Positions 1-64,000 of a DNA stretch of 64,000 bases are shown one piece after another. The DNA comes from Hyphomonadaceae bacterium ML37 (GTDB lineage Bacteria; Pseudomonadota; Alphaproteobacteria; Caulobacterales; Maricaulaceae). A program made the translations under genes and the position numbers. The DNA lies in the NCBI GenBank assembly GCA_027627685.1, contig CP091241.1:1675191-1739190 (forward strand). The letters are read 5' to 3'. Every line of letters begins with the position of its first letter. Position 1 is the first letter of the stretch. The notes under the pieces were generated by a model. The model was not told the DNA's origin. It saw only the letters and a program-made list of their open reading frames with translations, and made no database searches.

Positions 1-2
1 GC

Positions 3-314
3 GTGGCGGGCGGCCTCGACGCCGCGCGCATCGACGCCATCGAGACGGCGGCGCTGGGCCATTTCAAACCCGACCTGACCCTGATCGCCGATCTGGCGCC
101 GGAGGCCGGGCTGGCGCGCGCGGCGGCCCGGGGCGAAGCGGTGACGCGCTTTGAGGCGAAGGATGCGGCGTTTCACGCCCGCCTGCGCGACGCGTTCCTG
201 GCCATCGCATCCGCCGAGCCGGAACGCTGCGCCGTACTGGACGCCAGCCTCGCCCCGCAGGAATTGGCGCAGGCGGCGCTGGCGGTGATCGCCGAGCGGC
301 TCGTCCTGCCATGA
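3..314 (+). CDS. tmk: Thymidylate kinase, C-terminal fragment
   Basis: This is the 3' end of a gene cut by the window edge; about 103 residues remain in frame. The fragment has the late part of the dTMP kinase fold: a conserved Asp-Leu-Thr-Leu-Ile-Ala-Asp-Leu segment, then RFE followed by an FHARLRDAF segment, which matches the end of the lid and the last helices of Tmk. Tmk phosphorylates dTMP to dTDP in the cytoplasm. The P-loop lies upstream and cannot be checked. Its TGA overlaps the ATG of holB (ATGA), an order (tmk-holB) common in bacteria, which supports the call. The GTG at base 3 is only an in-frame codon and not the true start. Confidence 0.75.
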   Translation: MAGGLDAARIDAIETAALGHFKPDLTLIADLAPEAGLARAAARGEAVTRFEAKDAAFHARLRDAFLAIASAEPERCAVLDASLAPQELAQAALAVIAERLVLP

Positions 315-1339
315 GCGAGACGCCGGAAGCCGATCGCGAAGGCGAGCTGCCTCATCCGCGCACGGTCTATGACCTATTCGGCCAGGACGCCGCCGCGGCG
401 GCCATGGAGGACGCGCTGGCGCGCGGGCGCATGCATCACGCCTGGATGATCACCGGCCCCAAGGGCGTGGGCAAGGCGACGCTGGCCTGGCGCCTCGCCC
501 GGCGCATGCTGGGCGCGCCGGCGGCGGGGCCGCAGCCTCTGTCCGCCGACCCGGCCCATCCGGCCTGCCGGCGCATCGAGGCGCTGTCGAGCTCCGATCT
601 CCTGCTTATCCGCCGCCCCTACAATGACAAGACCGGCAAACTGAAATCGGAGATTCCGGTCGAAGAAACAAGGCGTGCGCCGGACTTCTTCTCCAAGAGC
701 GCAGGCGAGGGCGGCTGGCGGGTCTGCCTCATCGACAGCGCCGATGAGCTCAACACCAACTCGGCCAACGCGCTTCTGAAAACGCTGGAAGAGCCGCCGC
801 GCCGGGGCCTCCTCCTGCTGATCGTCAATGCGCCGGGGCGTCTTCTGCCGACCATCCGTTCACGCTGCCGGACGCTCGCCCTGCGCCCGCCGCCGGTGGA
901 CGCCACCACGCGATGGCTGACGGACATGCATGCCATAGACCCGGCGGAAGCCGCGCGGGCCGCGTCACTCGCCAATGGCGCGCCGGGCCGGGCGCTGGCG
1001 CTGGCCGCGTCGGGCGCAGCCGCGCTGAAAGATGTCATCGACAAAGCGCTGGGCCAGCTGCCCGAGATTGATCCGGCCGCCGCGCGCAAGCTCGCCGACA
1101 GCGCCGCCCGCAAGGACGGCGAGGCGGTGCGCCGCACGCTGATGGACTTCCTGATCGTCTATGTGCGCGACCGGGCGCGCCGCGCGGCGCTGGCGGGGCC
1201 GGGCGGGGCGGATGCCTGGATCGAGGCGGGCGATCAACTTACCCGGCTGGCCAGCGATACCGAAACGCTCTATCTCGACCCGCGCCAGTCCATTCACTAC
1301 GCCCTCAGCCTCGTGCGCACCGCGGCCGCCAGCGGATAA
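311..1339 (+). CDS. holB: DNA polymerase III delta' subunit
   Basis: 342 residues, normal for HolB. It is a clamp-loader AAA+ subunit that helps load the beta sliding clamp during replication. A Walker A-like GPKGVGKAT sits at residues 49-57, followed by a Walker B region (LIDSADELN), the NALLKTLEEPP helix typical of clamp loaders, and the SRC motif in TIRSRCR. The N-terminal sequence ending DLFGQDAA is the usual start of the first AAA+ domain. The zinc-binding cysteine cluster of the E. coli protein is not evident, as in many alphaproteobacterial homologues. The start overlaps tmk by four bases and tatD begins eight bases after the stop, so the three are probably one operon. Confidence 0.9.
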   Translation: MSETPEADREGELPHPRTVYDLFGQDAAAAAMEDALARGRMHHAWMITGPKGVGKATLAWRLARRMLGAPAAGPQPLSADPAHPACRRIEALSSSDLLLIRRPYNDKTGKLKSEIPVEETRRAPDFFSKSAGEGGWRVCLIDSADELNTNSANALLKTLEEPPRRGLLLLIVNAPGRLLPTIRSRCRTLALRPPPVDATTRWLTDMHAIDPAEAARAASLANGAPGRALALAASGAAALKDVIDKALGQLPEIDPAAARKLADSAARKDGEAVRRTLMDFLIVYVRDRARRAALAGPGGADAWIEAGDQLTRLASDTETLYLDPRQSIHYALSLVRTAAASG

Positions 1340-1346
1340 CCACGCC

Positions 1347-2129
1347 ATGCTCATCGACACCCACGTCAACCTGCACGGGCCGGACTATGCCGGCGATCTG
1401 GACGCGGTGCTGGAGCGCGCGCGAGACGCGGGCGTGTCGCCCATGATCGCGATCTGCTGCAAGCTGAGTGATTTCAACGCCGTGTCGGCCATTGCTGACG
1501 CGCATGATGATGTGTGGTGCACGATCGGCGCCCATCCCCATCACGCCAAGGACCGGCCCGATATCTCGGCTGCTGAACTGGCGGAGATCGCGCGCCATCC
1601 AAAAGTCGTGGCGATTGGCGAGACGGGGCTGGATTTCCATTACAATTATTCAGCCGCCGAGGATCAGTACGCCAGCCTGCGCGCCCACATCGAGGCGGCG
1701 CGGATCACGGGCCTGCCGATCATTCTCCATTGCCGCGAGGCCGATACGCAGATGGCCGATCTTCTGGAGGCGGAGATGGAGCAGGGGGCGTTCAGCGCTC
1801 TCCTTCATTGCTATACGGGCGGCGAGGAACTGGCCCGGCGCGCGGCCGCGCTGGGCGTCTGGTTCTCCGCCTCGGGTATTATCAGCTTCAAGAATGCTGA
1901 CGATGTGCGGGCGGTGTTTCGCGACGTGGTGCCGGACGACCGGGTGATCATCGAAACCGATTGCCCGTATCTGTCGCCGGTCCCCAAACGCGGCCAGCGC
2001 AATGAGCCGGCCTTCCTGCCACACGTGGCCGACGCACTGGGCGCGCTCCATGGCTGGAGCCGTGAGGAGACGGCGCAGCGCACCACGCGCAATGCGCTGG
2101 CGCTGTTTGACCGGATCCGTGTGGGCTGA
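1347..2129 (+). CDS. tatD: TatD-family metal-dependent hydrolase
   Basis: 260 residues from the ATG that begins MLIDTHVNL; an upstream in-frame extension inside holB is not convincing. TatD proteins are TIM-barrel metallo-hydrolases with 3'-5' exonuclease activity on DNA. Family motifs are present: GETGLDFHYN, HCREAD, HCYTGG and ETDCPYLSP followed by a G-x-x-N-E-P segment. The first motif is odd: the usual H-x-H metal pair reads His-Val-Asn, so the second histidine is replaced by asparagine, with another His two residues on. This may be a clade feature rather than loss of activity. It lies between holB and the MBL-fold gene, which overlaps its stop codon. Confidence 0.9.
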   Translation: MLIDTHVNLHGPDYAGDLDAVLERARDAGVSPMIAICCKLSDFNAVSAIADAHDDVWCTIGAHPHHAKDRPDISAAELAEIARHPKVVAIGETGLDFHYNYSAAEDQYASLRAHIEAARITGLPIILHCREADTQMADLLEAEMEQGAFSALLHCYTGGEELARRAAALGVWFSASGIISFKNADDVRAVFRDVVPDDRVIIETDCPYLSPVPKRGQRNEPAFLPHVADALGALHGWSREETAQRTTRNALALFDRIRVG

Positions 2130-2980
2130 TGGCGGGAGTGCTGCGCGCGCGGATACTGGGATGCGGATCGTCCGGCGGCGTGCCGCGCATTGATGGCGAC
2201 TGGGGTGACTGCGATCCGGCGGAGCCGAAAAACCAGCGTCTGCGCTGCAGCTTGTTGCTGGAAGCAGCCCAATCCGTTGAAGAATTGGTGTCGGGCGAGG
2301 TCACGCGCGTGCTGATCGACACATCGCCTGATCTGCGCGCCCAGCTGCTGGCGGCCCGCGTCGGCGACCTGGACGCTGTCGTGTTCACCCACGCCCATGC
2401 CGACCAGGCCCACGGGATCGATGATGTGCGCGCCATCGTCTACCGGCGCGGCGCAAGGCTGCCGGCATTCATGAGCCCGGCGACGCGGCGCGAGATCACC
2501 ATGCGCTTTGACTATATCTTCCAAACCCCTGAGGGATCGTCCTATCCGCCGCTGATGACAGCGCATGACGTGGCGGGGCGCGAGGCGTTCACCGTCACCG
2601 GACCGGGCGGGGATTTGACCCTGTCACTGTTTGATGTGGAGCATGGACCCGCACCATGCAGCGGCGTCAGGGCCGGGGGCTTTGCCTATACGCCGGACGT
2701 GAGCGGCCTCGATGCGGCGGCGTTTGCGGCGCTCAAGGGCTCTGTCGTCTGGATCGTCGACGCCTTGCGCGACAAGCCGCATCCCAGCCACGCCCATCTG
2801 GCGCTGTCGCTGGACTGGCTGGAGACCGTCCGGCCGGAGCTTGGCGTGCTGACCAATCTGCACATTGATCTGGATTACCAGGCGCTGCGCGCGCGTCTGC
2901 CGGCCCATGTGCGGCCGGCCTATGACGGGATGGAAATCATTCTGGAGGACGGACGCCTGAGCCATGTCAGCCCGGCCTGA
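2129..2980 (+). CDS. MBL-fold metallohydrolase, PhnP-like
   Basis: 283 residues. It begins with LRARILGCGSSGGVPRI, typical of the PhnP-like branch of the metallo-beta-lactamase superfamily, and carries THAHADQAHGIDD as the metal motif. The classic H-x-H-x-D-H reads H-x-H-x-D-Q here; to my knowledge that Gln variant is usual in the alphaproteobacterial tatD-linked members. A later His comes in the DVEHGP segment and another in NLHIDLDY near the C-terminus. PhnP cleaves cyclic ribose phosphodiesters, but this gene is not in a phn cluster, so the substrate is unknown. The ATG overlaps the tatD stop (TGATG), so the pair is translationally linked. Confidence 0.82.
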   Translation: MAGVLRARILGCGSSGGVPRIDGDWGDCDPAEPKNQRLRCSLLLEAAQSVEELVSGEVTRVLIDTSPDLRAQLLAARVGDLDAVVFTHAHADQAHGIDDVRAIVYRRGARLPAFMSPATRREITMRFDYIFQTPEGSSYPPLMTAHDVAGREAFTVTGPGGDLTLSLFDVEHGPAPCSGVRAGGFAYTPDVSGLDAAAFAALKGSVVWIVDALRDKPHPSHAHLALSLDWLETVRPELGVLTNLHIDLDYQALRARLPAHVRPAYDGMEIILEDGRLSHVSPA

Positions 2981-3090
2981 ACGGCGTGCGGCGCCAGAAG
3001 GCACGGAATCAGGGCATCAAGCGTTGTGGCAGCCGTTATCGGATCCCGGCCTTCTCATAATATATCTTATGCGCAAAATATAGAGCGATC

Positions 3091-3975
3091 ATGATGACCC
3101 CATCCACCGACGTCCCCGCCAGCGCCGCGCCCCAACCGGCCGACGAAACGCGACACGCGCGCACTCCGGTGAATGACCCCACCGCCGGCCCCATGGCGCG
3201 CCTTCTCTCCATCATGGAGGCGCTGCGTGATCCGGACGGCGGCTGCCCGTGGGATCTGGAGCAGGACTTCAAGTCCATCGCGCCCTACACGCTGGAAGAA
3301 GCCTATGAGGTCTGCGACGCCATTGAGCGTGGCGATATGGACGATCTGCGCGAGGAGCTGGGCGATCTCCTGCTCCAAGTCGTGTTTCACAGCCAGATGG
3401 CGCATGAAGCCGGGCATTTCCGCTTCGAGGATGTCGCCGCCGGGATTTCCGACAAGATGGTCCGGCGCCATCCCCACGTGTTTGGCGATGGCGAGGAGCG
3501 CGATGCGGCCAGCCAGACCCGCGCGTGGGAGGCGCAAAAGGCTGAGGAGCGCGCGGAGAAAGGCGCAAACGACACCTCGCTGCTGGCCAACATCCCCCTC
3601 GCCCTGCCCGCGCTGGTGCGCGCGGAAAAGCTGACCAAACGCGCGGCGCGCGTCGGCTTTGACTGGCCGTCGGCTGACGAGGTGTTTCACAAGCTGGATG
3701 AGGAGCTTGGCGAGGTTCGCGAGGCCATTGCCTCAGGTGATCAGGACCATGTGGCCGAGGAGCTGGGCGATCTCCTCTTCGTCATCTCCAACCTCTCGCG
3801 CAAGCTGTCGGTGGACCCCGAAGCAGCCTTGCGCAGCGCCAACGCGAAGTTCGAGCGCCGATTCCGATGGATTGAACAACGCCTTGCCGCAGAAGGGAAA
3901 ACCTGCATCGATGTCGATCTGGACGTGATGGAATCTCACTGGCTCGCAGCCAAGCTGGAAGAGCGCAAAAGCTGA
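3091..3975 (+). CDS. mazG: NTP pyrophosphohydrolase MazG
   Basis: 294 residues. MazG hydrolyses nucleoside triphosphates to the monophosphate and pyrophosphate and serves in pool sanitation and stringent-response control. Both MazG repeats are visible. The first has LEEAYEV then EELGDLL, and the second has LDEELGEV then EELGDLLF; these Glu/Asp clusters bind magnesium. The segment GGCPWDLEQDF before repeat one is a family hallmark. The first about 30 residues are a Pro/Ala-rich extension not seen in the E. coli enzyme, so translation could instead start at the in-frame ATG at 3193. The 110-base gap upstream is locally AT-rich just before the start and probably holds the promoter. It converges on hflX. 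Confidence 0.92.
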   Translation: MMTPSTDVPASAAPQPADETRHARTPVNDPTAGPMARLLSIMEALRDPDGGCPWDLEQDFKSIAPYTLEEAYEVCDAIERGDMDDLREELGDLLLQVVFHSQMAHEAGHFRFEDVAAGISDKMVRRHPHVFGDGEERDAASQTRAWEAQKAEERAEKGANDTSLLANIPLALPALVRAEKLTKRAARVGFDWPSADEVFHKLDEELGEVREAIASGDQDHVAEELGDLLFVISNLSRKLSVDPEAALRSANAKFERRFRWIEQRLAAEGKTCIDVDLDVMESHWLAAKLEERKS

Positions 3976-3977
3976 GC

Positions 3978-4001
3978 GACGCGGCGCGTGGCGACCGCGT
4001 C
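3978..4001. terminator. Possible hairpin between mazG and hflX
   Basis: A seven-base perfect inverted repeat (GACGCGG and CCGCGTC, ten-base loop) fills the 24-base gap between the convergent mazG and hflX and runs into the hflX stop codon. There is no T-tract on either strand, so a terminator role is only a guess from position. Confidence 0.25.
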
Positions 4002-5334
4002 AGGACCGCTCGCGAACCGCCTGGCCCAGCCCCGGAAACCGCGTGCAGAACCGGCCGGCATCCGCCTGGCTCAGCCGCACCACGGCATGGACCAGTCCGG
4101 TATCGGCTTCCGAGCGTTCATCGAGAATTTCGCCATGCTCGTGGATCCAGGCCATGGCGGCCGCGTCTGACGGCCCAGCCTTCACGCGCAGGATGAAGTC
4201 GTCTTCCGACAGGGCGCTGTCTACGAGGTTCATCAGCGCCTCCACCCCGTCGCCGGAGACGGCCGAGGTGAGCACGGCATGGGGTTCTTCGGGGCGGTTG
4301 CTGGTCGCCCTTGCGCGCCACATCAGGTCTTCGCGTACATCCTCGTCCAGCCGGTCCGCCTTGTTCCAGGCTTCGATAATGGTCTGGCCCGACTGAGGCC
4401 CCGCGCCGAGCGCCTCGAGCACGTCGAGCACGTCGCGCTTGCGCCCCTCATTGTCGGGATCGGCCATGTCGCGCACATGGATGAGGACGTCGGCCTCCCT
4501 CACCTCCTCCAGCGTGGCGCGGAACGCCGCGATGAGTTCAGTGGGCAGATCGGTGATGAAACCCACTGTGTCGGAGATCAAAAGCTTGCGCCCGGACCCG
4601 GTGCGGATGGCGCGCACGGTCGGGTCCAGCGTGGCGAAGGGCATGTCCTTCGCGAGCACCTGCGCGCGCGACAACAAATTGAATAGCGTCGACTTGCCCG
4701 CATTGGTGTAGCCCACCAGCGCCACAGTCGGCCAGGGTGCAGCCTGACGGCTCTTGCGATGAAGCGTGCGCGTGCGCACGACCTCGTCGAGCTCGCGGCG
4801 CAACTTGGCCATCTTGTCGGAGATCAGGCGGCGGTCGGTTTCGATCTGGCTTTCGCCCGGCCCGGCCAGGAAGCCGCGTCCACCGCGCTGGCGCTCCAGG
4901 TGGGTCCAGGTGCGCACCAGGCGCGAACGCTCATAGGACAGGCGCGCCAGCTCCACCTGCAGACGGCCTTCGCGGGTCTGGGCGCGGCGTCCGAAGATTT
5001 CCAGAATCAGCCCGGTGCGGTCGACCACTTTGGCGTTCAGGCGCTTTTCCAGATTGCGCTGCTGTACGGGGCTGAGCGCGGTGTCGATGATCACCACGCC
5101 GGCTTCCAGCTCGGCGACGCGTTCGGCCAGCGCATCCAGCTTGCCGGAGCCGAAATAGGCGCCGGCATAGAGTTTGCGGACCGGTTCGATCCGCGCTTCG
5201 ACCGTGACCAGATCCAGCGCCTCGGCGAGCCCGCAGGCCTCTTCCAGCCGCGCGTCAGCGCGTGCAGAATCCATCTTCGCGACCAGCGGCAGCAAGACCA
5301 GCGCGTGATCGGCCTGAGCCTGACGTTCGATCAA
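4000..5334 (-). CDS. hflX: Ribosome-associated GTPase HflX
   Basis: 444 residues. HflX is a ribosome-splitting heat-shock GTPase. The N-terminal HflX domain ends with the family signature from [11 protein letters not shown] to ESQIETDRR (about 151-169). The G domain has G1 GYTNAGKST (208-216), DTVG (255-258) and NKAD (324-327). The start chosen is TTG at 5332-5334, because it overlaps the hfq stop as TTGA and keeps the conserved leading ALVLLPL strand; the next ATG would drop that strand. This implies coupling to hfq, the usual hfq-hflX arrangement. Confidence 0.94.
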
Positions 5335-5588
5335 TCAGCGTTCTCTTCGTCCGCCTCATCCTTGTCGAACAGCTGGACCGGCTGGCTCGGCATGATGGTG
5401 GAAATGGCGTGCTTGTACACCAGCTGGATCTGCCCTTCGCGGCGCAAGAGGACGCAGAAGTTGTCGAACCAGGTTACAACGCCCTGCAGCTTGACTCCAT
5501 TGACCAGAAATATGGTCAAAGGCGTCTTGGTCTTGCGCACTGTATTCAGGAAGACATCCTGAAGGTTCTGTTTCTTATCGTTAGACAT
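5331..5588 (-). CDS. hfq: RNA chaperone Hfq
   Basis: 85 residues from the ATG that begins [10 protein letters not shown]. Hfq forms a hexameric Sm-like ring that pairs small RNAs with mRNAs. The Sm1 segment ([12 protein letters not shown] through [12 protein letters not shown]) and the Sm2 motif YKHAISTI are textbook. The C-terminus is short and acidic ([11 protein letters not shown]), as in alphaproteobacteria, rather than the long tail of enterobacteria. The frame stays open further upstream but only the 85-residue form matches the family. hflX starts inside its stop codon. The 104-base gap to trkH likely holds the hfq promoter. Confidence 0.97.
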
Positions 5589-5692
5589 CAGCCCTGCTAA
5601 GCCCAGCTTGTCCGGCCGACGGCCGACCCACGACGCAACAGGTAACCACGGTTTCGCTGCACTGCAACCATGTTCACCTGCATCACGCAGGC

Positions 5693-7087
5693 TCAATCGC
5701 CCGCAAATATCACCCCCAGCGCCGCGAACGCCGCCAGAATTTCCAGCCGCCCGAGCACCATGAGCAAGATGGCGATCACCAGTCCTGCAGGCTGCATGCT
5801 TTCATACGCCGGCCCGGCCAGCGGTCCGGCATTGGCGATCGCCGCTCCCGCGGCGCGCCAGGCGTCCTCAAACCCGATGCCGGTGGCCGCGATCAGCACA
5901 GCCCCTGCCCCCAGCGCCACCGGGTAGGCCAGGGCATAGACAGCGACGCTGGCGAACGCGCTGTCGGTCAGCGTGCGGCCGCCATAGCGGCTGCGCACCG
6001 CGGCCGACGGGTGAGCCAGCAAGGTCACCTCGCCCCAGGCGCGGCGCATCAGGATCAGCACGCGGGTCATCTTCAGCCCGCCGGCCGTGGACACCGCCGA
6101 TCCCCCGATCAGCGCCAGGAAGATCAGCACCGGAACGGGCAGAACAAAGTGCTGGGTGGCCTGAAACCCGCTGGTGGTGATCGCGAAAATCGTATCCAGC
6201 CCCGCCGGCAGCACGGCGCCTGCGCCGGCTGCCAGCCCGGCGATGGCGGCGATCGCCGCCGTCACCAGCGCCATGGCGCGCAGCTCGCCGGACGCCGTGC
6301 GGGCGCGATGGCGCACCAGAATCTCGTAAAAGGCGGCGAAGTTCCACGCCCCCAGCACGCACAGCAAGGCCAGCACAAAGATCGCCCCGGGCGCCAGCCA
6401 CCCGGCCAGCGGTCCGCTCTGAGGCGCCAGACCTGCGGTCGACATGCCCGACAGCGCCAGACACAGCGCGTCGAACGCGTCCGCGCCGGCCGCCGCCAGC
6501 AGCACGAAGCCGGCGGCGGTGACCACCAGATAGGCCGCACCCAGACGCCTCAGGGCCGGCCCGAAATTGGTGAACAGATCTGCACGCTCGATGGTGAGCA
6601 GGCTAGTGCGCCGCAGTCCCGATCCGGTGTCTTCCAGCGCGGCGAACACCGTCACGGCCAGCACCAGACTGCCGAGCCCCCCGAACCAGGCCAGCAGGCA
6701 GCGCCACAGCACGCCGGCGCGCGACAGCTCTTCAGGCGCAAACAGGACGGCGCCGGTGGTGGTCAGCGCCGAATAGGCCTCGAACACGCCGGTCATGACG
6801 TCTCGGGAGGCGGCCATGAGCGGCGGCGCAGCCAGCAGCGGCGCGACGAGCCACAGAAGCAGCGCCAGACGCAGAGAAGCGGACGCTGTGGCGGGTCTTG
6901 CCGTCCCGGCGGTGCCCGCCAGCGTGACGCCGCCGGCGAACACCCCGCCCAGTGCGGTCGCCAGAAAGCCTTCGGCCTCCAGGCGCGCGCCCTCTACCCA
7001 CGCGAACAGGATAAACGGCGTGGCGGCCGCGCCGAGGAACAGCGCGCACCAGCCGAGCGCTCTGACAAGGCGCGGTGACTGGGCCAT
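5693..7087 (-). CDS. trkH: Potassium uptake protein TrkH
   Basis: 464 residues, strongly hydrophobic along its whole length, with the repeated M1-P-M2 layout of Trk/Ktr channels. Pore-loop segments can be recognised: [31 protein letters not shown] and NAGPLAG. Each supplies a filter glycine. A C-terminal GRLEILA segment is family-typical. It sits in the inner membrane and imports K+ together with TrkA, whose gene lies 19 bases upstream. Being part of the ntr-trk-hfq run suggests co-transcription with the nitrogen sensors. Confidence 0.9.
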
Positions 7088-7106
7088 GACGCGTCCCCCG
7101 ACCGGG

Positions 7107-8480
7107 TTAGAAGTATTGCAGGCTGACCCGGAACAATTGTTCGACCTTGGACACCGCGCCCTTCAGGGCGAAGAACACCACGCGGTCATTCTCTTCAATC
7201 TGCACCGGTTCCCGGGCGAAATGAACCGCGTCGCCCCGCACCAGCGCGCAGATCGCCACGTCCTCGGGCAGTTCCAGCGCATTCAGGGATTTGCCCACCA
7301 GCGGCGAGGTCGCCAGCGCCACGCCTTCGAGCGCTTCAGCCGCGCCTCCGGCCAGCGATTGCAGGCCGGTGATCCGGCCGCGCCGGATATGCTGGAGAAT
7401 GGTGGAGACCGTCACCTCGCGCGGGTCGATCATGACATTGACGCCCAGCGCGCCGCGCACCGACTTGAACGCCTCTTCATTGACCAGGCAGACCGAGCGC
7501 TCGGCCCCCTCGCCCTTGGCCATCACGGCGCTCAAAAGATTGACCTTGTCGTCATTGGTCAGGCACAGGGCGAGCTCTGCATCCTCAATACCCGCCTCGC
7601 GCAGGATGTCGCGGTCCATGCCGTCGCCGTGCAGCACCACGGTCTTGCGCAGCACATCCGCCGCGCGCTCGGCTTGGGCCTTGTCGCGCTCGATGATTCG
7701 CACCCGCACGCCGCTGACGCGCTCCAGAGCGCGCGCCACATAGAGCCCGATATTGCCCGCGCCCACGATCACCACGCGCCGGGCGCGCTGAGCCGAACGC
7801 CCGAACACATCCAGCGCGCGCTTCACATGGGCGGCCTGGACGCTGACATAGGCGTCATCGCCGGGCATGAGCTGGTCGGTGGCGCCGGGGATGAAGATCG
7901 TCTTGTCGCGCTGAATGCCCACCAGATCGAACCCCAGATCGGGGAACAGCTCCAGCAGCTGATCGCGAGAACTGCCCGCCACCGGCGACTGCTCATCGAC
8001 ACGCAGGCCGAGAATCTGGACGCGCGAATTGGCGAACGGCGCGGTGGCGAAGGCGCCGGGGGTCTCCAGCCTCTGCAGGATGGACCGGCTCACCTCCAGT
8101 TCGGGCGAGATGGTGACATCAATGGGCAGGCCGCCGGTGGAGAACAGATCGCCCCAGCGTTTGTCGAGATAGCTCTGGGCGCGCACCCGCGCGATGCGCG
8201 TGGGCGTATCGAACAGGGTCTTGGCGACCTGGCAGGCCACCATGTTGGTTTCGTCCGAATAGGTGACCGCGACCAGAAGATCGGCATTGGCGATCCCGGC
8301 GCGTTCCAGCACGTCCGGATGGGCCCCATGGCCGACCACGCCGCGCACATCGAGATCGGTGGTCACCTTGTCAATGAGCTCGCGCGACCAGTCCACCACG
8401 GTGACGGCATTGCCCTCGCTGGCGAGCTCACGCGCAATCCCGTGACCGACGCGTCCGGCGCCGCAGACCACCGCTTTCAT
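7107..8480 (-). CDS. trkA: Trk system regulator TrkA
   Basis: 457 residues. TrkA is the cytoplasmic, nucleotide-binding gating subunit of the Trk potassium transporter. Two Rossmann (RCK-N) domains are visible by their dinucleotide loops: GAGRVG at 7-12 and GAGNIG at 240-245, each followed by an RCK-C domain. This matches the usual two-tandem TrkA layout of about 458 residues. Its ATG overlaps the ntrX stop (ATGA), so translation is coupled to the response regulator. Proximity of ntrYX and trkAH is a conserved alphaproteobacterial arrangement. Confidence 0.92.
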   Translation of the reverse strand: MKAVVCGAGRVGHGIARELASEGNAVTVVDWSRELIDKVTTDLDVRGVVGHGAHPDVLERAGIANADLLVAVTYSDETNMVACQVAKTLFDTPTRIARVRAQSYLDKRWGDLFSTGGLPIDVTISPELEVSRSILQRLETPGAFATAPFANSRVQILGLRVDEQSPVAGSSRDQLLELFPDLGFDLVGIQRDKTIFIPGATDQLMPGDDAYVSVQAAHVKRALDVFGRSAQRARRVVIVGAGNIGLYVARALERVSGVRVRIIERDKAQAERAADVLRKTVVLHGDGMDRDILREAGIEDAELALCLTNDDKVNLLSAVMAKGEGAERSVCLVNEEAFKSVRGALGVNVMIDPREVTVSTILQHIRRGRITGLQSLAGGAAEALEGVALATSPLVGKSLNALELPEDVAICALVRGDAVHFAREPVQIEENDRVVFFALKGAVSKVEQLFRVSLQYF

Positions 8481-9889
8481 GACTGGGCGTCCGCGTCAGG
8501 ATCGTCGCCCTCTCCGCGTCCCGGCTCGGCCACGCCCAGCGTCTTGAGCTTGCGATGCAGCGCCGAGCGCTCCATGCCGATGAAGGACGCCGTGCGCGAG
8601 ATATTGCCGCCGAACCGGCTGATCTGCGCGCGCAGATATTCCCGCTCGAAGCTTTCGCGCGCATCGCGCAGCGGCAGGGCGATCATGCGCTCGGCGTCGA
8701 GGCCCGTGCTGGCGCTGGTGGAACGGCCCGCCACCTCGCCCGGCAGATGATCCAGCGTCACCGGCTCGTCGGGACTTCCAGACGCCAGGATCAGCAGGCG
8801 CTCCACGTTATTACGCAGCTGGCGCACATTGCCCGGCCAGTCATGGGCCTGCAGCGCGGCCATGGCGTCCTCGCCGATGCGCCGGCGCGGCAGGCCGGTC
8901 ATGGCGGTCAGGCGTTCGATGAAATGCTCCACCAGATGCGGGATGTCGTCGCGGCGCTCGGCCAGGGTCGGGATCTCGATGGGGACCACCGCCAGGCGGT
9001 GATACAGATCCTCGCGGAACCGGCCCTTGCTGATCAGGCTGCGCAGATCACGCGCCGTGGACGACAGCACGCGCACATTCACTTCCACATCCGCCGCGCC
9101 GCCCACGCGCCGGAAGCGTTGTTCCACCAGCATGCGCAACAGCTTGCCCTGGGTCGCCAGCGGCATGTCGCCGACCTCATCCAGGAACAGCGTCCCGCCA
9201 TGGGCCGCTTCCAGATGCCCGGTGCGCTCCACCACGCCGTCGCGCTCGGCGCCGAACAGCTCCAGCTCCACCCGGTCAGGATCCATCAGCGCGGCGCTGA
9301 CGGGGACGAAATCGCCCTTGGCGCGGCTGGAGGCCGCGTGGATCATGCGCGCGATCAACTCCTTGCCCGTACCCGGCAGTCCGGAGATCAGCACGCGCGA
9401 ATTGGTCGGCGCCACCCGGTCTATGGTCTGGCGCAAGGTGAGGATCGCCGCCGAACGGCCCACCAGATCGGTCTGCATCTCAGAGCGCGCGCGCAGTTCG
9501 GCATTCTCCCGGCGCAGCTGGCTGGCTTCGAGGGCGCGTTCGACCGTGATGAGCAACTTGTCGGATTTGAACGGCTTTTCGATGAAATCGTAGGCGCCTT
9601 TGCGGATGGCCGCCACAGCCGTCTCGATGGTGCCATGGCCTGAGATCACAACCACGGGCAAAAGCGGATCGGTGCGCTTGATCTCGTCCAGCAGCTCGAT
9701 CCCGTCCAGCCGCGAGCCCTGAAGCCAGACATCAAGAATGGCCAGCGAGGGCCGGCGCTGGCGCACGGCGGCCAGCGCACTGTCGGCGTCGCCGGCATAG
9801 CGCGCCTCATAGCCCTCATCCTCCAGAAGCCCGCCGATGAGCTCCCGGATATCGGCCTCGTCGTCCACGATCAGGATATCCCGCGACAT
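8477..9889 (-). CDS. ntrX: Response regulator NtrX
   Basis: 470 residues. The receiver domain has the acidic pair D9-D10, phospho-acceptor D53 (AILDVWL) and K105 (FIEKPF). The AAA+ domain is intact for nucleotide binding: Walker A GLPGTGKE (170-177) and Walker B TLFLDE (233-238). The GAFTGA loop that contacts sigma54 should follow LFG (211-213), but that place reads AERDGVVERTGH. Loss of GAFTGA is known for alphaproteobacterial NtrX, which acts as a sigma70-type regulator. The C-terminal Fis-like helix-turn-helix runs through ISRTASFIGMERSALHRKL. It is the partner of NtrY, encoded five bases upstream. Confidence 0.92.
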   Translation of the reverse strand: MSRDILIVDDEADIRELIGGLLEDEGYEARYAGDADSALAAVRQRRPSLAILDVWLQGSRLDGIELLDEIKRTDPLLPVVVISGHGTIETAVAAIRKGAYDFIEKPFKSDKLLITVERALEASQLRRENAELRARSEMQTDLVGRSAAILTLRQTIDRVAPTNSRVLISGLPGTGKELIARMIHAASSRAKGDFVPVSAALMDPDRVELELFGAERDGVVERTGHLEAAHGGTLFLDEVGDMPLATQGKLLRMLVEQRFRRVGGAADVEVNVRVLSSTARDLRSLISKGRFREDLYHRLAVVPIEIPTLAERRDDIPHLVEHFIERLTAMTGLPRRRIGEDAMAALQAHDWPGNVRQLRNNVERLLILASGSPDEPVTLDHLPGEVAGRSTSASTGLDAERMIALPLRDARESFEREYLRAQISRFGGNISRTASFIGMERSALHRKLKTLGVAEPGRGEGDDPDADAQS

Positions 9890-9894
9890 CAGTA

Positions 9895-12117
9895 TTACGC
9901 CTCCGCACGCGCTTGCGGGCTGTCGAGCCCGGCACGCGTTTCAAGCAAGGGAAAGGCCAAACGCACGACAGCGCCGGTGTCACCCGGCGCGGGATCGTCC
10001 AGATCAAGGCGTCCGCCATGATCCTCCATCACGCGCCGTACGATGGCCAGGCCCAGCCCCGTGCCCTTTTCGCGTGTGGTCATATAGGGCTCGGTCAGGC
10101 GCGCCTTGTCGGCCACCGGCCAGCCGAGGCCATCATCACGCGCCTCGATGAAACCGAAGCCCTCGTGTTCAAACACCCGTACCGCGATCTGGCCCGGCGC
10201 CTTGGCGCTGTCGCGCTCCATGCGCGAGGCGACGCTTTCGGCGGCGTTTTTCAGGATATTGGCCAAAGCCTGGCCCGCCAGTCGGGAGTCGCACTCCACC
10301 AGCGGCCCGGGTTCCGGCCCGTCCAGGGTGAGCCGGATGGACGGAGACGCTACGCGCTGCGCGAAAACGGCCGAGCGGGCAATCTCGCTCAGGTCCGCCG
10401 CCTCCATCTTGGGCGCAGGCATGCGGGCGAAGGATGAGAATTCGTCGACCATGCGCCCGATATCGCTGACCTGACGCACAATCGTGTCGATGCAGCGGTC
10501 AAAGATCTCCAGATCATCCTCATTGACCGTGCGCCGGTATTTGCGCCGCAGGCGTTCGGCTGAAAGCTGGATGGGGGTGAGCGGGTTCTTGATTTCGTGG
10601 GCGATGCGCCGGGCCACATCGCGCCAGGCCGCATTGCGCTGGGCGCCGACCAGACGGGTGACATCGTCAAACGTCAGCACCACGCCGCCCTCTTCGTCGG
10701 GACCTGCGCGCACATTCAGATTCATCACCGCGCCGTCGGCGTTGGGGATGTCGATCTGGCGCTCGGCGATTTCATAAGGCCGGCGCGCCACCTCATCGAC
10801 CACGTCCAGAAACACTGACGCGCCCTCTTCCAGAGGCTGGCCCACCAGCTCCTCGGGCTCATGGCCCAGCATCTGGGCGCCCGCGCGATTGATCAGGGTG
10901 ATGCGCATCTGTGAGTCAAGACCGATCACCCCGGCGCTGACGCCGGTCAGCACGGCCTCGATAAAGGCGCGGCGGCGTTCGTTTTCGGTATTGGTCTCCA
11001 GCAGCGCCTTTCGCTGGCTGGAGAGCTGGCGGGTCATGCGGTTGAAGGCGCGGCCCAGCGCCGCGATCTCGTCATCCTCGCGCGCCACATGCACCCGCAC
11101 GTCCAGATCGCCGCGCCGCACGCGCTCGGCGGCAGACACCAGCCTGCTGACCGGCGCCGTCACCCGCTGGGATGCGCTGAGCGCCAGCCAGACTGCGCCG
11201 ATAAAGATCAGGATCGCCGCCAGCGCGTAGACGATGAAGAAGCTGCCGCGCATCTGTTGCTCGCGCTGCACCGCCTCGCGGAAGGACGCAATGGCCGCCT
11301 GGGGCGCCGACAGCAGCGAAAAGTCCTCGTACCAGACGACATAGAGATAGGCGTCGCCATATTCTGGCATGGCGATCAGCAGGCGCAGATAGTCAGGCGC
11401 ATCGGGGCGCGTCACCGGATCGGAGGCGCCGATATCGCCGTCATTGGCCACTTCGAACATGAAACGGGTCGGCGCGGCGAAGGCCGGCGTATCGGGCGCC
11501 TCGTCGCTGCGCGCCAGCACCGTGGCCTGACTGTCGATCACATAGACCGCCGGAAAATTGCGCAGCATCGCCTGCTGGGTCAGGTAGTTACGATAGAGAA
11601 TGCGGCTTTCCTGCAGACCCTGCACCGCCGCCGGGTCGGACAGGTCTTCAGCCAGCGAGCCCATCTGCAATTGCACAAAGCTCAGCGCCACATTGGGCCA
11701 TTCGCGGCCCAGCTCGGCCGACGCGTCGACCAGGGTGGTCACCCGTTCCCCAAACCAGAATTCAATGCCGCGATTGAGCACCAGGGCGTGAAAGCCCGCC
11801 ATCAGCACCGCCGGCGCAATGGCCGCCACGGCGAACAGGGTGATGAAGCGCATCTGCAGGCGCGGCACGGGTTCGGCGAATTTGCGCCCGCGCAGCTGGC
11901 GGCCCAGACGCAGGGCGACCGCGATGGCAAGGCCGGCGACCACCAGAATCGTGATGGCCAGCAGGGATCGGAATAACAGACCGGTGGGCTCCCAGACCGT
12001 GCCGGCGCTGACCGACATCAGGGCCAGCGCGATCACGCCGCCCGCCGCCATGACGAACACGACGGCGAAGACCGATATCCGCCGAATGGCTGCAGGCGCG
12101 GACAGCGCTGTGGTCAA
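9895..12117 (-). CDS. ntrY: Sensor histidine kinase NtrY
   Basis: 740 residues. NtrY is a membrane nitrogen/redox sensor kinase that phosphorylates NtrX. The N-terminal third has several membrane segments and a periplasmic sensor loop. A HAMP domain follows (SASQRVTAPVSRLVSAAERV), then a PAS domain, a HisKA motif (RRIAHEIKNPLTPIQL) and an HATPase domain with a GTGLGLAIV G-box. The start is TTG at 12117: no ATG occurs in frame before the first membrane helix, and a GGGAG ribosome-binding site (12125-12129 on the complement) lies seven bases away. The 70-base gap separates it from ntrC, so it may have its own promoter. Confidence 0.92.
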   Translation of the reverse strand: MTTALSAPAAIRRISVFAVVFVMAAGGVIALALMSVSAGTVWEPTGLLFRSLLAITILVVAGLAIAVALRLGRQLRGRKFAEPVPRLQMRFITLFAVAAIAPAVLMAGFHALVLNRGIEFWFGERVTTLVDASAELGREWPNVALSFVQLQMGSLAEDLSDPAAVQGLQESRILYRNYLTQQAMLRNFPAVYVIDSQATVLARSDEAPDTPAFAAPTRFMFEVANDGDIGASDPVTRPDAPDYLRLLIAMPEYGDAYLYVVWYEDFSLLSAPQAAIASFREAVQREQQMRGSFFIVYALAAILIFIGAVWLALSASQRVTAPVSRLVSAAERVRRGDLDVRVHVAREDDEIAALGRAFNRMTRQLSSQRKALLETNTENERRRAFIEAVLTGVSAGVIGLDSQMRITLINRAGAQMLGHEPEELVGQPLEEGASVFLDVVDEVARRPYEIAERQIDIPNADGAVMNLNVRAGPDEEGGVVLTFDDVTRLVGAQRNAAWRDVARRIAHEIKNPLTPIQLSAERLRRKYRRTVNEDDLEIFDRCIDTIVRQVSDIGRMVDEFSSFARMPAPKMEAADLSEIARSAVFAQRVASPSIRLTLDGPEPGPLVECDSRLAGQALANILKNAAESVASRMERDSAKAPGQIAVRVFEHEGFGFIEARDDGLGWPVADKARLTEPYMTTREKGTGLGLAIVRRVMEDHGGRLDLDDPAPGDTGAVVRLAFPLLETRAGLDSPQARAEA

Positions 12118-12187
12118 AGAGAGACTCCCGTATCCTAGCCAGAGAGATCATGACCGAGCTGTGGCCGGGATTCAACACCTGTGACGT

Positions 12188-13462
12188 TCAGGACGCAGTC
12201 TCGCCATCCAGCCCCAGCGCGGCAAGCCGGCGGGCGAAGGTATTGCGGTTCATGCCCAGGCGCTGGGCCGCGTCCTGACGCACCCCGCCCGCGGCTTCCA
12301 GCGCGGCGTTCAGGGCCGCGCGCTCGGCGGTTTCCAGCACATCGCGCAGCGAGTCAGCAGATCCCGCGGCCCAGGCCTGCGCGAGGCGGCGCACGGCTGC
12401 GTCTTCCAGCGCTTCGCGCGCATCCGGCGGCGTGGGGCCGGCCATGGCCCGCGCGATCTCGTCCGGGCCCACCTCACCGCGCAGACCTTGCGCCCGGATG
12501 CGCTGCGCTGTCCGTTCGATCTGCAGCACCTCGCCCTCCCAGGCTTGCGCGTTCACGAAGGCAGCGCCCTCGGGGCTGAGCGTCCAGCCGCCCTGCCCAC
12601 CCTGTTCCAGGAACCAGGCGAACAGCCGCGCGCGGTCATCGCCGCGCGCCCGCACCGATGGAAGATTGACATACCCCACCGCCAGACGCTCGATCAGGGC
12701 CCGGGGCAGGTGATCGCGCACGCCGGCAGACGCAGTCGCGATCAGGCGGGGCGACGACGCCCCGGGGGCTTCCAACGCCTCCAGCACCCAATCCTGCACA
12801 TCGTCTGCCCACCGTTCAGCCCGGCGCATCAGCAACACCCCGCCCGCCGCCTCACTCAGCAGCGCCGGTCCATCGCGCCGCGCCCGGTCCGGCCCGGCCT
12901 CGACCAGCGGAGCGGACGTTCCGGACTGGCGGTGCAGCCAGCGGCCCGCCGCCGCACGACCGGCCCCTTCAGGCCCGGTGATCAGCACCGGCGCAGACGT
13001 GCGCGCCAGCCGGGCCAGCGCCTGAAACGCTTCCTGCATGGCCGGGGCGCGCCCTACCAGGCCGGACATGTCCTCTTCGCGGGCAGAGGTCCGTGGGCCA
13101 GCAGGTCTCAGCGCTTTGTCAAGAATCTCCACCAACTCATCGAGATTAAACGGCTTTGGCAGATACTCGTAGGCGCCGCGCCGGGCCGCGCCCAGCGCTG
13201 TGGCCGCTGTTGTCTGCGCGCTCATCACGACAACCGGGGCATCGGGGCGCAGGCGGGCGAGCTCGTCCAGCCGGTCGAGAAAATTCTCCCGGCCGAGCAA
13301 TACATCGGCCACCAGAGCATCGGCTTCACGCCGGATCATCCGGTCCATGGCTGTATCGGGCGAGGCCGTGGCGCGCACGTCGAACCCGGCGCGCGACAGG
13401 GCCTTGGAGATCACAAAGCGCAGCGAGTCGTCGTCTTCCAGCACCAGCACGCGTCGTGTCAT
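12188..13462 (-). CDS. ntrC: NtrC with degenerate AAA+ domain
   Basis: 424 residues against about 470-480 for typical NtrC. The receiver looks functional: D10-D12, phospho-acceptor D53, S81 and K103 (YLPKPF). The central domain is eroded. Walker A reads GPEGAGRAA (163-171), with R169 replacing the lysine. The Walker B position reads GGVLLMRRAE, with arginines 213-214 where Asp-Glu should be. The stretch that should hold ELFGHEKGAFTGA is missing. The Fis-type helix-turn-helix (QDAAQRLGMNRNTFARRLAALG, split across 397-417) is kept. So it should bind DNA and be phosphorylated by NtrB, but cannot hydrolyse ATP or drive sigma54 in the classic way. Position between ntrB (four-base overlap) and ntrY fixes its identity. 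Confidence 0.83.
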   Translation of the reverse strand: MTRRVLVLEDDDSLRFVISKALSRAGFDVRATASPDTAMDRMIRREADALVADVLLGRENFLDRLDELARLRPDAPVVVMSAQTTAATALGAARRGAYEYLPKPFNLDELVEILDKALRPAGPRTSAREEDMSGLVGRAPAMQEAFQALARLARTSAPVLITGPEGAGRAAAGRWLHRQSGTSAPLVEAGPDRARRDGPALLSEAAGGVLLMRRAERWADDVQDWVLEALEAPGASSPRLIATASAGVRDHLPRALIERLAVGYVNLPSVRARGDDRARLFAWFLEQGGQGGWTLSPEGAAFVNAQAWEGEVLQIERTAQRIRAQGLRGEVGPDEIARAMAGPTPPDAREALEDAAVRRLAQAWAAGSADSLRDVLETAERAALNAALEAAGGVRQDAAQRLGMNRNTFARRLAALGLDGETAS

Positions 13463-14499
13463 GGGGCCTCGCTCCCGGCGTCGCGCAGATAGAGATGGAA
13501 CACGGTCCGTCCCGGGCGGCTGTCAAACTCCACCCCGCCGCCATGAATGTCCGCGATGCGCGCCACCAGGGCAAGGCCGAGCCCCTCGCCCGCCGGTTTG
13601 CCGGTCACGAAGGGGTTGAACACGGCGTCACGCAAAGCCTCCGGCACGCCAGGGCCGTCATCATGGACCGAGATTTCAAGACGCGCATCGGGCGCCGGCG
13701 CGCCGGGCCGTGGCTGGCGATAGCGTGTGGTGACCACCACATCGCCTCCGTCATCGCCCAACGCCTCAGCAGCGTTGACCAGAAGGTTGAGGACGGCCTG
13801 CAGCACCAGATCCCGGTCGGCCAGGGCATCGGGTATGGACGGATCAAACCGCTCCTGCCAGCTCACCTGCGCGCCCGAGCTGGCCATGGCCGAGCGCACG
13901 GCTTCGCGCACCAGCACATGCAAATTCACCGGGGCGAAGTCCTGTGGCGCGATATCCCCGATATGGCACCAGCGCTCGGCGATCCGGCGCGCGCGGTCGG
14001 TCTCTGTCATGATCAGCTGGGCGAGCTCACGGGTCTCTTCATCCCCGCCCGCCGCGATCAGCTGCGCCGCCCCGCGCGCGCCGGCCAGCGGGTTTTTCAG
14101 CTCATGGGCCAGCATGCGGCCGAACCCGGCCGCGGCGCTGGCTGCCGTGTCGCCGCGCGGACTGGCCGAGCTTTCCGGCCAGGGACGCAGGCTCAGGCAC
14201 GCGCCCTCACCGTCCGGCGCAGCGTCCACCGCCAGACGCATGGGCCCGTCCTGCGTCGCGACCGGCAGATCATGGGCGAACACCTCGCGCCCTTCCGCAA
14301 TGGCGCGCAGGGCCAGCGGGGCCGCTGCAGCGCCCGCCGGCCCGCATGAGGCGAGCAGTTGGCCGGTCAGCCGGCGTCTGGAGCGTCCGAACAGGATTTC
14401 AGCACGCGGATTCACGTGCACCACAACCCCCTCACCATCGACGAGAACCAGCCCGACCGGGGCCGCCTCGCCCAGCCGGTCTCCCGCCTCGCCTGTCAT
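13459..14499 (-). CDS. ntrB: Nitrogen sensor kinase NtrB
   Basis: 346 residues from the ATG at 14499, chosen because it overlaps the dusB stop (ATGA) and gives the usual NtrB N-terminus; a longer in-frame reading into dusB is an artefact of composition. It is a soluble kinase and phosphatase of NtrC governed by PII. A PAS domain ([20 protein letters not shown]) precedes the H-box [10 protein letters not shown], the N-box [10 protein letters not shown]1 DDGPGVP and G2 GEGLGLALV. All catalytic motifs look intact, in contrast with the eroded ATPase of its partner NtrC, whose start overlaps this stop. Confidence 0.9.
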
Positions 14500-15518
14500 G
14501 CGGCGGCGCGGTCGCAGTGTTGCGTCACGAACATGTCCATGGCCACACGCACCTCGTCCGCCGTGCGCGGCTGGCACACACTGGCCCGCCAGGCGCGGGC
14601 GGCGTCCACGTCGCCGATGGCCCAGTCGATGAAGCTCGCCAGATGCTTGCGCATCATGCGCACGCCCAGCTCCTCGCCATACAGCGTCACGCTGTCGCTC
14701 AGCGCCTCGCACAGCGACTGTGCGCCGACAGTGACCGGCGGCTCGCGCAAATCACCGCCATCCATCAGCGCATCGGCGATGGCGCCGGGCAACCAGGGGC
14801 GGCCCTGAGAGGCCCGCCCGATCATGACGCCGTCCGCCCCCGATTGGGCCAGCGCCTCGCGCGCATCGTCTGGCGTGGCGATATCGCCATTGACGATGAC
14901 GGGAATGCTCACCGCCTCACGAATCGCGCGCACGGCGGCCCAGTCGGCAACGCCCGTATAGAACTGCTGGCGCGTGCGGCCATGAATGGTGACCATCGCC
15001 GCGCCTGCGCGTTCGGCCCTCGCGGCCAGATCGGGCGCGTTCAGGCTGTCATGGTCCCAGCCGAGGCGCATCTTCACCGTCACAGGCTTCGACGTGGCGC
15101 CAATTGTCGCCTCGATCAGGCTCTGGGCGTGATCGAGATCGCGCATCAGCGCTGACCCCGACAGGCCCTTCGTCACCTGCCGCGCCGGGCAGCCCATATT
15201 GATGTCGATGATATCGGCGCCGGCCTCTTCGGCCAGTTTCGCGCCGACGGCCATCCATTTGGCTTCGCGCCCGGCCAGCTGGATCACGTGTGGTCCGCAG
15301 CCGCCATCGGCCTTCATGCGCCGGATCACGTCCTTGCGGCCCTGGGCCAGCGTCTCGCAGGCGACCATCTCGGTCACCACCAGCCCGGCGCCGAAACGCC
15401 AGGCCTGGCGCCGAAACGGCCAGTCGGTGACGCCCGACATGGGCGCGAGCACAACCGGCCGGTCCACCTGGACCGGGCCGATCTTGAAACTGTTCAGGGC
15501 TGCGCCGCGCTTGGTCAT
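14496..15518 (-). CDS. dusB: tRNA-dihydrouridine synthase DusB
   Basis: 340 residues. It reduces uridine to dihydrouridine in the tRNA D-loop with FMN and NADPH. The TIM-barrel motifs are clear: [16 protein letters not shown] at the start, [13 protein letters not shown] with the catalytic cysteine, [36 protein letters not shown] and [11 protein letters not shown]. It is the NifR3-type gene that heads the ntrBC operon in many alphaproteobacteria, and its stop overlaps the ntrB start. It is divergent from ispDF. Confidence 0.93.
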
Positions 15519-15535
15519 GCATGAGCAGATAGCCT

Positions 15536-15557
15536 GTCTGGACGCGCGCGGCCAGAC
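15536..15557. promoter_or_regulatory. Inverted repeat between dusB and ispDF
   Basis: GTCTGG and CCAGAC flank a ten-base GC-rich spacer in the 88-base divergent gap. It could be an operator or a leader hairpin, but six-base arms at this GC content are weak evidence. Confidence 0.22.
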
Positions 15558-15606
15558 GCCTTAACGGAATGGCCGAGGACTTGGGCCTGCAAATGGGGAG
15601 AGCATT

Positions 15607-16752
15607 GTGACGGTGCGATTTTCCGCCTGCATCATGGCCGCCGGGAGCGGTGAACGCGCCGGAGGCGGCCAGCCCAAGCAGCTGCGCACGCTGGCCGGAC
15701 GTCCCGTTCTCGCCTGGAGCGCGCAGGCGCTGGCCGATCATCCCGCTTGCGATGAGCTGATCGTCGTCCATGCGCCGGGCCAGCGCGAAGCCATCATGGC
15801 CGCATTGGGCGATCTCTCCGCGCGCGCCCGGTTTGCGTCCGGCGGCGCCACGCGCTCGGCTTCGGTGCGCGCAGGCCTCGCGGCGGTCACAGGCGAGCAT
15901 GTCCTTATCCACGATGCCGCGCGGCCTTTCCTGACACGGCAGACGATTGACGCGCTTCTGGAGGCTCTGGCGCACGCCCCCGGCGCTGTGCCGGCTCTGC
16001 CCGTAGCGGATGCGCTGGCGCGTGAGGCAGACAACGGCCTGACGCCGGTGGGACGTGACGGGCTGATGCGCCTGCAGACGCCGCAGGCGTTCCGCACTGA
16101 CGCCCTGCGCGCTGCGTTCGACGCCGCGGACGGCGCCGGCTTCCCCGACGAGACCGCGCTGGCCCGCGCCCACGGGCTGGAGGTGCGCGCCATCCCCGGC
16201 GACGAAATGAACTTCAAGCTGACCTGGCCGGCGGACTTCGACCGCGCCGAGCGCCTGATGGCCAGGCCCGCAACCGAAACCGTGACCGGATCGGGCTTTG
16301 ACGTGCACCGCCTGGCGCCGGGTGATGGCCTGCATCTGTGCGGCGTGTTCATCGCCAGCAATCTGCGCCTGGTGGGCCATTCGGACGCCGACGCCGGCCT
16401 GCACGCCCTCACCGACGCGGTGCTGGGCGCCGCCGGGCTTGGCGATATCGGCGATCACTTCCCGCCCAGCGACATGCAGTGGAAGGGCGCGGACTCGGCC
16501 CGTTTCCTGACCCACGCGCTGGAGCTGGCGGGAGAGGCCGGGCTGGCGCCGGTCCATTGCGACGTCACCCTGATCTGCGAACGCCCGAAGATCGGCCCGC
16601 ACAAGGGTGCCATGAAGGCGCGCCTCGCCGCCCTGATGGGGCTGCGGCCAGAACGCGTGAACATCAAGGCCACCACCACTGAAGGCCTCGGCTTTACCGG
16701 GCGCGGGGAAGGGCTGGCGGCCCAGGCCGTGGTCACGATGAGGACGCGATGA
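15607..16752 (+). CDS. ispDF: Bifunctional IspD/IspF enzyme
   Basis: 381 residues, a fusion usual in alphaproteobacteria. The N-terminal half is IspD (MEP cytidylyltransferase), with AAGSGERAGGGQPKQ for CTP binding and HDAARPF. The C-terminal half, from about residue 222, is IspF (MECDP synthase), with the zinc ligands in GFDVHRL and HSDADAGLHALTDA, then DIGDHFPP and the TTTEGLGFTGRGEG end. Together they perform steps three and five of the MEP isoprenoid pathway. The start is GTG; a GGGGAGAG ribosome-binding site at 15595-15602 with five-base spacing supports it. pncC overlaps its stop. Confidence 0.95.
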   Translation: MTVRFSACIMAAGSGERAGGGQPKQLRTLAGRPVLAWSAQALADHPACDELIVVHAPGQREAIMAALGDLSARARFASGGATRSASVRAGLAAVTGEHVLIHDAARPFLTRQTIDALLEALAHAPGAVPALPVADALAREADNGLTPVGRDGLMRLQTPQAFRTDALRAAFDAADGAGFPDETALARAHGLEVRAIPGDEMNFKLTWPADFDRAERLMARPATETVTGSGFDVHRLAPGDGLHLCGVFIASNLRLVGHSDADAGLHALTDAVLGAAGLGDIGDHFPPSDMQWKGADSARFLTHALELAGEAGLAPVHCDVTLICERPKIGPHKGAMKARLAALMGLRPERVNIKATTTEGLGFTGRGEGLAAQAVVTMRTR

Positions 16753-17228
16753 ACGTGAAGATGTCCCAACAAGTCCTTGATCGGGCGCGTGAATCCGGGG
16801 TCATAATCACGGCGGCGGAAAGCTGCACGGGCGGGCTGGTGATGGCGGCGCTCACCGATCCGGCGGGCGCGTCAGACGTCGTGGATCGTGGCTTCGTCAC
16901 CTATTCCAACGCCGCCAAGAACGAGATGCTGGGCGTCGCGCCAGAGCTGATCGAAGCGCACGGCGCGGTGTCGCAAGCTGTGGCGCAGGCGATGGCCGAG
17001 GGCGCGCTGGCGCGTTCGAACGCCGGCCTCGCCGTGTCGATCACCGGCATCGCCGGACCCGGCGGCGGCTCGGCGGACAAGCCGGTGGGACTGGTCTGGT
17101 TCGCTCTGGCGCGCAATGGCGAACCGACACTCACGCTGGAAAAGCGCTTCACAGATCCCACCCGCGCCGGCGTGCGCGCGGCCAGCGTTGAGACGGCGCT
17201 TGAGCTGCTCAGAGACGCCCTCGCCTAG
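16749..17228 (+). CDS. pncC: Nicotinamide-nucleotide amidohydrolase, CinA C-terminal type
   Basis: 159 residues, the stand-alone CinA C-terminal (PncC) domain, which deamidates NMN to nicotinate mononucleotide in pyridine-nucleotide recycling. Recognisable motifs are TAAESCTGGLVMAALTD with the catalytic serine, YSNAAKNEMLGV, and SITGIAGPGGGSADKPVGLVW. Its ATG overlaps the ispDF stop by four bases. The stop overlaps that of the convergent glycosidase gene. No N-terminal COG1058 domain is present. Confidence 0.92.
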   Translation: MNVKMSQQVLDRARESGVIITAAESCTGGLVMAALTDPAGASDVVDRGFVTYSNAAKNEMLGVAPELIEAHGAVSQAVAQAMAEGALARSNAGLAVSITGIAGPGGGSADKPVGLVWFALARNGEPTLTLEKRFTDPTRAGVRAASVETALELLRDALA

Positions 17229-18331
17229 GACGGCCGGCGGGAATTGCGCGACCAGACCCGGCGCATCAGGGCCATGGCCTCGGGGCTGTGAGACAAGGTC
17301 ATGGAATCCTCGCGCGCCTCATAGGGCCGCCAGCCATGGGTCCAGCGGAATGCGGCCCAGTTCGCCCCCGCCGCTTCGAACGCCATGATCCGGTCTTCCA
17401 GATAATCGGTGAGGTCGGGCGCATAGCGCACCGCGCCAAACTCCATCATGGCCCAGGGCCCCAGCGCGGGGTCCGGGCGCGTCAGCGCATCATACCTGGC
17501 GCTGAAGCCCAGCCGCTCGTTCGGCTCCTGATGGGTGTAAGTCCAGGGCTCGTAATCATGCAGGGCCAGGATCGGCCCCGGTCCCACGGCGGCGCGCAGA
17601 TCGGCCGCGTGGGCGGTGCGCGCCCAGCGGTCGGGGCTGAGCAGGAGCGGCGTCACCCGGTCGGCGTCCGCCGCCGTCACTGCGCCGGCGATACGCGCCG
17701 CGAACGGCTCCCACACGCCGCCATGGCCTTCGTCAATGCCGTTGGGTTCGTCCATCGCCACCACGCCCGCCAGCGCCGGATGGCCGCCAAATTCGCGCAG
17801 CGTCCACACCACCATCTGCGCCCAGGCGGATTGCGCCGCTTCGCGCGTCCACACTGAAACGTCATAGAGCTCGGCCGGAAACCAGGTCTCGTCCGGGTGA
17901 AACGCAAACGCGCTGCGTCCCGGCCCCGAACGCAGGCACAAGACCGTAAACAGCCCGCGCGCCCGGCAGCGATCCAGCCACAGCCCGATATGATCGACAA
18001 TCGCGGGATCAACCCCGTAGGGCGCGGATTCCGCAAACGGTCCCGGCCCCGACCAGCTGATCAGATTGGCGCCCGCCTGCGCCAGCTCATCCAGCGCTTC
18101 GTCGGTCACCGGCGCGCCCACCACGCCGGAGCCCAAAAACTCTCCGCCATCCAGTGACGGATACACCCGGCGCTGCACGATCACCGCGCCGCGCAAATGC
18201 GGCCCATCGGCCATGGACCACAGATCGCGCTTGTTCGAGTTCAGGCGCAGGCCCGCGGGAACCGCCTGCGCCGTGCCCGCCAGCATCACCCCCGCGCCAG
18301 CCCCCGACAGTAGCGTGCGCCGAGTGATCAT
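17225..18331 (-). CDS. Exported GH5-like glycoside hydrolase
   Basis: 368 residues. The N-terminus begins MITRRTLLSGAG and ends in a TAQA cleavage-like site, a twin-arginine signal peptide, so the protein should be exported folded. The body looks like a TIM-barrel glycosidase of clan GH-A: the acid/base motif AMDEPNG puts a Glu at 195, and the nucleophile motif MMEFG puts a Glu at 297, about 100 residues later as in GH5. The substrate is unknown. The ATG overlaps the stop of the upstream acyltransferase gene, so the two form an operon beside the holdfast-type cluster. A role in trimming or releasing the polysaccharide is an inference from context. Confidence 0.68.
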   Translation of the reverse strand: MITRRTLLSGAGAGVMLAGTAQAVPAGLRLNSNKRDLWSMADGPHLRGAVIVQRRVYPSLDGGEFLGSGVVGAPVTDEALDELAQAGANLISWSGPGPFAESAPYGVDPAIVDHIGLWLDRCRARGLFTVLCLRSGPGRSAFAFHPDETWFPAELYDVSVWTREAAQSAWAQMVVWTLREFGGHPALAGVVAMDEPNGIDEGHGGVWEPFAARIAGAVTAADADRVTPLLLSPDRWARTAHAADLRAAVGPGPILALHDYEPWTYTHQEPNERLGFSARYDALTRPDPALGPWAMMEFGAVRYAPDLTDYLEDRIMAFEAAGANWAAFRWTHGWRPYEAREDSMTLSHSPEAMALMRRVWSRNSRRPS

Positions 18332-19398
18332 GCCGCGTGAAATCCGGCGATCAGATCGATGCGCCGGAACGCCTTGCCCGGAAGGCGACCCACCACACCC
18401 AGCGGCAATTGTTCGGCGCGTTGCTCCAGCGCCCGCGCCGCGCGCTGCACGGCCAGCGGCGCGCCCTGCCCGGCGAAGCCGCTCACCAGACCGATCTGCC
18501 AGCTGGCCAGCTGGGCTTTGAAGTCATAATCGCCGGGGCCCAGATGCACCTCGGTCACGCCATCCGCCGCCATGGCTTCACATATCTCCATCAGCAGGGC
18601 GAGGCCGGGACCGAAGCTTGAAAACTCAGGGTCATAGACCGGGAACCAGTAGTGCAGCACCGATCGCGTGCGCATGCCCACATGGACTGCGGCGAGCCGC
18701 CCGCCAATCTCCAGGCTCGACACCTGAAGGCGGCAATCATGCGCCTTGATGTTATTGAGCAAGTCATTCGTCCAGCGCACAGAAAATGCATCGAATACCC
18801 CGGTGCGCTTGTATTGCGTTGACTTCCAGGCCAGCGCCGCCGCCAGCACCTCGGGCCGGTCATCATCGATGCGGAATTCAAACCCGCCCTCGGCTCCTTC
18901 CAGCTTGCGCCGCCGGGCGCGCAGATTGCGGAAGGCCTTGGCGTCAATCGCCGCGCGCGCCTCGACAAACGCGTCAAAGCCGCCGGACAGATCAATCACC
19001 CAGCTGCCGTCATGATTCAGCGCGTGGCGCCGGAACGGCGCCTGGCCCGCCAGCGCGCCATAGAAGCCATAGACGCCCACGCCGCCTGCTTTGAGCATCT
19101 CGCCCAGATCCAGGTCGATTCCGGGCGCGGCGATCAGGCCGTGATGATCGCCCAGCGGCCCGGCCAGCGGACGCGCATGACCCATCAGCCCGGCATGGAG
19201 CGGCAGGAACGCGACAACTGTCCCGCGCTGGCGCGCCGCCAGCACGCGCACATCGCGGCGCGCGGCGCCCACCGCGTCCAGAAAGCCAAGCGAGAAATAC
19301 GGGCTGGCGAGCGCCGGGTCCGCGTCGATAAAGCTCTGCCACGCCTCGCGCTCAGCGGGTGTCAGGTCGTTCGGCTTTACCGCGGTCACGTTCAGCAT
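18328..19398 (-). CDS. hfsK: GNAT/FemAB-fold acyltransferase, HfsK-like
   Basis: 356 residues from the ATG that begins MLNVTAVKPNDL; the frame is open further up but diverges from family form. It resembles the CelD/BcsL-type N-acyltransferases (GNAT fold, often annotated Acetyltransf_6). Supporting features are a conserved ASPYFSLGFLDAVGAARRDVRV-type start (residues about 31-53), an FRNLRARRRKLE segment, and a C-terminal part with LHYWFPVYDPEFSSFGPG and LGPGDYDFKAQLA. In Caulobacter, HfsK acylates holdfast polysaccharide units. Here it is divergent from hfsF and coupled to the exported glycosidase. The symbol rests on context and fold, not on a database match. Confidence 0.68.
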   Translation of the reverse strand: MLNVTAVKPNDLTPAEREAWQSFIDADPALASPYFSLGFLDAVGAARRDVRVLAARQRGTVVAFLPLHAGLMGHARPLAGPLGDHHGLIAAPGIDLDLGEMLKAGGVGVYGFYGALAGQAPFRRHALNHDGSWVIDLSGGFDAFVEARAAIDAKAFRNLRARRRKLEGAEGGFEFRIDDDRPEVLAAALAWKSTQYKRTGVFDAFSVRWTNDLLNNIKAHDCRLQVSSLEIGGRLAAVHVGMRTRSVLHYWFPVYDPEFSSFGPGLALLMEICEAMAADGVTEVHLGPGDYDFKAQLASWQIGLVSGFAGQGAPLAVQRAARALEQRAEQLPLGVVGRLPGKAFRRIDLIAGFHAA

Positions 19399-19466
19399 GG
19401 CGTCGCATCCAATCGGAGCCCGACCTGTTCTGATCCGGGTCTGGTTAAGGGCGTCTTCAGCCCGAT

Positions 19467-19517
19467 CATGCATGCTTCATTCCAATCGGTTTTGACGGCA
19501 GGTCGCTTGCATGCATG
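19467..19517. promoter_or_regulatory. Paired palindromic sites between hfsK and hfsF
   Basis: The 145-base divergent gap has CATGCATGC at 19467-19475 and GCATGCATG at 19509-19517, a nine-base inverted repeat. Each copy contains the palindrome ATGCATGC or GCATGCAT, and their centres lie about 41 bases apart, near four helical turns. A TTGACG hexamer (19492-19497) lies between them. The arrangement suits an operator bound by a dimer at two sites, but no regulator is identified. Confidence 0.4.
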
Positions 19518-19543
19518 GCGGTCACATCACTCCTGGACGTATC

Positions 19544-20995
19544 ATGCTGAACCGCCACCTCCTCGCCTACCTCCCGGTCTACGCCGCCCAGGCCGTCGTG
19601 GGCTTTGGCGCCGTGATCGTGTTCACGCGCCTGCTGAGCCCCGAGGAATATGGCCGCTACATGCTGCTGCTGGCGGGCGCGGCGCTGATCGGCACGGCCG
19701 TGTTCACGTGGCTCGATGCCGCCGTGGCGCGCCACCACGCCCGCTGCGATGCGCGCGGGCGGCTTCCGGGCCACACCTTCACGGCCTGGCGCATCTACGG
19801 AACCCTGGCCCTGATCGCGGCTGTCATCGCTGGCGCGGCGATCGCTTTCATCCCCATTGACGGCGCCTTGCGCACCGCCTGCGCCTTTGCGCTGGCCCAT
19901 ACCATCATCCGCTCCGGCGTCACGCTGGCGCTGGAAACCCGCCGCGCCGCGCGTCAGGCGGGCCGCTATAGCGCCATGGAAAGCTTTACGCTCACCGCCG
20001 GATTCGCGCTGGGCGTGGCGTTCGCCCATGCAGGGCTCGGCGCTGCAGGTCCATTCGCGGGCATGGCGCTGGCGGGGCTCGTCATTTTGCTGATCGATGC
20101 GCCGGTCCTGCTGTCGCGCGCCAAACGTGACCGCGCCGACGGCCCGCGCGCGATGGCCTATTTCGCCTATGGCGGGCCGGTGGCGTTCTCGCTGATTTTC
20201 GAGCATTTGCTGTCGGTGGGCGACCGCTTCCTGATCGCGGGCTTTATGGGCGAGGCGTCGGTGGGCGCCTACGCCGCCGGTTACGCCGTGGCGGACCGCT
20301 CCCTGTCGATCATCTTTCTGTGGCTCGGGACCACCACCGGACCCTTGCTGGTCGCCGCGCTGGAGCATCAGGGCCGCGCCGCCGCCCAGGCCGTGGCCCG
20401 GCGTACGGGCGCGCTCATGGGCCTTTTGGGCTTTCCCGCCGCTGTCGGGCTGGCGCTGGTGGCCGAGCCTGTCGCGCGCTGGCTGATCGGGGCGGAGATC
20501 GCGGGCGAGGCCGCGCGCATCATCCCCTTCATCGCCCTGTCCGGCCTGATGAATGGCATCATGACCTTCTATTTCCACGAGGCCTACGTGCTGGGCCGTA
20601 AACCCCGCGCCATGGCCGTGGTGATGACCGGCGCAGCGGCGCTCAATCTGGGGCTCAACATCATCCTGATCCCGCTTCTGGGGCTGACCGGCGCGGCGCT
20701 GGCCACGGTCATCGCCTATGGCGCGGCGCTGGCTGTGTGCATCGTGCATGGCCGCACCGTCTTCGCCCTGCCCATCCCCGTCTCTGACTGGGTGCGCTCG
20801 GGCGGCGCGGCGCTGGTGATGGGCGCGGTGATTCTCGCCCTGCCGTCTCTGGAGAGCGCACCAGCCGAGCTGGCGCTGAAGATCGGCGCCGGGGCTGGCG
20901 TCTATGGACTGCTCGCCCTGGCGCTCGACGCAGCGGGCTGCCGGACCCTCATCGCTGCGCCTGTCCTGGCGCGCCTGACCGGGGTGCGCGCATGA
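19544..20995 (+). CDS. hfsF: Polysaccharide flippase (Wzx/HfsF-type)
   Basis: 483 residues from the ATG beginning MLNRHLLAYLPVY; a longer reading is possible but adds a hydrophilic leader. About 12-14 hydrophobic segments run through the protein, as in MOP-superfamily flippases. Family-like features include FTRLLSPEEYGRYMLLLAGA near the start (positions about 23-42) and GDRFLIAGFMGEASVGAYAAGYAVADR in the middle, a typical Wzx segment. It would move lipid-linked repeat units across the inner membrane. The following three genes overlap end to end by four bases, forming a coupled operon in the order hfsF-hfsG-hfsH known from Caulobacter holdfast synthesis. Confidence 0.82.
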   Translation: MLNRHLLAYLPVYAAQAVVGFGAVIVFTRLLSPEEYGRYMLLLAGAALIGTAVFTWLDAAVARHHARCDARGRLPGHTFTAWRIYGTLALIAAVIAGAAIAFIPIDGALRTACAFALAHTIIRSGVTLALETRRAARQAGRYSAMESFTLTAGFALGVAFAHAGLGAAGPFAGMALAGLVILLIDAPVLLSRAKRDRADGPRAMAYFAYGGPVAFSLIFEHLLSVGDRFLIAGFMGEASVGAYAAGYAVADRSLSIIFLWLGTTTGPLLVAALEHQGRAAAQAVARRTGALMGLLGFPAAVGLALVAEPVARWLIGAEIAGEAARIIPFIALSGLMNGIMTFYFHEAYVLGRKPRAMAVVMTGAAALNLGLNIILIPLLGLTGAALATVIAYGAALAVCIVHGRTVFALPIPVSDWVRSGGAALVMGAVILALPSLESAPAELALKIGAGAGVYGLLALALDAAGCRTLIAAPVLARLTGVRA

Positions 20996-21918
20996 GCGGC
21001 GCCATGAGGGAAACCGTCAATGAGGCCGCACGGCGCACGACAACCCCGATCCTGTCCGTGCTGGTCCCAACCTATCGTGACGATCCGCGCCCGCTGCTGG
21101 CGGCGCTGGCCGGCGACGCCTCTGATGAAGTGGAAGTGATCATCTATGAAGACGGCGCGCCCGATGCGGACCTGTCCGAAGCCCTGCGCGCCGCCGTGCT
21201 CTATACGCCGATCCCGGCGCGCCTGATCACGGCGCAGATCAATCTGGGACGCTCTGCCGCGCGCAATCGCCTGGGCGGCATGGCGCGCGGAGACTGGCTG
21301 CTGTTTCTCGACGCCGACATGCGCCCGGCTTCGCGCTTCCTGCCGCGCTGGATCGACATTCTCACCCAGACCGGCGCAGACGCCGTGTTCGGCGGCTATG
21401 AGCCATGTGCGCCCGCCAGCCCCGCCGAAGCCGTGCATGCGGCGCTGGCCCATGCCTCGGACGTGCGCAGCGCGGTGGAGCGCAATGAAATCGGCGCCGT
21501 GGCGGTGTGCTCGTCGAACCTCGCCGTGCGCCGCAGGTTTTTCGCGCAAGTCCCTTTCGACGAAACCTATTCAGGCTGGGGCTGGGAGGATGTGGACTGG
21601 GCGCTGCGCGCCGCTGAAGCCGGGCGCGTCGCCCATGCCGACAACCCGGCCGGGCATGGCGGACTGGAGCCGGTAGAGCGCCTGCTAGCCAAATTCGGCG
21701 CTGCGGGACCGAACTTTGCGCGCCTGCTGGCGAGGCATCCGGACTACGCGAGCCGCCCCGGTGCGCGTCTGGCTCTGACGCTCAAGCGCTGGCGTCTGGC
21801 CGCGCCTGCGCGTGCCGTTGGCGCGATGATTGCACGGTTTGGAATCCTGCCCGTGCGGGCGCGCGCGCTCGGGCTCAAACTGTTTCGCGCCGCAGCCGCC
21901 GCCGGGGATCTGCCATGA
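20992..21918 (+). CDS. hfsG: Family 2 glycosyltransferase (HfsG-type)
   Basis: 308 residues. The GT-A fold of GT2 enzymes is indicated by SVLVPTYRDD at the start, NLGRSAARNRL, and the DXD-like FLDADMRP that binds metal and nucleotide sugar. The late GWGWEDVDWALRA segment is the ED acceptor motif of this family. It is cytosolic or membrane-associated and adds a sugar to the lipid-linked unit; HfsG of Caulobacter is thought to add GlcNAc-type residues. ATGA overlaps occur at both ends, with the flippase and the deacetylase. A second ATG four codons in could also serve. Confidence 0.8.
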   Translation: MSGAMRETVNEAARRTTTPILSVLVPTYRDDPRPLLAALAGDASDEVEVIIYEDGAPDADLSEALRAAVLYTPIPARLITAQINLGRSAARNRLGGMARGDWLLFLDADMRPASRFLPRWIDILTQTGADAVFGGYEPCAPASPAEAVHAALAHASDVRSAVERNEIGAVAVCSSNLAVRRRFFAQVPFDETYSGWGWEDVDWALRAAEAGRVAHADNPAGHGGLEPVERLLAKFGAAGPNFARLLARHPDYASRPGARLALTLKRWRLAAPARAVGAMIARFGILPVRARALGLKLFRAAAAAGDLP

Positions 21919-22688
21919 CCATGACCGCCATCGCGCCATACACGCCTGCTGGCGGTCTTGAGGGCAAGCTGCGCCGCCTGTCCGCCCGGCTTCTGGGCGT
22001 GTCGCCCCTCACCGTCTCGCTGGACAAGCCGCTGATCAGTTTCAGCTTTGATGACTTTCCGCGTTCGGCGGGTGAAGCCGGCGCCGATATCCTCGAAGCC
22101 TCGGGCTGGCGCGCCACCTATTACGCGGCTGGCGGGTTCGCGGGCGGGGTGACCCATCTGGGCGAGATGTATGATTTTGACCAGCTCTCCGATCTGGCGG
22201 CGCGCGGGCATGAGATCGCCTGCCACACCTATGCCCATCCCGATCTCTCGCGCCTGAGCGCCACCGGCGCGCTGGCCGAATGCGCGCGCAATCGCGATAC
22301 CCATGCGCGCCTCAAGAACACGAGACCGTTTGAAACTTTCGCCTTTCCCTATGGCGAAGCGACGCCAGCGGCCAAGCGCGGTCTGCTGGGCGTGTACCGC
22401 GCCCTGCGCGGCGTGCGGCCTGGCGTCAATCGCGGGCGGGTGGATCGCGGTTTGTTGAAAGCCGTGCCACTGGATGGCGGCGAGTTTGGCCTCGCCCGCG
22501 CCCTGCGCGCCATCGCCGATGTGCGCGCGCAGCCGGGCTGGCTGATCTTCTACGGCCATGATGTGCGCAACAGCCCCAGCGAATGGGGCTGCTCGCCGCG
22601 CTTCCTCGAAACGGTGTGCCAGGCCTGCGAGGGACTGGACGTGCGCCCGGTGGCGCGCGCGCTCGATCATGTCGAGACGAAGGCATGA
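21915..22688 (+). CDS. hfsH: Polysaccharide deacetylase (HfsH-type)
   Basis: 257 residues, carbohydrate esterase family 4 (NodB fold). Catalytic and metal residues are seen in ISFSFDDFP (D46, D47) and CHTYAHPD (H104, H108), with FAFPYGEA as motif 3 and FYGHDV near the end. No signal peptide is present, so it acts in the cytoplasm, as reported for Caulobacter HfsH, which deacetylates GlcNAc units and makes the holdfast adhesive. It lies in the expected place after hfsG and is coupled to its neighbours by ATGA overlaps. Confidence 0.82.
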   Translation: MTMTAIAPYTPAGGLEGKLRRLSARLLGVSPLTVSLDKPLISFSFDDFPRSAGEAGADILEASGWRATYYAAGGFAGGVTHLGEMYDFDQLSDLAARGHEIACHTYAHPDLSRLSATGALAECARNRDTHARLKNTRPFETFAFPYGEATPAAKRGLLGVYRALRGVRPGVNRGRVDRGLLKAVPLDGGEFGLARALRAIADVRAQPGWLIFYGHDVRNSPSEWGCSPRFLETVCQACEGLDVRPVARALDHVETKA

Positions 22689-23599
22689 CGCAGCTTGCCG
22701 TCCTCATCCCGACATTTCGCCGCCCGGACAGTCTGGAGCGCGCCCTGCGCAGCGTCTTCACTCAGACGCGCACGCCTGACGAGATCATTGTGTCTGACAA
22801 CGACCCGGCCGGATCGGCGCGGGACCGCGTCGCGGCCCTGCAGGCGGACGCGCCCTGCCCGCTCATTTATGTGCATGCGCCTCAGCCTGGCGTCTCCAAC
22901 GCCCGCAATGCCGGGTTCGCCGCCACCAGCGCGCCGCGCATAGCCCAGCTCGATGATGATGAAAGCGCGCCGCCGCACTGGCTGAGCGCCCTTGAAGCGG
23001 CGCATGCCGCCACGGATGCCGGCGTGACCTTCGGCCCGGTACATGCTTTGGCCTCCAACGCCGGACCGGTGCTCTGCGCCTGGCTGACTCGGCTTTATTC
23101 GCGCGCACCGGGTCACGCCGCCGGGCTCATCGCAAAGCCCTATGGCTGCGGCAACAGCCTGATCGACCGGGACCGCTGCACCCTGCCCGCCCCGGTGTTC
23201 GACGCCGCCGCCAACGAGATGGGCGGCGAGGACGATATCCTGTTCACGGCGCTGGCCAGCAAGGGCGTGCGCTTTGCCTGGGCGCCGCAGGCCGAGGTGA
23301 TCGAGCATGTTGAGGCGTCGCGCGCCACATTCGGCCACGCCGCCCGGCGCAGCTTCGCCTATGGTCAGGGTCCCAGCCAGACGGCCCTGAAATCAAGGCG
23401 CCTTGACGCTCTGGCGGCCTGGATCGCCGTGGGCGCAGCGCAGGCGGTGACCTTCACCCTCGCCCTGCCCGTGGCGCTGATCGTAGGACCCGCGCCGGCG
23501 GCCGCCTGCCTCGACCGGCTGGTGCAGGGCGCGGGCAAGATGGTGTTCTTCGACTTTGCCGCGCCGCGCTTTTACGGCGCAGCCGCCCGTCAGCCCTGA
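22685..23599 (+). CDS. Family 2 glycosyltransferase with C-terminal membrane segment
   Basis: 304 residues from the ATG that overlaps the deacetylase stop. The N-terminus VLIPTFRRPDSLERALRSV is a GT2 start, with IIVSDNDP, PGVSNARNAGF and the DXD-like AQLDDDES. A GGEDDILFTAL segment serves as the ED motif. A hydrophobic stretch near the C-terminus (AVTFTLALPVALIVG) should anchor it to the inner membrane. This extra transferase is inserted between hfsH and hfsC relative to the Caulobacter cluster, where a comparable enzyme (HfsL) is encoded elsewhere. Its last ten bases overlap the convergent hfsC. Confidence 0.78.
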   Translation: MTQLAVLIPTFRRPDSLERALRSVFTQTRTPDEIIVSDNDPAGSARDRVAALQADAPCPLIYVHAPQPGVSNARNAGFAATSAPRIAQLDDDESAPPHWLSALEAAHAATDAGVTFGPVHALASNAGPVLCAWLTRLYSRAPGHAAGLIAKPYGCGNSLIDRDRCTLPAPVFDAAANEMGGEDDILFTALASKGVRFAWAPQAEVIEHVEASRATFGHAARRSFAYGQGPSQTALKSRRLDALAAWIAVGAAQAVTFTLALPVALIVGPAPAAACLDRLVQGAGKMVFFDFAAPRFYGAAARQP

Positions 23600-24849
23600 T
23601 CGCGGCCCGCCGCCAGCTTGGCGAGCGTCATGGACAAGAGCAGCCAGACAAATCCGTTCTGCTGCAACAGATTGCTCTCTGACAGGCTGATCACCCCCCA
23701 GGCCGCCAGAAATGGCAGCGCCCAATAGGCCTCGACGCCACGCAGCAGCCGCCCGGCGCTGCGCCCCAAGCCCGCCAGATACACCCAGGTCGCCAGCAGC
23801 GTGCCGGGGATACCCAGCGCCAGCGCCGTCTCCAGCCAGGCATTGTGGGCGGTGGGCACCGGCCAGGCCGTGGTCTGGCGCACCCAGTGCACCGGACCGT
23901 CATCCACCTCCCAGAACGCGCCATAGCCGAACCCGGTCCAGGGACGCTGGGCGATGGCGTCGCCCAGCGCGATCCAGATATCGGTGCGTCCGGTCAGGGT
24001 GGCGTCACGTCCCAGCAGCTCCAGCACCACGCCAGGACCGATGACGGCCACAAAACCAGCGGCGATGACCCCACAGACCAGTCCCATGACCCCCAGCGAG
24101 GCAAAACCGAACCCGCGCCGGACCAGCGCAATGGCCAGCGGTCCCCCCACTGCTATCCCTGTGGCGATAAAGGCGGTGCGCGAGGTCGCCAGCACCACCA
24201 GCGCCAGCGCCAGCGGGATCAGCGCCAGCCAGATCCAGCGCTCGCCTTGGGTTTTGGCGCAGAAAGCCGCCGCGAGAAACGCCAGCGCGCCCCAAGCCAT
24301 CATGGCGCCCAGCGTGTTCTTCTCCCACCACAATCCCCGCCAGGCGCCCGGATGCACCTCCTGCATCACGCCAAACCCCGGAACCAGCGCCCCGGCCAGC
24401 AGACTGCCGACCGCGAGGATCGAAAACGTCAGCGCAATCAAACGGATAAGGTCACGCCAGTCATAGCGCGCCGCCAGCCACAACCCGAAGGCCAGCGTCA
24501 TCACCACGCCCAGCCCGCGGCGGACAGACACCTCCGGATCAATCGACCACAGCGCCGACGCCATGGTCAAAACACTGAGTAGAATCAATGGCCAGGACCG
24601 CATCGCCACCCGCCACACCGCCCCCGGCGACAGGGCGATAAGGATGAGCGTCAGCGCATAGACCGGCGGCCAGACCAGCCGCAATGCCTCCGCATCATCC
24701 GGCCGCGCCGGGTCCGCCAGCAAGGGCGCCAGAAGCGCATTTGAGTAGAGCAGCAAAGCACTTAGCGCCAGGCCAGCCTCGATAACCGGCCAGAGGGTCA
24801 GGCGCGGCGCAGCCTCGCGCCACCGCGCGGCCTGCGCCAGCGCGCTCAT
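23590..24849 (-). CDS. hfsC: O-antigen ligase/Wzy-type polymerase (HfsC-like)
   Basis: 419 residues, about 10-12 membrane segments. The large periplasmic loop carries the Wzy_C/WaaL-type features: LWWEKNTLG, LTGRTDIW, RPWTGFGYGAFW and PTAHNAWLE, the last with the conserved His of this family. It would polymerise repeat units at the periplasmic face, as HfsC (or HfsI) does in holdfast assembly. It is minus-strand, coupled to hfsB by an ATGA overlap, and convergent with the hfsF-GH operon. Confidence 0.78.
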   Translation of the reverse strand: MSALAQAARWREAAPRLTLWPVIEAGLALSALLLYSNALLAPLLADPARPDDAEALRLVWPPVYALTLILIALSPGAVWRVAMRSWPLILLSVLTMASALWSIDPEVSVRRGLGVVMTLAFGLWLAARYDWRDLIRLIALTFSILAVGSLLAGALVPGFGVMQEVHPGAWRGLWWEKNTLGAMMAWGALAFLAAAFCAKTQGERWIWLALIPLALALVVLATSRTAFIATGIAVGGPLAIALVRRGFGFASLGVMGLVCGVIAAGFVAVIGPGVVLELLGRDATLTGRTDIWIALGDAIAQRPWTGFGYGAFWEVDDGPVHWVRQTTAWPVPTAHNAWLETALALGIPGTLLATWVYLAGLGRSAGRLLRGVEAYWALPFLAAWGVISLSESNLLQQNGFVWLLLSMTLAKLAAGRDQG

Positions 24850-25460
24850 GAAACAGCCTTTAGATCCACCCGGTTGACCACCACGCCCAGCACCCGCCCG
24901 CCCGACGCCTCGACGCGGCTGGCGAGGGCCTCGGCCTGGGACCGCCTTGTGCTGCTGGCGTCTCCGACCAGCACCACCCCTTCCAGATCACGCGCCATGG
25001 CGGTGACGGCGGGACTGCCCGACGGCGCATCGAGTATCGCCAGACGGCACGCCCGGCGGGCCTTGTCCCAGTAGTCCGGCGAAGACCGAAAGACGACACG
25101 GCGCACCGAGCCCGGTTCTCGTTCAAAGCGGGAAATGAAGATCCGCTCGCCATCGGGACGGCGCAGCGCCAGCCGCCCGGCGCCGTCCGGATCACAGCGC
25201 CAGAAGCGCGATCCCTGCAAGCTGCCTTCATACCCGTCGGCGCTGAACGCGGCGCCAGCTGATTGGGGATTGCGTGCGAAATCAAGATCGTAGAGCCAGA
25301 CCTGCCCATCGGCGAGACGGGCGCAACGATGAGCCAGCGCGCGGGCGATGAAGGACGCGCCGGCGCCGGGCGCGACGGGAACCACCATCACCGCCGCCCC
25401 GCGCGCACCGCGCGAGACAAGGGTTCGGGCCAGCCCGTCCAGTTCCAGTTCCAGTGTCAT
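24846..25460 (-). CDS. hfsB: HfsB-like CpsD/BY-kinase-fold protein, degenerate P-loop
   Basis: 204 residues. The fold resembles the cytoplasmic ATPase of Wzc/CpsD co-polymerase kinases: a P-loop region at 28-36, a Walker A' LYDLDFARNP with D58 and D60, and an AILDAPSGSP Walker B-like strand. But the P-loop reads PVAPGAGAS, so the lysine of GxGKS/T is alanine 35, and there is no C-terminal tyrosine cluster. It therefore looks like a pseudokinase, possibly structural. Its place between hfsA and hfsC matches HfsB in Caulobacter, whose role is not settled to my knowledge. Confidence 0.65.
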   Translation of the reverse strand: MTLELELDGLARTLVSRGARGAAVMVVPVAPGAGASFIARALAHRCARLADGQVWLYDLDFARNPQSAGAAFSADGYEGSLQGSRFWRCDPDGAGRLALRRPDGERIFISRFEREPGSVRRVVFRSSPDYWDKARRACRLAILDAPSGSPAVTAMARDLEGVVLVGDASSTRRSQAEALASRVEASGGRVLGVVVNRVDLKAVS

Positions 25461-25502
25461 GCGCGCGCCTCAAGAAGAGTGTTAACCGTAGGGGCGAACT
25501 GG

Positions 25503-27014
25503 TTAACGAGCCGCTGACACGGGCTGGCGCGACACGCGTGCGAGCACGGGCAGGCGCGGCGCAGCGGGCGCTGGCGCAGGAGCAGGCTGCCGGTTGACCG
25601 CCGGGGCCGGCTGAGGCGGCGGATCACGGCGCGGCGGCTGGGGGGAGCGCGGCGCAGGACGCACCTCGCGCACCTCGATGAGATACCCGCGCACCAACCC
25701 GGCGAAAGCGCCGACCGCGACGGCAAGCATAAACCCGGCGGCCAGAACAATATTACGCATCGACCGCGCTTCGGACGGAGGCTCCGCCCGCTCCACGATG
25801 CGCACCGAATCAGCCGCGCCCGGCGGCAAGGCGCGCCGCGCGCTGGCGTCAGCGGCCTGAGCCGACAAACGCCCCGCAGCCTCGGCGCGGGCCTGGGCGG
25901 CGCGCACCAGCCGGTCATGTTCAGGGCCCAGCGCCCGCAGCCTATCGGCTTCCGCGCGCGCCTGGGTGATTTGGCGGGCCAGCGATGCGGCGAGCTGGCT
26001 TTGCCCCGCGCTGAACGCTTCCTGTTGCAGACGGGCTGATTCCAGGTCCTGCCACACCGGATTGACGCCGGTGCGGCGCTGGCCCTGCCCGTTGGCGCCC
26101 CCGGCCGCGATGAAGCGCTCCAGCGCCTCGATTTCGCGCTCCACAGCCTGCACGGGCGGGGCGTCGTCCTGATAGCGCTGGCGTAGATCAACACGGCGCA
26201 CCTGCAGGTCCAGCAGCTGCCCCGTGACCGAGTTTTCCACATATAATTCAATCGTGTCGGAAATTCCCGCGATCCGGCTCGCCAGCGCGCCCGCCAACGC
26301 CCTCGCCTGCGCCGCTTCCGCCTCCGCGCTCATGCGCCGGGCTTCCAGATCGGACAGGCGCGCCAGTACGGCCGCCCGCTCGGTGGCGAAGTCGGAAATA
26401 CCATGCTCTTCAAGGAAGCGGCGCAGATCGGCTTCCGCCATCGCCGAGACGCGTTCTGCGCGCGCCAGCCGCTCCTCCACCCCGCCTTCGACGCCGCCGA
26501 TCAGCACTTCGATGCGGTAGGCCAGATAGGCGTCGATGATGGCGTTCAGCGTATTGGCGGCGACCACCGGATCAGAATGCTCGAACGTCGCGGTCAGAAG
26601 ACTGGCGCTGGGCGAACGGCTTACTGAAAAACCATCGCGCAGCAGTTTAAGCTGCTCCGGCCCAACCGAACCGCTGCGCTGTTCAATGGCGAGGCGGCGC
26701 ACGGCGTCGGAATTGAGGATTTCGGCCTCCGACTGCATGACCTGGTCAAGCGTGAAGGCGCCGCCCGAACCGGCCGCACCGGGGGCCAGGTCATTATCAT
26801 CCTGGATGACCAGCAGGCGCGACACAGCCTCATAACTCGCGGTCAACTGAGTCACCGCAAACAGCGCGATGGGTACAAAAACGATGAGGGCGATGACAAT
26901 CGCCAGCACTTTTTGCGCCCAGAGCAACGCGATCAGATCAAACAGATCCAGATCGCGCCGGGAACCGCCTGTCCCGCCGCCGCGTCCGTCATGATCGCTT
27001 GCGCTCCTGCCCAT
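25503..27014 (-). CDS. hfsA: Polysaccharide co-polymerase (Wzc-like, HfsA-type)
   Basis: 503 residues from the ATG at 27014; a TTG six codons earlier is also open. The layout is that of PCP proteins: a first membrane helix at about residues 34-54 (VLAIVIALIVFVPIALFAV), a Wzz domain, a long charged Ala/Glu/Arg-rich coiled-coil part, and a second membrane helix near 420-440. The kinase domain is absent; instead a Pro-rich tail ends the protein, and the ATPase-like part is a separate gene, hfsB. It would control chain length and link the polymerase to HfsD. It is divergent from hfsD. Confidence 0.8.
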   Translation of the reverse strand: MGRSASDHDGRGGGTGGSRRDLDLFDLIALLWAQKVLAIVIALIVFVPIALFAVTQLTASYEAVSRLLVIQDDNDLAPGAAGSGGAFTLDQVMQSEAEILNSDAVRRLAIEQRSGSVGPEQLKLLRDGFSVSRSPSASLLTATFEHSDPVVAANTLNAIIDAYLAYRIEVLIGGVEGGVEERLARAERVSAMAEADLRRFLEEHGISDFATERAAVLARLSDLEARRMSAEAEAAQARALAGALASRIAGISDTIELYVENSVTGQLLDLQVRRVDLRQRYQDDAPPVQAVEREIEALERFIAAGGANGQGQRRTGVNPVWQDLESARLQQEAFSAGQSQLAASLARQITQARAEADRLRALGPEHDRLVRAAQARAEAAGRLSAQAADASARRALPPGAADSVRIVERAEPPSEARSMRNIVLAAGFMLAVAVGAFAGLVRGYLIEVREVRPAPRSPQPPRRDPPPQPAPAVNRQPAPAPAPAAPRLPVLARVSRQPVSAAR

Positions 27015-27037
27015 ACCCGCATGTGGCTGCAACGCGC

Positions 27038-27052
27038 TTAATTTTTCCTTAG
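27038..27052. promoter_or_regulatory. CtrA-box-like site between hfsA and hfsD
   Basis: TTAA at 27038-27041, seven bases, then TTAG at 27049-27052 gives one mismatch from the TTAA-N7-TTAA consensus of the cell-cycle regulator CtrA. It lies in the 89-base divergent gap, about 50 bases from the hfsD ATG. One-mismatch matches are expected once or twice by chance in a window of this size and composition, so the position is the main support. Confidence 0.35.
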
Positions 27053-27103
27053 CCGGAGCGCGCCAGCGTAAGCTTCGTCACATATTTGAGCGGAGGCCCT
27101 GAG

Positions 27104-27835
27104 ATGACAGACGTATCGCGGCGCGGCGCCCTGGCCGGCGCGCTTGCCCTGTTCACGCTGTCGGCCTGCGCCAGCCAGGGCCGGGCTCAGGACGCCAGCG
27201 GGTTCGAGCCCGCGCGGTTCGAGCCCTGGGAATCGGGATCATCCCCCTACCGCGTCTTTCCCGGCGACACGGTGACGGTGACGATCCACACTGCGCAGGA
27301 GCTGTCGGGCGATTATCTGGTGGGTCCGGACGGACGGGCCAATCTGCCGCTGGCCGGCGCGGTCATGGTCGCCGGCTCCACAGCGCCTGAAGCGGCCAAT
27401 CTGATCGCCCAGCGCTATGTGCGCACCTTGCGCGATCCCATTGTGGAAGTGCGCCCGGCCGCGTTCGGCTCCCAGCGCATCCTTGTGGGCGGGGAAGTGG
27501 CCAGTCCCGGCTTGTTCGATCTGCCCTCCCAGCGTATCGGCGTGCTGGAGGCGACGGTTCTGGCCGGCGGCCTCACCATCCGCGCCCGGCGCAGCGAGAT
27601 CGTCGTGCTGCGCCGCGCCGCCAATGGCGGGCTGATGATGCGCACGGTCAATCTGTCGCGCGCCCAGCGTGGCGAGCCCGCGGACGCGGTCCCCCTCTCG
27701 CGCTTTGACATCGTGTTCGCGCCCCGTCGCGGCATCGCTGAAGTCAATGACTTCATCGAGCTCTACGTGCGCAACATCCTGCCCATCGACAGTGCGTTCG
27801 CCTTCGCGCTCACCAACTCGCTGTTCAACGAGTGA
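27104..27835 (+). CDS. hfsD: Outer-membrane polysaccharide export lipoprotein (Wza/HfsD-type)
   Basis: 243 residues. The ATG at 27104 is chosen over an upstream TTG because GGAGG at 27092-27096 lies seven bases away. The N-terminus has a lipoprotein signal ending in LFTLSAC with the cysteine at about 22. A Poly_export domain follows (SPYRVFPGDTVTVTIHTAQEL, split at 45-65), then SLBB repeats (VGGEVASPGLFDLPSQ). A late amphipathic segment after IAEVNDFIELYVRNIL fits the Wza outer-membrane barrel. It would form the export pore for the polymer. It is divergent from hfsA, whereas Caulobacter has hfsDAB in one direction. Confidence 0.82.
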   Translation: MTDVSRRGALAGALALFTLSACASQGRAQDASGFEPARFEPWESGSSPYRVFPGDTVTVTIHTAQELSGDYLVGPDGRANLPLAGAVMVAGSTAPEAANLIAQRYVRTLRDPIVEVRPAAFGSQRILVGGEVASPGLFDLPSQRIGVLEATVLAGGLTIRARRSEIVVLRRAANGGLMMRTVNLSRAQRGEPADAVPLSRFDIVFAPRRGIAEVNDFIELYVRNILPIDSAFAFALTNSLFNE

Positions 27836-27868
27836 GCCGCAGTGCCCGGCCCGGCCGCCAAACGCGCC

Positions 27869-28141
27869 CTAGTGGCGCGTGGCGAGCCATTCGCGGGCGG
27901 CGGTGAGCGCGTTGGCGATCTGGCCGGTATCCATTTCCATCGCCAGCTCGGCGCGATAGTGCTTGGCCGCCGGAGAGCCCATCAGGGCCGCCAGGTTGAA
28001 CCATTTGTGCGCTTCGACATAGTCGATCACGCCGCACTGGCCGGTGGAGTACAGAAGGCCCAGCTTGCACAGATCCTCGCCCGTCGGATCCATCGTGATC
28101 GCGTCGTGCGCCTGAGCGGTTTCCACATCGGTAAAAGCCAT
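27869..28141 (-). CDS. Small Sel1-repeat-like protein
   Basis: 90 residues. The middle (LCKLGLLYSTGQ, then DYVEAHKWFNLAALMG) matches the Sel1/TPR-like helix pair with the usual A-x-x-W-F-x-x-A-A pattern. It holds only about one and a half repeats. It has no signal peptide. Such proteins mediate protein contacts, but no partner is evident. It is convergent with hfsD. The 178-base region upstream is AT-rich for this window and likely holds its promoter. Confidence 0.6.
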   Translation of the reverse strand: MAFTDVETAQAHDAITMDPTGEDLCKLGLLYSTGQCGVIDYVEAHKWFNLAALMGSPAAKHYRAELAMEMDTGQIANALTAAREWLATRH

Positions 28142-28319
28142 CGTCGTCTTCCCTGCATCTGGACAGGCGGCCCGGATTTGTTGTCCGGTGTCAGCCTGTC
28201 ATCCCACCATGCACGCCAAGCCTCTTCGGAGCCGGTCGTACGAGCAGGATGATGCGCCCGGACGGTAAGCGCGGGGTTAAGGCTAATCAGGAATAATGCG
28301 ATTTAACGCTTTAAATCCG

Positions 28320-29816
28320 TTAGGAATTCCTGCCGAGAATTAAGACGGTCATCGCCGCGTCAAGCCGGGTGAGCGCACCGGGACGCCTGTTCCGGCGGCC
28401 TTTCGACGCCCCGTTCAGGGCCGCCGCGACCATCGCTAGCGCAAGAGCGCCCGGCCCCAGCGCCAGCACGACCAGAATGGCGCGCCGGGGCGTCTGCGGC
28501 GCCCGCCGGTCCGTGGCCGGCTCGCTCACGGCGGACAGAATCTGCGCGCCGGCCAGCACGTCAAACGCCAGCAGGTGTCCCGGCCGCGCCACTGCAACAC
28601 GCGCCAGCAATGCACCGTCCTGTGGCGCTCGCAGCCAGCCGGCGACGCGCATCGCGGTCATGGCGCCGTCAGTACGCCGCGCGGCGTTCAGCGCGTCAGC
28701 AACGCTTTGATAGTCAGCAGGCTCGATGCGGGCGGCCCGGGCGTGCTCCTGCGCCGCAGCCTCGGCGAGCGCCTGATACCGCCAGGGTTCGCGGACCACC
28801 AAGGCCGCCTCCACCAGCAACGGCGTCAGCGCGGCCAGCAGGGCTTCCCGCCCCAGCGCCGGGTCCGGACCCAAGGCCAGAGCCTGCGCCAGGCCGCGGT
28901 CCAGATGACCCGATGCATAGGCCGCGGCGAGCAGACGGCGCCCCGCGCCGCCTTCGCCCGGCATGGCGGCGGCGTGCAGCAAAAGCCCGGTCAAGACCGG
29001 GTCACGCAAGCCGTCCTGGACAGCGGCGCACGCGGCGATACGCCGGCCCGCCTGAACTGCGTAGCCACAGCCGTGTATCGCCAGATCGCGGGCGTCTCCA
29101 AACAGGGTGACGGCGGTTTCGCCACGCCAACCGGCCAGCGCCGGCAGGTGAATCGCTGCGCCGCGCGGGGCGGCGAACCAGGCCTCTGCGGCGTCGCGGG
29201 CGGGGCCGTAGAGGGTGCGCGCGCGGCTCAATCGATGGGCCAGCTCCGGCCGTGCGAAAATCAGATAGGGCGGGTCGAGGGCTGCGCCGTCCGCCAGCCG
29301 GGCGTCGAGCGCGGATCTCATCTGCTGCTGACGCACCCACACAGGGCGCGCGCGCAGCTCGGCCTCGACATGGGCGGCGCTGCGGGTCTCGGTCAGGATC
29401 GAGAACGCCAGCGCGTCCTCGCCCTCGATCACCGGCAGCGCCAGCGCCAGACTTTCAGCCAACGCCAGGTCCGGCGTGCGCCACGGGCCGGCGTCCAGCG
29501 CCCTGGCGATCCCGTCTTCCCAGATGGCGCGCGGCGGGGCGCCGGCCGGCAACACGGCTCTCAATCGGATATCGATGGCGTCCGAGTGCGTGGCGGCATT
29601 GGACGCGGCGGAGAGCGGGGCGCTTCGCGGCCCGGCTTGACGCTCACTCAGTCCAGCGGCCGCCAGCGCGATTGACGCCGCCGCCAGCGCCAGAAACAGA
29701 ACCGGCCGCACGCTCGCGATCAGCGCGCGCCACGCCAGATACAACGCCGTGCGCGGCCACGGCGCGAGCCATGGGTCGCGCGCGCCATAGCGCGAGCTGT
29801 AGCCGTTTGCGTTCAT
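28320..29816 (-). CDS. Uncharacterised two-helix membrane protein
   Basis: 498 residues from the ATG beginning MNANGYSSRY; a TTG eight codons earlier is possible. I do not recognise the family. A hydrophobic helix near residues 35-60 and another near 455-475 bracket a large Ala/Arg-rich, probably helical middle part, which would be periplasmic if the N-terminus is in the cytosol. That topology (two helices around a large loop) resembles co-polymerases in outline only, with no sequence match seen. A pair of cysteines occurs in IHGCGY and IAACAAV. It follows the holdfast cluster, separated from it by the Sel1-like gene. Function unknown. Confidence 0.65.
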   Translation of the reverse strand: MNANGYSSRYGARDPWLAPWPRTALYLAWRALIASVRPVLFLALAAASIALAAAGLSERQAGPRSAPLSAASNAATHSDAIDIRLRAVLPAGAPPRAIWEDGIARALDAGPWRTPDLALAESLALALPVIEGEDALAFSILTETRSAAHVEAELRARPVWVRQQQMRSALDARLADGAALDPPYLIFARPELAHRLSRARTLYGPARDAAEAWFAAPRGAAIHLPALAGWRGETAVTLFGDARDLAIHGCGYAVQAGRRIAACAAVQDGLRDPVLTGLLLHAAAMPGEGGAGRRLLAAAYASGHLDRGLAQALALGPDPALGREALLAALTPLLVEAALVVREPWRYQALAEAAAQEHARAARIEPADYQSVADALNAARRTDGAMTAMRVAGWLRAPQDGALLARVAVARPGHLLAFDVLAGAQILSAVSEPATDRRAPQTPRRAILVVLALGPGALALAMVAAALNGASKGRRNRRPGALTRLDAAMTVLILGRNS

Positions 29817-29885
29817 GCCGAGATGAAGCCCCCGCTTCAATCCACCCTCGCCCAGACCTTAGCCGGTCCGGACCGGGTGCGGCAA

Positions 29886-30608
29886 TCAGGTCCGCGCGCG
29901 CTGACCGAACAGGACGTCGCGCGCCTTCTTCATCTCCTCGCTGTCATCGGCGAGCGACACGCGCATCTCCTTGCCCGCAGCACGGCCCGCCTTGACAGCG
30001 GGGCGTTCGCCCACGCGATCCACCCAGGCCTTGAGACGCGGAAAATCGTCGAGGGTCTGGCCCTGGCCTTCAGGCAATATCCAAGGCCAGGCCGCCATGT
30101 CGGCGATGGAATAGGGCCCGGCCATATAGTCGCGCTCGGCCAGGCGCCGGTCCATCACGCCATAGAGCCGGTTCACCTCATTGGTGTAACGGGTCTTGCC
30201 GTATTCCAGCTTGGAGAGGTCGGGTTCGATCTTGGGCGCGTAGCCGCGGAAATGATGAGCCTGTCCGGCCATGGGACCCAGACCGCCCATTTGCCAGAAC
30301 AGCCACTCATCCACCTCGATGCGCTGGCGCGGCGTGTCGCCGTAGAACAGCCCGGTCTTGCGGGCGAGATATTGCAGGATCGCGCCGCTTTCAAACACGC
30401 TAACCGGCTCGCCGTCCGGACCGTCGGGATCGATGATGGCGGGCATGCGGTTATTGGGGCTGATGGCGAGAAATTCGGGCCGGAACTGCTCGCCCGCGCC
30501 GATATTCACCGGTTTGAGTTCATAGGGCAGCCCCATTTCCTCAAGCGCGATGGTGATCTTCCAGCCATTGGGGGTCGGCCAGTAATGCAGCTCGATGGGG
30601 GCGGTCAT
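29886..30608 (-). CDS. Glutathione S-transferase, Nu/YfcG-like
   Basis: 240 residues. The thioredoxin-fold N-terminus begins with IELHYWPTPNGWKITIALEE, the Thr-Pro-Asn pattern of Nu-class enzymes such as YfcG and YghU, which act as disulfide-bond reductases with two glutathiones. It continues with SPNNRMPAI (cis-Pro) and FESGAILQYLA. The C-terminal helical domain has SIADMAAWPWI, the usual capping motif. Cytosolic. A likely monocistronic unit, divergent from the oxygenase gene. Confidence 0.88.
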   Translation of the reverse strand: MTAPIELHYWPTPNGWKITIALEEMGLPYELKPVNIGAGEQFRPEFLAISPNNRMPAIIDPDGPDGEPVSVFESGAILQYLARKTGLFYGDTPRQRIEVDEWLFWQMGGLGPMAGQAHHFRGYAPKIEPDLSKLEYGKTRYTNEVNRLYGVMDRRLAERDYMAGPYSIADMAAWPWILPEGQGQTLDDFPRLKAWVDRVGERPAVKAGRAAGKEMRVSLADDSEEMKKARDVLFGQRART

Positions 30609-30716
30609 GGGGCTTTGCCTTTCCTTGCTACGGGCCGCCAGATGTCGGGGCCTGCGGCATCACGGTCAAGCATGAGCCGCTTCACGCCCGCGTGAGAGCG
30701 CGATAAAAGCGCGGCT

Positions 30717-31667
30717 ATGAGCAATATCATCCTTGAAGACACCATCCGCCCCGTCTCCTTCGCCAGCGCCAAGCGCGACCCGGACGGATTCGCCGCCGCG
30801 CTGGGGCGCAGCTTTCGCCAGACCGGGTTTGCCGTGGTCAGCGATCATCCGGTGGATCCAGGCGTGATCGAGCGCGCTGTGGCCGACACCCAGGCGTTTT
30901 TCGCCCTGCCGGAAGCGACGAAGCGCCAGTATTTCCAGGACGGCGGCGGCGGCCAGCGCGGCTATACGCCCTTCGCCATGGAGAACGCCAAGGGCGAAGC
31001 GCGCAAGGATTTGAAGGAATTCTGGCATCGCGGACGCGACCTGCCGCCCGGTCACCGCTATGAGCGGTTCATGCCCGCCAATGTGCCGGTGACGGAAATC
31101 GCGCGCTTTGACGCCAGCACAAAAGCCCTGTTCGAAGCGCTCGACTCCATGGGCGGGGTGTTGCTGGAAGCCATCGCGCGCGATCTGGGCCTGCCCGATG
31201 ACTGGTTCGCGCCCACGGTCAATGAAGGCAATTCCATTCTGCGCCTCCTGCACTATCCGCCCATCGAGGGCGAGCCGGATGGCGTGCGCGCCGGCGCGCA
31301 TGAAGACATCAATGTGATCACGCTGCTGCTGGGCGCCGAAGAGGCCGGCCTGCAGGCCCGGACGCGTTCAGGCGACTGGCTGCCGATCCAGCCGCCCGAA
31401 GGCGCGCTGGTGGTCAATATCGGCGACATGCTGCAGCGCCTGACCAATCACGTCCTGCCGTCCACCACCCACCGCGTGGTCAATCCGAGCCACGAGCGGA
31501 TGGCCTTCCCGCGCTATTCCACCCCCTTCTTCCTGCACTTCAATCCCGATTTCGAGATCCGCACCCTGCCCGGCTGCGTCACGCCGGAGAACGCCGACCG
31601 GTATCCGGACGCGATCACAGCCCATGACTATCTCCTCGAGCGGCTGCGCGAGATCGGCCTGAAATGA
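30717..31667 (+). CDS. 2-oxoglutarate/Fe(II) oxygenase, isopenicillin-N-synthase-like
   Basis: 316 residues. The DIOX_N part (PDGFAAALGRSFRQTGFAVV) is followed by the 2OG-FeII_Oxy domain. Iron ligands are H195 and D197 in the HEDIN segment and H252 in STTHRVV, with R266-x-S268 (PRYSTPFF) to bind 2-oxoglutarate. Close bacterial relatives are annotated as general IPNS-like or gibberellin-oxidase-like proteins with unknown substrates. The following membrane-protein gene overlaps the stop by four bases. Confidence 0.86.
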   Translation: MSNIILEDTIRPVSFASAKRDPDGFAAALGRSFRQTGFAVVSDHPVDPGVIERAVADTQAFFALPEATKRQYFQDGGGGQRGYTPFAMENAKGEARKDLKEFWHRGRDLPPGHRYERFMPANVPVTEIARFDASTKALFEALDSMGGVLLEAIARDLGLPDDWFAPTVNEGNSILRLLHYPPIEGEPDGVRAGAHEDINVITLLLGAEEAGLQARTRSGDWLPIQPPEGALVVNIGDMLQRLTNHVLPSTTHRVVNPSHERMAFPRYSTPFFLHFNPDFEIRTLPGCVTPENADRYPDAITAHDYLLERLREIGLK

Positions 31668-32092
31668 CGGATCTCGCCCGCCAGCTGCGGGCGCGGGTGC
31701 GTCTGTTTGCACTGATCAATGCCGGGGCGGTGGTGAGCTGGCGCGGCGGCGAGGTGCTGGCGGGGCAGCTTCAGGGTCTGCCTGCCGGCGCAGGGTTTGT
31801 CCTGTCCGGGATCGGGCTGGCGCTGTGGATCGTCAGCGCGATCATCCTGCTGGGCCAGGCCCTGCATGCCCGCAAGGCGGGCGTGTTTGATCTGTTCAAG
31901 GATGCTTTTGCGCGCGAGCTTCACCGCGACGCGCTCGTGGGGGCCGCGGCGGGTGCGGTGACCGGCTACGGCCTGGCGCTGGCAATCCCGGGGACAGGCG
32001 CAGAACGCCTGACGCTGCCGGTAGCGGGCGCAATCGCCGGATTCCTCGTCACCTGGGTCGCGCTGGATGTGCGCCGCCACGGGCGGGGCTGA
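31664..32092 (+). CDS. Small uncharacterised membrane protein
   Basis: 142 residues with about three hydrophobic segments (residues about 13-30, 38-65, and 78-130 in two parts). I do not recognise a family. It overlaps the 2OG-Fe oxygenase stop by ATGA, so it is translated with it. A strong hairpin follows, then convergent typA. Confidence 0.65.
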   Translation: MTDLARQLRARVRLFALINAGAVVSWRGGEVLAGQLQGLPAGAGFVLSGIGLALWIVSAIILLGQALHARKAGVFDLFKDAFARELHRDALVGAAAGAVTGYGLALAIPGTGAERLTLPVAGAIAGFLVTWVALDVRRHGRG

Positions 32093-32099
32093 CACGACA

Positions 32100-32127
32100 A
32101 GGGCTGGCGCCCCAAAGCGCCAGCCCT
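32100..32127. terminator. Bidirectional terminator hairpin
   Basis: An 11-base perfect stem (AGGGCTGGCGC paired with GCGCCAGCCCT, six-base loop CCCAAA) sits between the convergent membrane-protein gene and typA. No long T-tract follows on either side, but stability and location suit a terminator for both genes. Confidence 0.7.
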
Positions 32128-32154
32128 CATTGCGTTCAGACCTGAAACGTCCGT

Positions 32155-33981
32155 TCAAGCGCTCGCGCGGCTAGCCTTCTTGCGTTCGTGCTCGAGCAGG
32201 AGCTTCTTGCGTACGCGGATGGTCTGGGGGGTCACCTCGACCAGCTCGTCGTCATTGATGAATTCCAGCGCATATTCCAGCGTCAGCCGGATCGGCATGA
32301 CCAGCACCACCGCTTCGTCCGTACCTGAAGCGCGCATATTGGTGAGCTTCTTGCCCTTGAGCGGGTTGACGATCATGTCTTCGTCGCGGGCGTTGATGCC
32401 GATGATCATGCCTTCATAGACCTCGGTGCCGTGGCCGATGAAGAGCTTGCCGCGCTCCTGGATGTTCCACAGGGCGAACGCCAGCGCCTTGCCCGATTCC
32501 ATGGAGATGATCGCGCCCTTGGGGCGCTGGCCGACCTCGCCCGCTGCGCGCGGCGCATAGTGGTCGAAGGTGTGGAACATCAGGCCCGAGCCCTGGGTCA
32601 GGGTCAGGAATTCGGACCGGAAGCCGATGAGGCCGCGCGTGGGCGCCATGTATTCCAGGCGCACCCGGCCATTGCCGTCGGGAACCATGTTCTTGAGGTC
32701 GGCTTTACGCGTTCCAAGCCGCTCCATCACGCCGCCCTGGTGGATTTCCTCCACGTCGATGGTCAGGTTTTCATACGGCTCGCACAGCTTGCCGTCGATC
32801 TCCTTGGTGATCACCTGCGGACGGCCCACGGCGAGTTCGAAGCCCTCGCGGCGCATGGTCTCGATCAGCACCGACAGGTGCAATTCGCCGCGGCCGGACA
32901 CGGTGAACTTGTCGGCATTGTCCTGCTGCGTCACGCGCAAGGCCACGTTGTGGATCAGCTCGCGGTCCAGCCGGTCCTTGATCTGGCGCGTGGTGACGAA
33001 CTTGCCTTCCCGGCCGGCGAAGGGCGAATCATTGACCTGGAAGGTCATCGAGATGGTGGGCTCGTCCACAGTCAGCGGCGGCAGCGCCTCGACATGCTCG
33101 GGATCGCACAGCGTGTCGGAGATGCCCAGCGGGTCCACGCCATTGAAGGTGATGATGTCGCCGGCGCTCGCGCGGTCGCGCTCGACGCGCTCCAGCCCGT
33201 GAAAGCCGAACACCTGCAGCACCTTGGCGCGGCGGGTCTTGCCGTCAGGGGCGGCCACGACGACGTTCTGGTTGCGAGTCAGGCGGCCGCGGGTGATCCG
33301 GCCAATGCCGATGACACCGGTATAAGACGAATAGTCCAGCGCCGAGACCTGCAGCTGAAGGGGCCCATTGGGGTCCACGTTCGGCGCTTTGACGCGGTCA
33401 ACAATGGTCTGGAACAGCGCGGTCAGGTCCGCCTCGGGTTTGTCCGCGTCCAGCGTCGCCCAGCCTTGCAGGGCCGAGGCGTAGACCACCGGGAAATCCA
33501 TCTGCTCGTCCGTGGCGCCCAGACGGTCGAACAGATCAAAGGTCTGGTCCACGACCCAATCCGGGCGCGCGCCGGGACGGTCCACCTTGTTGACCACGAC
33601 GATGGGGTTGAGGCCCAGCGCCAGCGCCTTGCGCGTCACAAACGCGGTCTGGGGCATGGGTCCGTCGACAGCGTCGACCAGCAGCAGCACCGAATCGACC
33701 ATGGAGAGCACCCGCTCCACCTCGCCGCCGAAATCGGCGTGACCGGGCGTATCCACGATATTGATATTATAGTCGCGCCAGGTCACGGCCGTGTTCTTGG
33801 CCAGGATGGTGATCCCGCGCTCTTTCTCCAGATCATTGGAATCCATGACCCGTTCGACCTCGACCGCGCGGTCGGCGAACGTGCCGGACTGACGCAGGAG
33901 CTTGTCGACCAGGGTGGTCTTGCCGTGGTCCACGTGGGCCACAATGGCGATATTACGAATGCGCTCGACCGGAGCGGTCAT
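32155..33981 (-). CDS. typA: Ribosome-associated GTPase TypA/BipA
   Basis: 608 residues from the ATG beginning [12 protein letters not shown]. It is a translational GTPase of the EF-G family that assists large-subunit assembly and stress or low-temperature growth. G1 is [10 protein letters not shown], followed by [25 protein letters not shown] and [10 protein letters not shown]. Domains II, III, V and a TypA-specific C-terminal domain follow, with [10 protein letters not shown] and [15 protein letters not shown]. The frame stays open upstream, but the chosen start matches the family length. Confidence 0.96.
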
Positions 33982-34143
33982 GGGGAGATCCTTCTGGCGG
34001 GAGGCCTTTTGCCGCGTGTCATACAGGCGCACGGGCCGCAGCGCCAGCATTGGCGGCGGCGCATTGCATCCGCTAGGCTCTTATTTCCAGGCATGAGCGC
34101 CGCTCAGGCGCCCGCCCATGCCGACCGTATCCGGGGAGACACC

Positions 34144-36735
34144 ATGTTCAAGACGCTGCGCGCCGCCAGTCTGGCGCTGATTTTGCCTGTCATCATTGCG
34201 CCCGCCGCCCTGGCCGAGCCCGCCAGCTTTTTCCAGGTGGAGGGCGTGGAGTATGACCCCACGGTCACCACGTTCGAGGCCCATGCCGGCTATGAGATCG
34301 GCGAGCGGGTCGTGCGCTATGGCGATCTTCTGACCTATGTGAATTATCTCGCCGAAACCTCGGACCGGATCGCGGTGGAGACCATCGGACGCTCCCACCA
34401 GGGCCGGCCGATCCTGCAATTCACCATCTCCAGCCCGGAAAACCTCGCGCGCATCGATGACATCCGCGAGGCGCACCTGGCGCGCCTGCGCAGCGAGGGC
34501 GAACCGGACTCAGCGCCCATCGTGGTGTGGATCAATTACGGCGTCCACGGCGCCGAAACCTCCGCCATGGACGCCGCCATCCCCTTCCTGCATCACTTCG
34601 CGGCCGCGCGTGGCGAGGCGATGGATGAGACGCTGGCGAACACCGTTATTATCGCCGCCGTGACCCATAACCCGGACGGTCACGCAAGGCGCATCGACCA
34701 TGTGGAGCGCTTCTCCAGCCAGGCGCGCGTGACCGACGAGGCCCACGAGATCCATAATCTGTGGGGTCTGGCGCGGGTGAACCATTATGGCTTTGACCTG
34801 AACCGCCAATGGCTGTTGCTGACCCAGCCGGAATCCGTTGCGATCACCACCGCCTGGCAGGCCTGGAAGCCCATGGTGACGGCCGACTATCACGAGATGG
34901 GCCACAACTCGCCGTACTATTTCCATCCGGGCACGGAGACCCGGCGCAATCCGCTGATCCAGGTGCGCGCGCGTGAACTGACCTATGAAATCGCCCGGCG
35001 CCACGCGGCCTTCATGGATTCCGAGGCGCGCCTCTACGCCACTCAGGAAGTCTTCGACAATTTCTATATCGGCAAGGGCTCCACCTACCCCCAACTGTCG
35101 GGTTCGCTCGGCATTCTGTTTGAGGCGGGCGCCGCGCGCGGCGGTGAGATCGAGTCCGAACATGGCCTGGTGACCAATGCCGACAATGTGCGCACCCAGT
35201 TCCGAACCGCGCTCACCACCATTCAGGGCGCGCTGGATATCCGCGAGGAGCTCATCGACTTCCAGCGCGACTTCTTCGCCGAGAATGCCCGCCAGGCCGC
35301 CAGCGCCAATGCACAGGCCTGGGTGTTCACCGCGCCGGGCGATCCCGAGCGGGCGAACCGCTTCGTACGGCTGTTGCGCACCCATGGCATCGAGGTCTAC
35401 CGCGCGGCCCGCGACGTGCGCGCGAGCAGCGGGACATATCCTGCGGACCAGTCCTACATCGTGCCCGGGCGCCAGCTTCAGCACCGCCTGATCCGCGGCA
35501 TTTTCGAGCGTTTCACCGAGTTTGAGGAGAATGTCTTCTACGACGTCTCCGGCTGGACGCTGCCTTTGGCCTATAATCTTCAGTATGACCCCCTTCCCGG
35601 CGGGATGTTCCAGTCCCTGCCGCTGGGCGAGGCGGCGGACGGCGCGTTCCAGAGCGCCCCTGCCCCCGATCGCGCGCCCTATGGGTATGTGTTCGACTGG
35701 TCGCACAGCTTCGCGCCCCGGGCGCTGAACCGGGTGCTGGAGGCCGGGCTGATGGCCCGCGCGGCCAGCGAGCCGTTCACGCTGGTGACCGCCCAGGGTG
35801 ATCGCGAGTTTGCGCGCGGGTCCATCTTCGTGCCGCTGGCGCGCCAAGACATGACCCCGTCGCAAATCCACGCGGTCATGGAGACCATTGCGCGTGAGGA
35901 CGGCGTGCCGGTGGCCGCCGCGTCCACGGGTCTGACGCGCAACACTGGCCGTGATCTGGGCGCATGGAACGTGTTCCGCACCCTCACCGCCCCGAGTGTC
36001 GTGATCGCATTTGATGACGGCATTTCCTGGAATGATGCGGGCGAGATCTGGTGGACGCTCGACCATCAGCACCAGATGGGCGCGCTGCTTGTCCCCAAAA
36101 GCCGGCTCTCCTCGCTGGACTGGAGCCGCTACAGCCACCTCATCCTGCCCGGCGGCAACGCGTCCCTGGATGACGCCACCCGGGACGCGGTGAACCGCTG
36201 GGTGCGCGGCGGCGGCACGCTGATCGCCACGCGCCAGGCGGCCCAGTGGACTGAACGCAGCCTGCTCGAGATCGAGGCGGCGGACACCGAAGAGACGCCG
36301 GGTGACACGCCGCAACGCCTGAACTTCTCCGAGATGCAGGTGCGTGACGCCGAGCACATTCTGGCCGGGGCGATTTTCGAGACCGATCTGGATGTCTCCC
36401 ACCCGCTGGGCTGGGGCTATTCTGCGCGCCGCCTGCCGGTGAACCGCAATACCCCCTTCACGCTGGCCCGTCCGTCCGATCCCTATGCCGTGCCGGTGCA
36501 ATATGCCGAGCGTCCGCTGATGAGCGGATACGCCTCCCAGCGCCGTCTCGACGAGATCGGTGGTTCTCCGGCGGTCAGCGTGTATCGCCGGGGCAGCGGC
36601 GCAGTGATCCTGTTCGCCGACAATCCGGTGTTCAGGGGCACCTATCCGGGTACGGAGCGCCTGCTTCTGAACGCCATCTTCTTCTCAACGCTGATGAACG
36701 CGAGCCGCGGCGACTATGACGACGATTTGAATTAA
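34144..36735 (+). CDS. Secreted M14 zinc carboxypeptidase with C-terminal GATase-like domain
   Basis: 863 residues from the ATG beginning MFKTLRAASL; the long open frame before it is antisense to typA. A signal peptide ends at about AALA|E. The M14 domain has the zinc motif HGAE (H135, E138), HNPDGHARR, the DLNRQ substrate-binding motif and DYHEMGHNS, which likely supplies the third zinc ligand. From about residue 610 a second domain (FDDGISW, then LILPGGNASLDDATRD, VRGGGTLIATR) resembles class I glutamine-amidotransferase-like folds found in large M14 family proteins. It is likely periplasmic. Its stop overlaps that of the convergent TRIC gene. Confidence 0.86.
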   Translation: MFKTLRAASLALILPVIIAPAALAEPASFFQVEGVEYDPTVTTFEAHAGYEIGERVVRYGDLLTYVNYLAETSDRIAVETIGRSHQGRPILQFTISSPENLARIDDIREAHLARLRSEGEPDSAPIVVWINYGVHGAETSAMDAAIPFLHHFAAARGEAMDETLANTVIIAAVTHNPDGHARRIDHVERFSSQARVTDEAHEIHNLWGLARVNHYGFDLNRQWLLLTQPESVAITTAWQAWKPMVTADYHEMGHNSPYYFHPGTETRRNPLIQVRARELTYEIARRHAAFMDSEARLYATQEVFDNFYIGKGSTYPQLSGSLGILFEAGAARGGEIESEHGLVTNADNVRTQFRTALTTIQGALDIREELIDFQRDFFAENARQAASANAQAWVFTAPGDPERANRFVRLLRTHGIEVYRAARDVRASSGTYPADQSYIVPGRQLQHRLIRGIFERFTEFEENVFYDVSGWTLPLAYNLQYDPLPGGMFQSLPLGEAADGAFQSAPAPDRAPYGYVFDWSHSFAPRALNRVLEAGLMARAASEPFTLVTAQGDREFARGSIFVPLARQDMTPSQIHAVMETIAREDGVPVAAASTGLTRNTGRDLGAWNVFRTLTAPSVVIAFDDGISWNDAGEIWWTLDHQHQMGALLVPKSRLSSLDWSRYSHLILPGGNASLDDATRDAVNRWVRGGGTLIATRQAAQWTERSLLEIEAADTEETPGDTPQRLNFSEMQVRDAEHILAGAIFETDLDVSHPLGWGYSARRLPVNRNTPFTLARPSDPYAVPVQYAERPLMSGYASQRRLDEIGGSPAVSVYRRGSGAVILFADNPVFRGTYPGTERLLLNAIFFSTLMNASRGDYDDDLN

Positions 36736-37364
36736 TCCAGCTTGCCGATCGAGGGGATGCTCCAGCCGAACCGGATGGCGCATCCCCTGATCACGAACGC
36801 GCCCAGCGCCCCCGTGATGGCGGCGACCCCCTCGCCCAGACCGAGCGAGACGCTGAGCACATAGAGCGCTGCGCCGAACAGCGCCGCCAGCGCGTAAATC
36901 TCCGCGCGCAGGATCAGCGGAACATCGTTGAGGATCACATCGCGCAACAGCCCGCCAAACGCGGCGCTCATCACGCCGGTCAGGATGGCGATGGACCAGT
37001 GCGCCCCGGCGGCCAGCCCCGCCTGTGCGCCGATGACGCAGAACACTGACAGGCCGATGGCGTCCGCCCAGATCAACGCCACGCGCCGCGCCCCCACCTC
37101 GCCGCGCACGATCTCCGACCCGTAATAGCCGATCAGGCCGCCCGCGGCGGCGATGGCGAGATATTCGGGCGCCTCGATCCAGTAAACGGGCAGGCTGCCC
37201 AGCACGATATCGCGCAGCGTGCCCCCGCCCATGCCGGTGACCGCACCGATCACCACCGCGCCGAACGGGTCCAGCTGCTTGCGCGCCGACAGAATGCCCC
37301 CGGTCGCCGCAAAAAAGAAAATCCCGGCAAAATCCAGAATATAGAAAACAACCGCGACGCTCAT
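36732..37364 (-). CDS. TRIC-type cation channel (UPF0126/YicG family)
   Basis: 210 residues and about seven membrane helices arranged as two repeats plus one. The repeated signature GAVTGMGGGTLRDIVLG, and its second copy GVMSAAFGGLLRDVILN, is diagnostic of the UPF0126 family, now known as prokaryotic TRIC potassium-permeable channels. Physiological role in bacteria is not settled. It ends on the M14 stop and is probably monocistronic. Confidence 0.92.
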   Translation of the reverse strand: MSVAVVFYILDFAGIFFFAATGGILSARKQLDPFGAVVIGAVTGMGGGTLRDIVLGSLPVYWIEAPEYLAIAAAGGLIGYYGSEIVRGEVGARRVALIWADAIGLSVFCVIGAQAGLAAGAHWSIAILTGVMSAAFGGLLRDVILNDVPLILRAEIYALAALFGAALYVLSVSLGLGEGVAAITGALGAFVIRGCAIRFGWSIPSIGKLD

Positions 37365-37496
37365 GGCTCCGCTCCGCTGCGCGACCGTCCGGTTCGGGCG
37401 GGCGTGGCCCGGCCAGCCTGCGACAATTCACAGCCGGTGTATCGGTGAACACGCGCGGACGCCAGTGGCGCGGGCCGCCGGCGCGCAAGGCGCGCC

Positions 37497-37598
37497 CTAG
37501 CCGCTGTAGAAGACCGCCAACGCGGCGGCGCAAATCAATGTCGGGACAAGGGTTTTGAAGGCTCGCGCCACGACGGCGCTGATCCGGTGATGGGTCAC
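37497..37598 (-). CDS. Possible 33-residue membrane peptide
   Basis: A short open frame in the 283-base gap between the TRIC channel and the TetR gene. It starts with GTG at 37598, five bases after a strong ribosome-binding site (GGAGGGG on the complement, 37602-37608), and ends with TAG. The translation starts MTHHRISAVVARAFKTLV and ends in a hydrophobic stretch, PTLICAAALAVFYSG. It is 49 bases downstream of the TetR stop on the same strand. The good ribosome-binding site and one-helix layout support it; no family is recognised. Confidence 0.42.
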   Translation of the reverse strand: MTHHRISAVVARAFKTLVPTLICAAALAVFYSG

Positions 37599-37647
37599 GA
37601 GCCCCTCCGCAGGAGCGACAGGAGCCGCGCTGTTCTGACCGGCCGCA

Positions 37648-38334
37648 TCAGGCCGACGAGACGGCGGGCCAGATCACGGCCCAGACCAGTTCGGCACGCT
37701 CCTGGCCCAAACGCTCGCGAAGGAGTGGGACGGCGTCGCGATCGGCCCTCGCCCAGCGCCCCAATGCGCCGTCGGCAAGGGCGCAGACCAAAGAGGCGAG
37801 CGCTGGCGGCTCAAGGTCAGTGCGCACGGAGCCGTCCCGGGCCCCGCGCGTCAGAATGTCTTCAATTACGCCTCCAGCCCCGGCGTTTTCAGCCGCGTCT
37901 TGAAGGAGACAGGCAGGCGTATTGAGCCGGACGATCCGGGCGAAATCCGGGCGGTCAAGGTCAAACCGGACCAGTTCGCCAATGCAGGCGCGCAACCTGG
38001 CCCGGGTTCCCACCTCGCGCCGCGACGCCGTCCTCAGCCGCTCGGCGCGCGCCTCGAAGTCCGGTACGAGACACAGGGACAGAAGATCGTCCTTGGTTTC
38101 GGCAAACCGGTACAGCGCAGCGATTCCGCACCGCGCCTCGCGCGCCACATCGCGCATGCCGACCTTGTGAAAGGCATGGCGGGAGAATTGGGCCAGCACA
38201 GCCTGACGCACCCGATTGAACGCGGCCGCCCTGGCATTGGCGTCCTCAGTCTCATTGGCTGCCGGCGCTGCGCTGCGCTCTCGCGCCCGCCGCAGCGGCC
38301 AGACCGTCTCCTCGTTATTGATCGTTAGCTGCAT
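37648..38334 (-). CDS. TetR-family regulator
   Basis: 228 residues from the ATG beginning MQLTINNEETV; a TTG seven codons earlier is possible. The DNA-binding domain is at about residues 50-95, with FSRHAFHKVGMRDVAREA and the recognition part CGIAALYRFAETKDDLL. The N-terminus has an unusual charged leader of about 45 residues before the TetR domain. The C-terminal ligand domain is variable and gives no effector clue. The nearest candidates for regulation are itself and the short membrane ORF downstream. Confidence 0.86.
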   Translation of the reverse strand: MQLTINNEETVWPLRRARERSAAPAANETEDANARAAAFNRVRQAVLAQFSRHAFHKVGMRDVAREARCGIAALYRFAETKDDLLSLCLVPDFEARAERLRTASRREVGTRARLRACIGELVRFDLDRPDFARIVRLNTPACLLQDAAENAGAGGVIEDILTRGARDGSVRTDLEPPALASLVCALADGALGRWARADRDAVPLLRERLGQERAELVWAVIWPAVSSA

Positions 38335-38432
38335 GACGCTCCATCCCCAACCCAATGGACGGATACGCTGGCAGACCGCCGGCGCCGCTAGAATACGGCA
38401 GCTGGCGTAGTCAGGGCGCTTTTTCGCCCGGA

Positions 38433-39815
38433 TCAGGCGATTTCTGCCTGCGGCGGGCTGCGGGGGCAGGTGATCATGGCCATCACGCCGGCGCCGGGCC
38501 TGGAGACAATCGTCAGGTCAAGCCCGCCGCGCTCGCACAGACCGAACATGATCTCCATGCCAAGCCCGGCATGCAGGCGCGTCGCGCGTTCCTCGTCGCG
38601 CAGATCGGTGATCGAGCTCAGCCGCGCCGGGCGCGGACTGAGCCCTTTGCCATTGTCCGCCACGATCAGCTGAACCTCGCTGCCTCGCCTGCGGGCGCCC
38701 AGCAGGATGCGGGCGCCGCCTGAATGGTTGATGGCGTTGGCCAGGAGGTTGGACACCACATGGACGACGACGCCGGGATCGACGTCGACGGACAGCCGGC
38801 TGCGCAGATGACGCACGGCTATGCCCCTGTCTTCGGCCAGGCCGAGCAACGGGTCAGCGGCGTCCTTGAGCAGTTCATCGACATTTGTGGCGCGCGCCTG
38901 GGTGCTGCGCCGGCCCCGATTGAGCGTGGACAGCTCGATCATCGCGGCGAGCAAGGCGGACATATTGCGCGCCACCGCCTTCTGGCGCCGCGCCAGCCGG
39001 CGCACCTGCTCCAGATCGCCCTTTTCCGCCATCGCCTCCAGCGAGCTGGCGTTGAGATCAAGGGCGTAGAGCGGCTGGCGAATATCATGCCCGCTGGCAG
39101 CCAGGAGGAAGGTCTGGAACGCCTCGCTCTTCTCTGCGGCCAGGCGCGCGGCTTCATACAAGCGTGTGACATGAAATCGCCGGCGCGCACCGACATTGGC
39201 GACAATCGCCATGATCCAGCCGAAGGCGCAGCCCATCAGCACAAGCACGCCCTGAGAGACCATGGGATATGCGCCCGCGTTCCAGTACAGCACCATCAGG
39301 ATCATGTAGGTGAGCGCCAGTCCGGAGCAGAACACCGCCACGGCGTTGGGATAGGTATAGACGCCAAAGCCAACCACGGTTGCGAAAATGAACATCCAGA
39401 AAGACGTGAAGACCAGCACACCGCTGATCCCGTCCGGGGTCGTTTCGACGGCCGGAAAAGCAAAAGCCACGACGATCGCCGCCATCAGCCCGACAACGAG
39501 CCAACCCTGAATCACCACTGATGCGCCAGGCGATGTCCAATGTGGCCGGGCAACAAGCAACCAGGCGCAGGCCAGAATGCCCCCAAGTCCAGCCCCGCCG
39601 CGAAGTCCGGCGGTGGGAAGAAACCAGGGCGCGCCGGCGAGAAAACGAAAGTCGGAACTGAGTGTGAACAACAACCCTATCCCGAGACCGGCCATGGTCA
39701 GGGCAATCTGCGTGCGCTGCACGGGCCATGTATGTTCACGATAAGCCGTCTCCAGCTCGCGATCCGCAAAGCGGCCATTCAAGCGGCTGATGCGCGGCTT
39801 GTCCGCCCCGTTCAT
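38433..39815 (-). CDS. Membrane sensor histidine kinase
   Basis: 460 residues from the ATG beginning MNGADKPRISR. The N-terminal half has about six membrane helices with short loops, so it probably senses a membrane or redox signal. The H-box is ASGHDIRQPLYALDL, with His preceding D-I-R-Q-P as in the HPK subgroup of hybrid-like sensors (RpfC/LuxN-like wording DIRQPL). N-box is NLLANAINHS, G1 VADNGKGL, and a GLGMEI G2. It is divergent from an NarL/FixJ regulator 87 bases away, which is its likely partner. Confidence 0.87.
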   Translation of the reverse strand: MNGADKPRISRLNGRFADRELETAYREHTWPVQRTQIALTMAGLGIGLLFTLSSDFRFLAGAPWFLPTAGLRGGAGLGGILACAWLLVARPHWTSPGASVVIQGWLVVGLMAAIVVAFAFPAVETTPDGISGVLVFTSFWMFIFATVVGFGVYTYPNAVAVFCSGLALTYMILMVLYWNAGAYPMVSQGVLVLMGCAFGWIMAIVANVGARRRFHVTRLYEAARLAAEKSEAFQTFLLAASGHDIRQPLYALDLNASSLEAMAEKGDLEQVRRLARRQKAVARNMSALLAAMIELSTLNRGRRSTQARATNVDELLKDAADPLLGLAEDRGIAVRHLRSRLSVDVDPGVVVHVVSNLLANAINHSGGARILLGARRRGSEVQLIVADNGKGLSPRPARLSSITDLRDEERATRLHAGLGMEIMFGLCERGGLDLTIVSRPGAGVMAMITCPRSPPQAEIA

Positions 39816-39902
39816 GCTCGTCCCCCCCACCCCGACACAACACGCTTGATCTTGTCGTCCGCCTGATTAGTTCACAAGAGTGATTGGGGCGGGGCGACAA
39901 GC

Positions 39903-40532
39903 ATGAACGCAGTTGAGCAGGTGATCCGGGTGGTGATCGTGGACGATCACAGCCTGGTGCGGGAGGCTCTGGTCCAGTCCATTGCCCTGGAGCCGGATCT
40001 GGAAGTCTGCGGCGAGGCTGGCGACGGGCAGCAAGGGCTTTTGCTTTGCCATGCGCTGAATCCGGATCTGGTGGTCCTGGATTTTTCCCTGCCGGACATG
40101 ACGGGCGTGGATGTGTTGGACGCGTTGAACGCCGCGGGCCGGCGTCCGCGTGTCCTCCTGCTCACAGGCGCGCCGATGGACGATGAGGAGCGCGCGCAGC
40201 TCGCCCGGCGCGTTGAAGGATTTCTGCACAAGGAGGCGGGCCGGGACGCGCTTGTGGCGGCCATCCGCGCCGCCGCCTGCGAGCCGGTCAAGTCCCGGGT
40301 GGCATATCGAGATGATGACCGGTCCGGCGTGCTCAACGCCAGCGCCCTGACCCCGCGCGAACGCGCCGTGCTGCGTGAAATCGCCAAGGGCCGATCCATC
40401 GACGACATCGCGCAGACGCTGGGCATGAGCCCGTCAACAGCGCGCAAGCACCGCGAGAACATCATGGGCAAGCTCAACCTCAACTCCACCGCCGCCCTGG
40501 TGCGCGCCGCCATGCAGATCGGCAGTTATTGA
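39903..40532 (+). CDS. NarL/FixJ-type response regulator
   Basis: 209 residues. The receiver has D14-D15, the phospho-acceptor D60 (LVVLDFSLPDM) and a lysine in GFLHKEA. The C-terminal LuxR-type domain has LTPRERAVLREIAKG, then IAQTLGMSPSTARKHRENIMGKL, a standard GerE helix-turn-helix. It would bind DNA when phosphorylated by the divergent histidine kinase. Targets are unknown; autoregulation of the shared 87-base intergenic region is possible. Confidence 0.9.
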   Translation: MNAVEQVIRVVIVDDHSLVREALVQSIALEPDLEVCGEAGDGQQGLLLCHALNPDLVVLDFSLPDMTGVDVLDALNAAGRRPRVLLLTGAPMDDEERAQLARRVEGFLHKEAGRDALVAAIRAAACEPVKSRVAYRDDDRSGVLNASALTPRERAVLREIAKGRSIDDIAQTLGMSPSTARKHRENIMGKLNLNSTAALVRAAMQIGSY

Positions 40533-40558
40533 GGCAAGGCGCTTGCGGCAGGCGTCCC

Positions 40559-41428
40559 CTACCTCTCCGCCGCCCGGTTCAGCCTCGCAATCAAACTTGA
40601 CGTATCCCACCGCGCGCCGCCCATGGACTGGACCTCGGCGTAGAACTGGTCGACCAGGGCGGTGACGGGCAGGCTGGCGCCATTGGCGCGGGCTTCGTCC
40701 AGCGCGATGCGCAAATCCTTGCGCATCCAATCCACGGCGAAGCCGAACTCAAACTCGCCTTTCGTCATGGTGCGCCAGCGGTTTTCCATCTGCCAGCTCT
40801 GGGCCGCGCCCTTGGAGATGGCGTTGATGACAGTTTCAGGATCGAGCCCGGCGGCTTCGGCGAAGTGCAGCCCCTCGGCGAGACCCTGCACCAGGCCTGC
40901 AATGCAGATCTGGTTGACCATCTTGACCAGCTGGCCGGCGCCGGCCGGCCCGGCATGGGTGATGGCCTTGGCGTAGGCCTGCATCACCGGCTCGGCCGCA
41001 GCGAAGGCGGCGTCCGTCCCGCCGCACATGATGGAGAGCTGGCCGTTTTCTGCGCCCGCCTGCCCGCCCGAGACCGGCGCATCGAGCCAGAGGAGGCCGC
41101 GCGCCTCGGCGGATTCAGCCAGATCGCGCGCCAGGGCAGCAGACGCGGTTGTATGATCGACCAGCGCCGCGCCGGCCTTCATCACCGGCAGAACCTGATC
41201 AGCAATCGCGCGCACATCGGGATCATCGCCAAGGCACATGAAGACGATATCGGCGCCCTTCGCCGCATCCTGCAGCGTCTCGGCGGCGGACCCGGCATGA
41301 TCAGCCAGCCAGGCTTGCGCCTTGGCGGGCGTGCGGTTCCACACCGTCACCTCATGTCCGGCGCGGGCCAGGTGTCCCGCCATGGGGGCGCCCATCACGC
41401 CCAGTCCTAGAAACGCCGTGCGCGCCAT
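40559..41428 (-). CDS. 3-hydroxyisobutyrate-dehydrogenase-family oxidoreductase
   Basis: 289 residues from the ATG beginning MARTAFLGLGVMG. The Rossmann loop GLGVMGAPMAG and NRTPAKA indicate NAD(P) binding. The substrate motif DAPVSGGQAGAENGQLSIM and the catalytic lysine segment GAGQLVKMVNQ are hallmarks of beta-hydroxyacid dehydrogenases. It could act on 3-hydroxyisobutyrate, tartronate semialdehyde or a succinic semialdehyde-type substrate; the sequence alone does not decide. It lies four bases after the flavin reductase gene, so the two are one operon. Confidence 0.88.
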   Translation of the reverse strand: MARTAFLGLGVMGAPMAGHLARAGHEVTVWNRTPAKAQAWLADHAGSAAETLQDAAKGADIVFMCLGDDPDVRAIADQVLPVMKAGAALVDHTTASAALARDLAESAEARGLLWLDAPVSGGQAGAENGQLSIMCGGTDAAFAAAEPVMQAYAKAITHAGPAGAGQLVKMVNQICIAGLVQGLAEGLHFAEAAGLDPETVINAISKGAAQSWQMENRWRTMTKGEFEFGFAVDWMRKDLRIALDEARANGASLPVTALVDQFYAEVQSMGGARWDTSSLIARLNRAAER

Positions 41429-41432
41429 AGCC

Positions 41433-41903
41433 CTACCCCGCCTGTCCATAGACTGATTTGTGGAATACCAGGGCGGGCGCCTGGCGCGGCCTGTCAAAGC
41501 CGGTGACCTCGCCGACAATGATCACGTGATCGCCGCCGGGATGCACGGCCACGCGCGTGCACTCAAACCGCGCAATGGCGCCTTCAACCAGCGGCGCGCC
41601 GTTCGCGCCCGGCGTCCAGTGTCCCCCGGCGGATTCCAGCTCATCGGTCATGGCGCAGGCTGAAGACAGCTGGGCCTGATCGGCGGCGAGCACGTTGATG
41701 GCGTAATGCCCGGCGGCCAGGAACGCGTCGAACCGGTCGCTGCCGCGATCCAGCGACCACAGCACGAGGCGCGGGGTCAGCGAGACGCTGGCGAAAGAAT
41801 TGATGGTCATGGCGCGCGCCTCGCCCTGTTGGGTGTGCGTCACCAGCGCCACGCCGGTGGGAAAGCATCCCAGCGCGTCACGATAGGCCCGGTCTTCAGT
41901 CAC
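41433..41903 (-). CDS. Flavin reductase-like domain protein
   Basis: 156 residues, the FMN-binding split-barrel of HpaC/RutF-type NAD(P)H:flavin reductases. Family pattern: YRDALGCFPTGVALVT at the start, AMTINSFASVSLTPRLVLW, FAINVL-like YAINVLAADQ, and a late GDHVIIVGEV strand. No monooxygenase partner is adjacent; it is transcribed with the dehydrogenase downstream. Role likely in supplying reduced flavin. Confidence 0.88.
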   Translation of the reverse strand: MTEDRAYRDALGCFPTGVALVTHTQQGEARAMTINSFASVSLTPRLVLWSLDRGSDRFDAFLAAGHYAINVLAADQAQLSSACAMTDELESAGGHWTPGANGAPLVEGAIARFECTRVAVHPGGDHVIIVGEVTGFDRPRQAPALVFHKSVYGQAG

Positions 41904-41992
41904 GCGTCACTCCCTGCCTCTTCGGGAAACCCGCCCTTAACCCTGACAGGTCATGATATGCGCCAAACATAAGGCGTTGCGGGTGGGTTGGA

Positions 41993-42898
41993 ATGGCGAC
42001 TAACAGACCGATCATCATCAAGAAGATCAAGAAGGTCGCTGCGGGCCATCACGGCGGCGCGTGGAAAGTGGCCTATGCCGACTTCGTGACGGCGATGATG
42101 GCCTTCTTCCTCATGCTGTGGCTGATCAACAATACCGAACCCGAACAGCGCCGGGGCATCGCCGACTATTTCGCGCCGGCCAGCGTCAGCCAGTCCATGT
42201 CGGGCTCCGGCGGCGTGCTGGGCGGCACCAGCTTCGGCCAGGAAGGCTCGCGCTCCTCGGGCACCGCCTCCATCGTGGACCGGTTGGCGCCCAGCCCGGC
42301 CGAGGAACAGCGCGACCAGCAGGAAACCTCGTCCAGCGCCTCCACCGGGGATGAGCCGGAGGTCAGCATGGGCGCGCTCGCCAGCGCCATGTCCCGGCGC
42401 GAGACCGCCGAATTCGCCAGCGCCGAACAATCCCTGCGTCAGGCGCTGCAGGACATGCCGGAACTGGCCGAACTGTCCAATCACGTTCTGATCGAGATGA
42501 CCGAGGAAGGCCTGCGCATCCAGCTGATCGACCAGGAAGGCCGGCCGATGTTCAATCCGGGCTCCACCGAGCCCAATGAGCGCGCACAAGTGCTGCTGCG
42601 CGCCGTGGGCGAGATCGCCCAGCGCCTGCCCAACCGGGTGACCATTTCGGGCCACACCGACGCCAGCCCGACGCCGCCCGACGCGCCGACCAACTGGAAA
42701 CTGTCATCGGACCGCGCCAATGCCGCCCTGCGCGTGCTGGCCGGGACCGGCCTGCCCGACCATCGCATCGCCGAGGTGCGCGGTCGCGCAGGCGCCGAGC
42801 CGCTCTACCCTGATGATCCCTATCTGGCCGGCAATCGCCGCCTGTCGATCACGCTTCTGCGCGAAGCGCCGGTGGTGCCGCCCGAGCACATGCGGTGA
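41993..42898 (+). CDS. motB: Flagellar motor protein MotB
   Basis: 301 residues. A basic cytoplasmic N-terminus (IIIKKIKKVAAGHHGG) precedes one membrane helix with the proton-carrying aspartate D30 in AYADFVTAMMAFFLMLW. A long linker with a low-complexity Ser/Glu-rich part follows, then the plug and an OmpA-like peptidoglycan-binding domain (ISGHTDASP, LSSDRANAALRVL). It is the stator subunit B. motA is not in this window, as in Caulobacter, where motA and motB are unlinked. Start ATG is preceded by a GGGTTGG region. Confidence 0.93.
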   Translation: MATNRPIIIKKIKKVAAGHHGGAWKVAYADFVTAMMAFFLMLWLINNTEPEQRRGIADYFAPASVSQSMSGSGGVLGGTSFGQEGSRSSGTASIVDRLAPSPAEEQRDQQETSSSASTGDEPEVSMGALASAMSRRETAEFASAEQSLRQALQDMPELAELSNHVLIEMTEEGLRIQLIDQEGRPMFNPGSTEPNERAQVLLRAVGEIAQRLPNRVTISGHTDASPTPPDAPTNWKLSSDRANAALRVLAGTGLPDHRIAEVRGRAGAEPLYPDDPYLAGNRRLSITLLREAPVVPPEHMR

Positions 42899-42962
42899 AT
42901 GGCGCGCCCGGGGCCAGCCGTCACCGGTTGACCCGGAGCTCACGGTTGATCACGCTGAATGT

Positions 42963-43337
42963 ATGGATCTCGACCGGCGTCACCTCTGTCTGTCAGGCTT
43001 GGCGATCGCGGTGGCGCCAGCGGCGTGTGCGGCGGGAGCGACACCCATGTTCGGACTGATCGGCAAGATGATCGCGGCCGAGGGCAGCCGCGATGAGCTG
43101 GCGGCCATCCTGCTGGACGGGCTGCGGGACATGCCAGGCTGCCGGTCCTATGTCGTCGCGGCGGATCCCGGCGCGCCGGACACACTCTGGATCACCGAAG
43201 TCTGGGACAGCCGGGACGCCCACGCAGCATCTCTGTCGCTGCCCTCGGTACAGGCCGCCATTCAGCGCGGACGCCCGCTGATCGCCTCCATGGAGCAGAT
43301 CGCGCAGACGGAACCTCTTGGAGGCGCAGGCCTTTAG
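42963..43337 (+). CDS. Putatively exported antibiotic-biosynthesis-monooxygenase-fold protein
   Basis: 124 residues. The last about 95 residues form an ABM-like ferredoxin fold (MFGLIGKMIAAEGSRDELAAI at the start and ITEVWDSRDAHAAS in the middle). In front is a leader MDLDRRHLCLSGLAIAVAPAACAAGA that looks like a twin-arginine or Sec signal peptide, split here at residues 1-26. Most ABM proteins are cytosolic, so the leader is odd; translation could alternatively start at the ATG at 43048, which removes it. Function unknown. Confidence 0.65.
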   Translation: MDLDRRHLCLSGLAIAVAPAACAAGATPMFGLIGKMIAAEGSRDELAAILLDGLRDMPGCRSYVVAADPGAPDTLWITEVWDSRDAHAASLSLPSVQAAIQRGRPLIASMEQIAQTEPLGGAGL

Positions 43338-43339
43338 CC

Positions 43340-44290
43340 TCAGGATGGCGTGCGGGCGCCCCGCGCCTGCGCGAGCGCCCTGACGGTGACGATTTCAACG
43401 CCATGCGCCTCGGCCCGCTCGGCCAGCGTCTCCAGCACGGCGAGCGTTTCCGCATACGGATGACCGATGGCGATGGCGTGACCGCGTGAGGCGGCCAGCG
43501 CCAGGGCGTCCTCCAGCCTCGCAGCGATGGCGCCTTCGTCGCGATCTGTATCCAGAAACACATCGCGGCGCAGCGCCGCGAATCCGGCATCGCGGGCGCT
43601 GGCCGCTGCAATCGAGCGGGGGCCGGTCAGCGAATCGACAAACACCAGCGCCTCGGACCCGGCCAGCGCCGCGAAGACCCGCGCCATGGCCAGCGCATCA
43701 GACGTAAAGCCGCTGCCCATGTGATTGTTGAAGCCCACCGCGCCCGGCACGCGGGCGAAGGCCCAGCGCACGCGCTCTGCAACAGCCTGATCATCATGGG
43801 CCCGGCTCAGCGCCCAGGGTCCGGGATCATCAAGACCGCCCGGCTCCATGGGCAGGTGCACGAAGACTTCACGGTCGGCCTGCGCCGCTTCTTGCGCCAG
43901 CACGGGCGCCGCCGCCGCATAGGGCAGGATCGCCAGCGTCACCGGCGGGTCCAGCGCCATCAGGCGGCGCGCCACGGCGATATCCGGCCCGACATCATCC
44001 ATGATGATCGCGAGCATGGGGCGGTGGGTTGGAGCCGGATCGGCAGGCTGATGAGCGACCGATTGCGCCCTTGCGTGGGCGCCAGCGCCCAACGCATCGT
44101 CCGCCGCGGGCGTGCCCGACACTGGCGGGGACACGGGCGTCTGCGCCAACGCCATCCCGATCATCGGCGCAGCGTCATAGCCCTCGTGCACCGGGCCTGC
44201 GCCTGCGCTGAAGGCCAGAGCGGCGGCCGCCATCAGGGTTGCGCCCAGCGCAGCGCCCAGATGCGGCGCATAGGCTGCGCATCGGATCAT
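43340..44290 (-). CDS. Divergent polysaccharide deacetylase, YibQ family
   Basis: 316 residues. A hydrophobic N-terminal segment ([18 protein letters not shown]) acts as signal or anchor, and a Pro/Ala-rich linker follows. The YibQ/DUF610 domain has [37 protein letters not shown] and IGHPYAETL. These keep the TIM-like NodB fold with a His/Asp metal site. YibQ proteins are linked to envelope maintenance; in E. coli the gene sits after envC. Here no envC is adjacent. It converges on the ABM gene. Confidence 0.85.
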
Positions 44291-44376
44291 GGCAGAGGTC
44301 TACAGCGAGTCGCGGTTGGCGCACGGCGCGCGCTTGCCTAAGTTCCACTCCCTGCCGGGAAGGATCGCGCGCCGCC

Positions 44377-44961
44377 ATGCTGCTTATCATCGACAATTAC
44401 GACAGCTTCACCTTTAACCTCGTGCACTATTTCGAGGAGCTGGGCGCGCGCACCCGCGTCATCCGCAATGATGTGATGAGCGTTGAAGAGGCCCTCGCGC
44501 TGGGCCCGCGCGCGGTCGTGCTGAGCCCCGGCCCGTGCGATCCGGACAAGGCGGGCATCTGCCTGGAGCTGATCCGCACCGCCCCCGCTGATCTGCCGAT
44601 CCTGGGCGTGTGCCTGGGTCATCAGGCCATCGGCCAGGTGTTTGGCGGCAAGGTCGTTGCGGCCCGCGAAATCATGCATGGCAAGACCAGCGCCATCACC
44701 CATGACGCCACAGGCGTGTTCGACGGCCTGCCCTCGCCCTTTACCGCCACACGCTATCACTCGCTGGCGGTGGCTTTGCCAGAGGTGAGCTCTCTCAAAG
44801 TCACGGCGCGCACGAACGACGGCGAGATCATGGGGCTGGCCCATGAGACGCGCCCCGTGCACGGCGTACAGTTTCACCCTGAAAGCATCGCCTCGCAGCA
44901 CGGCCATGAGCTGTTGGCCAATTTCCTCAAACTCGCCGGGCTCCAGGCGGAGGCGGCGTGA
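44377..44961 (+). CDS. trpG: Anthranilate synthase glutamine amidotransferase subunit
   Basis: 194 residues from the ATG beginning [11 protein letters not shown]. Class I amidotransferase triad: C79 in [11 protein letters not shown], then His and Glu in VQFHPES near residue 169. It supplies ammonia to TrpE for anthranilate synthesis. trpE is outside the window, but trpD overlaps the stop and trpC follows, which fits trpGDC. Confidence 0.95.
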
Positions 44962-45986
44962 TGGGGGGCATGCGCGCCGCCATCACGGCCCTGGCAGCGG
45001 GCCGCGAACCCGATGCCGAAGCCCTGCGTGCGGCGTTCGACGCCTTGATGGATGGGCAGGCCGATCCGGTGGAGACTGGCGGCTTCCTGCTGGCGCTGGC
45101 CGCTGTGGGCGAAAGCCCGCAAACGCTGCGCGTGGGCGCCGAAGCGATGCGCGCGCGCATGGGCCGCATCACCGCGCCGGACGGCGCCATCGACACGTGC
45201 GGCACAGGCGGCGATGCGCGCGGCACCTGGAATATCTCCACCGCCGCCGCGCTGGTGGCCGCTGGCGCAGGCGCGGTGGTGGCCAAGCATGGCAACAAGG
45301 CCGCGTCGTCAAAATCCGGTTCTGCTGAAGTGCTCGAAGCGCTGGGCGTGAACCTGACGGCGGGTCCTGACAGGATCGAGCGATCCCTGAAAGAGGCCCG
45401 CGTCGGCTTCCTGTTTGCGCCCGCGCACCACGGCGCGGTGCGGCATGTGGGGCCGGCGCGGAAAATCCTGGGCGTGCGCACCGTGTTCAATCTTCTGGGC
45501 CCGTTGTCGAACCCCGCCGGTGCGCGCCGGCAGCTGCTGGGCGTATTTGACCGGGCCTGGCTCTTGCCCATGGCCGAGGCGCTGCGCGATCTGGGGGCTG
45601 AAACCGCCCTGATCGTCCACGGCGCCGACGGTCTGGACGAGATCACCACCACGGGAATCACCCACGCCGCCGAGCTGCACGCCGACGGGACGATCACGCA
45701 ATATGAGATCACGCCTGAAGACGCAGGCCTGCCGCGCGCCGCGCTGGAGGATCTTAAAGGCGGTGAACCGTCGGAGAACGCCGCGGCCATCCGCGCCCTG
45801 CTGGACGGCGCGCCGGGACCTTATCGCGATATCGTCCTGATTAATGCGGCCGCCGCGCTGCGCCTGGCGGGGCTGGCGGCGGACTTGAAGGAGGGCGCAA
45901 GCCTCGCCGCGGCCGCGATTGATGACGGACGGGCGAAAGCGGCGCTGGACCAGCTGGCGGCCATCAGCCAGGGAACGCCGTCATGA
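44961..45986 (+). CDS. trpD: Anthranilate phosphoribosyltransferase
   Basis: 341 residues from the ATG at 44961; a GTG three bases earlier overlaps the trpG stop as GTGA and is equally possible. It joins anthranilate to PRPP. Motifs: [17 protein letters not shown] (PRPP site), [22 protein letters not shown], and [32 protein letters not shown], split at residues about 155-187, diagnostic of TrpD. Coupled to trpG and trpC by overlaps. Confidence 0.96.
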
Positions 45987-46783
45987 GCGACGCCCTCAAA
46001 CGCATCGAAGCCTACAAGCGCGAAGAGATCGCGGCGCGCAAGGCCGCCCTTCCCATGAGCCAGCTGGAAGCGCGCGCATCCGAGGCTCCCGCGCCGCGCG
46101 GGTTTCTGAAGGCGCTGAAAGCCCGCCACGCCACCCACGGCCTGTCCCTCATCGCCGAGGTCAAGAAAGCCAGCCCCTCCAAGGGCCTCATCCGCGCCGA
46201 TTTCGATCCGCCGGCGCTGGCGCGCGCCTATCAGGCGGGCGGCGCGGCGTGCCTGTCCATCCTCACCGATGCTCCGAGCTTTCAGGGTCATGAGGATTAT
46301 ATGGTCGCCGCACGCGCCGCTGTAGACCTGCCGGTCCTGCGCAAGGATTTCCTCTACGACCCCTGGCAGGTCACTGAATCGCGGGCTCTGGGCGCGGACT
46401 GCATCCTGGTGATTCTCGCCGCGGTGGACGATTCGCTGGCCCTCGAGCTGATCGAGGCGGCGTCAGAGCTGGGCATGGACGCGCTGGTGGAGGTGCATGA
46501 CGCCGCCGAGATGACGCGCGCGCTGGCCCTGCCCTCGCCGCTCATCGGCGTGAACAATCGCGATCTGCGCAGCTTCGAGACCTCGCTGGAAACCTTCGAA
46601 ACCCTTGCCCCCATGGCGGGTTCGGAGATTTGCCTGGTGGCCGAAAGCGGGATTTTCACCCGCGCAGATGCTGTTCGCATGCAGGCCGCCGGGGCCAAAG
46701 CCCTGCTCGTGGGCGAAAGCCTGATGCGTCAGGACGATGTCGAGGCGGCCACGCGCGCCCTGATCGGAAACGCGCGGCGTTAG
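45983..46783 (+). CDS. trpC: Indole-3-glycerol-phosphate synthase
   Basis: 266 residues. A TIM-barrel enzyme that closes the indole ring. Motifs: [20 protein letters not shown] with the catalytic lysine, [44 protein letters not shown] and LVAESGIFT. The ATG overlaps the trpD stop. The stop codon abuts the lexA promoter, so the trp operon ends here. Confidence 0.96.
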
Positions 46784-46784
46784 C

Positions 46785-46813
46785 TTGACGTTAATCTGGA
46801 ACAGGCATAGAAC
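46785..46813 (+). promoter_or_regulatory. lexA promoter
   Basis: A TTGACG hexamer at 46785-46790 and TAGAAC at 46808-46813 are 17 bases apart and lie 44 bases before the lexA ATG. The SOS box covers the end of the spacer and the -10 element, so LexA binding would block RNA polymerase. It begins directly after the trpC stop codon. Confidence 0.7.
46799..46813. promoter_or_regulatory. SOS box (LexA operator)
   Basis: GAACAGGCATAGAAC is an exact GAAC-N7-GAAC, the reverse complement of the alphaproteobacterial LexA site GTTC-N7-GTTC. It lies 43 bases before lexA and overlaps its promoter, as expected for autoregulation. Confidence 0.85.
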
Positions 46814-46856
46814 ATCTTCAGGTTTTCCGGTTTTGTTCTATATCTGAGAGGGCGCG

Positions 46857-47522
46857 ATGCTCACCAAGAAACAGCACGAGCTTTTGCTCTTCATCCACAA
46901 GCGTTTGAGCGAAGACGGCGTGTCGCCCTCCTTCGATGAGATGAAGGATGCGCTGCAGCTCGCGTCCAAGTCCGGCGTGCACCGTCTGGTGAGCGCGCTG
47001 GAAGAGCGCGGTTTCATCCGCCGCCTGGCCCACCGGGCCCGCGCGTTGGAAGTGCTCAAAATGCCCGACAGCGCGGCGCCCAAGTCCTCGGGCAATGTGG
47101 TGGAGGCTGATTTCCGCCGCGGGCGCGAAAGAGAAGCCGGCATCGACGTTCCCGTCCTCGGCCGCATCGCCGCGGGCGTGCCCATCGAGGCGATCCAGCA
47201 CGAGGTGGACCGCCTGTCCGTGCCCGCCGGGATGATTTCCGGCGGCGATCATTTTGCGCTCGAAGTGCGCGGCGATTCCATGATCGACGCCGGCATTCTT
47301 GAAGGCGACATCGTGGTCATCAAGCGCGCCGATACCGCCGATACAGGCGATATCGTGGTGGCGCTGGTCCATGATCAGGAAGCCACGCTCAAGAAGCTGC
47401 GCAAAAAGGGCGGCTCCATTGCGCTCGAAGCCGCGAATCCCGCCTACGAGACCCGCATTTTCGGCCCCGGCGAAGTGAAGGTTCAGGGCCGTCTGGTCGG
47501 CCTGATCCGCCGCTACCACTAG
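46857..47522 (+). CDS. lexA: SOS repressor LexA
   Basis: 221 residues. The N-terminal winged helix-turn-helix ([28 protein letters not shown], residues about 25-52) binds the SOS box upstream. The C-terminal S24 domain has the self-cleavage bond A106-G107 ([11 protein letters not shown]), S141 in GDSMIDAG and the general-base lysine K179 (EATLKK). RecA filaments trigger cleavage. The trpGDC-lexA order is usual in Caulobacter relatives. Confidence 0.97.
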
Positions 47523-47561
47523 GACAGCCCGCGCCAGCTCCCCGGCCCGCTCCCGCCCCTG

Positions 47562-47580
47562 AGCCTTATGGAATAGGGCT
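47562..47580. terminator. Weak hairpin after lexA
   Basis: AGCCTTAT and ATAGGGCT form an eight-pair stem with one G-T pair and a three-base loop, 40 bases after the lexA stop. No T-tract follows. It may act as a terminator or as a leader structure for the next gene. Confidence 0.28.
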
Positions 47581-47627
47581 TGCATCCGCTCGGCTTGAAG
47601 CACGCAGAACGCGTCAAGCTGGAGCAG

Positions 47628-49094
47628 ATGACCATGCTGGGGATCGAAGCGCGCGCGGACACAACCGCACAGAGCCAGTCGCAGAGCCAGCCCAAGGGCC
47701 GGCTGAAATCGGCGAGCCTCCTGTCCATCAAGGCCGGCGCGCTATTGTGGGCGGACGCAGCGGCTTTCGCCATTGCGGCGGCCGGAGCCTTTCTCCTCAC
47801 AGATCTCCTGCGCGCCATCGCCGGGCAGCCTGCGCTCGCCGAAAACCCGGCCGGGCTCAGCCTGCATTTGGGAATCGCGGGGACGTTCTGCCTGGTCATG
47901 CTGATCTGGTTCCGCTCCAAGGGCCATTACCATCGCCGGGAGGCGCTAGCCGATCAGCTGCCCGCCATCCTCACCGCGTGCGCGGCGGCGATGCTGGCGG
48001 CCGGCGCCATCCAGTTCGCCACCATCGAAGTCGGCTCGCGCCTTTTGACCGCCACCCACTGGCTCATTCTGGCGCCGGCGCTCGCGGGCGCCCGTCTGGC
48101 GGCGCGCCAGGCGCTGAAATCCGCCGGATTGTGGACCAGCCCGGCCTGTCTCTTCACCGCCGCCGCCCGCTCGGGCGCGGTGCGTGAAGTGATCGCCAAG
48201 CACGCCGCGCTGAGCGTCCATGTGGACAGTGTCATCGCCAGCGACGAGCTGGACAAGGCGCGCCTGATCGACGCCATGCGCCGCGCCGCCGGATCCGGAC
48301 AGGGCGTGGTCTACGCCCCGGCGCCGGGCGACCGCGATCAGCATGACGTGATCCGGGCGCTCGTCCTGGAAGGCGTGCCCTTCCTGCTGGCGCCGCAGAT
48401 CGGCCCCCTGCCCGCCCATGCCGAAGTGCTCAACTATCCGCTGGAGGACGTATCCTTCATCGATGTGCGCGACCCGCTGGCGCGCCCCGCGGCGCAAATC
48501 GCCAAGCGCGTGTTCGACGTGACCGCATCCGCTGTCGTATTGGTGCTGTTGTCGCCCGTTCTGCTCGCCATCACCCTGGCGGCGCGCGCCGATGGAGGCC
48601 CGGCCCTGTTCCGCCAGAAGCGCGTGGGCCTGGGCGGACGCAGCTTTGACTGCTTGAAATTCCGCTCCATGCAGCTGGACGCCGAAGCACGCCTCAACAC
48701 GCTGATCCGCAATGACCCGGCGATCGCGGCGGAGTGGCGCGCCTTCCAGAAGCTGCGCCGGGACCCGCGGATCACCCCGGTGGGCCGGCTGATCCGAAAG
48801 ACCAATCTGGACGAGCTGCCCCAGCTCATCAACGTGCTGCGCGGGGATATGAGCCTGGTCGGACCGCGCCCCATGACGCTGTCCCAGGTGGGCGAGTACG
48901 GCGACTATGTCACCGCTTATGCGCGCATGCGCCCGGGCCTGACCGGCCTGTGGCAGACCAACGGACGCAACCAGACCACATTTGCCGAGCGTGCGCGCCT
49001 GGACGCCTGGTATGTGCGCAACTGGTCGCTCTGGCGTGATTGCGTCATCCTTCTGCGCACCGTACGCGAGGTGATCTGCGCACGCGGGGGGTGA
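47628..49094 (+). CDS. Polyprenyl glycosylphosphotransferase (PssY/HfsE/WcaJ-type)
   Basis: 488 residues from the ATG beginning MTMLGIEARAD; TTG at 47580 and ATG at 47634 are alternatives. Four hydrophobic segments lie in the first half, then a degenerate CoA-binding-like domain, then a fifth helix (VFDVTASAVVLVLLSPVLLA). The catalytic domain has LFRQKRVGLGGRSFDCLKFRSM (about 340-361), LIRKTNLDELPQLINVL and GDMSLVGPRPM, the last with the arginine-rich active site. It transfers a sugar 1-phosphate to undecaprenyl phosphate and starts repeat-unit synthesis. It is the best candidate to initiate the hfs-type polymer encoded 20 kb away, or another exopolysaccharide made with the next genes. Confidence 0.87.
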   Translation: MTMLGIEARADTTAQSQSQSQPKGRLKSASLLSIKAGALLWADAAAFAIAAAGAFLLTDLLRAIAGQPALAENPAGLSLHLGIAGTFCLVMLIWFRSKGHYHRREALADQLPAILTACAAAMLAAGAIQFATIEVGSRLLTATHWLILAPALAGARLAARQALKSAGLWTSPACLFTAAARSGAVREVIAKHAALSVHVDSVIASDELDKARLIDAMRRAAGSGQGVVYAPAPGDRDQHDVIRALVLEGVPFLLAPQIGPLPAHAEVLNYPLEDVSFIDVRDPLARPAAQIAKRVFDVTASAVVLVLLSPVLLAITLAARADGGPALFRQKRVGLGGRSFDCLKFRSMQLDAEARLNTLIRNDPAIAAEWRAFQKLRRDPRITPVGRLIRKTNLDELPQLINVLRGDMSLVGPRPMTLSQVGEYGDYVTAYARMRPGLTGLWQTNGRNQTTFAERARLDAWYVRNWSLWRDCVILLRTVREVICARGG

Positions 49095-49215
49095 CATGCT
49101 GCAAACGCGAAAATGGAGGGGTTCCTTCTCGGCATTTTGGCGCTAGAACAACGTCGCGCGCTCTCTGGGCCGGGGCAGACCGGAGCGCCGCGATGTTCAT
49201 TTTGGGGGACCAATT

Positions 49216-50283
49216 ATGTCGAAGACAGCTCTGATCACCGGCGTGACGGGCCAGGATGGCGCGTATCTGGCGCGATTGCTTCTGTCCAAAGGCTATGAAG
49301 TGCACGGCATGAAACGCCGCGCGTCGTCCTTCAACAGCACACGGATCGACGACATCTACCAGGACCCCCACGAGGCGGACACAAACTTCTTCCTGCACTA
49401 CGGCGACATGACCGATTCCACCAATCTGATCAGACTGGTGCAGGAGACCCAGCCGGACGAGATCTACAATCTCGCGGCCCAATCCCACGTCCAGGTCAGC
49501 TTCGAGACCCCGGAATACACCGCCAATGCCGACGCCATCGGCGCGCTGCGGCTGCTGGAGGCGCTGCGCATCCTGAAGCTGGAAGATACCTGCCGTTTCT
49601 ATCAGGCCTCGACCTCGGAGCTGTACGGGCTGGTCCAGGCCGTGCCGCAGAGCGAGAAGACGCCGTTTTATCCGCGCAGCCCCTACGCGGCGGCGAAGCT
49701 CTACGCCTACTGGATCACGGTGAATTACCGCGAAGCCTATGGCATGCACGCGTCGAACGGCATCCTGTTCAACCATGAAAGCCCGATGCGCGGCGAGACC
49801 TTCGTCACGCGCAAGATCACCCGCGCGGTGTCGGCCATCCATCTGGGCTTCCAGAAAAATCTGTTCCTGGGCAATCTCGACGCCCAGCGCGACTGGGGCC
49901 ATGCGCGCGACTATGTCGAAGGCATGTGGCGCGTGGTCCAGCATGATGTCGGCGATGACTGGGTGCTCGCCACCGGCGAAACCCACACCGTGCGCGAGTT
50001 TGTCGAGCGCGCCTTCGCCGAGATCGGCCGCACCATCGAATGGGTTGGCGAGGGCGTGAATGAAACCGGGCGTGACGCCGCCACCGGCGACGTGCTGGTG
50101 CAGGTCGACCCGCGCTATTTCCGCCCGACCGAAGTGGAATTGCTGATCGGCGACCCGACCAAGGCCAAGGAAGAACTGGGCTGGAGCCACACCACCAGCT
50201 TCCCTGACCTGGTCAAGGAAATGATGGCCGAAGACCTGAAAACCGTCGCCGCCGAAGCCGACCGCAAAAACCGCCATGGCTGA
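49216..50283 (+). CDS. gmd: GDP-mannose 4,6-dehydratase
   Basis: 355 residues. Extended SDR fold: NAD(P) loop [15 protein letters not shown], active-site Ser/Thr with [10 protein letters not shown] (Tyr-x-x-x-Lys), and the Gmd segments [27 protein letters not shown] and [17 protein letters not shown]. It converts GDP-mannose to GDP-4-keto-6-deoxymannose. A GGGGGA ribosome-binding site precedes the ATG. The next gene, fcl, overlaps it by eight bases and completes GDP-L-fucose synthesis. Confidence 0.96.
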
Positions 50284-51223
50284 GCCGATCTATTCCCTGA
50301 AGGGCAAGCGGGTCTATGTCGCGGGCCATCGCGGGATGGTGGGCTCTGCGCTGGTGCGCCGTCTGGCGCGCGAAGATTGCGAGATCGTCACCGCGACGCG
50401 TCAGGACGCCGATCTGATCCGTCAGGACCAGGCCGAAGCGCTGATGGCGCGCCTGAAGCCCGACGCGGTGTTCATCCCCGCCGCCAAGGTGGGCGGGATC
50501 CTGGCCAATGACACCTACCCAGCCGGGTTCCTGTACGAAAACCTGATGATCGCGGCCAATCTCATCCACGCCGCCCACCAGGTGGAGGTGGAGAAGCTGC
50601 TCTTCCTGGGCTCGTCGTGCATCTATCCCAAGCTGGCGCCCCAGCCGATCACGGAAGATGCGCTCCTGACCGGCCCGCTGGAACCCACCAATGAGTGGTA
50701 CGCCATCGCCAAGATCGCCGGCATCAAGCTGTGTCAGGCCTATCGCAAGGAGCACGGCCGCGACTTCATCTCGGCCATGCCGACCAATCTCTATGGCCCG
50801 GGCGATAATTATAACCTTCAGACGTCGCATGTGATTCCGGCCCTGATCCGCAAGGCCCACGAGGCCAAGGCGGCGGGCGCGCCGTCCATGATGATCTGGG
50901 GCACCGGGTCGCCCATGCGCGAGTTTCTCCACGCCGATGACTGCGCCGATGCGCTGGTCCACCTGATGCAGGTCTATTCCGATCCCGATCATGTGAATGT
51001 GGGTTCGGGCGAGGACCTGACCATCGAGGCGCTCGCCCGGCTGGTGATGGAGGTGGTGGGCTTTGACGGCGCGCTGGAAAAAGACCTCACCAAGCCCGAC
51101 GGCACGCCGCGCAAGCTGATGAGCGCCGACCGGCTGCGGGCGCTTGGCTGGTCGCCGCAAATCGGACTTCGCGAGGGGCTCGAAGACGCTTACAGCTGGT
51201 TCCTCAAAAACCAGGCGGCCTAG
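50276..51223 (+). CDS. fcl: GDP-L-fucose synthase
   Basis: 315 residues. SDR epimerase/reductase with [16 protein letters not shown], the [19 protein letters not shown] segment and [12 protein letters not shown] (Tyr and Lys of the catalytic triad). It converts the Gmd product to GDP-L-fucose with NADPH. Overlaps gmd. Fucose is a common component of capsules and some holdfast-like or O-chain polymers. Confidence 0.95.
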
Positions 51224-51259
51224 GGCGCGCCGGTTCGAAAACGCACTCGGGAGCAAGCG

Positions 51260-52252
51260 TTGAGGCTACTGGTCACCGGCGCAGCCGGCTTTATCGGCGC
51301 TTATGTCTGCCATGCCCTGCTGGACCAGGGCTGCGACGTTGTCGGCCTTGATAATCTCAACACGTATTACGACCCCGCGCTCAAGCGCGCGCGCCTGGCG
51401 TTTCTGGACGCGCGCGACGGCTTCAGCTTCCACGCGCGTGATCTCGCCGAGCCGGACGCCCTGGACGGCCTCGGCGCGTTTGACGTCGTCATCCACCTCG
51501 CCGCGCAGGCGGGCGTGCGCTATTCGCTCGAGGCGCCGTTCGCCTATCTGGACTCAAACCTCAAAGGGCATCTCACCGTCCTGGAACATGTGCGTCACGC
51601 CAAAGACCGCCCCTTCCTGGTCTATGCCTCGTCCAGCTCAGTCTATGGCGATACGACGCCGGCGCCCTTTCGCGAGGATGCGCGCTGCGACGCGCCGGTC
51701 TCGCTGTACGCCGCCACCAAGCGCGGCTGCGAACTGCTCAGCGAAAGCTATGCCTCGCTTTATGGGATCAATCAGGTCGGCCTGCGCTTTTTCACGGTCT
51801 ACGGGCCCTGGGGCCGGCCGGACATGGCCTATTACGCCTTCGCGCAAGCGATGTTGGAGCACCGCCCGATCCAGGTCTTCAACCACGGCGATCTGATGCG
51901 CGACTTCACCTGGATCGACGACATCGTGGACGGCGTGGCGCGCATCGCCCTCGCCGGACCCGACGGCGGCAACGGCGCGGGGCGCGCCCACCGCATCTAC
52001 AATATCGGCAATAACCGGCCCGAGCGCCTGATGGATTTCATAGCCGCCCTGGAGCAGGCGATGGGCCAGACAGCGCAAAAGGTGATGACGGACATGCAGC
52101 CGGGCGATGTGCACATGACAGCTGCCAATATCGACGCGATCCGCGCCGACTACGGCTTTGACCCGACCACGTCCATCGCCGAAGGTCTGCCCCGCTTCGC
52201 TGCCTGGATGCGCGCCTGGCGCGCGGGCGAAGCGGCGAGCTGGCGCCTTTAG
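51260..52252 (+). CDS. UDP-sugar 4-epimerase, probably UDP-glucuronate 4-epimerase
   Basis: 330 residues. Extended SDR with LLVTGAAGFIGAYVC, the YYDPALKRARLAFL segment and HLAAQAGVRYSLEAPFAY (split at residues 75-92) that mark UDP-glucuronate 4-epimerases, then SSSSVYG and YAATKRGCELL (Tyr-x-x-x-Lys). The product would be UDP-galacturonate. The start is TTG at 51260; GGGAG at 51249-51253 with six-base spacing decides it, since the reading MRLLVTG begins exactly at the Rossmann strand. It follows fcl by 36 bases. Confidence 0.87.
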   Translation: MRLLVTGAAGFIGAYVCHALLDQGCDVVGLDNLNTYYDPALKRARLAFLDARDGFSFHARDLAEPDALDGLGAFDVVIHLAAQAGVRYSLEAPFAYLDSNLKGHLTVLEHVRHAKDRPFLVYASSSSVYGDTTPAPFREDARCDAPVSLYAATKRGCELLSESYASLYGINQVGLRFFTVYGPWGRPDMAYYAFAQAMLEHRPIQVFNHGDLMRDFTWIDDIVDGVARIALAGPDGGNGAGRAHRIYNIGNNRPERLMDFIAALEQAMGQTAQKVMTDMQPGDVHMTAANIDAIRADYGFDPTTSIAEGLPRFAAWMRAWRAGEAASWRL

Positions 52253-52322
52253 GGCGCGCAAGGCTCGCTTCGGCGCGCCGCTTCTGGCATTGACATCCCG
52301 AGCCTGCCTGGAGACGCCCGCC

Positions 52323-53333
52323 ATGACCCGAGCCCCTGCCCGTTCCGTGATCGACCTGATCGGCAACACGCCGCTGGTGCGGCTCAACCGCGTCTCCGAC
52401 GCCACAGGGTGCGAAATTCTGGGCAAGGCTGAGTTCCTGAACCCCGGCGGCTCGGTGAAGGACCGCGCCGCGCTCGGCATCATCCGCGATGCGGAGCGGT
52501 CCGGCGCGCTGAAGCCCGGCGGCACGATCGTGGAGGGCACCGCGGGCAATACCGGCATTGGCCTGGCCATGGTGGGCCGCGCGCTGGGCTACCGGGTGGT
52601 GATCGTGTTCCCGCGCACCCAGTCGCGCGAGAAGGCCGCCGCGATCCGGCTGATGGGCGCGGAATTGATCGAGGTGGACGCCGTCCCCTACGCTAACCCC
52701 AACCATTATGCGCGCTATTCAGGCCAGCTGGCCGAAGAGCTGAATGCGTCCGAGCCCCATGGCGCCATCTGGGCCAACCAGTTTGACAATACCGCCAACC
52801 GGCGCGTCCATGCCGAGACGACGGGCCCGGAAATCTGGACCCAGACCGGCGGCAAGGTCGACGCTTTCGTGGCCGCTGTAGGGTCAGGCGGGACCATTGC
52901 GGGCGTGTCCGACGCCCTCAAGAGCCGGAACGCGGACGTTCGCATCGTGCTGGCCGATCCCGGCGGCGCGGCGCTGTACGGCTATTACGCCCATGGCGAT
53001 CTGAAAGCCGAAGGCAATTCCATCACCGAAGGCATTGGCCAGAGCCGGATCACGAAGAATCTCGAAGGCGCGGTGATTGACGACGCTTTCCGCATCCCCG
53101 ACGAAGAAGCGCTGGAAATCCTCTATGACCTCGTCATGCACGAAGGCCTGTGCCTGGGCGGCTCGGCGGGCATCAATATCGCGGGCGCCGTGCGCATGGC
53201 GCGCAAGCTGGGGCCGGGCCACACCATCGTGACGATCCTGTGCGACCACGGATCACGCTATCAGTCCAAGCTCTACAATCCCGACTTCCTGCGCGAGAAG
53301 GGATTGCCCACCCCGCCCTGGCTGGAGGGGTAG
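52323..53333 (+). CDS. cysK: Cysteine synthase
   Basis: 336 residues from the ATG beginning MTRAPARSVIDLIG. Fold-type II PLP enzyme: K46 in NPGGSVKDRAA binds PLP, EGTAGNTGIG is the substrate loop and GSGGTIAGV the phosphate loop. It makes cysteine from O-acetylserine and sulfide. It belongs to the longer alphaproteobacterial CysK subgroup with a HYARYSGQLAEEL insertion. The frame is open further upstream, inside the epimerase gene, without family similarity. Confidence 0.93.
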   Translation: MTRAPARSVIDLIGNTPLVRLNRVSDATGCEILGKAEFLNPGGSVKDRAALGIIRDAERSGALKPGGTIVEGTAGNTGIGLAMVGRALGYRVVIVFPRTQSREKAAAIRLMGAELIEVDAVPYANPNHYARYSGQLAEELNASEPHGAIWANQFDNTANRRVHAETTGPEIWTQTGGKVDAFVAAVGSGGTIAGVSDALKSRNADVRIVLADPGGAALYGYYAHGDLKAEGNSITEGIGQSRITKNLEGAVIDDAFRIPDEEALEILYDLVMHEGLCLGGSAGINIAGAVRMARKLGPGHTIVTILCDHGSRYQSKLYNPDFLREKGLPTPPWLEG

Positions 53334-53336
53334 GCC

Positions 53337-54398
53337 CTACCGGAACGGCGGCGCGTAGAGCAGACCGCCTTCATTCCACTGGGCGTTCAGGCCGCGTTCG
53401 AGGCGCAGGGGCGATTGGGCGCCGAGATGCCGGGCGAACAGCTCGCCATAATGGCCGCGCGCGGTGATGGCGTTGAGGGCGAAGTCCGCGTCCAGGCCCA
53501 GCCCCTCGCCCATGGCGCCTTCAGCGCCCAGCAGGCGGCGCACCGCGGGGCTGCGGGCTGTGTCGCGCAGCTCGCGCGCATTGGCGGCGGTGACGCCGTA
53601 TTCTTCCGCCGTGATGAGGGCATGCAGCACCCAGCGTGTAGCCTCGGCAAAGCGCGGATCGCGCGCCGCCACCACCGGCCCCAACGGCTCCTTGGAGATC
53701 ACGTCCGGCAGGATCACAAAGGCGTCCGGCTCAGGCAGCCCCAGGCGCAGCCCGGCCAGCGCCGACACGTCCGCCGTGACCACGTCGCACTGCCCGGCCT
53801 CAAAAGCCTCGCGCGCGGCCAGGGGAGTCTCGGCGACAACTGGCGTAAGGTTCAGCCCGTAAGTCTCCGCAAAGTCTGTGAGATTGAGAATGCTGGTGGT
53901 CGAGGCCTGCACGCAGATACGCGCGCCGTCGAGCTCGCGCGCGCTGGCCACACCCAGATCCGCCGGCGCCAGGAAGCCCTGCCCGTCATAGTAATACGTG
54001 CCGGCGAACGTCACCGGCATCTGCGCGGCGCGCGTGAACGTCCAGCTCGTCGAGCGAAGCAGGATGTCGATCCGCCCTGCCTCCAGCGCCGACAGGCGTT
54101 CGGCGGAGGTCAGCGGCACGAAACGCGCGCGTGTGGCGTCGCCCAGAAACGCCGCTGCATAGGCGTGGCAAAGGTCAATCTCGAACCCCTGCCAGCGGCC
54201 GTCGGCATCCTGTTGGGCGAAGCCCGCCAGCCCTGTATCGACGCCGCACATCAGCACGCCGCGTTCGCGAATCTCCGCGAGGCCCGAGCCCAACGCCTCG
54301 AACTGGCTCTGGGACACGGTGAAGCCCATGGCGAAGGCCGCCGCAGCCCGCGCCAGCCGGCGCGGCGCAAACAGGTCGAACAAAGACGCTGGCGTCAT
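53337..54398 (-). CDS. Amino-acid ABC transporter substrate-binding protein, orphan
   Basis: 353 residues from the ATG beginning MTPASLFDLF; a GTG four codons earlier is possible. The periplasmic-binding-protein type 2 fold of AapJ/GltI relatives is indicated by LAEIRERGVLMCGVD, QGFEIDLCHAYAAAFLGD, and SALEAGRIDILLRSTSWTFTR (split). An N-terminal hydrophobic segment should serve as a signal peptide (about residues 12-30), though it is weak. No permease or ATPase gene is next to it. Stops three bases from the convergent cysK. Confidence 0.85.
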   Translation of the reverse strand: MTPASLFDLFAPRRLARAAAAFAMGFTVSQSQFEALGSGLAEIRERGVLMCGVDTGLAGFAQQDADGRWQGFEIDLCHAYAAAFLGDATRARFVPLTSAERLSALEAGRIDILLRSTSWTFTRAAQMPVTFAGTYYYDGQGFLAPADLGVASARELDGARICVQASTTSILNLTDFAETYGLNLTPVVAETPLAAREAFEAGQCDVVTADVSALAGLRLGLPEPDAFVILPDVISKEPLGPVVAARDPRFAEATRWVLHALITAEEYGVTAANARELRDTARSPAVRRLLGAEGAMGEGLGLDADFALNAITARGHYGELFARHLGAQSPLRLERGLNAQWNEGGLLYAPPFR

Positions 54399-54463
54399 CG
54401 CTCCAACCACCCTAAACGCTGAAAAGTCCTTGTGGTGTAACCAAAGCGAAGGCCCGCGTCGAC

Positions 54464-55606
54464 ATGAAACGCGATACCCGCCTCATTCATTCAGGCCGCT
54501 GCGCCGATGATCCCCATCTGGTGAACCCGCCGGTGCGCCGCGCCTCAACCGTTCTGGGCGAGACCGCGCAGGAACTCTACGCGCCGGCGTCGGGCAATCA
54601 TCATTACGGGCGCGGGGGTTTGAGCCCCAATGACGAGCTCAGATCAGCCATCGCCGATCTCTATGGCGCGGAGCATGTGGCGCTGGCGCCGTCAGGCCTC
54701 GCCAGCGTGGTGCTGGCCATGCGCGCGGCCATTCGGGGTCCGGGCGAGGCGCTGATCACCGATTCGGTCTACCGGCCGGTGCGCCGCTTCTGCGAGGAAG
54801 AGCTGCCACGCCTGGGCGTGACGCCGCGCTATTATGATCCGCGCATCGGCGCAGACATCGCCGGCCTGATCACGCCGTCCACCCGCATGATCGCGCTGGA
54901 AAGCCCCGGCTCGCTGACCTTCGAGGTGCAGGACATCCCCGCCATCACCCATGCCGCGCGGGCGGCGGGCGTGCCCACCGTGATCGATGACACCTGGAGT
55001 GCGGGCTGGCTGATGAACCCGCTGGCCCTGGGCGTCGACTACGCCGCCCAGGCGCTGACCAAATACGCCGGCGGCCATTCCGATTTCCTGATGGGCTCGG
55101 TGGCGGCCAAAGGCGAAGCCGCCGCGCGGCTCAAGGCGCAGGAGACGGTCAACGGACTGCACGTCTCGCCCGACGACGCCTTTTTGTGCTTGCGCGGGAT
55201 GCGCACCCTGCCCCTGCGGATCGAGCACTCGGGGGCAAGCGGACTGGAGCTGGCCCGCCGTCTCGAAGCTCATCCGCGCATCGCCCGCGTGCTGCACCCG
55301 GCCCTGCCTTCAAGCCCTGACCACACGGTGTATGCCGGCCAGTTCAACGGTCCCGCCGGCTGCTTCGCCTTCATCGTAAAAGGCGCCAGTCAGGCCGAAG
55401 GCGAAGCCATCGCTGAACGCTGCCAGCTCTTCGCCATGGGCTTTTCCTGGGGCGGATTTGAAAGCCTCATCCTCCCCTGCGACCGCCAGATCATGCGCAC
55501 GGCTGTGCCGTGGCAGGCCGACGGAGCGCTGCTGCGCCTGTCCGTTGGGCTGGAAGACGTGGAGGATTTGTGGAGCGATCTGGAGGCGGCGCTCGCGCCC
55601 GCCTAG
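54464..55606 (+). CDS. metC: Cystathionine beta-lyase
   Basis: 380 residues. Cys/Met-metabolism PLP enzyme. K200 in ALTKYAGGHSD binds PLP, D175-D176 lie in VIDDTWSAG, and the MetC-type features HYGRGGLSPNDEL and SWGGFESL are present. It cleaves cystathionine to homocysteine, pyruvate and ammonia. Near cysK, separated from it by the divergent binding-protein gene, so a small sulfur-amino-acid group. Overlaps the stop of the convergent permease by four bases. Confidence 0.92.
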   Translation: MKRDTRLIHSGRCADDPHLVNPPVRRASTVLGETAQELYAPASGNHHYGRGGLSPNDELRSAIADLYGAEHVALAPSGLASVVLAMRAAIRGPGEALITDSVYRPVRRFCEEELPRLGVTPRYYDPRIGADIAGLITPSTRMIALESPGSLTFEVQDIPAITHAARAAGVPTVIDDTWSAGWLMNPLALGVDYAAQALTKYAGGHSDFLMGSVAAKGEAAARLKAQETVNGLHVSPDDAFLCLRGMRTLPLRIEHSGASGLELARRLEAHPRIARVLHPALPSSPDHTVYAGQFNGPAGCFAFIVKGASQAEGEAIAERCQLFAMGFSWGGFESLILPCDRQIMRTAVPWQADGALLRLSVGLEDVEDLWSDLEAALAPA

Positions 55607-56778
55607 CCCTGCGCCTTCAGAATCGACACCCGCGCGGCCCGGATCGCCGGGAAGAACCCGCCCGCGGCGCCCACCACCAGAGCCAGCACCACGCCAGAGA
55701 CGATCGCGGCCGGGGTGACGGCGAAGGAGAACACGATCTGGGTGAAGCCGCCGCCCAGCGTCGAGGCCGATACACCGTCGAACACCAGATAGGTGATCCC
55801 CGCTCCGATCAGCCCGCCGATGGAGGCGAGCAGCAGCGATTCGGTCATGGTTCCGACAAAGGCGGGAAAGCCCGCAAACCCGATGGCGCGCAGGGTCGCG
55901 ATCTCGCGCGTGCGCGCATCCACTGACGCGTACATGGCGTTCCAGGCGCCCGCCAGCGCGCCCACCGCCATGATGATGGCCAGCGGCCAGCCCAGGAACA
56001 GGATGATATTCGAGGTGCCGCCCGCGGTGGACGCAAAGAACTGGCGCTCGCTGGACACGTCGGCCTCCAGACGCGGCTCGTTCTCTACATAAGCCTGCAG
56101 CTCGGCTAAAGCCTCCGGACTGGTCAGGCGCGCGCGCACGGACTGCACGGTCCCGGTGCGCTGATACAGGTTCTGGATCACGCCCAGATCGGCCCAGATC
56201 TCGGAATCGAAGACCGAACCGCCGGTGGAGAATATCCCCACCACCCGCCATTCATTGGATCCGAGCCGGATCGTCTCGCCCATCTCGAAGCCGGAAAATT
56301 CGCGCAGCACGCCCTCGCCCACCACCAGCTCATTGGACCCGGACGCAAACATGCGGCCCTCAGTGAGGGAGAAACCGTTGCGCAGCGATGGGGCATTCTC
56401 CCCCACACCACGCAGGGGCAGGTTCGCATCGGTGTCAGACGACCGCTTGCGGCCATTGGCGATGACATACAGCTCCGCCGATATGATCGGATCACCGGAC
56501 GCGTCCACGGCGATGCCGGGGCCCGCCTCGATCAGGCGCACCGCGTCGCGGCCCAGCCCGGAATTGAGCTCGGTCTGGGAATTGGCCCCGATCACCACCG
56601 CCACATCATCCGAGCCCGTGCCGTCCACCGTGGCCCGGAAGCCGTTGGCCATGGCCAGGAAGCCCAGCAGCACGCCCACCACCAGAGCCACTGACAGGAC
56701 GGTCGCCAGCGACATGCCCCAGCGCTGCGGGATGGAGCGCAGATTGATCATCGTGACGGCGCCGATCTGTCTGAGCAT
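55603..56778 (-). CDS. ABC transporter permease, FtsX/MacB-type (first of two)
   Basis: 391 residues from the ATG beginning MLRQIGAVTMINL. One N-terminal helix (ATVLSVALVVGVLLGFLAMA), a MacB periplasmic-core domain, and three C-terminal helices with the FtsX signature DARTREIATLRAIGF. It would form a heterodimer with the next permease. Such systems move lipids, lipoproteins, peptides or drugs through the envelope without transport across the inner membrane in the usual sense. It follows the second permease by four bases. Confidence 0.88.
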   Translation of the reverse strand: MLRQIGAVTMINLRSIPQRWGMSLATVLSVALVVGVLLGFLAMANGFRATVDGTGSDDVAVVIGANSQTELNSGLGRDAVRLIEAGPGIAVDASGDPIISAELYVIANGRKRSSDTDANLPLRGVGENAPSLRNGFSLTEGRMFASGSNELVVGEGVLREFSGFEMGETIRLGSNEWRVVGIFSTGGSVFDSEIWADLGVIQNLYQRTGTVQSVRARLTSPEALAELQAYVENEPRLEADVSSERQFFASTAGGTSNIILFLGWPLAIIMAVGALAGAWNAMYASVDARTREIATLRAIGFAGFPAFVGTMTESLLLASIGGLIGAGITYLVFDGVSASTLGGGFTQIVFSFAVTPAAIVSGVVLALVVGAAGGFFPAIRAARVSILKAQG

Positions 56779-56782
56779 CGCC

Positions 56783-57940
56783 CTACTCCTTCCCGAGACC
56801 GTCAACGATGTTGATCCGCATGGCGTTGATCGCCGGCATCAGGCCGGTGACAAGACCGAAGGCGATCATCAGCGCAATCGCCTGCCCCGCAATGACCCAG
56901 GTCATGCGCAGGCCCGGCAGCTGACCGGCGAGCATCGCGCCGACGCCGGCGAGCAGAATTGCAGCGAGCCCGAGCCCGATCAATCCGCCGACGAGGCTCA
57001 GGAGCACCGACTCGCTGAGCACGTGAACGAAGATGCGCGGTGGCGCGAAGCCCAGCGTCTTCATCACCGCCACCTCCTTGGTGCGCTCATTGATCGCCAT
57101 CACCATGGTCGTGCCGACAATCATCAGGATGGTGGCAAAGGCCGCGCCGATCACCAGCGTCAGAATGAGGCCGATATTGCCGAGCTGCTCCAGGAAGGCC
57201 TGGCCGAAGGCCGCCTCTGTGGACGTCTCCGTCTCCGCCGGGGAATTGGCGAACAGGGCGTCGATCTCCTGGGACACCCGGTCATTGATCGAGGGATCCC
57301 CGGTGGTCAGGATCAGCCAGCCGATCTGGTCGCGGTTAAACGCCAGTGCCTCGTTATAATAATCATAGTTTAGCAAAATATAGTTCGTCGGGACGTCCTG
57401 ATCCTGCGCGTCGAACACCACGCACAGCTCCAGATCCCAGACCTGCGAGCCGTCTTCCTTGCGCCAGATGTTTGAGTTCAGCGGGATGCGCTGGCCCTGG
57501 GTCCAGCCGTACTGGCTCAACAGGTCGGCGCCGATCGCTGCGCAATCGCGGCGCTCGAACAGGGTCGCGAGCTCGCCCTCCACCGGCTCCAGCTCGGAAT
57601 AGACCTGGAGATAGCTCTCCATGTCCACAGAGAAGGCCTGGATGAAATTGCGCGGCTCCTGATAGTACCCACCAAACCAGCTGGCGTGGGTGACGGCCTG
57701 CACGCCGTCCACCTGCGCCACGCGGCCCCAATAGGCGTAGGGCATGGTCAGGGTGAAGTTGATCGCATTGAGCGTCACCAGCCGGTCCGCCGCCGCAGTC
57801 TCGACGCCGGAATTGAGCGAGCGCGAGAAGGCGCCCAGCACGGCGAAGATCAGGAAGGCCGTCATGATCGACAGCACAAGCAGGATAGCCCGCGTCTTCT
57901 TGCGGAACAGGCTTTTGCGGATCAGCGTGGCGTCGTTCAT
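56783..57940 (-). CDS. ABC transporter permease, FtsX/MacB-type (second)
   Basis: 385 residues. An N-terminal helix (AILLVLSIMTAFLIFAVLG), a periplasmic domain of about 200 residues and three C-terminal helices with the FtsX segment INERTKEVAVMKTLGF. It differs from its neighbour, so the transporter is a heterodimer. The periplasmic part has Cys pairs at DCAAIG and LCVVFD. The ATPase gene overlaps its start by four bases. Confidence 0.88.
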   Translation of the reverse strand: MNDATLIRKSLFRKKTRAILLVLSIMTAFLIFAVLGAFSRSLNSGVETAAADRLVTLNAINFTLTMPYAYWGRVAQVDGVQAVTHASWFGGYYQEPRNFIQAFSVDMESYLQVYSELEPVEGELATLFERRDCAAIGADLLSQYGWTQGQRIPLNSNIWRKEDGSQVWDLELCVVFDAQDQDVPTNYILLNYDYYNEALAFNRDQIGWLILTTGDPSINDRVSQEIDALFANSPAETETSTEAAFGQAFLEQLGNIGLILTLVIGAAFATILMIVGTTMVMAINERTKEVAVMKTLGFAPPRIFVHVLSESVLLSLVGGLIGLGLAAILLAGVGAMLAGQLPGLRMTWVIAGQAIALMIAFGLVTGLMPAINAMRINIVDGLGKE

Positions 57941-58638
57941 GCGGGCGCGCCCGCAGCTTCGACGAACCGGCCCTTGTCCAGATGCAGTTCGCGCTTGGCG
58001 TATTTCGCCGCCGCCGGGTCGTGGGTCACCATGATGATCGTCTTGCCCAGCTCGTCATTGAGCAGCTGGAGCGTGCCCAGCACCTCGTCGGCGGTGGTGC
58101 GGTCCAGATCACCGGTCGGCTCGTCGCACAGCAGCACCTTGGGGTCGGCCACGATGGCGCGCGCGATCGCCACGCGCTGCTGCTGACCGCCCGACATCTG
58201 GCGGGGCCGGTGACCGGCGCGGTCGGCGAGCTTGACGATGTCCAGAGCGGTCTGCACCCGCCGCTTGCGCTCCTTGCCCGAGAGCTTGGTGAGCAGAAGG
58301 GGCAACTCCACATTCTGCGCCGCCGTGAGCGTGGGCATCAGATTGTAGAACTGGAAGATAAAACCGACATTCGCGGCGCGCCATTTGGCCAGCTTCGATT
58401 GGGCCATATTGTCGATGCGCGCGCCCTCGAACAATACCTCGCCCGAGCTTGGCCGGTCGATGCCGCCCAGCTGATTGAGCAGCGTGGTCTTGCCCGATCC
58501 CGACGGCCCCATGATCGCGATGAATTCGCCCTGACCGATGGTCATCGTGAGGTCGGAGAAAATGGTGATGGATTCGCGTCCGCGCGTATAGCGCTTGGCC
58601 AGATTATTCAGTTCGTAAAGACTCGTGCCGATGGCCAT
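57937..58638 (-). CDS. ABC transporter ATPase, LolD/MacB-type
   Basis: 233 residues. Walker A GPSGSGKTT (44-52), Q-loop FIFQFYNLMP, signature MSGGQQQR, Walker B VLLCDEPTGDLD and the H-loop VTHD are all intact. It belongs to the LolD/MacB/FtsE group that powers FtsX-like permeases. Coupled to the downstream permeases. The 168-base gap before it is locally less GC-rich and may hold a promoter, although the adaptor and lipoprotein genes lie on the same strand upstream. Confidence 0.93.
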   Translation of the reverse strand: MAIGTSLYELNNLAKRYTRGRESITIFSDLTMTIGQGEFIAIMGPSGSGKTTLLNQLGGIDRPSSGEVLFEGARIDNMAQSKLAKWRAANVGFIFQFYNLMPTLTAAQNVELPLLLTKLSGKERKRRVQTALDIVKLADRAGHRPRQMSGGQQQRVAIARAIVADPKVLLCDEPTGDLDRTTADEVLGTLQLLNDELGKTIIMVTHDPAAAKYAKRELHLDKGRFVEAAGAPA

Positions 58639-58806
58639 GCCCTGAATTCCTTCAAGCGTTCTTTGCGCCGTTCATATACCTGACAACTGGTGGCGACATT
58701 GTATCGCTCGTCAAACCCGTGCAAGGCACGGACGAGGCGAGTATTGCGGGCGAACCTTTGCTTTCGGCGGTGAGCCGCAGACACTGCAATGCTCCGGGAC
58801 GCGAGC

Positions 58807-59127
58807 CTAACCGAACGTGAAGCTGCCCGTGCCCCGGTTGGTGCGCACCTCCAGCCGGCTTACGGTGCCGCACAGCAGAAAAACGACCGTGTGCGAGCGG
58901 CCTGGCGCAAGGGTGACGCGGTCATAGTTGTTGCAATTGCCGTTTTCGGGGCTTCCGTTGGCGACCACGCGCTCGACTGTGAACGCAGTGTCGTCAGTGT
59001 TCGTGATGAGGATGCCGCCGCCGAGGACGCGAGTGATTTCCATTTGCGGAGCGCTACACCCAGCCAGCAAAAGAACCGGCAGGAGGACTGCGGCCCTGGC
59101 CGCCTGTCGAACCCAAGTCGCGAACAT
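58807..59127 (-). CDS. Small lipoprotein in the ABC-export locus
   Basis: 106 residues with a classic lipoprotein signal peptide ending in VLLLAGC (cysteine at about 24). The mature part is short and beta-rich, with a Cys pair in GNCNNYD and FLLCGTV. I do not recognise a family. It lies between the adaptor and the ATPase gene on the same strand, so it might be an accessory or a cargo of the exporter. A GGGGAGG ribosome-binding site precedes the ATG. Confidence 0.68.
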   Translation of the reverse strand: MFATWVRQAARAAVLLPVLLLAGCSAPQMEITRVLGGGILITNTDDTAFTVERVVANGSPENGNCNNYDRVTLAPGRSHTVVFLLCGTVSRLEVRTNRGTGSFTFG

Positions 59128-59249
59128 CGTCCCCGCCTCCCCAATGCAATCCAGACCCGACTACAACTATACCTACATCGCCAAAAACGGCGCAAGCGCC
59201 CGGGCAGGATATTCACGCGGCCGCCAGCCGTGCGGCCATCGCATCCGCG

Positions 59250-60296
59250 TCACTCCCCGTCGAGGAACGTCACCCGCGCCGCCATGTCCGGCAGGATGCG
59301 GGCATCGCGTTCCAGCAACGCCACCCGCACCTTGATCGTGGCGCGCGACCGGTCCGCCGTGGGGATGATCGCCTCCACCCGTGCCGGGATGCGCCAGTCC
59401 GGGTAGGCGTCCAGCACCGCTTCGACGGGCTGGCCCGCCGTCACGCGCTGGATCTGGCCCTCATTGACGTCCACTTCGAGTTCCAGGCTGTCCATGTCCA
59501 CGATGGTGGCGATGCCCGTACGGGTGAACCCGCCCCCGGCCGACACCGGCGACAGGATTTCGCCCACCTGGGCGTTCTTGGCGATCACCACGCCGCCAAA
59601 CGGCGCGCGCACAACATGGCGGTCAACAAAGTCTACCTGGCTCGCCAGGCGCGCGCGGGCCGCCGCCGAATCGGCGCGCGCCGCGGCGATCTGGCTGTCG
59701 AGCGAATCGCGCTGGGACTGAAGCGCGGTGATGGAGGCCTCAGTCGCATAGCCGGAGGTGACCAGCCGCTCAGCGCGCTCCAGCTGGACCTGCGCCTCGC
59801 CGCGCTGGGAACCAAGCGCGCGGGCGCGCGCCTCGGCGGCCCGGGCCTGCGCCTCGAACAGATCGAGATCCAGGCGCGCGCGGTCATCATCGAGCCGCGC
59901 GAGCACCTCGCCGTCGGCCACAATCGCGCCTTCCTCAATGAGGACCTCGCGGATGCGGCCGGTGATCTCGGCTGACACGGTCGCCTGGCGGCGCGCGGTG
60001 ACATAGCCCGACGCCACAAGGCCGGACGGCCGCGCGGCGGGGCGCGGCGCGGGCTGAGCCGCCGGCGCGGCGCCCTCGCCGCCAGACGCCTGCGCCGCGA
60101 TCTGCGGTGCAGCGGCGGGCGCCGGCTCATCGGATGAGGTGAGGAGCGGGATCAGGAACCAGGCCAGCGCCACGCCAATCGCGATCGAAACCGCAACAAT
60201 CACCCCCTGAATCACCACATTCGGCCCGGCGCTGGGCGCCTCGCCGCCCCGGTCAATGCTCAAGGATTGAAGCTGATCTCTGCGATCGTCTGCCAT
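59250..60296 (-). CDS. Membrane-fusion adaptor (MacA/HlyD type)
   Basis: 348 residues. One N-terminal helix (VIQGVIVAVSIAIGVALAWFL, split at residues 28-48), a Pro/Ala-rich linker, then a biotinyl-lipoyl half (GLVASGYVTARRQATVSAEI and its partner APFGGVVIAKNAQVGEILSP), and a long Ala/Arg-rich coiled coil between. It ends with the beta-barrel domain. It should connect the FtsX-type ABC permeases to an outer-membrane channel, which is not encoded here. First gene of this five-gene minus-strand group. Confidence 0.9.
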   Translation of the reverse strand: MADDRRDQLQSLSIDRGGEAPSAGPNVVIQGVIVAVSIAIGVALAWFLIPLLTSSDEPAPAAAPQIAAQASGGEGAAPAAQPAPRPAARPSGLVASGYVTARRQATVSAEITGRIREVLIEEGAIVADGEVLARLDDDRARLDLDLFEAQARAAEARARALGSQRGEAQVQLERAERLVTSGYATEASITALQSQRDSLDSQIAAARADSAAARARLASQVDFVDRHVVRAPFGGVVIAKNAQVGEILSPVSAGGGFTRTGIATIVDMDSLELEVDVNEGQIQRVTAGQPVEAVLDAYPDWRIPARVEAIIPTADRSRATIKVRVALLERDARILPDMAARVTFLDGE

Positions 60297-60433
60297 GGCT
60301 GCCCCTTCCCGACGTCCAGCCCATATCAGACGGCGCGGCGATGCGCAGCTAAAAACCTGTACAGACAGGCGCCGGATGCAGATGGGGTGTCGGGGGCGGC
60401 GACGCTTCCGGCCGCGACCGCGCGCGGCGTGAC

Positions 60434-60510
60434 TGGCGACCCTGGCAGGACTCGAACCTGCAACCGTCGGATTAGAAGTCCGGTGCTCTATCCAGTTGAG
60501 CTACAGGGCC
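60434..60510 (-). tRNA. tRNA-Arg (anticodon TCT)
   Basis: A 77-base gene on the minus strand that folds into a full cloverleaf: acceptor GGCCCTG pairs with CAGGGTC (one G-T), T-arm has GGTTCGAGTCC, and the anticodon loop CTTCTAA carries TCT. The CCA end is encoded. It reads AGA (and AGG). Confidence 0.95.
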
Positions 60511-60546
60511 TGGGGCGCAAGGCGGGCCGGTGACTGGCGCTAACGC

Positions 60547-60852
60547 CTAGTGCGACCAGGGCTCCTTGCGCTCATAGGCGAAATTGCCGGCATAGGTCTT
60601 GATGCGGCGCGGCGTTTCGCGCGCTTCGAACACCTGGAAGGGGATGGCGTGGCGCTTGGCGTAGGCCACGGCCTCGTCTCGGGTTTCAAAGCTGAGGCGG
60701 ATCTGGCGGCGGGTGTCGTTGGACGAGGCCCAGCCCATCAGCGGGTCCGGGCGCTTGGCCATGGACGGGATGAATTCCAGCAGCCAGTCATGGGTCTTGG
60801 CCCGGCCGGACTGCATCGCGGTTTTCGCCGGACGATAGATTTTGGCGAACAT
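60547..60852 (-). CDS. NADH dehydrogenase accessory subunit, NDUFS4-like
   Basis: 101 residues. The ETC complex I subunit conserved region (homologous to mitochondrial NDUFS4/AQDQ) is clear: AKIYRPAKTAMQSGRAKTHDW (split), WLLEFIP, DPLMGWASSNDTRRQIRL and FETRDEAVAYAKRH. It is found in alphaproteobacteria and mitochondria and stabilises the N-module of complex I. The nuo operon is not in the window. It is flanked by two tRNA genes on the same strand. Confidence 0.95.
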   Translation of the reverse strand: MFAKIYRPAKTAMQSGRAKTHDWLLEFIPSMAKRPDPLMGWASSNDTRRQIRLSFETRDEAVAYAKRHAIPFQVFEARETPRRIKTYAGNFAYERKEPWSH

Positions 60853-60894
60853 CGAGACGAACTCCCAAACGGCAACCCGCTCGCGCGGGAAAGA

Positions 60895-60971
<77 letters not shown>

Positions 60972-61027
60972 AGGCTCCGGGGTTTACGCGCGCGCGCCCG
61001 CAGGCGCAAGCGGCGCGAACGCCGGGC

Positions 61028-61711
61028 TCAGCGGTTGTCCCCGCCCTCGCCGTCATCGTCGGCGGGCTCTTCGTCCGGCTGGTCTTCACCGGGCTCATCC
61101 GCGCCCGGCTCCTCGCCTGGTTCGTCATCGCCCGGTTCGTCTGCGCCCGGCTCGCCGTCTTCGCCTTCCGGCGCCGGATCGGCCTCGGGCGCGGGCTCAG
61201 GCTGATCAGCCACGTCATTGCCGAACAGGGCGTGGCGCACAATGTCGCCGGGCGAAATGCCAAGCTCGGCCGAACGGCCCGCATTGATCTCCAGCACGCT
61301 GAGCACCGGGAAGTCCGACAGGAGCTGGCGGCGCGACATGGGCTGGGCGTGGGCAATGATCTTGGCGATGCGCCCGTCGCTGCGGATGTACAGAATGTCG
61401 AGCGGGATCAGCGTGTTCTCCATCCAGATGGAGACGATCTGCTCGCGCTGGAAATCAAACAGCATGCCGGCGTCAGGGTCGAGCGACTCGCGGTGCATCA
61501 GGCCGCGCTGGCGCGCGTCATCGCTGGCGGCGACCTCGACAGTCAACTCCACGGGGCCGTCTGCCGTGTCGATCACGACACGGTCGGGTCCGCCATACTC
61601 CACCACCGTTTCAGGCGCAGTGGGATCGGCGTGGACGCACGCGGCCGACAGCAGGAACAGCGCGGCGAACGCGCCGGCGAAGCGGGAAAAGGCGGGGGCG
61701 ATCATGTTCAT
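61028..61711 (-). CDS. DUF192 protein with acidic repeat tail
   Basis: 227 residues from the ATG beginning MNMIAPAF; an ATG two codons later is also good. A signal peptide (FAGAFAALFLLSAACVHA) leads to the periplasm; LLSAAC could be a poor lipobox. The DUF192 domain has RQRGLMHRESLDPDAGMLFDF (split at about 73-93), SIWMENTLIPLDILYI and AHAQPMS. Its function is unknown. The last 56 residues are a strongly acidic Glu/Asp/Pro/Gly repeat, which is not part of the usual family. Divergent from ppa. Confidence 0.87.
   Translation of the reverse strand: MNMIAPAFSRFAGAFAALFLLSAACVHADPTAPETVVEYGGPDRVVIDTADGPVELTVEVAASDDARQRGLMHRESLDPDAGMLFDFQREQIVSIWMENTLIPLDILYIRSDGRIAKIIAHAQPMSRRQLLSDFPVLSVLEINAGRSAELGISPGDIVRHALFGNDVADQPEPAPEADPAPEGEDGEPGADEPGDDEPGEEPGADEPGEDQPDEEPADDDGEGGDNR
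61031..61198 (-). repeat. Acidic low-complexity tail-coding repeat
   Basis: This stretch codes for the last 56 residues of the DUF192 protein. The unit GADEPG followed by DDEPGEE or EDQPDEE occurs twice, and DEPG-like words recur. The DNA shows matching imperfect tandem repeats, likely to vary in length between strains. Confidence 0.7.
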
Positions 61712-61875
61712 GGGCGGAAAGCTAGCCTCGCGCCGCGCGCGACGCAATCGGTGTTGCGCTGATGGCCCCGCCGCAAACTGCACACCTGTGCGCTGCACAA
61801 AACCGCTTGCCTGCGCCGCGCGTACAGGTTTGTTAGCGTGGAAACCGGCACGCCATATCAAGGGGGACGTCATTT

Positions 61876-62409
61876 ATGCGCATTGAGGCCATCGCCACCG
61901 GGGAAAGCCCGCCCGACGACATCAATGTGATCATCGAGGTGCCGTTCGGTGGCCAGCCGGTGAAGTACGAGCTCGACAAGAACTCGGGCACGCTCTGGGT
62001 GGACCGCTATCTGCACACGCCCATGCGCTATCCGTGCAATTACGGCTTCACGCCTCACACCCTGTCCCTGGATGGCGATCCCATCGACGTGATGGTGCTG
62101 GGCCAGACCGAGCTGGTTCCGGGCTGCGTCATGCGCGCCCGGCCTATCGGCGTGCTGGTCATGGAGGACGAGAGCGGTCAGGACGAGAAGATCCTCGCCG
62201 TGCCCCACTCCAAGCTGACCCCTCTGTATGAAGAGATGAAAACCTATACAGACGTGCACCAGGCCCAGATCGCGCGCATCACTCACTTCTTCGAGCACTA
62301 CAAGGATCTCGAACCGCGCAAATGGGTGAAGGTCCAGGGCTGGTACGGCGTGGAGCGCGCACGCGAGATGATCCTGGACTCCATCGAACGGGCCAAGACC
62401 GCAGATTGA
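61876..62409 (+). CDS. ppa: Inorganic pyrophosphatase (family I)
   Basis: 177 residues. The family I signature DGDPID (66-71) with three metal-binding aspartates is intact, along with [25 protein letters not shown] and [17 protein letters not shown]. Soluble, hexameric in bacteria; it removes pyrophosphate and so drives biosynthesis. AGGGGGA precedes the start. Divergent from the DUF192 gene over a 164-base gap. Confidence 0.97.
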
Positions 62410-62422
62410 GCAGGTCTGCCGG

Positions 62423-62443
62423 GGGCGGTGCTGAAACCCGCCC
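62423..62443. terminator. Possible hairpin after ppa
   Basis: GGGCGG and CCGCCC with a nine-base loop lie 14 bases after the ppa stop. No T-tract follows; a terminator role is only likely from position. Confidence 0.28.
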
Positions 62444-62506
62444 TCGCCTCGCTGGCGTCTGCGTGGTGTGATCACACCCGTGACAAGCGACGCGAGGAGA
62501 CGGTTG

Positions 62507-63355
62507 ATGAAGCGTATGATCGAGACGCCTGTGGACACCCTGCCGGGCGATCCGCTGGAGGCCTATTTCAATCCCGATTTTATGAACTCGCCCACGGCGC
62601 GGCCGCTGCGCATTCTGGCTGAATATCTTCAGCCCAAGGAGCGCTTCGAACAGCGCGAGATCAACGACACCATCCTGTTCTTCGGATCAGCGCGCATCCT
62701 GCCCGCCGATGTGGCGCAGGCGCGCCTGGACGCGGCGCAGGCTGACGGCGGCGAGGAGGCGGTGAAGCTGGCCCAGCGCGCCGTGAGGATGTCGCGCTAT
62801 TACGAAGACGCGCGCGAGCTGGCCAAACGGCTGACCCACTGGTCGCTCAATCTCGAGCCGTGCGGCGGGCGGCGCTTTGTCGTGTGCACCGGCGCCGGGC
62901 CCGGCATCATGGAAGCGGCCAATCGCGGCGCCATGGAGGCGGGCGGCGAGACCGTGGGCCTGGGCATCACCCTGCCCATGGAGGAAGCCAATAACCCGTA
63001 TGTGACGCCGGACCTCAATTTCGAATTCCACTACTTCTTCACGCGCAAATTCTGGTTCCTCTATCCCGCCAAGGCGCTGGTGCTCATGCCCGGCGGGTTC
63101 GGCACGCTGGACGAATTGTTTGAGACGCTGACCCTCCTGCAGACGAAAAAGATGAAAAAGCGCCTGCCCGTGGTGCTGTTCGGGACGGAATACTGGGACA
63201 AGGTGCTCAATCTGGAGGCTCTGGTGGAGTTCGGCGCCATCAACGCCGCCGACCTCGACCTCATCCACCGCACCGACAGCGTGGACGACGCCTACACCTA
63301 CATCGTCGACGAGCTGTGCGAATACGCCCTGCCCAACCCGGGACCGGGGATGTGA
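62507..63355 (+). CDS. LOG-family protein (TIGR00730-type)
   Basis: 282 residues from the ATG at 62507, six bases after a GAGGAGA ribosome-binding site; an earlier GTG frame start lacks one. The lysine-decarboxylase-like/LOG fold is shown by FFGSARI, CTGAGPGIMEAANRGA and the diagnostic PGGFGTLDELFE. LOG enzymes release cytokinin-type bases from nucleotides; long bacterial forms may act as nucleotide 5'-monophosphate nucleosidases in general. Plausibly monocistronic after ppa. Confidence 0.9.
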   Translation: MKRMIETPVDTLPGDPLEAYFNPDFMNSPTARPLRILAEYLQPKERFEQREINDTILFFGSARILPADVAQARLDAAQADGGEEAVKLAQRAVRMSRYYEDARELAKRLTHWSLNLEPCGGRRFVVCTGAGPGIMEAANRGAMEAGGETVGLGITLPMEEANNPYVTPDLNFEFHYFFTRKFWFLYPAKALVLMPGGFGTLDELFETLTLLQTKKMKKRLPVVLFGTEYWDKVLNLEALVEFGAINAADLDLIHRTDSVDDAYTYIVDELCEYALPNPGPGM

Positions 63356-63450
63356 GTTCTGTCCCCGGGGGCGTTCGCCTCAAGCCAGATTCTGATTGCG
63401 ATCCGGCCACTCTGCCCTGATGGTGATGCTCACCATGCGGGGGCGGGGCC

Positions 63451-63972
63451 ATGATCCTTCAGAATCTCTCCAGAGCGATCCGTGAACAGAATTACTACGC
63501 GGTGGCGCTGGAGTTCGTCATCGTCATCGCCGGCGTGGTGATCGGCTTTCAGATTCAGGCCTGGAACGAGGGCCGGTCGGACCGGGCGGATGAAAGCCGG
63601 TACCTTTTGCAGGTCGGTGCGGACCTCGCCCATGATTTGAGCCGGGTGGACCATTTTCTGGAGCTCTACGCCTCGCAGACCGCAGCGGCGCGGCGGGTGA
63701 TCGGCTATCACGAGACACAGGGCGGCGTGGATCTGGCCGCCTATTACGGCGACGTGATCGCGGTCTTGTATTTTGAGGAGCATGTCCCGCGGTACGGATC
63801 GCTCGACGCGCTTCTGGGCTCGGGCGACGTGGCCCTTCTCAGAGACCAGCGGATCATCACCCAGCTGCTTGAAATCAGTCTGCGTTATGAGGAGATCGCC
63901 AAGCTCCAGGCGCATAAGTATGACGATGTGCGCGAGTTCCTCTACGCCACCTATGGCGACACCCTGGACTAA
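63451..63972 (+). CDS. DUF6090-family membrane protein
   Basis: 173 residues. It begins with a cytoplasmic stretch LSRAIREQNYYAVALEFVIVIAGVVIGFQIQAWNEGR (residues about 5-41), the hallmark helix of DUF6090 proteins, which are common as multi-copy families in Maricaulaceae and Bacteroidetes. The remainder is helical and probably periplasmic. Most family members I recall are longer (about 230-250 residues), so this one looks short at its C-terminus. Function unknown. Confidence 0.75.
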   Translation: MILQNLSRAIREQNYYAVALEFVIVIAGVVIGFQIQAWNEGRSDRADESRYLLQVGADLAHDLSRVDHFLELYASQTAAARRVIGYHETQGGVDLAAYYGDVIAVLYFEEHVPRYGSLDALLGSGDVALLRDQRIITQLLEISLRYEEIAKLQAHKYDDVREFLYATYGDTLD

Positions 63973-64000
63973 GCCGCCGGGATCGACGCCTGGCTGGGTA

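Follow-up and report, generated by a model that had tools for sequence, protein, structure and literature searches.

Introduction

Can NtrC remain a switchable regulator of nitrogen genes after its AAA+ core has lost the residues for ATPase function? The question is raised by an ntrC gene in a 64-kb stretch of DNA (called the window here) from a host genome of one contig and 3,038,461 bases, family Maricaulaceae. The domain order of its product (receiver, AAA+ core, Fis-type helix-turn-helix) is that of a sigma54 activator (a bEBP with a receiver). A preliminary description, made from the sequence of the window, had proposed that the core is dead and that the protein is a phosphorylation-switched DNA-binding protein working with sigma70 or as a repressor.

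The closest point of reference is Caulobacter crescentus NtrC, which North et al. (2023; PMC10274813) describe as loop-less, acting at sigma70 promoters, and activating glnBA and a glnK/AmtB-family operon. The preliminary description had presented this protein as lacking GAFTGA only, which agrees with that account. Caulobacter strains carrying NtrC K178A or D235A do not grow on ammonium medium, so these Walker residues matter there despite the absent GAFTGA; the authors call the mechanism unclear, and report that neither Rhodobacter capsulatus NtrC nor E. coli NtrC complements Caulobacter (PMC10274813).

The ntrC locus and its altered AAA+ core

In the window the gene order is dusB, ntrB, ntrC, ntrY, ntrX, all on the minus strand, with the following features:

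12188..13462, minus strand: dead-core NtrC, 424 aa, ATG start (open reading frame, Pfam, NCBIfam and alignment)
13109..13462, minus strand: receiver domain, aa 1-118, with the D10 D11 acidic pocket, phospho-acceptor D53 (13304-13306), S81 and K103 (Pfam Response_reg)
12953..12976, minus strand: Walker A position, GPEGAGRA, aa 163-170, with R169 for Lys (alignment)
12821..12826, minus strand: R213-R214 in place of the Walker B Asp-Glu (alignment)
12518..12541, minus strand: sensor II position, aa 308-315, with E311 for Asn and L313 for Arg (alignment)
12209..12352, minus strand: Fis-type helix-turn-helix (HTH), about aa 371-418, with an NRNTFARRL segment (Pfam HTH_8 and alignment with E. coli NtrC)
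13459..14505, minus strand: ntrB, a PAS-HisKA-HATPase kinase of 348 aa whose stop overlaps the ntrC start by 4 bp (open reading frame, domains)
9895..12117, minus strand: ntrY kinase (NtrY_N, HAMP, HisKA and HATPase)
8477..9889, minus strand: ntrX, with Walker A and B intact and the GAFTGA loop absent (domains; NtrX equivalog at 778.9 bits against a cut-off of 600; alignment)
14496..15518, minus strand: dusB, the upstream neighbour of ntrB (domain match)

The ntrB-ntrC pair adjoins ntrY-ntrX, which is the neighbourhood of an NtrC orthologue. The adjoining NtrB partner, and the receiver and HTH that had been called intact, are borne out by the domain searches, with Pfam scores of 64.2 bits (Response_reg) and 46.2 bits (Fis HTH_8) for NtrC itself. 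Its core is recognised in part: Sigma54_activ_2 gives 40.7 bits, and Sigma54_activat is matched at 49 of its 168 positions with 27.0 bits, whereas the NtrX core matches it across 168 of 168 with 168 bits. The score against the NCBIfam NtrC equivalog TIGR01818 (225.2 bits) is below the cut-off of 558.6, yet this is the best NCBIfam match. In a tree built from NtrC rows only, with other bEBPs absent, the protein groups with NtrC of the family, and an Oceanicaulis sp. MAG protein (L077) matches it at 77%.

We aligned the protein with E. coli NtrC and with 79 named NtrC-type proteins (L078-L156, the best 80 matches less the Oceanicaulis one). In agreement with the preliminary description, R169 falls at the Walker A Lys, R213-R214 at the Walker B Asp-Glu, and a gap at the GAFTGA segment. 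The named proteins have the Walker A Lys and Walker B Asp-Glu in 79/79 and a GAFTGA-type loop in 78/79. Sensor II is also changed, from WPGNVRQL in E. coli to WEGEVLQI; of the two arginine-finger positions, the first has Pro and the second remains Arg. E. coli NtrC has 469 residues, 45 more than the window protein, and the stretch from Walker A to sensor II accounts for 40 of this difference; the earlier estimate of about 50 missing residues was thus a fair one. The window NtrC is without the bEBP hallmarks (GAFTGA loop, Walker A Lys and Walker B Asp-Glu), and its residues predict an absence of ATPase activity. The Lys-to-Arg change at Walker A is conservative, and the P-loop glycines are invariant in the clade defined below.

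Its best solved relative in sequence terms is a full-length NtrX (PDB 5m7n, presumably from Brucella), a paralogue that matches with 116.3 bits over residues 3-418 and, by alignment, keeps the Walker A Lys and Walker B acids, unlike the window NtrC. In the window itself, NtrX (8477-9889) is likewise without the GAFTGA loop, but unlike its paralogue next door it retains both Walker motifs, Lys in A and Asp-Glu in B.

Judged from its sequence, the window protein is a variant of GAFTGA-less NtrC, differing from the Caulobacter type by its lost Walker residues. We found no description of an NtrC without Walker motifs in the titles and abstract openings of the open-access papers listed (subscription papers being mostly outside this search), and no open-access paper joining NtrC and Maricaulis.

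Other sigma54 activators in the genome

The Pfam core model matches six places in the one-contig genome: this ntrC (49 positions only), NtrX, FlbD, a 541-aa bEBP, and two weak matches that by eye read as Clp-type ATPases. A second canonical ntrC, the possibility that had been set against the dead-core reading, was not found among these six matches. The 541-aa bEBP (G000:C1:471782-473404) was considered for this place and rejected; its best match is the ntrC model, at 430.4 bits against the cut-off of 558.6. It has orthologues of 62-67% identity in 7/7 sampled genomes of other families of the order (f2-f4); since in five of these seven genomes NtrC itself is intact at the Walker A Lys and the Walker B Asp-Glu (K-D-E), it is a separate protein. 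By elimination from the Caulobacter bEBPs (NtrC, NtrX, FlbD and TacA; North et al. 2023, PMC10274813), it is probably TacA. FlbD exceeds its own cut-off (780.9 against 750 bits), and both FlbD and the 541-aa protein have GAFTGA-type loops and intact Walker motifs. Since rpoN is also present in the genome, sigma54 activation can take place in the cell without this NtrC.

A clade of dead-core proteins and the likely order of erosion

The family search covered 137 genomes, and 70 NtrC proteins were scored (the window protein, 29 other loci returned and 40 fetched). A dead core is found in 24 of them, from five genera (g1, 14; g6, 6; g15, 2; g14, 1; g19, 1). All 24 share R169, an Arg where Walker B has its Asp, and a Glu (E311) in place of the sensor II Asn; at the position of the Walker B Glu, 23 have Arg and one has Asp. 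Less uniform is the loss of the sensor II Arg (22/24), of the first arginine-finger Arg (21/24) and of the second (8/24), the latter position being still Arg in 16/24. The Walker A Lys and sensor II Asn are kept by 80/80 other NtrC of the same comparison table. As the same changes at Walker A, the Walker B Asp and the sensor II Asn recur in 24/24 proteins of five genera, the substitutions exceed chance. All 24 keep the receiver residues that correspond to E. coli D11, D12, D54 and K104, and at the T82 position 23 have Ser and one has Thr.

The 24 proteins form one clade (support 98, or 97 with the longest row omitted), and its sister is g13 (joint-group support 91, then 100 with that row omitted); because the trees are quick ones with long branches, finer placement is unsure. 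In g13, the Walker A Lys is kept and Walker B is Leu-Arg (11/11). Separate changes at Walker B are seen in g17 (Asp-Arg, 6/6) and in g18 (Arg-Arg, 4/8), and the other 21 proteins of the family keep K-D-E. Relatives with intact motifs, which the preliminary description had named as a finding against it, do not occur among the 24 of the clade.

That description had also suggested scoring Walker A, Walker B and GAFTGA across the Caulobacterales. We searched 200 genomes from 41 genera of the order. Of the 29 genera lying outside the family, 20 contributed a single NtrC each; the remaining nine (the f5 genera, one of f3 and one of f4), whose best matches were only in the NtrX range, were left out. 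In this sample the loop is absent in 20/20 and the Walker A Lys present in 20/20. K-D-E is kept in f2 (7/7) and f3 (4/4), and Walker B is altered in f4 (9/9); the 20 and the nine include L256, whose standing as an NtrC is doubtful (a very long branch and a score of 135 bits to the query) and which was omitted from the reduced tree. Because the loop is lost throughout this sample with the Lys kept, and Walker B is altered in some groups, the likely order of erosion was the loop first, then Walker B, and then Walker A and the sensor II Asn together.

Several observations lie beside this series. The g13 proteins (L031-L041) and f4 proteins such as L238, L240 and L243, with the loop gone, Walker B altered and the Lys kept, are intermediates useful for experiments. 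Four g18 proteins (L071-L074) combine Walker B Arg-Arg with a kept Walker A Lys, and g18 overall has changed receiver acidic-pocket residues; g18 is possibly a second, independent route of erosion. NtrC may be absent from two genera of the family (g4 and g8), from g21 in f3 and from the f5 genomes sampled, in all of which the best matches score only as high as NtrX would. An open frame of 775 aa (L027) was considered as an ntrB-ntrC fusion and rejected, its upstream part being without similarity to NtrB.

Selection rather than decay

A gene whose product has lost its catalytic residues and part of a domain might simply be decaying. However, the frames are open in all 24 dead-core proteins scored, and dN/dS is low across receiver, core and HTH. 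In eleven pairs, the receiver gave 0.007-0.102 and the HTH 0.019-0.300; the core gave 0.041-0.185 in ten, the eleventh being saturated there, and two further pairs have a core dS > 1.5, which makes their core dN/dS rough. Among 23 sequences (g1, g6, g14 and g15), 27/206 residues of the core, 48/118 of the receiver and 12/50 of the HTH are invariant, the core residues including G163, P164, G166, G168, R169, R174, R213, R214, W218, W308 and E311. This invariance, together with the low dN/dS, marks the replacements as conserved features. The dead core is old and selected, its novel residues being common to five genera, and we give practically no credence to decay; the preliminary description had argued the same from the intact frame and good receiver, and the low dN/dS and the novel residues now back it.

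Paired sites and promoters at glnB and amtB

In the host genome glnB is followed by glnA (genes checked by Pfam), and the main ammonium-transporter gene lies as follows:

2380475-2381680 of the host genome: amtB

We examined the glnB upstreams of 43 genomes of the family, with expected counts from dinucleotide shuffles. The strict pattern is a pair of YGC-N11-GCR palindromes with a 4-bp gap and hence a 21-bp pitch. In the genus, 13/14 genomes have it (expected 0.17), beginning at -125 to -128 relative to the ATG, and 14/14 have a relaxed pattern (0.34 expected). Elsewhere, strict glnB pairs are present in g13 (8/8), g15 (2/2), g14 (1/1) and g6 (1/6), and in neither the g19 genome (0/1) nor eight other genera of the family (0/11). 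Six of the seven g6 and g19 genomes therefore fail the strict pattern; in five of the six g6 genomes a pair does stand at -128 or -129, with ACA as one half-site, and the one g19 genome has no clear glnB pair. Upstream of amtB the strict pair is found in 14/14 genomes of the genus (0.10 expected), counting the main gene and leaving out a second amtB-like gene of some genomes (L273-L278). Alternative gaps of 0-15 bp gave 0-4 matches per set.

The E. coli glnA upstream has two sites of the same GC-N11-GC form, which we take to be its NtrC sites. Judging by the motif, candidate NtrC-type sites are thus present at nitrogen genes, as for an NtrC orthologue, although the pairs could belong to a factor other than NtrC. 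In families f2-f4 (extra P-II matches left out), a strict pair is present in 4/23 glnB upstreams, at -171 to -197, with further partial pairs seen by eye. Pairs are thus not tied to the dead core, and the site pair may be older than the ATPase loss. An initial genome-wide site pattern was rejected as unspecific (61 matches against 36 in a reversed control); its first site was restricted to GCA, which excluded the amtB pair.

Two weaker P-II matches in the host genome, at G000:C1:181092-181385 (54.0 bits) and 1938730-1939011 (43.2 bits), are not near amtB. One assembly of the same genus (G088; 1.7 Mb, about 240 contigs, 91% complete) is without this NtrC type, glnB and amtB, as if the nitrogen-control set had been lost together; the incomplete assembly could contribute.

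When 26 glnB upstreams were aligned ungapped on the pair, information was high at TTG, 75 bp after the pair start, and at TAGCGT after a 16-bp spacer, most other columns being below 0.5 bit; possession of the pair was the criterion for choosing these rows, which biases the pair columns and leaves the promoter columns unbiased. The full element (TTG-N3-N16-TAGCGT) occurs in 13/14 upstreams of the genus. At amtB, a CTGAC element (14/14) starts 75 bp after the pair start in 13 upstreams and 74 bp in one, and no matching -10 element stands out in these 14. The -35 elements of glnB and amtB are putatively sigma70-like, and the glnB -10 element, TAGCGT, departs from the textbook sigma70 box. A consistent sigma54 site is absent from the 28 upstreams of the genus, where the scores are 7 or less in 27 and 8 in one (glnB L166, at -182, off the promoter); the E. 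coli glnA control scores 9/10. A sigma70 working mode, as had been proposed for this NtrC, agrees with the conservation of the sites and with the putative sigma70-like promoters of glnBA and amtB.

A proposed mechanism, weighed against its rivals

What, then, might a dead-core NtrC do? We consider it probable that this NtrC orthologue is a phosphorylation-switched regulator without ATPase that works through sigma70-type promoters of glnBA and amtB and probably activates them. We infer that NtrB would phosphorylate D53, and that phosphorylated NtrC would then sit, as paired dimers, on the two 17-bp palindromes that precede glnBA and amtB with a spacing of two helical turns. Bound NtrC would change, and probably activate, transcription by sigma70-type RNA polymerase from promoters in which 75 bp separate the pair start from the start of the -35 element. 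The AAA+ domain would serve as a folded scaffold for dimer-dimer contact, and salt bridges between the new arginines and E311 perhaps hold its fold in place of bound ATP.

The lost residues leave room for other uses of the core. One is that ATP or ADP is still bound, unhydrolysed, as a structural lock, by analogy with R. capsulatus NtrC, which is described as needing ATP binding and not hydrolysis (PMC10274813). The conservative Lys-to-Arg change and the invariance of G163, G166, G168, R169, R213 and R214 in 23/23 sequences would suit such a lock, but the Walker B acids that serve Mg-ATP are Arg-Arg in 23/24 proteins and Arg-Asp in one, and the losses of the sensor II Arg (22/24) and first arginine-finger Arg (21/24) also speak against it, so that we regard a lock as rather unlikely. 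A bolder idea is that the pocket has been rebuilt, the P-loop with R169, R174, R213, R214 and E311 forming a Mg-free site for an anionic ligand, such as an alarmone or a cyclic dinucleotide. In VfmH, arginines of the core, one of them beside Walker A, are described as needed for c-di-GMP binding (PMC10714721), which makes a re-used pocket in the window NtrC conceivable; we hold it to be a long shot. In FleQ and VfmH, Walker A and B are described as conserved, and VfmH hydrolyses ATP (PMC10714721), unlike what the window NtrC residues would suggest. Were the rebuilt pocket real, this NtrC would be a two-input regulator, reading NtrB phosphorylation and a nucleotide signal.

Other readings concern the function of the protein as a whole. 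A subunit without ATPase might join mixed rings with an ATPase-competent bEBP such as the adjoining NtrX, whose Walker motifs are intact. NtrX is likewise without a GAFTGA loop, however, and the window NtrC is without the first arginine-finger Arg and 40 core residues, and such rings seem to us very improbable. The protein might instead be mainly a repressor or a chromosome-structuring DNA-binding protein, with activation of glnBA and amtB lost or minor. Against this, a fixed spacing separates the candidate sites from the -35 element downstream of them at both nitrogen genes, and such an upstream position is the usual one for activators. In its favour, Caulobacter NtrC is described as also repressing, and 37/51 of its sites as overlapping GapR sites (PMC10274813); overall, we judge a mainly repressing or structuring role improbable.

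Comparison with known systems and significance

A phosphorylation-switched NtrC without ATPase would resemble, and depart from, several described proteins. Like Caulobacter crescentus NtrC as described by North et al. (2023; PMC10274813), the window NtrC has lost the loop and is encoded in a cluster with ntrB and ntrY-ntrX; Caulobacter NtrC keeps the Walker A Lys and Walker B Asp, whereas the window protein has other residues in place of the Walker A Lys, both Walker B acids, the sensor II Arg and the Arg of the first arginine finger. By the description in the same source (PMC10274813), Rhodobacter capsulatus NtrC has also lost the GAFTGA loop and activates with sigma70, but ATP binding is essential there, whereas the window NtrC is without the usual nucleotide-binding and Mg residues. 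Vibrio cholerae VspR, compared again by its description (PMC10274813), is a GAFTGA-less bEBP at sigma70 promoters that is reportedly ATP-independent; it reportedly needs no phosphorylation, in contrast to the switch by phosphorylation proposed here.

The clade is naturally without the two Walker residues that are K178 and D235 in Caulobacter NtrC (PMC10274813), and offers a natural test of why Caulobacter NtrC needs its Walker residues for the same job. As the clade retains NtrC-type DNA sites after a stepwise loss of the engine, domain swaps could show what ATP does in these proteins and what has replaced it. We appear to be looking at an AAA+ response regulator turning into a simpler DNA-binding switch. 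Despite the lost ATPase residues, NtrC seems to have been retained in the host bacterium and its close relatives as a DNA-binding protein that can be switched.
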